Shown here: one piece after another, positions 1-43,816 of the stretch
Layout of the letters: every line of letters starts with the position of its first letter
How positions within the stretch are numbered: position 1 is the first letter of the stretch
Source of the DNA: [Collinsella] massiliensis
Lineage (GTDB): Bacteria; Actinomycetota; Coriobacteriia; Coriobacteriales; Coriobacteriaceae
DNA length: 43,816 nt
Assembly: GCA_000333815.1 (NCBI GenBank)
Contig: CAPI01000101.1
Coordinates: 1 to 43,816 of the forward strand
Reading direction: 5' to 3'
Notes under the pieces: generated by a model
What the model was told of the DNA's origin: nothing
The model's input: the letters and a program-made list of their open reading frames with translations, nothing else
Database searches by the model: none
Made by a program: the position numbers and the translations under genes

Positions 1-786
1 GACGCGCACGACCAGGTGCTCTCCGCCCTCAGCCTCGAGGCCATCATCGAGTTCGCCGAGCACGGGAGCATCGAGGCGGCGCGCGACGCCCTCGAGCGCC
101 AGCTCTCCCTGAACGACGCCATCTCGCGCGAGGGGCTCGAGCACGCCTGGGGCGCCGAGGTGGGCCGCACCCTGCTCGACAGCCGCGAGGCCGACACCCC
201 CTGCCGCGCCCGCGCCCGCGCCGCGGCCGGGTCGGACGCGCGCATGAGCGGCTGCGCGATGCCCGTCGTGATCGTGTGCGGCTCGGGCAACCAGGGCATC
301 ACCGCCTGCCTGCCCGTCCTGGAGTACGCCGAGCGCCTCGGGGTGGAGGGCGACCGGCTGCTGCGCGCGCTCGCCCTCTCCGACCTCGTCGCGATCCATG
401 TGAAGAGCTACATCGGCGCGCTCTCGGCGTTCTGCGGCGCGGTGTGCGCGGCCTGCGGCGCGGGCGCGGCCATCACATGGATGAGCGGCGGCACACCCGA
501 GCAGGTGGGCGCCACGATCGTGAACACCCTGGGCAACGTGGGCGGCATCGTGTGCGACGGCGCGAAGTCGAGCTGCGCGGCGAAGATCTCGGCGGCGGTG
601 GACGCGGCCATCCTCGGGCACGACATGGCGATGGCCGGCCGGAGCTTCCGCGCGGGCGAGGGCCTCGTGCAGGAGACCATCGAGGAGACCATCGCGAGCA
701 TGGGCTACGTGGGCCGCGTGGGCATGAAGCCCACGGACGTGGAAATCTTGAACATCATGATCGGCAAGACCGAGGTGGGACGCTAG
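1..786 (+). CDS. UPF0597 / L-cysteine desulfidase-like protein (5' partial)
   Basis: The frame is open from the first base and ends at TAG 784-786, so about 261 C-terminal residues of a protein usually 420-440 residues long are present; the true start lies upstream of the window. The sequence matches the serine dehydratase alpha-like UPF0597 family (CyuA/YhaM), whose characterised members break L-cysteine into pyruvate, ammonia and sulfide in the cytoplasm with an iron-sulfur cluster. The family's cysteine-rich blocks are visible: SGCAMPVVIVCGSGNQG, the FCGAVCAACGAG segment and GGIVCDGAKSSCAAK. A hairpin at 836-871 follows the stop. Family assignment is firm; cysteine as substrate is inferred from homologues. 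Confidence 0.88.
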   Translation, partial: DAHDQVLSALSLEAIIEFAEHGSIEAARDALERQLSLNDAISREGLEHAWGAEVGRTLLDSREADTPCRARARAAAGSDARMSGCAMPVVIVCGSGNQGITACLPVLEYAERLGVEGDRLLRALALSDLVAIHVKSYIGALSAFCGAVCAACGAGAAITWMSGGTPEQVGATIVNTLGNVGGIVCDGAKSSCAAKISAAVDAAILGHDMAMAGRSFRAGEGLVQETIEETIASMGYVGRVGMKPTDVEILNIMIGKTEVGR

Positions 787-835
787 CGCGGGCGTGCCCG
801 GCGGCGGGCGGCTGCGCGCGCAGATATAAGAGACG

Positions 836-880
836 GGGAACCCCGGTCGCGACGAGGCAGCCGGGGTTCCCGCTTGTTCT
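836..880. terminator. Convergent intergenic terminator hairpin
   Basis: An 11-bp perfect inverted repeat (GGGAACCCCGG at 836-846 and CCGGGGTTCCC at 861-871) is followed by the T-rich GCTTGTTCT on the plus strand and flanked by TCTCTTATAT when read on the minus strand. It lies between two convergent stop codons (786 and 906), so it probably ends transcripts from both sides. Confidence 0.7.
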
Positions 881-905
881 AGGGTCATCGCCTGCGCGGC
901 GGCGC

Positions 906-3900
906 TCACGCCTCGCGGCGCTTGCGGGACGCCACGGCACCCGCAGCGAGCACCGCGACGCCCGCGCCCGCGAAGCCGAGCGCGGCGAGCTGCGACGCGT
1001 CCCCGGTCTGGGGCATCCCTCCTGCGGGCGCAGCCATCTCCATCGACGCCTGCCGGACGGTGCCGGCACCCGCCTCCGGTGCGCCCCCATCCCCGGGCGC
1101 GAACCGCGCGATGAGGCGGTCGTGGGCATCCTGCGCCATCGCGAGGTCGGCGAGCTTCTCCACGAGCTCCCGCTGCGTCGCCGCGTCGTCGGCGACAGCG
1201 GCGTCATACGCCCCCCGAGCCGCGTCGAGCGCTGCCTGCGCCCGGGCGATCTCGTCGAGCGTCGCGGCGTGGCGGTCGTGGGCACCGGCCGCCTGCGCGG
1301 CGACGGCGGCCTCTGCCCCCGTGTCGCCGAGCACGCCGTCATCGATGCCGTTCAGGACGATGTCCCCGGGCTCCTGCGCCGCGAGCAGCCGCTCCCACGC
1401 GGCGGCGCGGGCACCGTTCTCGGCCGCGACATCCGCCAGCGCGGCGATGCGACGCTCGAGGCCGGCCTCGTCCTCGATGAGGGCGTCGAGCCTCCCCTGG
1501 GCGGCAGCGAGCTCGCCTTGAGCCGCGGCCGCGCCGTCCCGGGCGGTATCCCGCGCGGCCGTGAGCGCACCGAACTGCTGCTCGGCGGCATCGAGCGCAG
1601 CCTTCGTGCGCGCGACGGCTTGCTCTTGCTCGGCGGTCGCGCCGGCGGCGTCGGCGGCACCCTGCTTCGCCTCGTGGTCGGCGGTGGCGTCGGCCACTTC
1701 GCCACCGAGCCGCTCGACCTCGGCAGCGAGGGTATCGAGGGCGCCCTGCGCGTCGGCGAGCGACCGCGCCGCCACGTCGCGCCCGTCCAGCGCGGCGTGG
1801 TACCCCAAGGCCGCCCCGTTGAGGGAGGCGAGGAGCGCGTTCGCGCCCGTGAGCTCGGCCTGAGCCGTGTCACGGTCGCTGGCGAGGCCGCTCAGCCTCG
1901 CCTGCGCGTCGGCGAGGGCCGTGCTGGCCGCATCCTTCTGCGCTCCCAGCTCCTTGAGGGCGGCGTCGACCGAGCCCTTGACGCTCTCATACCGCGCTCC
2001 CGCCGTCTGCTGCGCATCCTTCGCCGCGTCGAGCGCCCGCTGCGCCTCGTCGACCGCCTGCTGCAGGCGCTCGGAGGTCGGGCGCTCGTCCATCGCATCG
2101 AGCTCCTGCTGTGCGGCGGCCTGCGCTCCCTGTGCCGTGGCGAGCGCGGAGGACGCCTCGGCCTGGGTCGCCCGGGCGTCTCCGAGCTGCGCGTTCAGCT
2201 CGGCGAGCTCGGCCTCGAGCGCCGCGATCTGCCCCTTGAGGCCCTCCCCTTCCGGCGTCTCGACCGTGATGCCGTTCTTGACCGCCTCATCGAGCAGCGC
2301 TCGGTACTCCTCGACCGTGTAGGATCGGGCGCTGAGGTTGCCGTAGCCGTCGCAGCTCACATACTCCCTCGCCCCGAATTGCTGGACGGCGAATTTGTTT
2401 CCGTTGTAGCCGGCGCCCGTAAGCGAGACCCCGCTGTCCAGGATGCCCTCGAAATGCCCCGTCTGGCCGTCCGCGCTGCCGGTGTATGTCACTCCGGTCG
2501 GGGTGGTGACGGTCACGGTTCCATCGGCGCCCACGGTGTAGTCGACGCCGTCCTTGAGGCCGTACGCTTGCTCGGTCGCCTCGGCGCCGTGCAGCGCCAC
2601 GTAGTTCGCGAGCTCCTGGTAATACCATCCGCTGAACGCGCGGTCGGGCGCGTATCCGCGGTTCGCGTTCTCGCTCCCCCTGCCGCCCCAGTACGACGCA
2701 TAGCCCTCGGTCGATGCGTGCGCGAGGCCGCCACCCCAGTTGGCCGTCCAGTTCGCGTTGAGGATCGAAACCGCCATGGCGAAGTTCGACACCTTGAGCG
2801 GCTCGAGACCGCTTCGCGCGCGCAGCTCGTTGCACTGCTCGATGATGTCGAGGGCGTTGTAGACGTTCTCGATGAGGGTCGCGTCGTTCGCCTCGCCCAT
2901 ATGGGTGTAGGACTGCAGCTCGTTCACATCGTGGTTCCGGCGGAAGTCGATTTTGCCGTCGAAGGCGTCCTTCGCCGCCTGTGCGCCCTCATCACCGGGG
3001 TTCTGCTGCAGGATGTAGTCGTAGAAATCGTAGATGGTCTCGACCGCGCGCGTCGTCTCCTGGCCGAGCTGCGCCTTGAGGTCGTCGATGCGCTTCTGGA
3101 CGTCCGCGACCTGCTCGCCCAGCTTGGTGACCTGCGCATCGGCCTCGTCCTTGTCGGCTGTCGCCTTCTCAACGGCCGCGGTCGCCTCGTCGAGCGCGGT
3201 CTGCAGCGCATCGTGCCGCTCGTCCCACGCCTTCTGGACGGCGGCAACCTCATCAAGCGCGGCCTGGGCATCCCCGAGCTCCCGTTCGGCCGCGTCCACC
3301 ACGCCGTCCGCTGCATCCGCGGCGGCCTTCGCCTCGTCGAGGCGCGCGTTCTCCGCGGCCATCTCGGTGTCGAGCTGAGCGATGCGCGCCGAAGCGCCGT
3401 CGATGGCCTGCTGGCAGGCGTCGTAGTCAGCCCGCGCGGCATCGTAGGCGCTCTGGGCGGCATCGACCTTGGACTGCGCCTCGTCCCGCGCGATCTTCTC
3501 GGCGGACGCGACGGCCTCGTCATAGCTCGCACGTGCCGCATCAAGCTCCTCTTCGGCGTCGGTGAGCGCCGAGCGGTCGACGACCGAGGGGTCGTCCGCG
3601 GCGGCGCACGCCTCGTCGTAGGCCGCCTTCGCGGAGTCGTATACGGCCTGGGCGGCATCGAGCCGCTCCCCGGCGTCGCCGAGGATGCCCGCCTTCACCT
3701 GCTCGACGGTCGAGGCATACGCGCCCCGCGCGGCGTCGAGCTCCCCTTCGGCCTCGGCCAAGGCCTGCTGCTTTTGCGCAAGCGCGTCCTCGGCGGAGGA
3801 ACGCTGCCGGCGCGCCTCGTCGAGCTGCGCCTGCAGCCCATCGAGGGTGGCTTTCGCCTCGTCCGCCGCCTGCTGCTTGGCCGCCTTGTCCGCCACGGCA

Positions 3901-4550
3901 TCATCGTAGGCCTGCTTCGCCGCGTCGTAGGCGGCCTGCTCGTCGGCGGTCGGGTTCTCGCCGAGGTCATCGAGCGCCCTCTGCGCCTCGTCGAGCTTCT
4001 CCTGCGCGTCGTCGAGCGCCCCCTGCTTGTCCTCGGCATCCTGCTTGGCGGCGTCGAGCTGCCCCGTCAGGTCGTCGAGCTGCCCTTCCGCCTCCTTTTG
4101 CTGACGCTGCGCCTCCTGGGCGGCATCGCGCGCCGCGGCGAGCGCGTTGACGAGCGCCTGGGTCTCATCGGCGAGCGACTGGGACGACCGCTGCTGGGCG
4201 GTCGAGAGCGCCGAGGACGCGTCGGCCGCAGCCTGCTTGGTCGCGCCCACGTTCGCCCGGGATGCGTCGGCCGCCTGCAGGGCGGCGTCGGCTGCCGCCT
4301 GCACCTGCGCGAGAAGGCCTGCCGCCTCCTCGGCGGTCATCGCCGCCTGCCCGCTCGCGGCGGCGATGAGGCGTTGCGTCGCCTCGGAGAACGCCGTCGC
4401 CGCCCCGGCGGTGCGGGACGGCTCGCCCTCCCACGTGCCGCCTGCCGCCCCCGTGCAGGCGAACGCGGTCGCCGGCGCCAAGGCGCTCGGTGCCGCCATC
4501 CCCGCGATGAGTGCCATCGTTGAAAGCCGTGCCATCGTCTTGTGCATCAT
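906..4550 (-). CDS. Sortase-anchored coiled-coil surface protein with CAP domain (SEC10/PgrA-like)
   Basis: The 1214-residue product starts with a signal peptide (MMHKTMARLSTMALIAGMAA, Ala-rich to about residue 32) and ends with the sorting signal MPQTGD (bases 999-1016), a hydrophobic stretch and the basic tail SRKRREA; this is an LPXTG-type signal with Met in first position. Two long Ala/Glu/Gln/Asp-rich coiled-coil arms (about residues 55-500 and 745-1150) flank a globular part (about 505-725) that resembles a CAP/SCP domain, with NELRARSGL, a HAS and an SENA segment in CAP-like order. This architecture is that of SEC10/PgrA surface-exclusion-like proteins. Its role here is unknown; adhesion or shielding of the wall is a guess. 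GGAGG lies 3 nt before the first ATG and 6 nt before the second (4547), so the second may be used. Confidence 0.85.
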   Translation of the reverse strand: MMHKTMARLSTMALIAGMAAPSALAPATAFACTGAAGGTWEGEPSRTAGAATAFSEATQRLIAAASGQAAMTAEEAAGLLAQVQAAADAALQAADASRANVGATKQAAADASSALSTAQQRSSQSLADETQALVNALAAARDAAQEAQRQQKEAEGQLDDLTGQLDAAKQDAEDKQGALDDAQEKLDEAQRALDDLGENPTADEQAAYDAAKQAYDDAVADKAAKQQAADEAKATLDGLQAQLDEARRQRSSAEDALAQKQQALAEAEGELDAARGAYASTVEQVKAGILGDAGERLDAAQAVYDSAKAAYDEACAAADDPSVVDRSALTDAEEELDAARASYDEAVASAEKIARDEAQSKVDAAQSAYDAARADYDACQQAIDGASARIAQLDTEMAAENARLDEAKAAADAADGVVDAAERELGDAQAALDEVAAVQKAWDERHDALQTALDEATAAVEKATADKDEADAQVTKLGEQVADVQKRIDDLKAQLGQETTRAVETIYDFYDYILQQNPGDEGAQAAKDAFDGKIDFRRNHDVNELQSYTHMGEANDATLIENVYNALDIIEQCNELRARSGLEPLKVSNFAMAVSILNANWTANWGGGLAHASTEGYASYWGGRGSENANRGYAPDRAFSGWYYQELANYVALHGAEATEQAYGLKDGVDYTVGADGTVTVTTPTGVTYTGSADGQTGHFEGILDSGVSLTGAGYNGNKFAVQQFGAREYVSCDGYGNLSARSYTVEEYRALLDEAVKNGITVETPEGEGLKGQIAALEAELAELNAQLGDARATQAEASSALATAQGAQAAAQQELDAMDERPTSERLQQAVDEAQRALDAAKDAQQTAGARYESVKGSVDAALKELGAQKDAASTALADAQARLSGLASDRDTAQAELTGANALLASLNGAALGYHAALDGRDVAARSLADAQGALDTLAAEVERLGGEVADATADHEAKQGAADAAGATAEQEQAVARTKAALDAAEQQFGALTAARDTARDGAAAAQGELAAAQGRLDALIEDEAGLERRIAALADVAAENGARAAAWERLLAAQEPGDIVLNGIDDGVLGDTGAEAAVAAQAAGAHDRHAATLDEIARAQAALDAARGAYDAAVADDAATQRELVEKLADLAMAQDAHDRLIARFAPGDGGAPEAGAGTVRQASMEMAAPAGGMPQTGDASQLAALGFAGAGVAVLAAGAVASRKRREA

Positions 4551-4659
4551 GTACCTCCGAAGTCCGTCGTGCGGAGCCCGAGCCCCGCGCTTCTCACCGG
4601 GCGCACCCCGGGACGGCGACGCGCATCAAGGCAGGCGCGCCCGCCCCGCGAACGCGCCC

Positions 4660-4920
4660 CTACAGCCCGCGCGCTATCTCGCGGCCGCGGGCGATGAGCG
4701 CACGCGCCTCGTCCTCCGAAATCTCCTCGTAGTCGTCATTGCCGCGGAGGAACACCGAGAAGTACAGGTCCCCGTCGTCGACCCACCCGTCGGAGCGGTA
4801 ATCGAAGCGGTCGGTGCCGAACATGCTGCCGGGAAAATCCATGCGCATGACGATGGCCTGTTCCTCGTGCTCGAAGCCGTCCAGGATGATGCGGTAGTAC
4901 CTCGTTGCCCTCTGACCCAT
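4660..4920 (-). CDS. Small acidic hypothetical protein (86 aa)
   Basis: The start is set at MGQRATRYYR because AAGGAGACGAA lies directly before this ATG; an in-frame ATG seven codons upstream has no such site. The 86-residue product has no signal peptide or membrane segment and is rich in Asp/Glu and aromatic residues (YYRIILDGFEHEEQ, DDGDLYFSVFLRGNDDYEE), ending in a helix with the pattern EDEARALIARGREIARGL. I recognise no family. The gene stands alone between the surface protein and tRNA-Cys. It is probably real, judging by the strong ribosome binding site. Confidence 0.6.
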   Translation of the reverse strand: MGQRATRYYRIILDGFEHEEQAIVMRMDFPGSMFGTDRFDYRSDGWVDDGDLYFSVFLRGNDDYEEISEDEARALIARGREIARGL

Positions 4921-5051
4921 TTCGTCTCCTTCCTGCGACACTCGATGTAATCAATGCCTTCAGTTTAGGAAGATTAGAGACGCTAAAACCAGGCTTTGAA
5001 AGAGTATTTATTTTTTTAGAGCGGTGATGCCCGCGGGAAACACGCGCAAGC

Positions 5052-5084
5052 AAAAAGCCGGCAGCGGATCGACCCGCCACCGGC
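5052..5084 (-). terminator. Terminator of tRNA-Cys
   Basis: On the minus strand the segment forms a stem GCCGG/CCGGC extended inward by GGCGG/CCGCT-type pairs and followed by TTTTTG. It begins 10 nt after the tRNA-Cys CCA end. Confidence 0.8.
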
Positions 5085-5094
5085 TGCGCTGTTA

Positions 5095-5168
5095 TGGAGG
5101 CGACGCCCAGATTCGAACTGGGGGTAAAGGCTTTGCAGGCCTCTGCCTTACCACTTGGCCACGTCGCC
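5095..5168 (-). tRNA. tRNA-Cys (GCA)
   Basis: A 74-nt cloverleaf on the minus strand: acceptor GGCGACG/CGTCGCC, discriminator T, encoded CCA, D arm, anticodon loop CTGCAAA with GCA, and T loop TTCGAAT. It is followed by its own terminator and lies 43 nt downstream of tRNA-Gly. Confidence 0.96.
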
Positions 5169-5172
5169 GATG

Positions 5173-5199
5173 AAAAAGGCCGAATGAAAACATCCGGCC
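5173..5199 (-). terminator. Hairpin with U-tract between tRNA-Gly and tRNA-Cys
   Basis: Read on the minus strand: GGCCGGATG, loop TTTT, CATTCGGCC, then TTTTT. This is a 9-bp stem including one G-T pair. It lies between the two tRNA genes, so it may end or attenuate the tRNA-Gly transcript before tRNA-Cys. Confidence 0.65.
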
Positions 5200-5211
5200 C
5201 GTCTCATACAA

Positions 5212-5287
5212 TGGAGCGGACAACGGGGCTCGAACCCGCGACCCCAACCTTGGCAAGGTTGTGCTCTACCAACTGAGCCATGTCCGC
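5212..5287 (-). tRNA. tRNA-Gly (GCC)
   Basis: A 76-nt cloverleaf on the minus strand: acceptor GCGGACA/TGTCCGC, discriminator T, encoded CCA, D loop AGTTGGTA, anticodon GCC in a loop flanked by AACCT/AGGTT, and T loop TTCGAGC. It is the first gene after the promoter at 5300-5328. Confidence 0.97.
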
Positions 5288-5299
5288 TTGCGAGAAAGT

Positions 5300-5328
5300 A
5301 CTATACGCAAGTTCCCCCCGTCTTGCAA
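5300..5328 (-). promoter_or_regulatory. Promoter of tRNA-Gly/tRNA-Cys
   Basis: On the minus strand TTGCAA (-35, 5323-5328) and TATAGT (-10, 5300-5305) are separated by 17 nt. Transcription would start near 5293, a few bases before the tRNA-Gly 5' end. Confidence 0.75.
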
Positions 5329-5465
5329 GCATAAATTTCAACTTTTTTTGGATGCGCCCGTTACGAGGGCTTTTCCTGAACATCATCCCGAGCGGGTACA
5401 ATGGTCGGCAAGCAATTCGTACGAGAACGAACTTCCGTGGCCGCCCACGTCCGTAAGGAGACCGT

Positions 5466-6389
5466 GTGTTTCGCATCGTCGTGCTCATCGTCGCGCTCTT
5501 CCTCATCGTCCGCGGCATCTCCTACCTCGCCCAACGCTATCTCGACGCGCGCGGCGCGGGTAGGACCTTCAAGCGGATGCTGCGGCAAGGCCGCATCGAC
5601 GCCGGTGTGTACGACGACGCGGTATGGACCGAGAGCTCCGCGTTCGGCCGCACCAAGCTCCGTCCCAAGATCTCGTCCGCGCAGCAGCGCGTCATCCATG
5701 AGGCCCGGCGCGCGCTGCGCGAGGACTTCCTGAACGACCACGCCCCGGGGTTCTACCAATACATCATCATCTTCCTCGTCGCCTCGGTGCTCGGGCTCAT
5801 CCTCGAGACGGTCTACATGTACGCCCTCTACGGCGTCGTGGAGAGCCGTGTGGGCCTCGTGTGGGGGCCGTTCTCGCCGCTCTACGGGTTTGGCGCAGTG
5901 CTGCTCACCGCGGTGCTCTGGCCGCTGCGCAACCAGCCCACCTGGATGATCTTCGTCATCTCGGCGGGCATCGGCGGCATCCTCGAGCAGATCGCCGGCT
6001 GGGGCATGGAGACGGTCATGCACGCGTGGTCGTGGTCGTACCTGCACTTCCCCGACCACATCACGCAGTGGGTGGCGTGGCGCTTCCTGATCATGTGGGG
6101 CGTGCTGGGGCTCGCGTGGTGCAAGCTCATCATGCCGGAGATGCTCTTCCGCATCGGCGAGCCCACGACACGCCGGCAGGCGGTGGTGGCGGGGCTCCTC
6201 ACGGCCTTCATCGCGCTCGACGTCTGCATCACGGTCATGTGCTTCTACCGCGCGGGCAAGCGCCAGGAGGGCATCCCGCCGCAGAACGTCTTCGAGGAGT
6301 ACATCGACCGGCACTTCGGCGACGACTTCATCAGCGATACGTTCGAGAACATCAACCTCGACCGCGACAAGCGCCCCCGCACCCAATGA
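5466..6389 (+). CDS. Putative ABC-transporter type IV membrane protein (PF06541-like)
   Basis: This 307-residue membrane protein opens with a GTG codon 5 nt after AAGGAG. It has an N-terminal hydrophobic segment (residues 2-20), a soluble linker, then several membrane helices (about 100-250). The sequence ESRVGLVWGPFSPLYGFGAVL is the hallmark of the family annotated as putative ABC transporter permease (PF06541); no ATPase partner lies next to it. The C-terminal tail is charged and probably cytoplasmic. The transport role rests on the family name only and is weakly supported. Confidence 0.8.
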   Translation: MFRIVVLIVALFLIVRGISYLAQRYLDARGAGRTFKRMLRQGRIDAGVYDDAVWTESSAFGRTKLRPKISSAQQRVIHEARRALREDFLNDHAPGFYQYIIIFLVASVLGLILETVYMYALYGVVESRVGLVWGPFSPLYGFGAVLLTAVLWPLRNQPTWMIFVISAGIGGILEQIAGWGMETVMHAWSWSYLHFPDHITQWVAWRFLIMWGVLGLAWCKLIMPEMLFRIGEPTTRRQAVVAGLLTAFIALDVCITVMCFYRAGKRQEGIPPQNVFEEYIDRHFGDDFISDTFENINLDRDKRPRTQ

Positions 6390-6460
6390 GTCATTTAGGG
6401 ACGGGTTCAAAACGATACATTTTGCTATGTTTAGGGACAGGCTTTAGACAGGCTTTGCAC
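6390..6460 (+). repeat. Degenerate hairpin-family copy upstream of luxS
   Basis: Directly after the preceding stop codon the segment AGTCATTTAGGGACGGGTTC (6390-6409) has the GAGTCA start and the GGGACGGGTTC core of the hairpins at 14910 and 23712, but its 3' arm is lost. A second TTTAGGGACAGG lies at 6430-6441. It sits within the presumed luxS leader. Confidence 0.5.
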
Positions 6461-6491
6461 GAACGCACCTCGTGACCCGAAAGGACGCACC

Positions 6492-6977
6492 ATGGAGAAG
6501 ATAGCGAGCTTCACCGTCGACCACCTCACGCTCGAGCCGGGCGTCTACGTCTCGCGCGTCGACCGCGACCCCGCCACGGGCGCCGTGGTGACGACGTTCG
6601 ACCTGCGCCTCACCGCGCCCAACCGCGAGCCCGTGATGAACACCGCCGAGGTGCACACCATCGAGCACCTGGGCGCGACGTTTTTGCGCAACGACCCCGA
6701 GTGGGCGAGCCGCGTGGTCTACTTCGGCCCCATGGGCTGCCGCACGGGCTTCTACCTCGTGGTGTTCGGCGAGGTGTCGTCGCGCGAGATCGCGCCGCTC
6801 GTGACGCGGCTCTTCGAGTTCGTCTGCGGCTTCGAGGGCGAGATCCCCGGCGCCGCCGCGGCGGAGTGCGGCAACTACCTCGACCAGAACCTCCCCGCGG
6901 CGCAATGGTGGGCGCGACGCTACCTGGAGGGGACGCTCCGCGGGATCGACGAGGCGCACCTGGCGTACGGCGCGTAG
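6492..6977 (+). CDS. luxS: S-ribosylhomocysteine lyase LuxS
   Basis: This 161-residue cytoplasmic enzyme splits S-ribosylhomocysteine into homocysteine and DPD, the autoinducer-2 precursor, in the activated methyl cycle. The metal-binding motif HTIEHL supplies H55 and H59, C126 is the third metal ligand, E58 the general base, and C83 in MGCRTGFY the second catalytic residue. Length and motif spacing are normal for the family. AAAGGA precedes the ATG. No pfs/mtnN gene lies nearby, so it appears to be a single-gene unit, with a degenerate hairpin repeat in its leader. Confidence 0.97.
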   Translation: MEKIASFTVDHLTLEPGVYVSRVDRDPATGAVVTTFDLRLTAPNREPVMNTAEVHTIEHLGATFLRNDPEWASRVVYFGPMGCRTGFYLVVFGEVSSREIAPLVTRLFEFVCGFEGEIPGAAAAECGNYLDQNLPAAQWWARRYLEGTLRGIDEAHLAYGA

Positions 6978-7013
6978 GCGCTTGGATGGCGTAGCGCGGG
7001 TGGCCGGTGCACG

Positions 7014-7042
7014 CCGCGCGGGAACGCGGATTCAAGTTTTTT
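7014..7042 (+). terminator. Possible luxS terminator
   Basis: A short CCGCG/CGCGG stem (7014-7018, 7025-7029) is followed after a few bases by AAGTTTTTT. It lies just before the tRNA-Val promoter. The stem is short, so the call is weak. Confidence 0.4.
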
Positions 7043-7053
7043 CAAACTCCCGC

Positions 7054-7082
7054 TTTACATGGCGGGCGGGCTTCGGTATATT
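7054..7082 (+). promoter_or_regulatory. Promoter of tRNA-Val
   Basis: TTTACA (7054-7059) and TATATT (7077-7082) are separated by 17 nt and lie 29 nt before the tRNA-Val gene. Confidence 0.7.
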
Positions 7083-7111
7083 ATCCCTTGCGCTGATGGC
7101 GCACCCTGAAC

Positions 7112-7186
7112 GGGCGTTTAGCTCAGGGGGAGAGCGCTTCCCTGACACGGAAGAGGTCACAAGTTCAAATCTTGTAACGCCCACCA
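7112..7186 (+). tRNA. tRNA-Val (GAC)
   Basis: A 75-nt cloverleaf: acceptor GGGCGTT/AACGCCC, discriminator A, encoded CCA, D loop AGGGGGA, anticodon loop CTGACAC with GAC, and T loop TTCAAAT. Promoter and terminator are visible on either side. Confidence 0.96.
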
Positions 7187-7194
7187 CAAATGAT

Positions 7195-7227
7195 ACAGGT
7201 CGGAGGCTACGGTCTCTGGCCTGTTTT
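7195..7227 (+). terminator. Terminator of tRNA-Val
   Basis: An 11-bp stem (ACAGGTCGGAG with CTCTGGCCTGT, two G-T pairs) closes an 8-nt loop and runs into TTTT. It begins 8 nt after the tRNA CCA. Confidence 0.8.
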
Positions 7228-7345
7228 GTATGTGCCCCAAAGCTGCCCCGATTCTGCCCCACTATGACAACGACACTTCGCCATGCAGGCGCTTCACGTG
7301 TCGTTCACGCACGGATGTTTGCAGGCAAGCGCTGGCCCTTCTGAA

Positions 7346-7576
7346 CTACCCGGAAAACAGCTCGGAATCGAAGAAATCCCGGAGCGAGACACCGAGCCCG
7401 CGCGCAATCTTATCGATGTTCTCGATGGAGATGTTTCGCTTGCCAATCTCGACCTCGGCGAAGTAGGTGCGCGACATACCGATGGAGTGCGCAAACGCCT
7501 CCTGGCTCATACCGAGCGCCGCGCGCAGCTCCTTGATGCGAAGCCCGATTCTCATCTGGGCGTTGAGCAACGTCAT
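7346..7576 (-). CDS. Small XRE-family DNA-binding regulator (76 aa)
   Basis: The product is almost only a helix-turn-helix domain: IKELRAALGMSQEAFAHSIGMSRTYFAEVEIGKRNISIENIDKIARGLGVSLRDFF has the full XRE/Cro pattern with recognition helix near SRTYFAEVE. I place the start at MTLLNAQMR because GGAGGGGAGGG lies just before that ATG; an upstream in-frame ATG (7603) lies before this site. The gene diverges from the lipoprotein gene at 7692. Its promoter holds a palindrome (7626-7645) and its leader another (7578-7601), which suggests autoregulation and control of the divergent genes. Confidence 0.85.
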   Translation of the reverse strand: MTLLNAQMRIGLRIKELRAALGMSQEAFAHSIGMSRTYFAEVEIGKRNISIENIDKIARGLGVSLRDFFDSELFSG

Positions 7577-7577
7577 C

Positions 7578-7601
7578 GGTACCCTCCCCTCCCTGGGTAC
7601 C
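7578..7601. promoter_or_regulatory. Palindrome in the XRE gene leader
   Basis: GGTACCC and GGGTACC (7578-7584, 7595-7601) form perfect 7-bp arms around a 10-bp centre that contains the ribosome binding site of the XRE gene. It could be an operator or an RNA hairpin hiding that site. Confidence 0.5.
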
Positions 7602-7618
7602 ATGGTTTTGCTTCACCC

Positions 7619-7647
7619 TATTTAGGTCACCCCTATATAAGTGACAA
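7619..7647 (-). promoter_or_regulatory. XRE promoter with internal operator-like palindrome
   Basis: On the minus strand TTGTCA (-35, 7642-7647) and TAAATA (-10, 7619-7624) are 17 nt apart. The palindrome GTCAC-N10-GTGAC (7626-7645) fills the spacer, which is where a repressor would block RNA polymerase. On the plus strand TATATA at 7635-7640 could be the -10 of the divergent lipoprotein gene. Confidence 0.6.
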
Positions 7648-7691
7648 TTTGAGATAGAATGAATCCGTCGGTCGTTCGGTAAGGAGGAATC

Positions 7692-8084
7692 ATGGGAAAC
7701 GCAATCAAAAGATTCTTCGGCGGGATCGCAGTGGTTTTCGCAGTGCTTATCACCTTGGGCGGCTGCCAGAGCGGTACGCAAGGACCCGTAGGCATGTGGT
7801 ACGGGGTTGATGACGGCGGCAACGAGTCAACACTGGAAATCGATGAGGACGGAACATGGCTCTTTAACGGCAAGTATTCCGTTAATGGGGATTGGAGCGA
7901 AACCGACAGCGGAACAATCGTCCTTTCTGCAGCTTACACGAGCGTTCCGCTTGAAATGGAGGGCAGCGGGGACACCCGGATGCTTGTCTTTGCGGGAGAG
8001 GATCCGCATAGCGGAAATGCCGCCGCCATCAGCAGCTCCACGTTCTACGCGACGGAACAGGCGCGTGACGAGGCGACCGATTAG
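7692..8084 (+). CDS. Hypothetical lipoprotein (130 aa)
   Basis: The start follows AAGGAGG. A lipoprotein signal peptide is clear: basic MGNAIKR, a hydrophobic core, then the lipobox LGGC with the modified Cys at residue 25. The rest is a small extracellular domain with alternating hydrophobic and polar residues (GMWYGVDDGG, TLEIDEDGTWLFNGKYSVNGDWS), which looks like a small beta-sheet fold of the DUF5640-like kind, though I cannot assign it. It is the first gene of a plus-strand set with two membrane proteins and is less GC-rich than the surroundings. Confidence 0.75.
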   Translation: MGNAIKRFFGGIAVVFAVLITLGGCQSGTQGPVGMWYGVDDGGNESTLEIDEDGTWLFNGKYSVNGDWSETDSGTIVLSAAYTSVPLEMEGSGDTRMLVFAGEDPHSGNAAAISSSTFYATEQARDEATD

Positions 8085-8153
8085 GCTCTCGCTACCGTCC
8101 AGCTGGCTTGTCGTCACGCGCGTGTCCGAATCAGCCGCAGAAAGGAATGTGCG

Positions 8154-8678
8154 ATGGGGGTACCGGTAAACTCCTGGGAGCTTCACCAAGGGCAATACTC
8201 TGAGACGGATTATCGCTGCGCGCAGGAGCGCCTCATCGCGCTCCAAAGAACATACGTAAGCGAGAAAAACACGAGGGATACCATGCTCAAGCTTGGAGCC
8301 TGGTGCGGCGGGGCAACGGCTGTGCTGTTCGTATACGCAGGGGTGATTCCATCCCTCATCGAATCTCTCTCCAATCAGCTGACCGGAATCGAGCTCAGCA
8401 TCGGCATCGTTTTCGAATGCGTGCTTTTCGTCGGCTTATGTTTGTTCGCGGCGTGTGCGCCTGCAGGCGTGATGGCCATGGCGCGCGCGATCAAGAACTC
8501 ACGCTGGTTCATCTGGGGCGGCACGGCCGTCATGGTCACGTTGCTCATCTTAGGCGTCGTCGTCCCTTTTCTCATCGGTCCTTTCTGCCTTGTTCGGCAG
8601 ATCGGAAAGGTGAAAGGCTTACACGAGAGCATCCAAAAGCTGGAAGCGCTCCTCTCCAATAATGGACTCAACGATTAA
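8154..8678 (+). CDS. Hypothetical membrane protein (174 aa)
   Basis: GAAAGGA lies 8 nt before the ATG. After a 45-residue hydrophilic start there are three predicted membrane helices (about residues 48-68, 80-104 and 120-146) and a short C-terminal cytoplasmic helix. No family is recognised. It lies 69 nt after the lipoprotein gene, in the same direction, so the two may be cotranscribed. Confidence 0.65.
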   Translation: MGVPVNSWELHQGQYSETDYRCAQERLIALQRTYVSEKNTRDTMLKLGAWCGGATAVLFVYAGVIPSLIESLSNQLTGIELSIGIVFECVLFVGLCLFAACAPAGVMAMARAIKNSRWFIWGGTAVMVTLLILGVVVPFLIGPFCLVRQIGKVKGLHESIQKLEALLSNNGLND

Positions 8679-8745
8679 CGGAAGCGCTGAAAGACGACGC
8701 ACAGCGATGTCGGCGTTCGATCAATTGAGGGTGTTGAGGTAAGCG

Positions 8746-9312
8746 ATGGCACACCTGAAAAACTTCTTCCCCAACCTCTTCATGAAATCCGTGAGCGTGA
8801 GCGCGACGCGGCCTCCTTGGTTCGTCCTGCTACTCGCAGCCATGGCAACGGCGGCGGTATGGGCGGGCGCATGGGTGCTACTGATGCTTCTCTTGCAGCA
8901 GGCGACGGAAGCAGACGCTGGCAATGCGCTTCAGCCAGGCATGTTCATCGCCATGTTCTTCTTGTTTTGGGCGCTCGCGGTGCCGTGGTATCACATCATC
9001 TATCTTTGGAGCCTTCGAACAACGCACGGGAACGAGACGCCCGATACTACCGAGACGCATTGGGAAGTTTGGGGGAGCCTCCCGTTCATGATAGTTCTCA
9101 TGCTCATCAAGGTATTCTGGCTCGTTATCAAATACGTCTTTGCGCCGTTTCTCCCGTTGCTCATCGCCGACAGCTTGAGGATGGTGCCAACGTTTGGAAA
9201 CGCCCTCGCTAACACCGCGATCGTCCTCGTTGCCGCCTACCCCCTCATCGCGCTGGCCGTCTATGCGGTTTGGAAGCATCGAGCTACCAAGGAGGCGTTT
9301 CATACACGCTGA
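8746..9312 (+). CDS. Hypothetical membrane protein (188 aa)
   Basis: The product has four likely membrane helices (about residues 25-50, 65-90, 108-135 and 155-178) and an ETPDTTETHWEVWGS loop. TTGAGGTAAGCG before the ATG is a weak ribosome binding site. I recognise no family. It follows the other membrane protein by 67 nt and probably belongs to the same accessory unit. Confidence 0.6.
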   Translation: MAHLKNFFPNLFMKSVSVSATRPPWFVLLLAAMATAAVWAGAWVLLMLLLQQATEADAGNALQPGMFIAMFFLFWALAVPWYHIIYLWSLRTTHGNETPDTTETHWEVWGSLPFMIVLMLIKVFWLVIKYVFAPFLPLLIADSLRMVPTFGNALANTAIVLVAAYPLIALAVYAVWKHRATKEAFHTR

Positions 9313-9489
9313 GCCCCCAGCGCCGCCCCATTGATGCAGAGTTCGTTCGCATCGAAGCAAAATGAATTACTATACTCCGATGCCCCTTCCCGTGCTGAGA
9401 TACCGCTACTAGCGACGACTCAACGAAACGCTTCGCATCGCGCTACGCTCTCCCTTGACCCTGGAATCGAGCAAGGCAGGGAGCCGATC

Positions 9490-9768
9490 ATGGTAGTCCT
9501 TGACAGAGAAAAGGTCGAGCGCTCGAACTGGCTGGGCTACGCGCGCCCGGCGACCGCTAGGGAGCGCCTCGGCTACTGGTACGACCCGACCGATGAGCGC
9601 GCGTTCCACAGCCCCGAGGAAATCGACGACCACGTCAGGTGCCTCCGCAAGGCCAACGACATCGACGTGTTCCGCCGCAACCCGGACATGCTCGCCACCC
9701 TCAAGGTGCGCGTCGCCGCGCACCCCGAGGAACGCGCGGGCTGGAAGCACGTCCTCGCCGTGCTGTAA
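9490..9768 (+). CDS. Hypothetical protein (92 aa)
   Basis: I start the gene at MVVLDREKVERSNW, with GGGAG about 6 nt upstream; the frame is open for 53 codons further upstream but that part reads like non-coding sequence. The 92-residue product is charged, has no signal or membrane segment, and carries a RLGYWYDPTDERAF segment. Function is unknown. GC content returns to the chromosomal level here, so it may belong to the old backbone. Confidence 0.5.
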   Translation: MVVLDREKVERSNWLGYARPATARERLGYWYDPTDERAFHSPEEIDDHVRCLRKANDIDVFRRNPDMLATLKVRVAAHPEERAGWKHVLAVL

Positions 9769-9848
9769 CGAGGCTCACCGGGGACATGGCAGAACCTCCC
9801 CCATCGGTCCGCCCCTCGATGGCGCACGCTCTCCTGCTGCGCCGCCTC

Positions 9849-11024
9849 CTACCCCTCATCCCGTAGGCGCTCGGCCGCCCCGGCGATCTCCTGGTAGCGG
9901 GCATCGTCTCCGGCAAACGCGCCCCACGCGGGCGCGAGGGTGAGCTCGGCGGCCATGCGGCGCACGCCGCGGCGCAGCTCGTCCGCCTGACGCTCCTTAT
10001 GCTCCGCCCACGCCGCGCCGGAGCGGGCGGGGTCGAATCGCTCGGCAACGCAATCCCAGAGCGGGGAACCCGACGCATCCGGCCGCGCCGAGACGCTCTC
10101 CGCGGCCTCCACGGCATGGGCGAGCGCCGCAAGCGCAGCTTCCTGTTCCCCCGCCCGCCGCAGCGCCTCGGCCACCTCGAAGGCCATCGTCGACACGTAC
10201 GCCGGGTTCACCATGCCCATGTCGAGCGCCTCGAAGACCGCCTCCGCCGCGCTGCCGGCAGCATGCGCGAACGCCGCGTCGTCCCGCGTCGCGACCTCCT
10301 GCGCGAGCGACGAGAGCACGAAGTTCGCCGCGCGCAGCCGCTCCGCCTGCAGCAGCCCGCGCGCCTCGCCCCCACGGCCGAGCTTGCGGTACGCGGAGGC
10401 GAGGAGCATCGTCGGGGCGCCCGCGTCCTGCCGGTGCACGAGCGGCTCCAGGAGCGCCGCGGCATCCCCGTAGCGCCCCGCCTGGAAGAGCGTCGCGGCC
10501 TTCTGCTGCTGCGCGAGAAAGATCGTCGAGGGATCCGTCGCAACCTCGAGCACCCGGTCGAGCAGCGTCAGGGTCTCGTCGATGAGCGCCATGGGTTCGG
10601 CCTCGGCTTCGCCCTCCCCTTGCGCCGGTGTGAACGGCGTCGCCATGCCCGCCGCCCACATCGTGAGGAGCGACGCCAGCATGAGGAGCAGGTTCGCATC
10701 CGAATAGTGCTCCGCCGCGAGCGCGCGCAGCCGCTCGTGCGCAGCGCGCAGATCCCGCTCCCCCAGCGCATAGACCTCGACGTAGAGCGCGGCGGATTCC
10801 TCCTCCGTGAGCGCGTCCCGCCAGTCGAAGAGCTCGTCCAGCGTGAGTGAGAAATACGCGGCGATGCGGGGCAGCAGGCTCACATCGGGCAGGCTCTGAC
10901 CGAGCTCCCATTTTGAGACCGCCGCCTTCGAGACGCCCAGATGCGCCGCGAGCGCCTCTTGCGTGACGCCCATGCGCCGCCGCTCGCGCGCGATCGTGCG
11001 CCCGATGTTGATCGTTTCGTTCAT
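9849..11024 (-). CDS. XRE-family regulator with C-terminal helical-repeat domain (391 aa)
   Basis: The N-terminus is a canonical XRE helix-turn-helix (residues 8-66: IARERRRMGVTQEALAAHLG, then VSKAAVSKWELGQSLPDVSLLPRIAAYF). The remaining 320 residues are Ala-rich helices with pairs such as LFQAGRYGDAAALLEPL and YRKLGRGGEARGLLQAE that look like TPR-type repeats. Such proteins often sense a peptide or partner protein through the repeat part. The stop lies 80 nt from the end of the preceding convergent gene. A palindrome about 90 bp upstream (11112-11137) is a candidate target. Confidence 0.82.
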   Translation of the reverse strand: MNETINIGRTIARERRRMGVTQEALAAHLGVSKAAVSKWELGQSLPDVSLLPRIAAYFSLTLDELFDWRDALTEEESAALYVEVYALGERDLRAAHERLRALAAEHYSDANLLLMLASLLTMWAAGMATPFTPAQGEGEAEAEPMALIDETLTLLDRVLEVATDPSTIFLAQQQKAATLFQAGRYGDAAALLEPLVHRQDAGAPTMLLASAYRKLGRGGEARGLLQAERLRAANFVLSSLAQEVATRDDAAFAHAAGSAAEAVFEALDMGMVNPAYVSTMAFEVAEALRRAGEQEAALAALAHAVEAAESVSARPDASGSPLWDCVAERFDPARSGAAWAEHKERQADELRRGVRRMAAELTLAPAWGAFAGDDARYQEIAGAAERLRDEG

Positions 11025-11111
11025 GATGACCCCTCTGATGCGATGGACGGGAGCCGGCCGGCCATTGCCTTCAGTATGCGGTCAAGCACGAGTGGAAACA
11101 AGCGAGCGCTA

Positions 11112-11137
11112 GTTGACGTTTCACGCCGAAAGTCAAC
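11112..11137. promoter_or_regulatory. Palindrome upstream of the XRE regulator gene
   Basis: Perfect 6-bp arms GTTGAC (11112-11117) and GTCAAC (11132-11137) surround a 14-bp centre that itself carries TTT and AAA near its edges. It lies between the XRE start (11024) and the stop of the STAS gene (11216), a typical operator position. Confidence 0.45.
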
Positions 11138-11215
11138 CGGTGTGCGCGGCAGCGCGATGCCAGGGCGCGCATCCCCGCCAAACCTCTATACACAGCAGAA
11201 TGAGCGTCGCCGCCC

Positions 11216-11944
11216 TCACGCGTCGAGGAGCTTCACGAGACGCGTCATGGTGCCGCGGGCGTCGGTGCGACGGCGCACCTCGACGCTGTCGACGAGCAGG
11301 CGCATGAGGCGGATGCCTCGGCCGCGTTCCTCGGACTCGGCAGGCACCTCGTCGTCCGGGAGCTCGAAACCGCACCCGCAGTCGAGCACCTCGATCACCA
11401 CGCGGTCGCGGTAGGCGCGCATGTTGAGCACGCAGCCGGCGGCGCACGCGTGGTCGTACGCGTTGCCGAGCGCCTCGCTTGCCGCGAGCGCGGTGTCGTA
11501 GCGGTCCTCGTTCGTCATGGGAAGCCCCTCGAGCAGCTCCACCACGCGGTGGCGGTACGCGCCCAGGTGCTCGACGCCCTCCTGCACCTGCATGCTCTTC
11601 GACCACTGCGGAAGCTCGCCCGGCGACAGCGCCGGGACGGGCGGGCGCTTTGCCCCGCTCACATGGAGGATGTCGATGAGCCGCGCGATCTGCAGGAAGC
11701 GCGCCACAGCGGGCGAGGCGTTCACGAGGGAGAGCAGGCCGTCGGCCGCCATGAGGCGGCGGGCGCACGTGAGCAGCAGCGCGAGTCCCGTGGAATCTAT
11801 GAACGTCACGTGCTCGCAGTTGACGATGATGCGGCGCGCGCCGGACGAGATATAGGTGTCCATCTCGTCGCGCAGCGCCGGCACCGACGCGATATCGATA
11901 TCGCGCGGCGGGGCGATGACCGCTATGTCGTTCCATTCACGCAT
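11216..11944 (-). CDS. STAS anti-anti-sigma domain fused to RsbW-type HATPase kinase domain
   Basis: The 242-residue product joins two partners of a sigma-factor switch that are normally separate. Residues 1-100 are a STAS domain with the phospho-acceptor motif FIDSTGLALL (S51). Residues 120-242 are a GHKL kinase domain of the RsbW/SpoIIAB kind: N-box EALGNAYDH (E157, N161), G1 box DCGCG (188-192) and G2 box RGRGIRLM (207-214). The kinase half could phosphorylate its own or another STAS domain and the SpoIIE-type phosphatase at 12313-14655 could reverse it. No sigma-factor gene is in the window. No clear ribosome binding site precedes the chosen ATG. Confidence 0.87.
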   Translation of the reverse strand: MREWNDIAVIAPPRDIDIASVPALRDEMDTYISSGARRIIVNCEHVTFIDSTGLALLLTCARRLMAADGLLSLVNASPAVARFLQIARLIDILHVSGAKRPPVPALSPGELPQWSKSMQVQEGVEHLGAYRHRVVELLEGLPMTNEDRYDTALAASEALGNAYDHACAAGCVLNMRAYRDRVVIEVLDCGCGFELPDDEVPAESEERGRGIRLMRLLVDSVEVRRRTDARGTMTRLVKLLDA

Positions 11945-12094
11945 ACGGCCATGATTCCCCGGCGCATGCGCTTCTAATCAACGCGGACGGCGGACGCGCC
12001 ATGCGAGGGGGCGTACGGAAATCGCCCGGCCGAGCCGTGCGTCGACCTTGAGCCGGACGCGGGATGGCGCGAGGCCGATCTCGGATCGGACGGA

Positions 12095-12247
12095 TGGCCA
12101 TTATTTCCAGTTTTGTGACGCACTTCCTGCGAAAACACGGGTGACCTATCGCCACAACAGGCATAAGCGACCCCGCTACCAGCACGATGCGCGAACCGCA
12201 CCCCCATTTCTGCAGGATGCGCGTCACAAAACTGGAATAATTGGCCA
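12095..12247. repeat. 153-bp element with 27-bp terminal inverted repeats
   Basis: The left end TGGCCATTATTTCCAG...TGACGC (12095-12121) and right end GCGTCA...CTGGAATAATTGGCCA (12221-12247) are inverted copies differing only by a one-base shift in the TTATT run. About 99 bp of unrelated sequence lies between. The size and ends suggest a MITE-like element or a large operator. It fills most of the 368-nt gene-free stretch between the SpoIIE and STAS genes; I see nothing else in the rest of that stretch. Confidence 0.65.
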
Positions 12248-12312
12248 CCGAGCCCGGAGGTACGCCGCGCGAAGGGGTCTGCGCCCGTAAACCGGCCGCG
12301 CGCGCCCCTCGG

Positions 12313-14655
12313 CTACTCGAACTCGAGCGCCACGAGCGCGATGTCGTCCTCGAGCGCGGAGTCGGTGAAAGCATCGAGCTCGTCGAGGACGCCCTGGCAG
12401 AGTCCCCGTGCGCCGTCCGCGCTCCGCTCGAGCAGGATCTCGCGCAGGCGCTGCTCGCCGAAGAACTCGCCCTCGGCGTTTCTCGCCTCGATGGCGCCGT
12501 CCGTGTACATGAAGAGGATGTCGCCGGGCGAGAAGGTGAATGTCCCACCCTGGTACGCCATGCTCTCGAAGGCGCCCACCACGCCGGACTGCGTGCTCAG
12601 CAGCTCCGCCTCGCGCGCGGCGCCCTTGCCATCCTCGCCGTGCGCCTCGCGCAAAAGCATCGAGGGCGGGTGGCCCGCCGAGCAGTAAGCCGCCTCGCCG
12701 CGGCGCAAATCGAGCCGGGCGACGAACATGGTGGCGAACGTCTCCACGCGCGAGAAGCTCATGAGCATGGCGTTGAGCGCGCGCACCATCGCCACGGGGC
12801 TCAGCCCCTCCCATGCATACGCCGTGAGCGCGGTCTTCACGAGCGCCGACATCGACGCCGCCTCGACGCCCTTGCCCGACACGTCGCCCAAGATCATGAC
12901 GGCGCGGTCGTCGGGCAGGCGCATGAGCGTGTAGAAGTCGCCGCCCACGAGTGCCTGGCGCGTGGCGGACGAATACAGCGCGTCGCCGATGATGCCCGGC
13001 ACCTCGCCGAGCGCGCTCTTCATGCCCGCCTGGAGCGTCTGGGCGATGCGCGTCGTCTCCGTGTGCTCGCTCTCCTCGCGCTCCCTGAGCTCGAACTCGT
13101 GGGCAAGGCGCGTCAGGTAGTCGAACTCGATGTCGTCGATGGGCTCCTGCGAGTCGTCGCGCAGCAGCAGGAACCGAGCCGGCACCGGACTGCCGAGCGC
13201 AACGAGGCCGGGTTCGTCGCCCTTCATCGCCGCAAGGTTGGACGAGCCGTCGATGCCGCGCACCTCGACGAAGGCGCCCTGGTCGGGCAGGCCGTGGCTG
13301 GCGAGCCACCTGCCCACGCGCGAGAGCCGCTCGATGCGCGTGATGCGCGTCCCCTCGAGGTCGCCCTCATTCTCCGGGCCGTGCTGGCCGAGGGAGAACG
13401 GGTCGCGGACGGATTGCCCCACGAACGCCGCGGGTGCGGTGGTGGAGAAGAAGAGCTGGTCGATGTCGCCGGGCAGCGGCACGCGGTTCCCGCCCTCGAA
13501 GTCGATCGCAAAGACCGCCCGCTCGTCGTCGTGGACGATGGGGCACACATGGCAGTCGAGGACGCGCCGCACCTCGGCGACCGCCTCCGCCCACGCGATG
13601 CCCTTGTCGCCGCCCATCGCGTACACGACGTCGCGCACGTGGTTGAGCGAGCGCCCGAGCTCGGCGGTGCGGCTCGCGCGCATGCTCGTCACAAGGCTCA
13701 TGAGCTCGATGGACAGGTAGTCGCACACGACCTCGATCACGTTCACGTCGTAGCTGCGCGAGGTGGTGGGGCGCTTCCAGCCGAGCTCCATGACGCCGAG
13801 CAGCTGCGTGCCGAAGAACAGCGGCACGGCGATGAGCGTCTTGTACGGCGGCATGTACTGGGGCCTGAGCTTGCGGCTCTTGCGCATATCGAGGTCGTAG
13901 ATGGATCCGGTATCCTCCCGCGCGTCCTCCCCCGGCCGCACGATGGACAGACGGCACGACGAGCCCTTCCGGAGCACGTACGTGGGGACGCCGACGCCGA
14001 AGGGGATGAATTCGGGCACGTAGTCGTGCACGAGGCTCTCGGAGATGGCGCGCAGCTTGAACCCGCCGCCCTCGGAGAAGTAGACCTCCGCGCCGTCCGC
14101 GTCGAGCGCGTCGGCGAGCTTGTTGAGGACGGTGTCCAGAAGCGCGGGAAGGCTCTCGGCGCCGACGGTGGACATGATGACCGAGAGCGTGCCCGAAAGG
14201 CGCTTATTCGCCGCCTGGAGCTCGGAGACCATGCGCCGCATCTGGCGGTCGTAGGCGTAGCGCTCCTCGAGGCTGTGAACGGTGAGGAGGGCGGAGCCGC
14301 GCGCCGCGTGGCGCTTCAGCAGGCGCCGGCGGAACGTGGCGGAACCCGCGACTTGGATGGCGCGCACGAGCACGGGGACGAACGAGCCGTCCGAGAGCTT
14401 GAGCATGAGCGTGCAGTCGCTGCCGTCGAGCAAGAAGGGCAGCCGGTGGCCGTCGGCGCGCTCGAAGGAATCGCTGAACAGCAGGTCCTTGATGTCGGTG
14501 TCGATGACGCGCTCGCGCGGCATGCCCACGAGCTCGAGGAAGCGGGTGTTCGCATGGAAGATGGAGCCGTCGAGGTCGCACGCCACGACGGCATCGCTCG
14601 TGAGCTCCGCGACACGCGTGAGCTCGGCCAGCTCGTCACGACCGGAAGACTCCAT
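12313..14655 (-). CDS. PAS-GAF sensor with C-terminal SpoIIE/PP2C serine phosphatase
   Basis: The 780-residue product has a PAS domain (about 10-110, with ACDLDGSIFHANTRFLELVG), a GAF-like domain (about 155-325, ADALDADGAEVYF) followed by a second sensory stretch, a short coiled linker (HEFELREREESEHTETTRIAQTL-like) and a PP2C domain (about 555-780). Metal-binding landmarks are VGGDFY, GDVSGKGVEA, MYTDGAIEARN and EDDIALV. It most likely dephosphorylates a STAS-domain antagonist in response to an internal signal; the STAS-HATPase gene downstream is the obvious partner. The start is MESSGRD, after GAGGGG; longer in-frame starts would overlap tRNA-Leu. Confidence 0.87.
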   Translation of the reverse strand: MESSGRDELAELTRVAELTSDAVVACDLDGSIFHANTRFLELVGMPRERVIDTDIKDLLFSDSFERADGHRLPFLLDGSDCTLMLKLSDGSFVPVLVRAIQVAGSATFRRRLLKRHAARGSALLTVHSLEERYAYDRQMRRMVSELQAANKRLSGTLSVIMSTVGAESLPALLDTVLNKLADALDADGAEVYFSEGGGFKLRAISESLVHDYVPEFIPFGVGVPTYVLRKGSSCRLSIVRPGEDAREDTGSIYDLDMRKSRKLRPQYMPPYKTLIAVPLFFGTQLLGVMELGWKRPTTSRSYDVNVIEVVCDYLSIELMSLVTSMRASRTAELGRSLNHVRDVVYAMGGDKGIAWAEAVAEVRRVLDCHVCPIVHDDERAVFAIDFEGGNRVPLPGDIDQLFFSTTAPAAFVGQSVRDPFSLGQHGPENEGDLEGTRITRIERLSRVGRWLASHGLPDQGAFVEVRGIDGSSNLAAMKGDEPGLVALGSPVPARFLLLRDDSQEPIDDIEFDYLTRLAHEFELREREESEHTETTRIAQTLQAGMKSALGEVPGIIGDALYSSATRQALVGGDFYTLMRLPDDRAVMILGDVSGKGVEAASMSALVKTALTAYAWEGLSPVAMVRALNAMLMSFSRVETFATMFVARLDLRRGEAAYCSAGHPPSMLLREAHGEDGKGAAREAELLSTQSGVVGAFESMAYQGGTFTFSPGDILFMYTDGAIEARNAEGEFFGEQRLREILLERSADGARGLCQGVLDELDAFTDSALEDDIALVALEFE

Positions 14656-14715
14656 GGCACTCCCCTCGTCCGCGCGGACCTCGGGGCGCGTGCGGCTGCG
14701 GCGCGGTGCCCCGAT

Positions 14716-14740
14716 AAGAAAAAAGCCTCCGAGGAGGCTT
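14716..14740 (-). terminator. Terminator of tRNA-Leu
   Basis: On the minus strand AAGCCTC-CTCG-GAGGCTT is followed by TTTTTC. It starts 12 nt after the tRNA CCA and separates the tRNA from the SpoIIE gene. Confidence 0.85.
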
Positions 14741-14751
14741 CGAGGATTCGA

Positions 14752-14841
14752 TGGTGTCGGAGGCGGGACTTGAACCCGCATGTCCGTGGTTAGGACACTA
14801 GCACCTCAAGCTAGCGCGTCTGCCAATTCCGCCACTCCGAC
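14752..14841 (-). tRNA. tRNA-Leu (GAG)
   Basis: A 90-nt class II tRNA on the minus strand: acceptor GTCGGAG/CTCCGAC, discriminator A, encoded CCA, anticodon loop TTGAGGT with GAG between CTAGC and GCTAG arms, a long variable arm (GTGTCCTAACCACGGACAT) and T loop TTCAAGT. Confidence 0.96.
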
Positions 14842-14857
14842 AAAAGCAGCAAGGAGT

Positions 14858-14886
14858 ATATTACCCAACCCACCCCCGATGCGCAA
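14858..14886 (-). promoter_or_regulatory. Promoter of tRNA-Leu
   Basis: On the minus strand TTGCGC (14881-14886) and TAATAT (14858-14863) are 17 nt apart, and the tRNA begins 17 nt further on. Confidence 0.7.
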
Positions 14887-14909
14887 GGGGGAATTTTGAG
14901 AAATTCCTT

Positions 14910-14970
14910 GAGTCATTGGGGACGGGTTCAATTGACTCAGCGAGTCATTGGGGACGGGTTCAATTGACTC
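14910..14970. repeat. Two tandem GAGTCA-type hairpin units
   Basis: Two 29-bp units (14910-14938, 14942-14970) are identical. Each has GAGTCA and TGACTC arms around the core GGGGACGGGTTC and they are 3 nt apart in the same orientation. They lie between the tRNA-Leu promoter and the stop of the peptide-binding protein gene. Confidence 0.9.
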
Positions 14971-15038
14971 GCCCGCCGCCTGCGCGCCCGCACACCCGCC
15001 CGCTCGCGCGAGACGCGCGGCGCCGGCCCCTACCGCCG

Positions 15039-16703
15039 CTACTCCCCCAGCTGGGCCCGCGCGAGATCGATGCGCCCCTGCGGCGCGATGGATAGCTCCT
15101 CGATGCGTTCCGAGCCCACGTAGGGCGCGCCTTGGAACAGGAGCGGGATGACGGGGCAATCGCGACCGATGGCGGCGTCCGCCTCCTGGAGCAGCGCGAT
15201 GCGGTTCGCCTCCTCGAGCGTGGTACGCGCCGTGGCGAGCAGCTCGTCCACGCGCTCGTCATGGTATCCCGAGACGTTCGTGGAGGAGGCGTTTCCCGAG
15301 AAGAAGAGCGGGAACAGCACGCCGTCCATCACGGGCGCGTCCGTCGCCCAATCCATGCGCACGAGGTCGAAGTCCCGCGCCGCGACGCGCTCGCGCAGCG
15401 TCTCGATGTCCACATCCTCGGGTTCGCAGGTCACGCCCACCTTCGCCAGGTTCTCCACGACCGCTTCGATGACCTCGCGATGCCCGCCGTCCGCGTTGTA
15501 CAGCAGGCGCACCGTGAGGCCGCGCGCATCATCCTCGAGCACGGGATACACGGCGTCGAGCAGCTCTTCCGCGCGGGCGGTGTCGTAAGCCGCGTACGGC
15601 CATGCAGCCTCACGGTAGCCCGCGATGGCGGGCGAGACCACGCCGTCGGCGGCGCGGCGCGTCTCGCGGTAGAGGGTGTCGGCGAGGTACGCGCGATCGA
15701 TGGCGAGTGAGAGCGCACGGCGCACGTCGGCGTTGCCGAGCGCTTGCCCCTGCACGTTGCAGGCCAGCATGCTCGTCGCCAAGCCGGTGCAGCATACGAA
15801 GTGGTCGTCGCCCGTCATGACGCTACCGTCCTCCACGCGCCCTAGGCTCGAGGCGGCGCCATGCGCGTCGCGCACCGGACAGCGGCACACGTCGACCTCG
15901 TCGGTCTGGAAGCGTTGGAACGCCTGCTCGACGTCCTCGGCGATCTCGAGGCGCACCGAGGCGAGCGTCGCGGGCTCGCCGGCATAGGCGTCGAAGCGCG
16001 CGAGCTCGATCTGCGCCGTCCCCGGCTCCCACGAGCCCGCCATCTGGAAGGGGCCGTTTCCCACCGGCTGGGCGGCGAACGACTCGGGGTCCTCATCGGC
16101 GAGCACGGGCACGGGGCCCAGCGCGGGATGCGCGAGGACATAGGGGAAATCCGCATAGGGCGTGCGCAGCGCGATGCTCAACGTGGCATCATCCGGGCAG
16201 CTCACGCCTGTGAGCTCGCGCGCGGCGCCCGCGCGCAGCTCGGCGTAGCCCTCGATCACGGAGAGCATGCTCGCAAGGCCCGAGGGCTCGGTCTCCTCCG
16301 ACGCCGCACTCGCGGGATTCACGATGCGCTCCCAGGCGCGCTTAAAGTCGGCGGAGGTCACGGTATCGCCGTTGTGGAACGTCGCCTGCCGCAGGTGGAA
16401 CGTGAACGTGCGCGCGTCGTCGGACACCTCGTAGCGATCCGCCGCGAGGCAGGTGAGCTCGCCCGTGGCGAAGTCGAAGGAGGTGAGGGAATCGAAGAGC
16501 TGCCAGACCACGGCGAGCGAGCTCGCATCGGTCGCGCCGCAGGGATCGATCGAACGGGGCGGCGCGATGCACACCGAGAGCGGCTGATCCGCCGCGACAT
16601 CTCCGCTGCCGGGATCCTCAGCAGTGATGCGCCCGCAAGCGGAGAGCGCCACGAGCGCAGCCGCGCCGAGCGCCCCACCGATGAACGTTCTGCGATCAAG
16701 CAT
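15039..16703 (-). CDS. ABC transporter substrate-binding lipoprotein (oligopeptide/dipeptide type)
   Basis: The 554-residue product belongs to the family 5 (OppA/DppA-like) solute-binding proteins. Residues 1-24 are a lipoprotein signal with LDRRTFIGG, a twin-arginine-like motif, and lipobox LSAC. Family landmarks follow: a DSLTSFDFATGE segment, FHLRQATFHNGDTVTSADFKRAWERIVNP, GNGPFQMAGSW and VRRALSLAIDRAYLADTLY. It would capture peptides outside the cell and hand them to an ABC permease, but no permease or ATPase gene lies beside it. The start is set at MLDRRTF, with an AAAGGG site upstream. It lies 65 nt downstream of secG on the same strand. Confidence 0.92.
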   Translation of the reverse strand: MLDRRTFIGGALGAAALVALSACGRITAEDPGSGDVAADQPLSVCIAPPRSIDPCGATDASSLAVVWQLFDSLTSFDFATGELTCLAADRYEVSDDARTFTFHLRQATFHNGDTVTSADFKRAWERIVNPASAASEETEPSGLASMLSVIEGYAELRAGAARELTGVSCPDDATLSIALRTPYADFPYVLAHPALGPVPVLADEDPESFAAQPVGNGPFQMAGSWEPGTAQIELARFDAYAGEPATLASVRLEIAEDVEQAFQRFQTDEVDVCRCPVRDAHGAASSLGRVEDGSVMTGDDHFVCCTGLATSMLACNVQGQALGNADVRRALSLAIDRAYLADTLYRETRRAADGVVSPAIAGYREAAWPYAAYDTARAEELLDAVYPVLEDDARGLTVRLLYNADGGHREVIEAVVENLAKVGVTCEPEDVDIETLRERVAARDFDLVRMDWATDAPVMDGVLFPLFFSGNASSTNVSGYHDERVDELLATARTTLEEANRIALLQEADAAIGRDCPVIPLLFQGAPYVGSERIEELSIAPQGRIDLARAQLGE

Positions 16704-16768
16704 CTCGCAGCCCTTTCCCCGACGGAGGGCAGCCCCCGCCGGCGCTCGATTGTAGCCGCGTCGGAACG

Positions 16769-17035
16769 CTAGATGACGTCCACGCCCACGATGCCGCCCT
16801 GCGGGAAGAAGAACATGCAGAGCACGACGCACACGGCGAAGACGATGGCGACGATGACCGTCAGGCGGTCGAGGTTGCGCTCCATGATGCCCGTGGCGGC
16901 GTTGGAGTTGTACAGGCTGCTCGCGATCATGTCCGAGATGCCCGTGCCCTTGCCGGAGTGCATGAGGACGAGCGCGATGAGAGCGAGCGTGGAGAGCGCC
17001 CACACGATGAAGATGAGAATCTGGAAGGGACCCAT
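16769..17035 (-). CDS. secG: Preprotein translocase subunit SecG
   Basis: An 88-residue two-helix membrane protein: helix 1 (residues 4-25, ILIFIVWALSTLALIALVLMH), then HSGKGTGISDMIASSLYNS with the typical SecG loop, and helix 2 (about 58-77) before a short tail. SecG assists SecYEG export of unfolded proteins. AGGAG lies 8 nt before the ATG. Position at the end of a gap-pgk-tpiA block is the usual actinobacterial place of secG; here a RAYT and a HAD gene separate them. Confidence 0.93.
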   Translation of the reverse strand: MGPFQILIFIVWALSTLALIALVLMHSGKGTGISDMIASSLYNSNAATGIMERNLDRLTVIVAIVFAVCVVLCMFFFPQGGIVGVDVI

Positions 17036-17186
17036 GGATTCAAGCTCCTGCTGATAGCCGTTAGGTGTAACGGACGGTATGGTACCACATCGGCTTGGCG
17101 AGCGCTCGCGAGGCAGGGTGGGCGTGGAGAAATCTACGCGTTCGAGGGGCGGCGCGCAGCGGCGGGGCAGCAGGGCGCGGCGCGCG

Positions 17187-17813
17187 CTACAGGACGGCCG
17201 CGATCGCTTCGGCGATGTCGTCGCCCCGATAGGCGTGCGTGGCTGCGCGCTCAGCTTCCTCGCTCGCGTTGAAGGCGACGGATGTCCCCACGAGCTCGAA
17301 GAGCGGTATATCCGATCGGCTGTCCCCGACCGCGATGCAGGCGCAAGGGTCGATCCCGCGGGCGGCGCAAAGCTCACGCGCATAGACGCACTTGCCCTCG
17401 CTCTCGAGCGCACGCGCCACCCCGCCCGTGCACACGCCGTCTGCGACCTCGAGCTCGGACCCCACGTAGCCGTCGAACCCATACTGCGCGCAGAGGAACT
17501 CCCCCACGACGCCCCAGGCAAGCGAGGCGATGTGCGCCTCCGCGCCCGCCGCGTGGACGGCCTCGACGGCGCGGCGCACGCCCTCGACGAGCGGCATGTC
17601 CTCGAGCAGGCCGAACAGCTCGTCCCGGCTGCGTCCGGCGTACCCCGCCGCGTCGATGCGGCACACCTCGTCGTTGTCGATCTCGCCGCGCGCGTAGGCA
17701 GCCTCTGCCTCCTCCATCGCGCGCCCGTGCCCGAGCAGGCCCGCCAGGTACGCCCCCGAGGTCACGCCCCGGGTGAGCGTCCCGTCGATGTCGAAGAACA
17801 CGATCCGCATCAT
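17187..17813 (-). CDS. HAD-IB family phosphatase (SerB-like)
   Basis: The 208-residue product has the HAD motifs in order: motif I FFDIDGTLTRG with the nucleophile Asp, motif II in AHIASLAWG (Ser), and motif IV GDSRSDIPLFE. The helical cap lies between motifs I and II, as in phosphoserine phosphatase-like HAD-IB enzymes. The substrate cannot be read from sequence. GAGGAGGGG lies just before the ATG pair (17813, 17810); the second has better spacing. The gene lies between secG and the RAYT, away from any serine-biosynthesis gene. Confidence 0.85.
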   Translation of the reverse strand: MMRIVFFDIDGTLTRGVTSGAYLAGLLGHGRAMEEAEAAYARGEIDNDEVCRIDAAGYAGRSRDELFGLLEDMPLVEGVRRAVEAVHAAGAEAHIASLAWGVVGEFLCAQYGFDGYVGSELEVADGVCTGGVARALESEGKCVYARELCAARGIDPCACIAVGDSRSDIPLFELVGTSVAFNASEEAERAATHAYRGDDIAEAIAAVL

Positions 17814-17825
17814 CTTCCCCTCCTC

Positions 17826-17861
17826 ATGGGTTGGTTGGGGACGTGTTCCTTCCAACCCATT
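17826..17861 (+). repeat. GGGTTG-type hairpin downstream of the RAYT gene
   Basis: ATGGGTTGG and CCAACCCAT arms surround the core GGGGACGTGTTC. It sits in the gap between the RAYT stop (17874) and the HAD start (17813), 12 nt from the transposase gene, in the opposite orientation to the two copies upstream of it. Confidence 0.85.
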
Positions 17862-17873
17862 CTCAGCCTATCG

Positions 17874-18629
17874 CTATGAATTCATGCACTTCGTCACGCG
17901 CGAAATGGTGTTATGGCCGACCCCCGTCAGCCGCTCCAGCTCCTTCACCGTGATGCCTGCCGCGCGAAGCGACCGCAGCGCCTCGTCCCGCCGCTCCCGC
18001 GGCAGCTTCTTCACGTCCGCGGGCTCGATGCCGCGCAATGCGCAGCGCGCCACCTCGAGGGCGTCCTCATCGGACACGCGTCTCGTTGTCCTGAAACAAT
18101 ACGACCCGAACCGTCCATCGCTGCAGAAGCGCAGGAACCCCTCCCTGCCGCCGACCATGTCGAGCACCATGGTCGTATCCACGACGCGCGCCTCACCCAG
18201 ATACTCTCGATAGCTGCTCCACGGATACGCATCAATGGAACCCATGCCCGCCTTGACGGGATTCTCGTGAATATAGCGAACCGCTTGGAGCAGCTGGGCA
18301 TCGCTCGCTATGGGAACGCTGGCGAAGCGGCCTTGGAACACGGCGCCCACATGGCCGGTCTTCTCGTTGAAACGACGCGCGTATGCCGTGGCGAGCGCGT
18401 GCATGAAATGGCTGAGTGCATGCTTCGGGTCATCGAGCAGCAGGTGAACATGGTTCCCCATGAGGCACCATGCGATGACCTTCACGTCCCCGGCCGCCGC
18501 CTTCTCCTTGAGCAGCTTCAAGAAGGTTCGCCGATCGGAATCGTCTTCAAAAATGATCTGCTTGCCATTGCCTCGGAGCATCACGTGGTACAAGCCGAAC
18601 TCCGAGTACTGTCTGGGTGGCCTTGGCAT
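17874..18629 (-). CDS. REP-associated tyrosine transposase (RAYT, Y1/IS200-like)
   Basis: The 251-residue product has the Y1 transposase fold: the LYHVMLRGNG start strand, the metal-binding HxH in MGNHVHLLL (H60, H62) and the catalytic Tyr in VRYIHENPVKAG (Y119), followed by the WSSYREYLG motif typical of RAYTs. The last 60 residues carry a helix-turn-helix-like stretch, RAAGITVKELERLTGVGHNTISRV. All catalytic residues are intact. GAGGAG lies 6 nt before the ATG. RAYTs cut and join single-stranded REP hairpins; hairpins flank this gene on both sides at 17826, 18767 and 18812. The gene breaks the gpmI-secG neighbourhood. Confidence 0.92.
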   Translation of the reverse strand: MPRPPRQYSEFGLYHVMLRGNGKQIIFEDDSDRRTFLKLLKEKAAAGDVKVIAWCLMGNHVHLLLDDPKHALSHFMHALATAYARRFNEKTGHVGAVFQGRFASVPIASDAQLLQAVRYIHENPVKAGMGSIDAYPWSSYREYLGEARVVDTTMVLDMVGGREGFLRFCSDGRFGSYCFRTTRRVSDEDALEVARCALRGIEPADVKKLPRERRDEALRSLRAAGITVKELERLTGVGHNTISRVTKCMNS

Positions 18630-18766
18630 AGACGGCTCCTCTCTCGCGACGACGCGGCGCTTGAAGCATCAAGCAAGTTGAGGAGCTTATAGAGTTTAGG
18701 GAATCAAAGCGTGCAGAGAGCCCTGGTTTCGGCAAATGGCGCGAACGGATTCGCGAGCGAAAAAAG

Positions 18767-18844
18767 GGGTTGAAAGGAACACGTCCCCAATCAACCCATC
18801 AAACGAAAAAAGGGGTTGGTTGGAACACGTCCCCAACCAACCCC
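18767..18844 (-). repeat. Two GGGTTG-type hairpins upstream of the RAYT gene
   Basis: Units at 18767-18797 and 18812-18844 both carry the core in reverse orientation (GAACACGTCCCC) between GGGTTG and CAACCC arms; the second has longer GGGGTTGGTTGG arms. They lie between the gpmI stop (18853) and the RAYT start, and face the copy at 17826. Confidence 0.88.
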
Positions 18845-18852
18845 TTGGCGAG

Positions 18853-20412
18853 CTACTCCTCGGTAGCGAGGATGCGGCCGGTCATCTCGGCGCTCGGCTC
18901 AAGGCCGGCGAGCGAGAGCAGGGTGGGCGCGATGTCGGACAGGCGCCCGTCCTCGATGCCGGTGAGCTTCGCCTTCGGATCGACCACGATGAGCGGCACG
19001 CGGTTGGTGGTGTGCGCCGTGAACGGGTGCTGTACGCCCTCGTCGTCCACGTCGTACATGTGATCCGCGTTGCCATGGTCGGCCGTGATGAGGGCGAAAC
19101 CGCCCTTCGCGAGAATCGCGGGGATGATCTTCGACAGACCATCGTCCACGGCCTCGACGGCCTTCACCGCGGCGTCGAACACGCCGGTGTGACCCACCAT
19201 GTCGCAGTTCGCGTAGTTCACGATGTAGAAGTCCGCGGCGTCGGACTCGATGGCCGCGAGCAGCTTCTCGGTGACCTCGGGCTCCGACATCTCGGGCTGC
19301 AGGTCGTACGTGGCGACCTTCGGCGAGGGAACGAGCACGCGCTCCTCCCCCTCCTTGGGCTCCTCCACGCCGCCGTTCAGGAAGAACGTCACGTGCGCGT
19401 ACTTCTCGGTCTCGGCCGTGTGCAGCTGCTTCAGGCCGTTCTGCGCAATGACGTCGGCGAGCACGTTCTCGGGGAAGGTCTTGGGGAAGGCCACCTCGAC
19501 GTTCTTGAACGTGTCGTCGTACTCCGTCATGGTGATGAAGTGCGAGAGCCTCGGGGCGACCTTGCGCTCGAAGCCGTCGAACCCGTCCTGGGTGAACGCG
19601 CGCGTCATCTCACGGGCGCGGTCGGGACGGAAGTTGAAGAACACCATGGCGTCGCCGTCGTGCACGCCCTCGTTATGGCAGGCGAAGGGCTCGACGAACT
19701 CGTCGCCGCGCGGGTCGCGCTCGTAGTAGGCGAGCACACCCTCGACCGGGTCGACGTCCGCGTCGCTCGGCAGCGTGATGACGTCGTAGGCGCGCTCGAC
19801 GCGCTCCCAGCGGTTGTCGCGGTCCATGGCCCAGTAGCGGCCGGACACGGTGGCGATGCGTGCATCGACACCCGTGTACTTGGAGAGCGCCTCGAGGTTC
19901 TCCTGAAGCGTCTTGAGGTAGCCGGCACCGGAGTGCGGGTCCACGTCGCGGCCGTCCATGAAGCAGTGGAAGCGGATGCGCTCCACGCCGTGCATGGCCG
20001 CGAGCACCGAGAGGACCTCGCCGTGGCGCTGCATGGAGTGCACGCCGCCGGGCGAGACGAGGCCGAGCAGGTGCACGGTCCCGCCGATGCGCGCCACGTC
20101 GGACATGGCGTGCGCGAGCGTGGGGTTCTCCTCGATGGAGCCATCGATGATGGCGTTGTTGATGCGGCTGAGCTCCTGGAACACGATGCGGCCGGCACCG
20201 ATGTTCAGGTGGCCGACCTCGGAGTTACCCATCTGGCCGGCCGGCAGGCCCACGTCCTCGCCCGACGCGCCGAGCGTCGTGTGCGGGTACTTCTCCCAGA
20301 GCTCGTCCAGGAAGGGCTTGTTGGCCTTGTAGACGGCGTTGTTGTCGCCCGCGGGGGCGAGGCCGAAGCCGTCCATGATCACCAGGAGCGCAGGAAGGTG
20401 ACGCTCAGCCAT
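18853..20412 (-). CDS. gpmI: 2,3-bisphosphoglycerate-independent phosphoglycerate mutase
   Basis: The 519-residue metalloenzyme interconverts 3- and 2-phosphoglycerate in glycolysis. It has the alkaline-phosphatase-like metal site at LVIMDGFGLAP, the catalytic serine in MGNSEVGHLNIGAGR, the RFHCFMDGRDVDPHSG stretch, and the late metal ligands in ITADHGNADHM. Length matches the family. It starts 2 nt after the tpiA stop with GGGGGAGTAGGG as ribosome binding site, so it is translationally coupled to tpiA and is the fourth glycolytic gene in a row. Confidence 0.96.
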   Translation of the reverse strand: MAERHLPALLVIMDGFGLAPAGDNNAVYKANKPFLDELWEKYPHTTLGASGEDVGLPAGQMGNSEVGHLNIGAGRIVFQELSRINNAIIDGSIEENPTLAHAMSDVARIGGTVHLLGLVSPGGVHSMQRHGEVLSVLAAMHGVERIRFHCFMDGRDVDPHSGAGYLKTLQENLEALSKYTGVDARIATVSGRYWAMDRDNRWERVERAYDVITLPSDADVDPVEGVLAYYERDPRGDEFVEPFACHNEGVHDGDAMVFFNFRPDRAREMTRAFTQDGFDGFERKVAPRLSHFITMTEYDDTFKNVEVAFPKTFPENVLADVIAQNGLKQLHTAETEKYAHVTFFLNGGVEEPKEGEERVLVPSPKVATYDLQPEMSEPEVTEKLLAAIESDAADFYIVNYANCDMVGHTGVFDAAVKAVEAVDDGLSKIIPAILAKGGFALITADHGNADHMYDVDDEGVQHPFTAHTTNRVPLIVVDPKAKLTGIEDGRLSDIAPTLLSLAGLEPSAEMTGRILATEE

Positions 20413-20414
20413 CC

Positions 20415-21188
20415 CTACTCCCCCGCCTTCTCGACCATCGCGGAGAAGCTATCGGCCTTGAGCGAGGCGCCGCCCACGAGCGCGCCGTCCACGTCCTCCT
20501 TGGCGAGGAAGCCGGCGATGTTCTCGGGCTTGGCGGAGCCGCCGTAGAGCACGCGGATGCCGTCGGCGATCTCCTGGCCGAAGATCTCGACGAGCGTGGC
20601 GCGGATGGCGCCGCAGACCTCCTGGGCGTCATCGGCCGTGGCGGTCTTGCCGGTGCCGATGGCCCAGATGGGCTCGTAGGCGATGACGAGCTCGTCGCCG
20701 CTCTTGATCTCCACACCCTCGAGGCCGGCCTTGATCTGGCCGGTCACGAACGCGACGTGCTCGCCCGCCTCGCGGGTCTCGAGGCTCTCGCCGCAGCAGA
20801 AGATCGGGACGATGCCGGCGGCGATGAGCGCCTTGGCCTTCTTGTTCTCGTCCGCGTCGGTCTCCTTGAAGTAGTCGCGGCGCTCGGAGTGGCCGATGAT
20901 GCAGTAGGTGCAGCCGGCGGACTTCAGCATCGCGCAGGAGGACTCGCCGGTGTAGGCGCCCTTCTCCTCCCAGTAGACGTTCTGGGCACCGAGCTTCACG
21001 GGCGCGGCCTGGATGCGGTCGTGCACGGTCGTAATGTCGATGGTCGGCGGGCAGACGACGACCTCGACGCCCGCGGGAACCTCGTTCAGGGCCTCGGCCA
21101 GCTCGTCGGCGAGCTTGGCGGCCTCGGCCACGTCGTTGTTCATCTTCCAGTTGCCCGCAATGAGGCGGGTGCGCTTACTCTGCGTCAT
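20415..21188 (-). CDS. tpiA: Triosephosphate isomerase
   Basis: The 257-residue enzyme interconverts dihydroxyacetone phosphate and glyceraldehyde 3-phosphate. It shows the N-terminal LIAGNWKMN with active-site Asn and Lys, the catalytic His in IIGHSERR, the catalytic Glu in AYEPIWAIGTGKTA, and the phosphate-binding loop in LYGGSAKP. The start MTQSKRTR lies inside the end of pgk, overlapping it by 14 nt, with GGAGG upstream. Confidence 0.97.
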   Translation of the reverse strand: MTQSKRTRLIAGNWKMNNDVAEAAKLADELAEALNEVPAGVEVVVCPPTIDITTVHDRIQAAPVKLGAQNVYWEEKGAYTGESSCAMLKSAGCTYCIIGHSERRDYFKETDADENKKAKALIAAGIVPIFCCGESLETREAGEHVAFVTGQIKAGLEGVEIKSGDELVIAYEPIWAIGTGKTATADDAQEVCGAIRATLVEIFGQEIADGIRVLYGGSAKPENIAGFLAKEDVDGALVGGASLKADSFSAMVEKAGE

Positions 21189-22371
21189 CGAGAGCCTCCA
21201 CTCCCGGCAGCGGCTTGCCCTCGACGAGCTGCATCGAGGCGCCACCGCCCGTAGAAATGAACGTCATCTTGTCGGCCAGGCCGAACTTGTTCACGGCCGC
21301 CACGGAGTCGCCGCCGCCGATCACGGAGTCGCAGTCCTGGTTGGCCGCGATGGCCTCGGCGATCGCCTTGGTGCCATGGGCGAACGTGTCCATCTCGAAC
21401 ACGCCGCACGGGCCGTTCCAGAACACGGTCTTGGCGCCGGCGATGGCATCGGCGAAGAGCTTCTCGGTCTCGGGGCCGATGTCGAGGCCCTGCCAGCCGT
21501 CCTCGATCTCGCCGGTCTTGGCGATCTTGGTGTTGGCGTCGTTCGAGAAGTCGTCGGCGACGACGTTGTCGACGGGGAGCAGGAAGGTCACGCCGTTCTT
21601 CTTGGCCTTGTCGAGCATCTCGAGCGCGCGGTCGCACCAGTCGTCCTCGCACAGGGAGTTGCCGATCTTGCCGCCCTGCGCCTTGGCGAAGGTGTAGGCC
21701 ATGCCGCCGCCCACGATGACGGTGTCGGCGGAGTCGAGCAGGCGGTCGATGACGCCGATCTTATCGGAAACCTTGGAGCCGCCGAGGATGGCCACGAACG
21801 GGCGCTTGGGGTCGCCGAAGAGGCCGGAGAGGGTCGAGACCTCCTTCTCGAGCAGGAAGCCGGCGACGGCGGGCAGGTACTCGGCGGGGCCCACGACGGA
21901 GCCCTGCGCGCGGTGCGCGGTGCCGAAGGCGTCGAGCACGAAGATGTCGGCGAGGTCGGCGAGCTTCTTGGCGATCTCGGGGTCGTTCTTCTTCTCGCGC
22001 TTGTCGAAGCGGACGTTCTCGAGGACGAGCACCTGGCCGGGCTCGAGCGCGGCGGCGGCAGCGGCGGCCTCGTCACCGTAGGTGTCGGGGACGAAGGTCA
22101 CGTCGAGGCCGGAGAGCTCGGCGAGCTTCTCGGCGACCGGCTTGAGCGAGAGCGCCGGCTCCGGGCCGTCGCCCTTCGGGCGGCCGAGGTGGCTCATGAG
22201 GATGACCTTGGCGTTGTGGTCGACGAGGTACTTGATGGTGGGGATGGCGGCCTCGATGCGGGTGGTGTCACCCACGACACCGTCGGCCACCGGCACGTTG
22301 AAGTCCACGCGCACGAGCACGCGCTTGCCGTCGACATCGATGTCGCGGATGGTCTTCTTGTTGAAAGCCAT
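21175..22371 (-). CDS. pgk: Phosphoglycerate kinase
   Basis: The 398-residue enzyme makes ATP from 1,3-bisphosphoglycerate. Family signatures are VLVRVDFNVPV near the N-terminus, ILMSHLGRPKG, the substrate-binding FDKREKKN region, and the nucleotide-binding FWNGPCGVFE and GGGDSVAAV. The start MAFNKKTI follows an AAAGGCAGGA site. It begins 167 nt after gap with two GC-rich hairpins in between (22411-22495). Confidence 0.97.
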   Translation of the reverse strand: MAFNKKTIRDIDVDGKRVLVRVDFNVPVADGVVGDTTRIEAAIPTIKYLVDHNAKVILMSHLGRPKGDGPEPALSLKPVAEKLAELSGLDVTFVPDTYGDEAAAAAAALEPGQVLVLENVRFDKREKKNDPEIAKKLADLADIFVLDAFGTAHRAQGSVVGPAEYLPAVAGFLLEKEVSTLSGLFGDPKRPFVAILGGSKVSDKIGVIDRLLDSADTVIVGGGMAYTFAKAQGGKIGNSLCEDDWCDRALEMLDKAKKNGVTFLLPVDNVVADDFSNDANTKIAKTGEIEDGWQGLDIGPETEKLFADAIAGAKTVFWNGPCGVFEMDTFAHGTKAIAEAIAANQDCDSVIGGGDSVAAVNKFGLADKMTFISTGGGASMQLVEGKPLPGVEALDDAE

Positions 22372-22410
22372 GTGATCCTGCCTTTCAGAAGAGATGGATA
22401 GGGGGATGCG

Positions 22411-22495
22411 GCCGGGCGCGACCCGGCCCGCGACGGCCCCGGGGAGCCCGCGCAAAGCAAGGGCGCGACCTGGGCTCACGCCCGAAGCCGCGCCC
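22411..22495 (-). other. Two GC-rich hairpins between gap and pgk
   Basis: GCCGGG/CCCGGC (22411-22416, 22422-22427) and GGGCGCG/CGCGCCC (22461-22467, 22489-22495) can form stems on either strand. Neither has a U-tract, so they are more likely RNA processing or stability elements that set gap and pgk levels apart than full terminators. Confidence 0.45.
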
Positions 22496-22537
22496 TGAGA
22501 CGCTACACCCTATGCGAGCACAGCGGAAGCCATGGAC

Positions 22538-23563
22538 TTACGCCACGAACTTCTCGAAGTACTTGATGGTGCGGACCATCTGGGAGGTGTAGGAGTTCTC
22601 GTTGTCGTACCAAGAGGTGACCTGGACGAGGCTCTGGCCGTTGCCCAGATCCTGGACCATGGTCTGGGTGGCGTCGAAGATCGAGCCGTGGGTCTCGCCG
22701 ATGATGTCGGTGGAGACGATGTCGTCGGTGTTGTAGGCGAAGGTCTCCGGGATGGTCTCGGCGTAGGCCTTCATGGCGGCGTTGACCTCGTCGACCGTCA
22801 CGACCTTGTCAACCACGGCGTAGAGGTTGGTGAGGGAGCCGGTCGGGGTGGGAACGCGCTGGGCGGCACCGATGAGCTTGCCGTTGAGCTCGGGGAGCAC
22901 GAGGCCGATGGCCTTGGCGGCACCGGTGGAGTTCGGCACGATGTTCTGCGCGCAGGTGCGGCTGCGGCGCTTGTTGCCCTTGCGCTGCGGGCCGTCGAGC
23001 GGCATCTGGTCGCCGGTGTAGGCGTGGATGGTGGTCATGATGCCGGACACGATGGGCGCGAAGTCGTTCAGACCCTTGGCCATCGGGGCGAGGCAGTTGG
23101 TGGTGCAGGACGCGGCGGAGATGATGTTGTCGTCGGCCGTGAGCTGCTCATGGTTCACGTTGTAGACGATGGTGGGCAGGTCGTTGCCGGCGGGAGCGGA
23201 GATGACGACCTTCTTGGCGCCAGCGTCGATGTGGGCCTGCGCCTTCTCCTTGGAGGTGTAGAAGCCGGTGCACTCGAGCACGACGTCGACGCCGAGCTCG
23301 CCCCAGGGGAGGTTACGCGCGTCGGGCTCCTTGTAGATGGTGATCTCCTTACCGTCAACGGTGATGGAGTTCTCACCAGCAGTGACCTCGTGGTCGCGGC
23401 TGTAGTTGCCCTGCGTGGAGTCGTACTTCAGCAGGTACGCGAGCATGTCCGGAGAGGTGAGGTCGTTGATGGCGACGATCTCGGAGCCCTCGTGACCGAA
23501 CATCTGGCGGAACGCGAGACGACCGATGCGGCCGAAGCCATTAATCGCAACCTTTACTGCCAT
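22538..23563 (-). CDS. gap: Type I glyceraldehyde-3-phosphate dehydrogenase
   Basis: The 341-residue NAD-dependent enzyme oxidises glyceraldehyde 3-phosphate to 1,3-bisphosphoglycerate. It has the Rossmann start [16 protein letters not shown], the catalytic Cys in [12 protein letters not shown], the AYTGDQ segment, and [14 protein letters not shown] near the C-terminus. The start MAVKVAING follows AAAGGAG by 6 nt; a longer in-frame start at 23635 lacks such a site. It is the first glycolytic gene after whiA and probably has its own promoter in the 395-nt gap. Confidence 0.97.
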
Positions 23564-23711
23564 GTGTGTCTCCTTTCGTAGGGTCCGGCAGGCTCCTTGC
23601 CTACCGTTCAGACCCACAAACAAACCACTCACCAAATATACCTGTTTTTCTGAAGCCCATTCGCGTAAATACGGACTTTTTGACGAATCCCTTGCAGACG
23701 CGGGGTCCGGC

Positions 23712-23960
23712 GAGTCATTGGGGACGGGTTCATTTGACTCAGTGAGTCATTGGGGACGGGTTCATTTGACTCAGGGGGCAAATGTGAGTCAATGGGGACG
23801 GGCTCGATTGACTCAAGAGACCAATGAAAACGGCTTCGCCTTGCTTGATGAGTCAAACGAACCCGTCCCCAATGACTCCTCAGTCTTGATGAGTCAATTG
23901 AACCCGTCCCCAATGGCTCCTCAGCCTTGATGAGTCAAATGAACCCGTCCCCAATGACTC
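23712..23960. repeat. Array of six GAGTCA-type hairpins between gap and whiA
   Basis: Three units run forward (23712-23740, 23744-23772, 23786-23814) and three in reverse (23850-23878, 23891-23919, 23932-23960). Arms are GAGTCA/TGACTC around GGGGACGGGTTC or its complement; small changes (GGGCTC in unit 3, GGCTC arm in unit 5) show drift. The last unit overlaps the whiA stop codon (23959-23961). This accounts for most of the gene-free stretch 23564-23958; the rest is the AT-richer gap leader. Confidence 0.9.
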
Positions 23961-24882
23961 ACTGGTTGAGGAGCTTCTCGAGGCGGAGCACCCGGTGGTA
24001 GAGCGCCGACTTCGAGAGCGGCGGGTCGCACACCTCGCCCAGGTCGCGCAGGGACAGGTCGGGGTGCGCGAGGCGCAGGTCGCAGAACTCCTCGAGCGCC
24101 TGCGGCAGGCTTCCCCGCAGGCCGCGCGCCTCCGCCTCGGCGATGAGCTCGAGCTGGCGCTGCGCGGCGCCGGCGCTGCGCGTCTGGTTCGCGAGCTCGG
24201 CGTTGACCTTGCGGTTCACCTCGTTCTTCACCGACTTCATGGCCCGCGCGTCGTCGAGCGCCCGCACCGAGCGCGTCGCCCCCACGGCCTCGAGCAAATC
24301 ACGCACGTCGTCGCCGCTCTTCACGTACACCGCGTAGCTGAGCTTGCGCCGGTTTACCCGCGCATGGATGCCGATCTCGCCGATGAGCCCGGCGATCGCC
24401 TGCGCGAGCTCCTCGCCCTGCACCGCGATCTCCAGGTGGAAGTCGCCGCGTGGGTCGGCCACGAAGCCGCCGGCGATGAGCGCGCCGCGGATGTAGGCGA
24501 GCCGGCAGCACGGGCGCGCGACCACGTGACGCGGGATGCCCCCCACCAGGCCGCCGCGACGGTCGAGCACGCCCAGGAGCACGAGCGCCTTGTCGAGCCC
24601 GGGCTGGTCGGGCAGGGAGATGAGGTAGTTGCGCACCTTGTGGAGGACGGAACGGCGCACGGTGAACTCGGTCTTGAGCTTGAGCACCTTGTGCGTGAGC
24701 CCGATCATGGTGCGCGCCACCGCGCCCGTCTCGGTCGCGACGGTGAGCCGGTAGCGCCCCGGGCCCGCGATGGAGAGCGTGCCGCACACGCGCGCGAGCG
24801 CGGCGAGCGTCGCCAGGTCGCAGAACTCGCAGACGGGCGGCTGGCGAGAGAGCTCGTCGCGCACCTCGGCGGTAAAGGACAT
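23959..24882 (-). CDS. whiA: Sporulation-type regulator WhiA
   Basis: The 307-residue DNA-binding protein has the N-terminal LAGLIDADG-like homing-endonuclease fold without catalytic function (MSFTAEVRDELSR, CCRLAYIRGALIAGGFVADPRGDFHLEI) and the C-terminal WhiA helix-turn-helix (LRLAHPDLSLRDLGEVCDPPLSKSALYHRVLRLEKL). In Streptomyces it drives sporulation genes; in non-sporulating relatives it links to cell division and chromosome segregation. GAGAAAGG precedes the ATG. It lies 65 nt after rapZ. Its stop codon is inside a hairpin repeat. Confidence 0.95.
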   Translation of the reverse strand: MSFTAEVRDELSRQPPVCEFCDLATLAALARVCGTLSIAGPGRYRLTVATETGAVARTMIGLTHKVLKLKTEFTVRRSVLHKVRNYLISLPDQPGLDKALVLLGVLDRRGGLVGGIPRHVVARPCCRLAYIRGALIAGGFVADPRGDFHLEIAVQGEELAQAIAGLIGEIGIHARVNRRKLSYAVYVKSGDDVRDLLEAVGATRSVRALDDARAMKSVKNEVNRKVNAELANQTRSAGAAQRQLELIAEAEARGLRGSLPQALEEFCDLRLAHPDLSLRDLGEVCDPPLSKSALYHRVLRLEKLLNQ

Positions 24883-24947
24883 CGAATCACCTTTCTCCTC
24901 GCGCCCCGCGCGGCGCGGACGGCGGGCTGGCCGCGCCGTCCGGCGCG

Positions 24948-25889
24948 CTAGTGGGCCTCCCCCGACGCGGTCGTGTTCGCGCGCGCCAGGTCGCGGTGCG
25001 AGGTCGTCACATGGTACTGCTGGCGCTCCAGGTAGCGGGCCGTGGCCTCGGCGATGGCGACGCTGCGGTGCTGGCCGCCCGTGCAGCCGATGGCGATCGA
25101 GAGCTGCGGCTTGCCCTCGGCCACGTACCCGGGCATGACGGCGTCGAGCAGCTGGCACCACGCCCTCCAGAACGCCTGCGTGTTGGGGTGGTCGAGCACG
25201 AAGCTCGAGACCTTCTCGTCGAGCCCCGTGAGCCGGCGCATGGCGGGGTCGTAGAAGGGGTTCGGCAGGAAGCGGACGTCGATCATTATGTCGGCCTCGA
25301 CGGGCATGCCGTGCTTGAAGCCGAACGAGAACACCTGGACATCCATGAGCTGCTGGTCAGTGAGCTCGGAGAAGGCGAGGCGGAGCTTCGAGCGCAGCGC
25401 CGCGACGCGCAGGCGGCTCGTGTCGATGATCATGTCCGCGTGGTCGCGCACGGCGGCGAGCTGCGTGCGCTCGCGCTGGATGGCGTCGGCCGTGGTCTCG
25501 CCCGGCTTCGCGAGCGGATGCCGGCGGCGGTTCTCGCTGTAGCGACGAATGAGCACCTCGTCCGACGCGTCGAGGAACACCACCTTGCAACTCATCTCGT
25601 GGTCGCGGAGGCTCTGGATGGTGTCGAGCAGCTCGTCGAAGAGCCCCTGGCTGCGCAGGTCGCATGTGACGGCGAGGTGGCGCCCCACGCCCGTGTTGAT
25701 GCCCACGAGCTGCGCGAGCTGGAGCACGAGGCTCGGCGGGAGGTTGTCGATGCAGAAGTAGCCCATGTCCTCGAAGACGTGCAGGGCCTGCGTACGGCCC
25801 GAGCCGCTCATCCCCGTGATGACGACGATGTCGGGCACGCGGTCGGCGAGCTCGGCGGCGGTGATCGCCTGGGGGTTGACGTCTGCCAT
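24948..25889 (-). CDS. rapZ: RNase adapter / nucleotide-binding protein RapZ
   Basis: The 313-residue protein has a P-loop (VVITGMSGSGRTQALHVFEDMGYFCIDNLPP) and the C-terminal RapZ domain with the FSFGFKHGMP, DVRFLPNPFY and IAIGCTGGQHRSVAIAE motifs. In Escherichia coli it directs RNase E to the sRNA GlmZ; in Gram-positives (YvcJ) its role is less clear. AGGAGG lies 5 nt before the ATG. It is between uvrC (53 nt upstream) and whiA. Confidence 0.95.
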   Translation of the reverse strand: MADVNPQAITAAELADRVPDIVVITGMSGSGRTQALHVFEDMGYFCIDNLPPSLVLQLAQLVGINTGVGRHLAVTCDLRSQGLFDELLDTIQSLRDHEMSCKVVFLDASDEVLIRRYSENRRRHPLAKPGETTADAIQRERTQLAAVRDHADMIIDTSRLRVAALRSKLRLAFSELTDQQLMDVQVFSFGFKHGMPVEADIMIDVRFLPNPFYDPAMRRLTGLDEKVSSFVLDHPNTQAFWRAWCQLLDAVMPGYVAEGKPQLSIAIGCTGGQHRSVAIAEATARYLERQQYHVTTSHRDLARANTTASGEAH

Positions 25890-25942
25890 GGGGGCCTCCT
25901 TGCACGCGGGACACGACGCTTCCAGTATACCGCGAACGGGGC

Positions 25943-28066
25943 CTATCCCCGCGCGCCCTCGGCCTCCCCCGCGCCCGTGGGCTCCGCGCTCACGGCAGCG
26001 GGTTCTGTGCCCGCAGGCTCCGCGCCCGCGGCAGCGTTCTCCGCGCCCGCGGCGCCCTCGGCATCCCCCGCGAGCTCGCGCTCCCACGCGCGCAGCGTGT
26101 CGTACACGGCCTGCGCCACCTGATCGGGCACGCCCTTCACGGCGGCGATGTCCTCCGCGCTCGCCGCGCGCAGCCGCTTCATGGAGCCGAAATGCCGCAT
26201 GATGGCCTTCTTGCGCGTGGGGCCGACGCCCTCCACCTCGTCGAGGATCGACACGGTCATGGCCTTGTCGCGCAGCTCGCGGTGGAAGGTGATGGCGAAG
26301 CGGTGCGCCTCGTCGCGCACCTGCTTGATGAGGTAGAGCGAGGCCGAGCCGTTCGGCAGCACGACGGGGGCGTCGTCCCAGGGGACGAACACCTCCTCGT
26401 CCGCCTTCGCGAGGCCGCAGACCGGGATGTCGAGCCCGAGCGCCTCGAGCTGCGTGAGCGCGGCCGTGAGCTGGGGCTTGCCGCCGTCGACCACGAGCAG
26501 GTCGGGGCGGCTGCCGAAGCGCTCGTCCGCCATGCGCTCGGGAGCGTAGCGCCGCCCGAGCACCTCCTGCATGGAGAGGAAGTCGTTCGCCTCGCCCGTG
26601 ATGCTCCGCACCCGGAAGCGCCGGTACTGGCTCTTATCGGCCCGGCCGTTCGTGAACACGACCATGGAGGCCACCGTGAAGGCGCCGTGGATGGTGGAGA
26701 TGTCGAAGCACTCGATGCGCAGCGGCGGCGCGGGCAGGGCGAGCGCGCTCTCGAGCTCCAGCAGCGCCCGGTTCGCGCGGTCGTCCGCGTAGCCGGTGCG
26801 CATCATGTAGCGCATGAGGGCGTGGCGCGCGTTGCGCTCGCAGGTCTCGAGCAGGTGGCGCTTCTCGCCGCGCTGCGGGCGGTGTAGGCGGCACACGCGG
26901 CCGCGCTTCCCCGTGAGCCACTCGCCCAGAAGCTCGGCGTCCTCGAGCTCCACCGCCACGTCCACCTCGGCGGGGATGTCCGAGGTCTCGTCGTAGTAGC
27001 GCTTGATGAAGCCCGACACGAGCTCCTCCTCGCCCACATCGAGCCCCTTGTCGAGGATGAACTCGCAGCTGCGCTGCATGCGGCCGTCGCGCACGGCGAA
27101 CACGCAGGAGCCGGCGATCGTCTCCTCGCGGAAGAACCCCACGACGTCGATGTCCACGCGCGAGGGGAAGACGACCTGCTGGCGGTCGTCCAGGCCGTCG
27201 ATCACCTCGAGCCGGCGCTTCACGCGCGCCGCGCGCTCGAAGTCGAGGTCCGCGGCGGCCTCGGCCATCTCGGCCTTGAGCTCGTCCACGACCTCGCCGC
27301 GCCGGCCGGAGAGGAACCGCTCCACGCGGCGCACGGAGCCGGCGTACTCCTCGGGCGTCACCGCGCCCACGCACGCCCCCGGGCCGCGCCCCACGTGGTA
27401 GTCGAAGCAGGGCCTGCCCTTCTGCGCGCAGATGAGGCCGATGATGTCCTCGTCGCCCGCGTGCGCCTCGATGAGCCGGCGCGTGCGCTTCCACTCCGCG
27501 CACGACGCGCTGCAGATGGGAATGACCTTGCGGATGGTGTCGATGACGTCGCGCGCGGCGCGACTGTCGGTGTAGGGGCCGAAGTAGCGCGTGCCGGGCT
27601 TGTGCTTCTCGCGCGTGTACTTGATGGCGGGGAAGACGTCGCCGCGCGTGATGGCGATGAAGGGATAGCTCTTGTCGTCCTTGAAGTCGACGTTGAAGTA
27701 CGGGCGGTACTGGCCGATGAGCTCGCGCTCCAGGACGAGCGCCTCGTGCTCGGAGTCGACCACGATGTAGTCGAAGCTCTCCACGAGCTGCATCATGAGC
27801 GGAATCTTCGCGCGCTCGTCGGCGAGCGTCACGTACTGGCGCATGCGGGCGCGCAGGTTCTTGGCCTTCCCCACGTAGATGATCGTGCCGGAGGCGTCCT
27901 TCCACAAATAGCAGCCGGGCTGCGTGGGCACCTGCGCCACCTCGGCGGCGAGCCGGGCGAGGTGCTCGGCGGCGGTGCCGGGGGCGGGGGTCGCCGCGCG
28001 GGGCGCGTCCGGAGCGGGGACGCCCGCGTCCCCGTTCGCGCCGGCCGGGCGCATGGGGTCGCTCAT
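25943..28066 (-). CDS. uvrC: Excinuclease ABC subunit C
   Basis: The 707-residue nuclease makes both cuts in nucleotide excision repair. It shows the GIY-YIG nuclease (PGCYLWKDASGTIIYVGKAKNLRARM), the Cys-rich region (SCAEWKRTRR), a UVR motif, the RNase H-like C-terminal nuclease (RIECFDISTIHG, LLVVDGGKPQL, DEAHRFAITFHR) and helix-hairpin-helix (LDEVEGVGPTRKKAIMRHFG). About 45 residues at each end are extra, rich in Ala, Pro, Glu and Gly. The start MSDPMRPAG is chosen but an ATG 18 nt upstream is possible, as neither has a good ribosome binding site. Confidence 0.95.
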   Translation of the reverse strand: MSDPMRPAGANGDAGVPAPDAPRAATPAPGTAAEHLARLAAEVAQVPTQPGCYLWKDASGTIIYVGKAKNLRARMRQYVTLADERAKIPLMMQLVESFDYIVVDSEHEALVLERELIGQYRPYFNVDFKDDKSYPFIAITRGDVFPAIKYTREKHKPGTRYFGPYTDSRAARDVIDTIRKVIPICSASCAEWKRTRRLIEAHAGDEDIIGLICAQKGRPCFDYHVGRGPGACVGAVTPEEYAGSVRRVERFLSGRRGEVVDELKAEMAEAAADLDFERAARVKRRLEVIDGLDDRQQVVFPSRVDIDVVGFFREETIAGSCVFAVRDGRMQRSCEFILDKGLDVGEEELVSGFIKRYYDETSDIPAEVDVAVELEDAELLGEWLTGKRGRVCRLHRPQRGEKRHLLETCERNARHALMRYMMRTGYADDRANRALLELESALALPAPPLRIECFDISTIHGAFTVASMVVFTNGRADKSQYRRFRVRSITGEANDFLSMQEVLGRRYAPERMADERFGSRPDLLVVDGGKPQLTAALTQLEALGLDIPVCGLAKADEEVFVPWDDAPVVLPNGSASLYLIKQVRDEAHRFAITFHRELRDKAMTVSILDEVEGVGPTRKKAIMRHFGSMKRLRAASAEDIAAVKGVPDQVAQAVYDTLRAWERELAGDAEGAAGAENAAAGAEPAGTEPAAVSAEPTGAGEAEGARG

Positions 28067-28097
28067 GGAACCATCGCGTCGCATCGACGGCCCCGCG

Positions 28098-29069
28098 CTA
28101 CTTGAAGAGGCGGCGATAGAGCTTGAGCGCGGCGTCCCACACGCGGTAGAGCGGCGAGAGCGGGCGGTCGTACGCACCCATCCACACCGTGGGCTCGCCG
28201 GCGAACAGCAGCTTGAACGTGCTCACGCCGCCCTCGAGCAGGCCGTTCAGGTCGTAGAGCGCGCTGCCCGACTCCTTCGCGGTGCAGATGGCCTGCCATT
28301 TGAGCAGGTAGTTCGCGCGCAGGCGCTTCCCCTCGTCCGTCACGCCGCCCCAGAGCTCGAAGGCCGTGCCCGAGGTGGCGATGTTCCACAGGAAGGCGAG
28401 CGGCCGCCCCTCGATCTCGGCGAGGAACACCTGGTTCACGTCGGCGCACGCCTCGAACGCCGTGCGGTAATACTCGTCGGAGTGGAGGGCGAAGTCGTCC
28501 GTGTCCGCCGTGTGGTGGTAGATGTCCATGATCGCATCGAGGTCCGCCGCGGTCGCGCGGCGCACGGTGACGCCGGAGCGCCCCGCCTTGCGGATGTACT
28601 GGCGCGCCTTCTTGGAATGGAGGCCGGCCATGATCTCGTCCTCCGTGGGCGCGAGGTCGATCGCCGCGGTGCGGGGCAGCACGATCTGCTCGGACGGCTG
28701 CCAGCCGCGGCCGAGCTCGACCGCGCCCGGGGCGATGGCCGGGTCGATCTTGAGCGACACGGCCGAGACGTTCGCCTTGCACCACGCCGCGATGTCGTCC
28801 GCGACCTGCGGGACGTCTTCCACGCAATCGGCCACCGGGCCGCGCGGGGCGTAGCAGATATGGCCGAAGGGCCAGGGCAGCTTGCGCACGAGCACCTGCG
28901 CGGCGCCCGCGAACGCGCCATCGCGCTCGACCACGATGCGCCGGGCGCTCCACGAACCGGTGCGCGCCTTGAGCTCGCCCCAGCCCCATGCCTGTATGGG
29001 GTGGCCGGCATGCGCCTCGATGAGCTCGTCCCATGCGCGCTCGTCCGTGACCTCGCGGTATTCGACCAT
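28098..29069 (-). CDS. FemAB-family peptidoglycan bridge aminoacyltransferase-like protein
   Basis: The 323-residue product belongs to the FemABX family of GNAT-fold enzymes that add amino acids from aminoacyl-tRNA to the lipid II stem peptide on the cytoplasmic side. Landmarks are HPIQAWGWGELKA, ICYAPRGPV, LHSKKARQYIRKAGRSGV, FLWNIATSGTAFELWGG and the C-terminal YDLNGLLEGGVSTFK motif, typical of FemX/FmhB-like members. AAAGGCAGAGG precedes the ATG. It lies 31 nt before uvrC and is probably the first gene of the unit. Which residue it adds cannot be read from sequence. Confidence 0.9.
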   Translation of the reverse strand: MVEYREVTDERAWDELIEAHAGHPIQAWGWGELKARTGSWSARRIVVERDGAFAGAAQVLVRKLPWPFGHICYAPRGPVADCVEDVPQVADDIAAWCKANVSAVSLKIDPAIAPGAVELGRGWQPSEQIVLPRTAAIDLAPTEDEIMAGLHSKKARQYIRKAGRSGVTVRRATAADLDAIMDIYHHTADTDDFALHSDEYYRTAFEACADVNQVFLAEIEGRPLAFLWNIATSGTAFELWGGVTDEGKRLRANYLLKWQAICTAKESGSALYDLNGLLEGGVSTFKLLFAGEPTVWMGAYDRPLSPLYRVWDAALKLYRRLFK

Positions 29070-29160
29070 GACCTCTGCCTTTCCTCGATTTCAACCGCTT
29101 ACTCTACCATGCTGCCCCAGGCGGGCGCATGTAAAATAACCCCTGGGGTGTTTTTACATA

Positions 29161-29188
29161 TTGCGCGAGCGCGGGGCTTAGGTATAAT
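29161..29188 (+). promoter_or_regulatory. Promoter of the tRNA-Thr-like gene
   Basis: TTGCGC (29161-29166) and a perfect TATAAT (29183-29188) are 16 nt apart, 15 nt before the tRNA-like gene. Confidence 0.7.
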
Positions 29189-29202
29189 GAGCAGTTGCAC
29201 AC

Positions 29203-29277
29203 GCCGATGTAGCTCAACGTTAGAGCACCGGTCTCGTTTTCCGGGGATGCAGCGTTCAACTCCTGCCATCGGCTCCA
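29203..29277 (+). tRNA. Aberrant tRNA-Thr (CGT)-like gene
   Basis: The 75-nt sequence has a perfect acceptor stem (GCCGATG/CATCGGC), discriminator T, encoded CCA, and a D stem GCTC/GAGC, all as in tRNA-Thr. By position the anticodon is CGT (loop CTCGTTT). Three features are wrong: the D loop AACGTTA lacks the usual GG pair, the anticodon stem ends in a T-T mismatch with pyrimidine at position 37, and the T stem (GCAGCG/CCTGC) has a bulged C. Promoter and terminator are intact. It is either a decayed gene or an unusual tRNA. Confidence 0.6.
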
Positions 29278-29288
29278 TCGCTCAGCTG

Positions 29289-29310
29289 GCCGCCTCCGGG
29301 CGGCTTTTTT
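29289..29310 (+). terminator. Terminator of the tRNA-Thr-like gene
   Basis: GCCGCC-TCCG-GGCGGC followed by TTTTTT, 11 nt after the CCA end; an ideal intrinsic terminator on the plus strand. Confidence 0.88.
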
Positions 29311-29347
29311 CATGCGCCGAGGGCATGCCGCGCGGGGCTCGCCCGCC

Positions 29348-31093
29348 CTACGCCGTGCGGTACCGCCAGATGCACACGTCCTCGTCGCCCGAGGTCGTCT
29401 CGCCCAGGGTCTCCACGCGCTCGGCCTCGACCGCCTGCCCGCTGTGCTCGCTCAGGTACGTCGCGATGAGCTCCGCCTGCTCGGGGTAGCTCGCCGTCAC
29501 CATGTCGTCGTTGTCGATGAGGTTGAGCAAGAAGCCGTCGCGCGTGAGCCCCTCGCGCGTAAGGAAGGTCTCCCACGAGGGCGTGTAGTATTCGTAGCCG
29601 CCGATAAACACCGCGTTGTCCGGCTGCCGCCAGGCGTCGAAGGAGAAGATGTCGTCGTTCATGACGATGCCCTGCGTGTTGGTGAAGAGCACGAGCTGAT
29701 CCTCATGGGATGCGAGGTACGCCTCGGTGTTCGCGGTGAGCTCGTTGCCGAGCGACGCCTGCAGCGGCCGGACGTAGGTGACCCACAAGAGGCCGAGGAC
29801 GGCGGCGTAGGCGAGCACGCCGGCCGCGGGCACCACGCGCCCCAGGAAGACGCCGAGCGGGCGCTCCGCGCGCGGGTCGCCGCCCCGCCGTGCCGGGATG
29901 AGGCAGCACACCACGAGGGCGAAGAGCGCCACGATGAAGACGGGCAGGAACACGTGGATCTTGAGGCGCGCCCTGAGGAAGATGAGCAGGAACTCGGCGA
30001 GCGCGAGCGCGGGGATGGCCCACGCGACCGCGCACGCCCCCGCGGGGAGGCGCCTAGCGGCGCAGATGAAGCCCGCCGTGGCGGCGAGCACCACCAGAAG
30101 CCCGAAGGCGAACGCCGTGAACGACACGCGCGCGACCATGCCCGCGAGCATCGTCGCGAGGCCGTAACCCTCGACCACCCCGTCGAGCGCCTGGAACGTC
30201 TCGAGCGAATAGGTGTCGGCGTCCACGAAGATGAACTCGTAGATCATGTCCACGTCGGTCTGCGAGAGCTCGGGCGCGACCTGCTGCACGTCCTCGTAGT
30301 CCACCACGGGATAGTCCGCGACGGCCTGGGCCGCCTTGAACGTCTGCTGGAACTCCTCCCAGCCCGGGGTGATGCGCCAGGCCACCTGGCCAGCGGCGTA
30401 CGAGAGCCCCATGGCCGCAACCACGCCGACGGCGAAGGCCATCGTCCGCGCGTTGCGGTTGCACGCGAGCGCCCACACCAGGAAGGGCACGAACAGCACG
30501 AGGGCCGCCGCACCCGATTCCGGGCGCAGCGAGAAGCCCTCCACGATGAGCGCGAAGGCGAGGACGTCGGACGCGCGGAACCCCCGTGGCCGGCAGAAGG
30601 CCGCGCGGCGCAGCACGAGCACCACGCCCGCCGCGCACGCGATGAACGCGACGATCGTGTACGTGAGGTACACCGTGACCATGACCTCGCAGAGCGCGAG
30701 CGCGAGCGCCAGGAACACCTTGAGCGGTGCGGGAACGCGCGCCGAGACCGCCGTCACCCCCACCGCGGCGAACGAGATGGCGATGAGGCCGAGCAGTGCC
30801 ACGGGATACCACGGCACGGCGGGCAGGAGCGCGTACAGCCACGAGATGGGCGCGCTGAACCCCACGAGCGAGTAGAGCATGAGGAAGCCGGGCGTATCGA
30901 GGTAGGCGCCGCGCGCGTAGAGGTCCTGCATGAAATCGTCCGGCATGGCGTACTTCGGCACCTGGACGAGGCAGATGAGCGCGACGATGGCCACCGAGAC
31001 GGCGAGGCATGCCGCCACGGTGCGCGCGCTCGCCGCGGTGGGCTCGTCCTGCGCGCGCTCGATGGGTTTCACATGCTTGCCGATCTCTGCCAT
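29348..31093 (-). CDS. Polytopic membrane protein of unknown function (581 aa)
   Basis: The product has about 10-12 predicted membrane helices, first around residues 24-45, with an extracellular-looking loop at about 245-300 (TPGWEEFQQTFKAAQ, PVVDYEDVQQ) and a soluble C-terminal domain of about 120 residues. The layout (many helices, then a soluble tail) resembles GT-C-type glycosyltransferases or polymer-processing proteins, but the early Asp-rich loop I see (YAMPDDFMQDLYARG) is not proof. AAAGGGG precedes the ATG. It stands alone, with the ATP-grasp gene divergent upstream. Confidence 0.78.
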   Translation of the reverse strand: MAEIGKHVKPIERAQDEPTAASARTVAACLAVSVAIVALICLVQVPKYAMPDDFMQDLYARGAYLDTPGFLMLYSLVGFSAPISWLYALLPAVPWYPVALLGLIAISFAAVGVTAVSARVPAPLKVFLALALALCEVMVTVYLTYTIVAFIACAAGVVLVLRRAAFCRPRGFRASDVLAFALIVEGFSLRPESGAAALVLFVPFLVWALACNRNARTMAFAVGVVAAMGLSYAAGQVAWRITPGWEEFQQTFKAAQAVADYPVVDYEDVQQVAPELSQTDVDMIYEFIFVDADTYSLETFQALDGVVEGYGLATMLAGMVARVSFTAFAFGLLVVLAATAGFICAARRLPAGACAVAWAIPALALAEFLLIFLRARLKIHVFLPVFIVALFALVVCCLIPARRGGDPRAERPLGVFLGRVVPAAGVLAYAAVLGLLWVTYVRPLQASLGNELTANTEAYLASHEDQLVLFTNTQGIVMNDDIFSFDAWRQPDNAVFIGGYEYYTPSWETFLTREGLTRDGFLLNLIDNDDMVTASYPEQAELIATYLSEHSGQAVEAERVETLGETTSGDEDVCIWRYRTA

Positions 31094-31337
31094 GGCGACC
31101 CCTTTCGTCCACCCGCATCATACAACACCACGCGGACACCGCGGCGCGGGCGGCGCGCTATCGCCGCGTGGGACGCATCGGAGCCGCGCGCCCTCCCCGC
31201 GCACCCTCCCCTCTCTGGAGGATTCGGGTAATTCCCGCAGCGCCGTGCCGGTGGGCTATAATCGCCCGTGACCACGCGGCCGGCGGGAGCTCCCGCGCGC
31301 CGCCCGAACGAGCACCCAACCGATTCCGGAGACATAT

Positions 31338-32582
31338 ATGCCTGCATCCGCAACGCCCACGCGCACCGACTTCATCCCCGTCGTCCTCGGCGGCGACATC
31401 GGGTCCTACGCGCTCATCCGCGAGTTCCACGAGGCGTTCGGCGTGAAGAGCATCGCCATGGGCCCGGGCTTCATCGGCGCGATCGTCCACTCCAAGATCG
31501 CCGAGACCCACCTCATCGACGCCTATGCCGCAGGCCCGCTCCTCGAAGGGCTCGAGGCAGTACACGCGCGCTTCCCCGAGCGGCGCATCGTGCTCGTCGC
31601 GAACACCGACCCGCTCATCGAGACCCTCGAGGAGATCCACGGCGACCTGCCGACGTACGTCTCGTGCACCATCCCGCCGCGCGCGGCGTTCGACGCCGTG
31701 TGCGACAAGGGCACCTTCGCCCGTCTCTGCCGCGAGCACGGGCTCGAGGCGCCGCGCACCGAGGTCGTGCGCCTCGCCGGCACGGAGCCCATCGCGCCCT
31801 CGCAGATCCCCTTCCCCGTCGTGGCCAAGCCGGCCGTGTCCGCCGGGTACTACGACACCCTGCTCAAGGGCTTCAAGAAGGTCTACTACATCACCGCCCA
31901 GGCCGAACTCGACGAGCTCTGGCGCGACCTGCGCGCCTCGGGCTTCGCGGGCGACTTCCTCGTCCAGGAGCTCATCGGCGGCGACGACACCTACATGGAC
32001 TCGCTCACGCTCTACATCGGCCGCGACGGCGAGCCGCGCCTGCTCGGCGCCGCCCAGGTGCTCCTCGAGGACCACGCGCCCGCCATGCTCGGCAACCCCG
32101 TCGCCATGGTCATCCGCGAGAAGCCCGAGCTCTGGAGGCGCGCCGCCGCGCTCCTCGCCGACGCCGGCTACCGCGGCTTCGCGAACTTCGACGTGAAGCG
32201 CGACCCCGCCACGGGCCGCGAGATCTTCCTCGACTGCAACCCGCGCATGGGCCGCAACTCCTACTACAACGTCGCGGGCGGGGTGAACCCCATGGAGGTC
32301 CTCGTGCGCGACGCGATCGACGGGGCGGACGACGACGTGCGCATCGCGGGGGCGCCCGCCCTCTACACGCTCGTGCCGCTCTCGCTCCTGCGCCGCTACG
32401 TGCGCGATGAGGAGCTCCTCGCCGAGGTGAACGACCTCATCCTGCGCAAGCGCGTGTTCGATCCCCAGCGCTACGCGGCCGACCGCGGGCTGCGCCGCAT
32501 GATCGATGTCGAGCTCACCGAGAAGAACCAGATCAGGAAGTTCGCGCGCTACTACCCCGAGGCGACCGACACCTCGTTCTAG
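31338..32582 (+). CDS. ATP-grasp carboxylate-amine ligase (D-aspartate ligase-like)
   Basis: The 414-residue cytoplasmic protein has the ATP-grasp order: an N-terminal Rossmann-like part (PVVLGGDIGSYALIREFHEAFG), the ATP-binding lysine region (PFPVVAKPAVSAGYYD, QELIGGDDTY), and the metal-binding end GREIFLDCNPRMGRNSYY. It couples ATP to joining a carboxylate and an amine. Size and the C-terminal domain resemble ligases that modify wall precursors such as D-aspartate ligase, but the substrates are not readable. It is followed 45 nt later by a PLP enzyme on the same strand and by murJ and an NlpC/P60 gene, which points to the envelope. Confidence 0.85.
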   Translation: MPASATPTRTDFIPVVLGGDIGSYALIREFHEAFGVKSIAMGPGFIGAIVHSKIAETHLIDAYAAGPLLEGLEAVHARFPERRIVLVANTDPLIETLEEIHGDLPTYVSCTIPPRAAFDAVCDKGTFARLCREHGLEAPRTEVVRLAGTEPIAPSQIPFPVVAKPAVSAGYYDTLLKGFKKVYYITAQAELDELWRDLRASGFAGDFLVQELIGGDDTYMDSLTLYIGRDGEPRLLGAAQVLLEDHAPAMLGNPVAMVIREKPELWRRAAALLADAGYRGFANFDVKRDPATGREIFLDCNPRMGRNSYYNVAGGVNPMEVLVRDAIDGADDDVRIAGAPALYTLVPLSLLRRYVRDEELLAEVNDLILRKRVFDPQRYAADRGLRRMIDVELTEKNQIRKFARYYPEATDTSF

Positions 32583-32627
32583 CACCCCGGCCGCCGGGGC
32601 GCGGCTCCAGACGAAAGGATGCAAGCG

Positions 32628-33833
32628 ATGCCGCAGCAGCATGAGACCACCGACGCCCTCTGGAACCTGCGCGAGGCGTTCGCCCGGCGCACGGGCACGC
32701 ATGCCCGGGACTGGCACCTCGTGTTCAAGGCGCGCTACGGCATGCGCGAGGTGTTCCGCACGCTGCGCGAGGAGCGCGGTGACGGGCGCGTCGTCACGAC
32801 CCTCTTCACGGGCTGCACGGCCGTCGACTCCATCACCTCGTCCGGGCTCACGCCGAGCTACGCGGACATCGACCCGGCGACCCTCACCGTCGACGCCGAG
32901 GCGCTCGCCCTGGACGGTGCCGTGCGCGCCGTCATCGACCAGCACTCCTATGGCATGATCGACGAGGCGAAGAGCGCCGCCTGCGCGGCGAAGGCGCATG
33001 CGGCGGGCGCGCTCTACGTGGAGGACAGCGCGCACTGCGTGGCCCGCATGGCCCGCGACGCCTCCGGAGCCCCGCTCGCCGACATCTCCATCCATTCGAT
33101 CGGTATCGAGAAGCAGCTGGGCGTGGGATTCGGTGGCGCGATCTGGGTGAACCCGGGCATGGAGGACCAGGCGCTCTACGATGCGCTCACGCGTGCCTTC
33201 GACGCGCTGCAGCCGCTCCCGGGTCGCATCGACGCCGCCGCCCAGCACTACAGCCTGCAAAATCGCGTGCTCGCGCACCTTCCGCACGGCTTGAGCCGCA
33301 CCCTGCGCGCGCGCCTCACGGCGAGCGGGCGCCTCGAGCCGCCCGTGGCTGACATGGAGCGCGCCGGGCGCCTCCCCTACCCTGGCTACCTCCCGAGCCC
33401 GCGGATCGCCCAGCGCATCCTCGACGCCTTCCCCACGCTCGACGCGGACGAGGCATGCCGCAGGGAATGGACACGCGGCTACCTCGAGGAGCTTGGGAAC
33501 CTTGACGGCCTCGAGATCCCGGGCGCGGTATACGGTGCGGCGCGCGACCAGTCGCTCATCCGCTTCCCCATCGTGCTGCCGAGCGAGGAGGCCGCCGACC
33601 CCCTCATCGCCGAGCTGCGCGCCTCCGGCCTGTACTGCGTCGATTGGTACCGCATGCCGTTCTACCCGGGCGCGCTCGACCTCTCCGCCTACGGCATGTC
33701 GAAGGAGGACCCGAGGTACCGGGCGTTCCGCGCGCGCTACGGCGGCGTCGTGGGGCTCCCCACCGACATCGACATCGCGCGCCTGCCCGAGGCCGTCGCA
33801 ATCGTCCGTCGCCACGTCGAGCGCCGCGCATAG
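32628..33833 (+). CDS. DegT/DnrJ-type PLP-dependent aminotransferase-like protein
   Basis: The 401-residue product has fold type I PLP-enzyme features of the DegT/DnrJ/EryC1 group: TTLFTGCTAVDSITSSGLTP and YADIDPATLTVD in the N-terminal half, the cofactor Asp region YVEDSAHCV, and a Schiff-base lysine candidate in SIHSIGIEKQLGVGFGGAI. Such enzymes make amino sugars or related amino compounds. The GAAAGGA site fits the second ATG (32628) with 8-nt spacing; the first ATG (32619) overlaps it. It is likely cotranscribed with the ATP-grasp gene and may supply or modify its substrate (inference). Confidence 0.82.
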   Translation: MPQQHETTDALWNLREAFARRTGTHARDWHLVFKARYGMREVFRTLREERGDGRVVTTLFTGCTAVDSITSSGLTPSYADIDPATLTVDAEALALDGAVRAVIDQHSYGMIDEAKSAACAAKAHAAGALYVEDSAHCVARMARDASGAPLADISIHSIGIEKQLGVGFGGAIWVNPGMEDQALYDALTRAFDALQPLPGRIDAAAQHYSLQNRVLAHLPHGLSRTLRARLTASGRLEPPVADMERAGRLPYPGYLPSPRIAQRILDAFPTLDADEACRREWTRGYLEELGNLDGLEIPGAVYGAARDQSLIRFPIVLPSEEAADPLIAELRASGLYCVDWYRMPFYPGALDLSAYGMSKEDPRYRAFRARYGGVVGLPTDIDIARLPEAVAIVRRHVERRA

Positions 33834-33865
33834 CGCCATATCGAGGGGCGGAGCGCCGTCGCGCT

Positions 33866-34011
33866 TCCCAAATGACGCGAAACGAGCGGTTTATACGGGG
33901 GTAGCCGAGTAGCCGAAAAAACGGCGACTCGGCTACCTGCGCTTTTGTTAGCGCACACCCTCTGGCTACTTGAGGGGGTGCCTATAAAACGCTCGTTTCG
34001 CGCACTTTGGG
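33866..34011. repeat. 146-bp nested inverted-repeat element
   Basis: Outer arms of about 28-30 bp (TCCCAAA...GCGAAACGAGCG and CGCTCGTTTCGC...TTTGGGA) are imperfect inverted copies. Inside are a hairpin with a 14/15-bp stem (GTAGCCGAGT... at 33901-33915 with 33922-33936, loop AAAAAA), a small GCGC stem (33939-33954) and a CACCCTC/GAGGGGGTG stem (33956-33980). It lies between the convergent ends of the aminotransferase gene and murJ. It could be a MITE-like element, a structured RNA or a strong bidirectional terminator. The remaining bases to 34118 show nothing clear. Confidence 0.7.
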
Positions 34012-34118
34012 ATTCGCAGGCCGCGCCGGGCCCTCGCGATAGCGCTGAAAACCGCCGCGAGCGCGCTTAGCCGCGGGTGCGAGCGCGCTTGGCTGCGGGT
34101 CCGACGTGCCCGAAACCC

Positions 34119-35846
34119 CTACCCGCGCTTGACCAGGCGCGCGATGCGACCGAAGATCCCGTCGAAGAAGGGCGCCTCGGAGACGCCGAGCGCATAGGGC
34201 AGGCCGAACGACACGATGATCGCCGGCACGCCGGCCGCCGCCACGAAGACGAGGCCCTGGAGCGTGCCGCTCGGGGAGCCCATGAGCATGGTGAGCGCCT
34301 GGAGCACCACCCAGCCCACCGCGGAGCCCAGAAGGCCGAAGCCCGCCGCGCGCAGGCACGGCGCGATCACGGAGCGCAGACCGAACGCGCCCACCTCGCG
34401 CCGGATGGACACGAGCGAGATCGCGTCCACCGCGAGGAACAGGAACGTGGAGCTCAGGGGCACGACGTAAAGGCCGTAGAGCGGGGTGAGCGCGAGGCAG
34501 AACACCACCTGGACGACGGCGGCCACGAGGCTCGCGATCGCGTAGATCTTCATGCGCATGAGCGACGAGCACACCTTCTGCAGGTACGTCGAGATGCCGT
34601 AGAGCGGCAGCGCGAGGGACTGCACCTGCAGGTAGGTCGCCGTGAGCGCGGCGTCCTCCGCGTCGAGGCCGCCGAGCACCGCGATGAGGTACGGCGCGAA
34701 CGTCATGAGCAGCATCATGCAGGGGATCGAGGTGAACGCGACCTTGCGGATGCCCGAGGTCACCGCGCGGCGGAAGGCGTCCATGCGCCCCGCGACGCGG
34801 AAGTTGGAGAGCTCGGTGAACATCGCCGTGGTGATGGGGATCACGAGGATGGAATAAGGCAGCACGTACCACACGCGCGAATAGTATGAGATGGCCGCGC
34901 CGTTCGGGGTGACCTGGAGCGCGCACGACGACTGCACCGCGTTCGTGGGGAAGGCCGAGAGCGTGACGATGAGCGTGGGCAGGCCGATGGTGAGCGTCTC
35001 GCGGATGGCAGGGTCGTGCAGGTCCACGCGCAGGCGCAGGCGCACGCCGTGGCGCCTGAGGGCGGGCAGCTGCATGATCACCTGCGCGGCCACGCCGAGC
35101 GGGTTGCCGATCGCCAGGATGATGAGGCCCTCGCGCCAGCCCATGATGCCGCCGCGCACGAGGAAGGCGTAGAGCGTGAACGATGCGATGGTGATGACGT
35201 TGTTCACGATGGGCGCCGCGGTGCTCCACAGGTAGTCGCGCTCCGCGTTGAGGACGCCCGAGATGACCGACGACATGCCGTAGAGGATGACCTCGAACGC
35301 GAAGAAGCGGAAGAACCACACCGCGAGGTCGAAATCGAACGCCTCGTCCGCACCGGCGGATTGCGTCCACACGATGGGCACGGCGAAGACGAGGCAGATG
35401 ACGGAGAGCACGCCCATGACGATGAGGATGAGCGAGAGCAGGTTCGAGGCGTACGCGGCCGCGCCCTCGCGCCCGAGCCGGCCGCGGACGGAGAGGTACA
35501 CCGGGAGGAACGAGGTGATGAGCATGCCGCCCATCACGAGCTCGTAAAGGGCGTTCGGGAGCGTCGAGGCCACCGTGTAGCAGCTCGCGACCGACATGAG
35601 CGCGCCCGAGAGCGCGTTTGCCTGCGCCATCGTGCGGCCGAAGCCGGTGATGCGGCTCACGATCACGAGCAGGCTCGCGCCGTTCGCCTTGCGCGATACG
35701 AGCTCCTCGACCTCTTCCTCGCTCTCCTCGCCGGGAAGCATCTCGTCGACGGGCTGCGCGACGGACGGCATGTCGGCCGCGATCACGGGCATCTCGGCAT
35801 CTTGCGCGCGCCGGTTCCCCGCATCATCTCGCTCGAGCTCTGACAT
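34119..35846 (-). CDS. murJ: Lipid II flippase MurJ (MviN family)
   Basis: The 575-residue protein flips lipid-linked wall precursor. It begins with an unusual acidic, cytoplasmic extension (residues 1-55, with EESEEEVEEL), then the MurJ core of about 14 helices. Typical blocks are VSRITGFGRTMAQANALS, NALYELVMGGMLITSFLPVY, VSGVLNAERDYLWSTAAPIVNN-like and YYSRVWYVLPYSILVIPITTAMFTELS. The ribosome binding site is poor (AGGAAGG at 12 nt). It lies between the NlpC/P60 gene and the aminotransferase gene; it may serve peptidoglycan in general or a polymer built by the ligase-aminotransferase pair. Confidence 0.92.
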   Translation of the reverse strand: MSELERDDAGNRRAQDAEMPVIAADMPSVAQPVDEMLPGEESEEEVEELVSRKANGASLLVIVSRITGFGRTMAQANALSGALMSVASCYTVASTLPNALYELVMGGMLITSFLPVYLSVRGRLGREGAAAYASNLLSLILIVMGVLSVICLVFAVPIVWTQSAGADEAFDFDLAVWFFRFFAFEVILYGMSSVISGVLNAERDYLWSTAAPIVNNVITIASFTLYAFLVRGGIMGWREGLIILAIGNPLGVAAQVIMQLPALRRHGVRLRLRVDLHDPAIRETLTIGLPTLIVTLSAFPTNAVQSSCALQVTPNGAAISYYSRVWYVLPYSILVIPITTAMFTELSNFRVAGRMDAFRRAVTSGIRKVAFTSIPCMMLLMTFAPYLIAVLGGLDAEDAALTATYLQVQSLALPLYGISTYLQKVCSSLMRMKIYAIASLVAAVVQVVFCLALTPLYGLYVVPLSSTFLFLAVDAISLVSIRREVGAFGLRSVIAPCLRAAGFGLLGSAVGWVVLQALTMLMGSPSGTLQGLVFVAAAGVPAIIVSFGLPYALGVSEAPFFDGIFGRIARLVKRG

Positions 35847-35936
35847 CCTTCACGACCTTCCTAGATAGCACGGCGCCCCCGCGTCCACGGAGGCGCCGCA
35901 TCGAATCGCCTTCGGGCACCACGCCCGCGCGGCGGC

Positions 35937-37073
35937 TTACACCGGCGAGCCGCCGCCCGCGAAGTTGCCGCCCGTGTAGAGCGTGCTCACCACGACGCCC
36001 ACGCCGGGCGAGGAGGCGTGCACGTACTGGCCGCCGCCGATATAGATGCCCACGTGGTAGATGGCGCTGCCGCTGCCGCCGTACCCCCAGAACACGAGGT
36101 CGCCCGGCTTGAGGTAGGCGGTGTCGTACACGAGGTGCCCCAGGCTCGCGACGAGGTTGTACTGGCCCTGGGAGTAGTGCACGATGGAGTAGCCGAGCTG
36201 GCCGTAGCAGTAGGTCACGAGGCCCGAGCAGTCGAACGCGTTCGGCCCCTCGGCGGCCCACACGTAGCTCTTGCCCACCTGGGCGAGGGCGACGTCGACG
36301 ACGCTCGTGGGGGCGCTGCCGGAGTTCGTGTTGCCGGTATTCGTGCTGCCGCCGTTGTCGCCGCCGTTGCTGCCGGTATCGGTGTTGTTCTGGGCGTTGT
36401 TCTGCGCCTCCTGCTCGGCGGCCAGGCGCGCGGCCTCCTCGGCCGCACGGCGCGCCTCCTCCTCGGCGAGCTGCGCCTGGAGCTGGCTGTCGAGGCCCTC
36501 GTAGTAGGCCTGCTGCTCGGCGACCTTGCTCTCGATCTCGGCGTTCGTCTGCTTCTGCTCGTCCACGAGCCGCTGCTGCTCCGCCTCCTGCTCCGCGAGC
36601 TCGTCGCGGCGCTCCTGGAGCTCGGTGCGCGTGGCCTTGACCTCTTCGACGAGCTCGGAGTCGTAGTCGATCATGCGGTTGGCGTAGTAGAGCTGCGTGA
36701 CGAGCTCCTCGAAGTCCGAGACGCCCACGAGCACGGAGAGCGGGCTACCCGAGGAATCCTGCTTGTACGATTCCGCAAGGCGCTCCGCGAGGCGCTCCTG
36801 GCCGTCCGCCAGCTTCTCCTCGAGCTCGGCGATGTCCTGCTCGGCCTGGTCGATCTCCTGTTGCGTGGCGTCCAGGTCCTGCTGGAGCTCATAGAGCTTG
36901 TTGTTCGCGGTCTCGAGCTCGTTGGAGTACTCGGTGAGCGTGGCATAGGCCGCATCGACCTGATCCTGCAGCTCGCTCGATGGCACGGCGCCTGCCGCCA
37001 AGGGGAACGTGCCCAGGGCGAGCACGGCCGAGACGAAGATGGCGACGGCGGATGAGAATCGCTTCAAATGCAT
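35937..37073 (-). CDS. Secreted NlpC/P60 peptidoglycan endopeptidase with N-terminal coiled coil
   Basis: The 378-residue product starts with a signal peptide (MHLKRFSSAVAIFVSAVLAL, cut after AGA), then a long coiled coil (about 35-230) of the CwlO/PcsB type, an Asn/Gly/Thr linker, and an NlpC/P60 domain (about 265-378) with catalytic Cys in NAFDCSGLVTYCY, His in YHVGIYIGGG and the YVHASSPG segment. It would cut D-Glu-meso-DAP/Lys-type bonds in peptidoglycan. The coiled coil suggests control by FtsEX-like partners, as in PcsB. The start is placed at MHLKRF, about 9 nt after AGGA. Confidence 0.9.
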   Translation of the reverse strand: MHLKRFSSAVAIFVSAVLALGTFPLAAGAVPSSELQDQVDAAYATLTEYSNELETANNKLYELQQDLDATQQEIDQAEQDIAELEEKLADGQERLAERLAESYKQDSSGSPLSVLVGVSDFEELVTQLYYANRMIDYDSELVEEVKATRTELQERRDELAEQEAEQQRLVDEQKQTNAEIESKVAEQQAYYEGLDSQLQAQLAEEEARRAAEEAARLAAEQEAQNNAQNNTDTGSNGGDNGGSTNTGNTNSGSAPTSVVDVALAQVGKSYVWAAEGPNAFDCSGLVTYCYGQLGYSIVHYSQGQYNLVASLGHLVYDTAYLKPGDLVFWGYGGSGSAIYHVGIYIGGGQYVHASSPGVGVVVSTLYTGGNFAGGGSPV

Positions 37074-37225
37074 GCGGGATAATCCTCTCGTTCGCTCGAA
37101 CGCATAAACTATAGCAACCATGAAAAATGCGGCCACCGGCCACAGCGATTCTCCAAGCGATAACCAGAGCACCTACACAGAAGCGCGGGGCTGCAGGGCG
37201 GTGCGAGCCGCGTTTCGCAGCTGCT

Positions 37226-37714
37226 TTACCGCGTGATGGCGGCGACCGTCGCGCCCGTGAACGCCACGAGGTCGTCGGGCGCGATGACGAGCTGCAGCCC
37301 GCGCCGGCCGCCCGAGATGAAGATCTCGTCCCAGAGCTCGCAGGTCTCGTCGATGAGCGTGGGGAAGCGCTTCTTCATGCCCACGGGCGAGCAGCCGCCG
37401 CGCATGTAGCCGGTCACGGGCACCAGGTCGCGCACGTGCATCATGGAGAGCGTCTTCTCCCCCGCCACCTGCGCGGCGCGCTTCAGGTCGAGCTCCTCGG
37501 CCACGGGGATGCAGCACACCACGTGGCCGCCGCCCGGGGCCTCGCAGACGAGCGTCTTGAAGCCCTGGCCCGGCTCCTCGCCCAGCTGCTCGGCCACATG
37601 GACGCCGGAGAGGTCGTTCTCGTCGACCTCGTAGGTGCGCACCCCGTAGGCGATGCCCGCGCGGTCGAGCTCGCGCATCGCGTTCGTCTTCTGCAGTTTC
37701 TCGCGCTTCGCCAT
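37226..37714 (-). CDS. ybaK: Cys-tRNA(Pro) deacylase (YbaK/EbsC family)
   Basis: The 162-residue cytoplasmic editing enzyme removes mischarged Cys from tRNA-Pro. Landmarks are KTNAMRELDRAGIAYGVRTY, the conserved lysine in GFKTLVCEAPGG, VGCxP-like CIPVAEELDLK and MRGGCSPVGMKKRFPTLIDE with the GGCSPVG loop. GGGAG lies 5 nt before the second of two ATG codons, which I take as the start. It lies 158 nt after uvrA, with a hairpin pair in between. Confidence 0.92.
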   Translation of the reverse strand: MAKREKLQKTNAMRELDRAGIAYGVRTYEVDENDLSGVHVAEQLGEEPGQGFKTLVCEAPGGGHVVCCIPVAEELDLKRAAQVAGEKTLSMMHVRDLVPVTGYMRGGCSPVGMKKRFPTLIDETCELWDEIFISGGRRGLQLVIAPDDLVAFTGATVAAITR

Positions 37715-37744
37715 CATCACTCCCAAGGGTCGCGGGTGCGGGTC

Positions 37745-37858
37745 GGATGGGTTGGTTGGGGACGTGTTCCGTTCAACCCATTCGCTGGAGGGCGGCGCCG
37801 GCCGACCCCAACCGTTCCCGAATGGGTTGAACGGAACACGTCCCCAACCAACCCATCC
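37745..37858. repeat. Inverted pair of GGGTTG-type hairpin units
   Basis: Left (37745-37784) and right (37819-37858) units are perfect 40-bp inverted copies separated by 34 bp. Each has TGGGTTG arms and the core GGGGACGTGTTC. The pair lies 14 nt past the uvrA stop and could fold into a 40-bp stem, so it may also end uvrA transcripts. Confidence 0.92.
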
Positions 37859-37872
37859 AGCCAGCCCGTTCG

Positions 37873-40740
<2,868 letters not shown>

Positions 40741-40860
40741 GGTTGCTCCGTTTCATAGATGGCAACCCTTAATTCTAGCGCAGCGGGTGCGGGCCGCCCC
40801 GGCCTGCCGCGGCCGCCACGATTCGTCCAAGCCTTGTTCGATGGGGCGGGAGGCCCGCCG

Positions 40861-42094
40861 CTAGACGCTCACGGTAAATGTCGTGACGCCCTCCGTGCTC
40901 GAGGCCTCGATGGATCCGCCGTGCGCCTCGACGATCTCCTTCGCGATAGCGAGCCCCAAGCCTGCGCCGCCGCCGCTACGCGCACCGTCCGCACGGTAGA
41001 ACTTTTCAAAGATGCTCTTTAGGTGCACGGGCGAGATCTCGCGCCCCGTATCCTCGACTGCGAACGCGGCGCGCTCCCCTTCAGCGTGCGCCCGGCATAC
41101 GAGCGTCGACCCCGCATCTGCGTAGGCGAGCCCACGCGTTCAGAGCGCACATGCCACATGATAGAGTCGACCCCGCATCTGCGTAGGCGAGCCCGTTCTT
41201 CATGAGGTTCCCCAGCACGCGCGCCATCTTCTCAGGGTCGATGAACGCCGTGAAGCCATCGGGCACATCCAGCTCGATCGTTACATCGCGCGCCTGCGCC
41301 ACGGGGTAGAACTCGTCCACGAGCTGCTCGAGGAGCGTCCTCACATCGGTTTGCACGCGCTCGATGGGAATTGCCCCCAGGTTGTAGCGCGTGATCTCAA
41401 AGAACTCGTCCATCATGGCGTCGAGCCGCTCGGCCTTCTCGAAGGCTGCGCGGGCATAGCGCTCGCGGCGCGCGGACGACAGGCCAGGCTCCTCGGCAAG
41501 CAGGGACAGGTAGCCGATCACCGAGGTCAGCGGCGTTTTGATGTCGTGCGCGAGATATGCCACCAGCTCGTTCTTACGGGCCTCGGCCGCCTGGACCGCC
41601 CGCGCATCCGCCTGAGCCCGCTCTCTCAGACGGGCGAACTCGCGCTGAACATCTGCGAGCCCCGGCGGGAGCTCCGCGGCAGCGTCTCCATCGGCGACGC
41701 ACGCGACGGCATACGTAACCTCATCCACCGCATGGGCGCATCTGCCCGTCCACCAGACGGCCACCGCCGCGATACCGGCGGCGTACGCACCCCACACCAC
41801 GGGGCCCTGAATGAAATCGGCGATGGCGCGGTAATCGGAGAGGTCGCGAAACTGCGGCATGCCGTTCGAGCGGGAGCCTTCCTGATAGCCGAGCATGCGA
41901 TACAGGTCGGCCGACTCCTCGGGCACCTCGACCCACACCGAGGTCACGTCGGCGATGACGCTGGAAAGGGGCGGCCAGATGAGCTCGCGCGCCACAAGCA
42001 CCAGCGCACAGAACGCGACGGTGAACGCAGCGAAACCCATGAGCAAGCCGGCGATGTCGTGCCGCCGCGTGCGCACGCCCTGCATCGTCTTCAT
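40861..42094 (-). pseudogene. VanS-like sensor histidine kinase, frameshifted by a 61-bp repeat expansion
   Basis: The reading frame from MKTMQGV (after AAAGGG) encodes two membrane helices (about 15-35 and 98-116), a HAMP-like linker, the H-box AYLAHDIKTPLTS with H183 and the N-box LGNLMKNGL, then shifts frame and stops at 41081. The missing kinase end lies intact in another frame down to TAG 40861-40863: VEDTGREISPVHLKSIFEKF, the GAGLGLAIAKEI box and EAHGGSI. The break is a 29-bp direct repeat (41105-41133, 41166-41194) with 32 bp between. Deleting 61 bp restores a 390-residue kinase. The gene lies 83 nt after the response regulator and probably was its partner. Confidence 0.85.
41105..41194. 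repeat. 29-bp direct repeat causing the kinase frameshift
   Basis: Two identical 29-bp copies (41105-41133 and 41166-41194), starting GTCGACCCCGCATCTG and ending GGCGAGCCC, are 61 bp apart. The 61-bp period is not a multiple of three. The 32 bp between them (41134-41165) have no match elsewhere in the gene that I can see. Confidence 0.95.
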
Positions 42095-42177
42095 CTGCAT
42101 CCCTTTCTTGTCTTGGGACGCCCCCAGCGGCAGCGCCCCCGGAATCGCCCCGCCCGATACCGCGCCCGCGGATCGTC

Positions 42178-42873
42178 CTACGGCGCGATCTTGTAGCCAA
42201 CGCCCCACACCGTCTCGATGAAGGTCTGCTCCGAGTCGATGGAAGCCAACTTGGCGCGCAGGTGGCGGATGTGCACCATCACGGAATTCGAGCTTCCCGG
42301 CAGGTATCGCTCCCCCCAAACCTCCTGGTAGAGATCGCGCGTGCTCACCGGTCGGCCGTGCGCCGCGAGCAGGCAGGCGAGCACATCGAACTCCTTGGGC
42401 GTGAGGGTAAGGGCGCATCCATGGAGCAGCGCCGTATGCGCCGCGCGGTCGATCTCGATGCCGCGGCAATAGAGCGTATCGGCAGCCGCGTCGCCGAGCG
42501 CATATGAGGCGCGGCGCAAACACGATTTCACGCGCGCAACGAGCTCGCGGGGCAAGAACGGCTTGGTGATGTAATCGTCGCCCCCGCTCATGAGGCCGAC
42601 CACCTTATCCGGCTCCTCGTCTTTTGCCGAGAGGAAGATCACCGGCACATGCGACCGCGCGCGGATGCGGCAGCAGACCTCGTAGCCGTCAAGCCCCGGC
42701 ATCATGACATCGAGCATCACCAGGTCGATGCGACCCGCTTCGAGTCGGTCGAGCGCCGCGACGCCATCAAGGCACCGCACCGCGCGCATGCCGGCGGACT
42801 CGAGCGTCTCGGCAACGAGCTCGACGATCGCAGGGTCGTCATCGACGACCAATATGGTCTTGGTTCCGTCCAT
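42178..42873 (-). CDS. VanR-like response regulator (OmpR family)
   Basis: The 231-residue product has a receiver domain (ILVVDDDPAIVEL with acidic pocket, phospho-acceptor D55 in LVMLDVMMPG, Lys in DDYITKPF) and a winged-helix DNA-binding domain (LTLTPKEFDVLACLLAAHGR, SNSVMVHIRHLRAKL, IETVWGVGYKI). It matches the VanR/OmpR type. I choose the ATG at 42873 since the upstream ATG at 42882 overlaps a TACAAT box and neither has a Shine-Dalgarno site. It diverges from the VanY-type gene, with tandem direct repeats in between. Confidence 0.92.
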   Translation of the reverse strand: MDGTKTILVVDDDPAIVELVAETLESAGMRAVRCLDGVAALDRLEAGRIDLVMLDVMMPGLDGYEVCCRIRARSHVPVIFLSAKDEEPDKVVGLMSGGDDYITKPFLPRELVARVKSCLRRASYALGDAAADTLYCRGIEIDRAAHTALLHGCALTLTPKEFDVLACLLAAHGRPVSTRDLYQEVWGERYLPGSSNSVMVHIRHLRAKLASIDSEQTFIETVWGVGYKIAP

Positions 42874-42925
42874 AGCGCCCATTGTACCGACGAAACAGCC
42901 TGGCCAGAGAGCGGCGTGGCAGAGA

Positions 42926-42962
42926 TAAGGAATCGGTAAGGTCTAGATAACCAAAGGCAAGG
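42926..42962 (+). promoter_or_regulatory. 11-bp-phased direct repeats, candidate response regulator site
   Basis: TAAGG at 42926-42930 and 42937-42941, TAACC at 42948-42952, and CAAGG at 42958-42962 recur every 10-11 bp, one helical turn. OmpR-family regulators bind such tandem half-sites. The site is in the 184-bp gap between the divergent regulator and carboxypeptidase genes. Confidence 0.5.
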
Positions 42963-43057
42963 ATTCGCCATGGGATGCCCAAGGCGCACGCCGCCTACGA
43001 TGGCGCAAGCGCCGCCGCAGCGCTCACCCCCCCATCAAATGAAGGGAGCACATCCCC

Positions 43058-43816
43058 ATGGCGAACATCCCCGACGCTCGACGCGCTCGAGCACTGCGCC
43101 GGCATGCCGGCAATCCCTCCCTGGCGCAACCGGCTGCCGCCAACCGTGCAGTGCGGAATTCGCCGCCACGCCCGCACCATCCCGTACAGTCGGCACGACG
43201 CGCCCAATCCAAGCTCCCGCGCGGCGCGGCCCGCCGGCGCCGTAGGCGCGCGGTGCTGGCCGTCCTCGCGGCAGTGGCGTTTCTTTCGGTGCTCGCCCTC
43301 CTGGCGCGTGACCTCACGGCTTTCACCGCACCGCGCGACTTCGAAACGGACAACCTGCCCTGGAACCTCACGTTGGTGAACTCCACGCACCCGTTGCCCG
43401 ACGACTTCACCGTCTCGACGGTCGAGCTCTCGAACGGGCAACGCGTCGACGAGCGCATTGCCCAGCCGCTCGAGGAGCTCTTCCGCGCAGCGAGCACAGC
43501 GGGATACACCCCCTGCGTGAGCTCGGGCTTCCGCACCCGTGATGACCAGGAGCAGATCCTCGAGGACCGGATCGAGTCGTATGAGGGCGATGGGCTCGCG
43601 CCGCAAGCAGCCGAACGGGAGGCTCGCCGATGGGTCGCGGAGCCCGGCACGAGCGAGCACGAGCTCGGGCTCGCCGTCGACATCAACGACGCCCTCGGCA
43701 ATGAGGGGCTCTACGATTGGCTTGCGGAACATGCCCACGAATATGGCTTCATCCAGCGCTATCCGTCGGATAAGACGGACATCACCGGCATCTCGTTCGA
43801 GCCGTGGCATTATCGC
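43058..43816 (+). CDS. VanY-type D-Ala-D-Ala carboxypeptidase (3' partial)
   Basis: The frame runs off the window end; 253 residues are present. A basic cytoplasmic start (about 64 residues, with RRRRRR) precedes a single membrane helix (about 65-83), so the catalytic part faces outward. The M15B peptidase motifs are SSGFRTRDDQ, the zinc site SEHELGLAVDI (H201, D208) and EPWHYR (E248, H251). Such enzymes trim the terminal D-Ala from wall stem peptides; VanY members lower glycopeptide binding. GGGAG lies 9 nt before the ATG. The divergent VanRS-like genes probably control it. Confidence 0.88.
   Translation, partial: MANIPDARRARALRRHAGNPSLAQPAAANRAVRNSPPRPHHPVQSARRAQSKLPRGAARRRRRRAVLAVLAAVAFLSVLALLARDLTAFTAPRDFETDNLPWNLTLVNSTHPLPDDFTVSTVELSNGQRVDERIAQPLEELFRAASTAGYTPCVSSGFRTRDDQEQILEDRIESYEGDGLAPQAAEREARRWVAEPGTSEHELGLAVDINDALGNEGLYDWLAEHAHEYGFIQRYPSDKTDITGISFEPWHYR

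Follow-up and report, generated by a model that had tools for sequence, protein, structure and literature searches.

The window, which is the whole stretch of 43,816 nucleotides analysed here, comes from the genome of a gut bacterium of the Coriobacteriaceae (G000, the source genome). It holds an intact RAYT transposase gene bracketed by palindromes of one hairpin family, A, in the gene order gpmI, RAYT, HAD-type phosphatase gene, secG. It also holds copies of a second hairpin family, B. The features concerned are the following.

14910–14973, forward strand: two tandem family-B hairpins (GAGTCATTGGGGACGGGTTCA..., also given as TGAGTCATTGGGGACGGGTTCA..) with a 32-bp period, cognate to the RAYT on contig C43
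about 17187–17813, reverse strand: HAD-type phosphatase gene, between the RAYT gene and secG
17826–17861, forward strand: family-A palindrome ATGGGTTGGTTGGGGACGTGTTCCTTCCAACCCATT, on the 3' side of the RAYT gene
17874–18629, reverse strand: RAYT/TIRYT-type HUH-Y1 transposase gene, intact ORF of 251 aa
18764–18799, reverse strand: family-A palindrome, on the 5' side of the RAYT gene
18810–18846, reverse strand: family-A palindrome with a perfect 14-bp stem, a 9-nt loop, and then a T-run, a short way past the stop codon of gpmI
18853–20412, reverse strand: gpmI, which in 19 genomes is the constant neighbour on the upstream side of the RAYT gene
23712–23960, both orientations: six family-B hairpins in an array, three in each orientation, with the GAPDH gene on one side and a whiA-like gene on the other
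37747–37856, no strand assigned: inverted doublet (REPIN) of family-A hairpins, with uvrA and a ybaK-like gene on its two sides

The 251-aa protein matches Y1_Tnp (PF01797) in a profile search (E = 4e-14) and reaches 70.5 of the 80 bits of the NCBI model for REP-associated tyrosine transposases, just under the cut-off. It carries the motifs NHVH (residues 59–62), FQ (98–99), and YIHENP (119–124). Across 42 aligned sequences N59, H60, and H62 do not vary and conservation of Y119 is 90% or higher, in agreement with the first-pass annotation of this DNA, which had read H60/H62 and Y119 as kept; the enzyme is an intact Y1 transposase. The predicted structure (mean pLDDT 88) has its best PDB fold match in 4er8 (E = 8e-8), the E. 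coli TnpA-REP with a bound REP hairpin, and extra C-terminal helices in the model (211–223, 228–235, and 239–250) look helix-turn-helix-like; Pfam matches to HTH domains are weak and found in only a minority of family members. The HUH motif, the single tyrosine in Y---NP, the Y1_Tnp fold, and a dispersed cognate hairpin family on its flanks identify the gene as a RAYT (TnpA class 2). Judged by its sequence, it would further belong to TnpA-Y1 subclass 2.1 (TIRYT), as it has the motifs of that subclass, including FQ/WQ, in a long protein with a C-terminal helix-turn-helix (here read from the predicted helices).

The palindromes that bracket the gene share the loop core GGGGACGTGTTC, and all three contain an exact copy of GGGGACGTGTTCC. 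The forward copy forms an inverted repeat with each of the two reverse ones (92% over 36 nt with 18764–18799 and 91% over 34 nt with 18810–18843), so that the arrangement proposed earlier, one forward and two reverse hairpins around the RAYT, is found as described. That the gene is enclosed by terminal inverted repeats is again a TIRYT (subclass 2.1) trait. As single strands the three hairpins fold more stably than shuffled sequences (z = −3.0, −2.3, and −4.4). GT[AG]G stands directly 5' of the hairpin foot at one of 78 sites; the hairpins are thus not classical REPs, and the earlier view that their head is unlike GTAG is borne out. The copy at 18810–18846 also scores as an intrinsic-terminator-like site. 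With its T-run it resembles an intrinsic terminator of gpmI, and a hairpin copy may have been recruited here.

Pattern searches over the assembly of 135 contigs show that the flanking hairpins recur about 90 more times in the genome. There are 81 exact copies of GGGGACGTGTTCC and, at up to one mismatch, 101 sites (50 + 51) versus seven (1 + 6) for a reversed control pattern; because several contigs end in hairpins, these counts are lower bounds. The suggestion that the RAYT has a hairpin family of its own is upheld, and the family is dispersed genome-wide. The window alone has five exact copies and 16 at up to two mismatches, where 1.5 are expected from shuffles; the placement of the hairpins relative to coding sequence was checked by eye within the window. 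Most copies in the genome stand in inverted doublets. Thirty plus/minus doublets occur, 29 of them spaced 41–93 bp, and the opposite arrangement is seen only once. Within a doublet the arms are more alike than swapped arms are (1.45 versus 2.47 mismatches over 35 nt, p = 2e-4), and the doublet at 37747–37856 folds into a single long hairpin (−58.6 kcal/mol, z −13). Two loci, L143 and L145, have doublets with a common spacer in opposite orientation. Many inverted doublets of a single family, with short spacers and coherent arms, are the structural hallmark of REPINs and BIMEs, and the dispersed family-A inverted doublets are REPIN-like elements. In genome G042 copies of this hairpin follow one another head to tail with a period of exactly 36 bp, which sets the monomer length at 36 nt.

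The source genome has six Y1_Tnp genes; the RAYT beside gpmI is present in a single copy, and the other RAYTs are at most 53% identical to it. The RAYT on contig C43 has its own hairpin family, B (GAGTCATTGGGGACGGGTTCA), with 96 copies in the source genome, again a lower bound given that family-B hairpins bound contigs, and no more than four in any other member of the bacterial family. Contigs C42, C45, C87, C116, and C128 are those that start or end in such hairpins. The family-B array at 23712–23960 is absent from G060, a genome of the same genus. A third sequence, with GGGGACAGGC, flanks the RAYT on contig C48, and other palindromes flank those on contigs C29 and C51. The RAYT at locus L001 (contig C99) lies near a tRNA-Lys-like sequence and is seemingly flanked by GATAAAAAAGTGTC-type repeats that lack a GGGGAC core. 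A tRNA was the only Rfam match near the RAYT locus.

The comparison extended to 99 distinct RAYT loci in Coriobacteriia and Firmicutes. Flanking inverted repeats are present at 72 of the 99, as opposed to 1.8% when flanks are swapped between loci and none when they are shuffled, and GGG[AT]C lies within 56 of these 72. The 55 anchored loci have 35 different hexamers beside the core, i.e., their stems differ, and the stems are self-complementary with their own partners (6.97 versus 3.64 for swapped arms, p = 5e-4). Hairpins of a further family, C, fold poorly as single copies. Hairpins with GGGGACGGTTCT often flank the RAYTs of Firmicutes such as Bacillus and Alkaliphilus (L107–L116), so that the core is not confined to Actinomycetota.

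Every hairpin family tested is abundant where its RAYT is. Family A has 93, 107, 58, 21, and 16 copies in the five genomes whose RAYTs form a clade (clade A) and a median of zero in the other 62 (p = 4e-5, with genomes taken as independent). Hairpins equally frequent in relatives without a RAYT, which would have spoken against the reading of the first-pass annotation, were not seen: 13 genomes with no RAYT at E ≤ 1e-30 have at most five copies of any of four hairpin families, and at least ten copies are reached in 15 of 54 RAYT-bearing genomes versus 0 of 13 (Fisher p = 0.025, with genomes taken as independent, though they are related). Six genomes without a clade-A RAYT (G051, G020, G062, G063, and G043 among them) have 20–74 family-A-like copies at up to three mismatches, many of those listed being variants such as GGGGACGGGTTCG, and in G003, where the RAYT at gpmI is not of family C, family-C hairpins number 52. 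Hairpins without a matching RAYT in G003 and in G051, G020, G062, G063, and G043 must be relics, the mark of missed genes, or cross-matches.

The position of the gene is conserved. A RAYT lies directly downstream of gpmI, in the same orientation, in 19 genomes of five genera of Coriobacteriaceae. The annotation had put the gene between gpmI and secG; this is correct on the gpmI side, and on the other side the HAD-type phosphatase gene intervenes. The HAD gene accompanies the RAYT in several relatives, and both are absent from G060, which also lacks two hairpin arrays; at these orthologous empty sites the intergenic DNA of G060 is too diverged to align and to give exact insertion boundaries. 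In several relatives without a RAYT at this site gpmI and secG are directly adjacent; this junction keeps two hairpins in G051 (L199) and one in G020 (L219), possible scars of RAYT loss. The contig of G042 breaks in a hairpin just after gpmI, and its RAYT is thus probably in the gap.

Enzyme and hairpin vary together. RAYT distance and hairpin distance are correlated over 55 loci in a Mantel-type comparison (r = 0.72, p = 5e-4). At the gpmI site, for 12 loci chosen for repeated GGGAC motifs, the partial correlation of RAYT with hairpin given gpmI is 0.815 (p = 2e-4), and that of gpmI with hairpin given RAYT is −0.045 (p = 0.61). In both sets hairpins were selected by repetition within the locus, with no stem presupposed; stem-based selection (36 loci, seven gpmI-site genomes) gives a partial r of 0.54 (p = 0.03). 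In an exploratory comparison of four protein domains with two hairpin parts, with domain borders of our own choice and p values (0.0005–0.001) uncorrected for shared ancestry, loop differences go with residues 91–130 (partial r = 0.32) and stem differences with residues 1–90 and 185–248 (0.26 and 0.14). The segment 91–130 holds the FQ motif, in place of the W94–Q95 region that is involved in GTAG recognition in E. coli.

The RAYT and gpmI trees disagree. Genus clades, with genera as given by taxonomy, are rejected by the RAYT data (AU p = 2e-5, 4e-43, and 7e-7), and the five-member RAYT clade A, which was chosen after the RAYT tree was seen, is rejected by gpmI (p = 2e-6). gpmI unites the source genome and G063 at full support, and their RAYTs are only 62% identical. 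The gpmI-site RAYT of the source genome is 72%–73% identical to gpmI-site RAYTs of other genera, and at most 53% identical to its own paralogues. The grouping of G001 with G065 is not clearly rejected by gpmI (p = 0.065), and as gpmI, whose backbone branches are weak in part, fails to recover every genus as one clade, the conflict rests mainly on clade A and on the pair of the source genome and G063. Since the hairpins track the RAYT and not the neighbouring gene, enzyme and hairpins look as if they had been exchanged, or had co-evolved, as a cassette at a fixed site. G003, with a clade-A RAYT at gpmI, has 21 family-A and 52 family-C hairpins, the latter of the type of G001 from the same genus. 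A RAYT replacement that left relic hairpins behind fits this single case.

What lies at the locus is a real enzyme–hairpin system of the TIRYT kind and not a canonical GTAG REP system. We consider it likely that a resident, single-copy RAYT of TIRYT / TnpA-Y1 subclass 2.1 type acts with cognate GGGGAC-cored hairpins, that the enzyme scatters these hairpins, and that the pair co-evolves and is exchanged between genera at the gpmI site. By analogy with TnpA-REP, the extruded hairpin is probably what the enzyme binds and cuts. It would most likely bind the hairpin as single-stranded DNA, reading loop core and stem, and the Y119 nucleophile would cut it at its ends before re-joining. Monomers of 36 nt, head-to-tail tandems, and above all inverted doublets (REPINs) would in this way be scattered through intergenic DNA, as the RAYT gene itself stays downstream of gpmI. 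Enzyme and hairpin specificity would evolve together, and after an exchange of the pair between genera, presumably by recombination, old hairpin families would remain as relics. With GTAG all but missing from the foot, another motif must guide the enzyme; the candidate is GGGGAC, which is conserved at the top of the stem and in the loop.

A stronger version of this reading is put forward tentatively, at rather less than an even chance. It holds that RAYT and hairpin make up an exchangeable cassette that sets specificity and keeps one place in the chromosome. Recombination between genera would substitute one enzyme–hairpin pair for another there; every incoming enzyme would seed REPINs of its own, and the population of its predecessor would persist as a dated fossil. 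The loop core would take over the guide role of GTAG and be read by the segment around FQ (residues 91–130), and the stem would be read by the core of the protein and the C-terminal HTH. For the exchange step alone there is a competitor, to which we give similarly guarded credence: the conflict with the gpmI tree may reflect paralogy that went unnoticed, or different RAYTs may have inserted independently, more than once, at a site that they prefer. Genomes hold up to six RAYTs, several relatives have gpmI and secG without one, and the weak gpmI branches point the same way; against it, orientation and adjacency are the same in 19 of 19 genomes, and the source RAYT is closer to its gpmI-site counterparts in other genera than to its own paralogues.

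The first-pass annotation took the symmetric 1-kb block for a REP–RAYT mobile unit. A RAYT with its own dispersed hairpins is indeed present, but the idea of the block as a transposing unit is not supported. It is improbable that the block is an IS-like element ending in hairpins that recently landed between gpmI and secG, with the doublets as its MITE-like deletion derivatives, even though the arrangement is symmetric, gpmI and secG adjoin each other in several relatives, the doublets resemble the unit without its gene, and G051 keeps a hairpin pair at the same place without the gene. The near-identical copies of a whole unit that characterise IS200/IS605 elements are absent from the source genome, where the block occurs once and the paralogues are far diverged, and its constant place and orientation beside gpmI in five genera imply that residence is old or the site strongly preferred. 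There is no evidence in the genome searched of the block transposing as one piece; the dispersing entity is the 36-nt hairpin with its inverted doublet. Very improbable indeed is that the hairpins belong to the host, as transcription terminators or gyrase/IHF-type sites, with the RAYT simply lying in their midst. The copy after gpmI does have a hairpin, a T-run, and a terminator-like score, but only one of the three hairpins is terminator-like, as many as shuffled sequences would give. RAYT-free relatives were searched for an equal abundance of hairpins, which was not found, and each family is specific to an allele, is rare in close relatives, and varies with the RAYT sequence rather than with the neighbouring gene.

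The resident RAYT with its cognate hairpins adds a new instance to a kind already described, TIRYT/TIRtron, and its record of co-evolution can be read unusually well. TIRtrons have been described as Y1 transposase genes between inverted repeats, many with GGGGWSAS and unrelated to GTAG REPs, and some of the repeats are self-complementary and belong to dispersed families of dimers or clusters (Di Nocera et al. 2013, PMC3733652). The RAYT gene here likewise lies between inverted repeats of a dispersed, self-complementary family. Its core, GGGGACGT, fits GGGGWSAS in the first six letters and not in the last two (6/8), and relatives have GGGGACAG families that match at every position. The text of PMC3733652 does not mention Coriobacteria by name, and we found no description of a fixed locus or of cassette exchange for TIRYTs and TIRtrons. 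Literature searches by core sequence returned only unrelated papers, mostly on eukaryotes, and in the wording searched no paper joined Actinobacteria, RAYT, and REP.

Subclass 2.1 (Bertels group 1) resembles our protein in NHVH, FQ for WQ, Y---NP, a length of about 240 aa, and a C-terminal HTH extension. A survey found no REP-like sequences for this subclass, either automatically or by hand (Quentin et al. 2018, PMC6006769), whereas most close and distant relatives examined here have flanking hairpin-like inverted repeats; the 72 of 99 loci disagree with that survey and agree with the TIRYT description in PMC3733652. The REP–TnpA(REP) systems of E. coli and Stenotrophomonas (groups 2 and 3) share the HUH-Y1 fold, flanking hairpins dispersed as inverted doublets (BIME/REPIN), and allele-specific pairing. 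In TnpA-REP, cleavage of single-stranded REP falls at CT or CA and GTAG serves as the guide (PMC8266576); the hairpins here have no GT[AG]G guide at the foot and place the conserved motif at the stem top and loop, and the protein has an extra C-terminal HTH domain. IS200/IS605 elements (IS608, ISDra2) are alike in catalytic fold and single-strand hairpin ends, and differ in having multiple near-identical gene copies and Y---Q in place of Y---NP.

These results suggest that a RAYT subclass listed as lacking REPs does have hairpin families, in Actinomycetota as well. They also suggest that enzyme–hairpin pairs have moved between genera, whereas a model of REPIN persistence assumes almost purely vertical inheritance (PMC8049555). 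With many natural allele pairs at one site, downstream of gpmI, the rules by which enzyme recognises hairpin can be tested directly by mixing alleles. Across related bacteria enzyme and hairpin change together, like a lock and key swapped as a pair.
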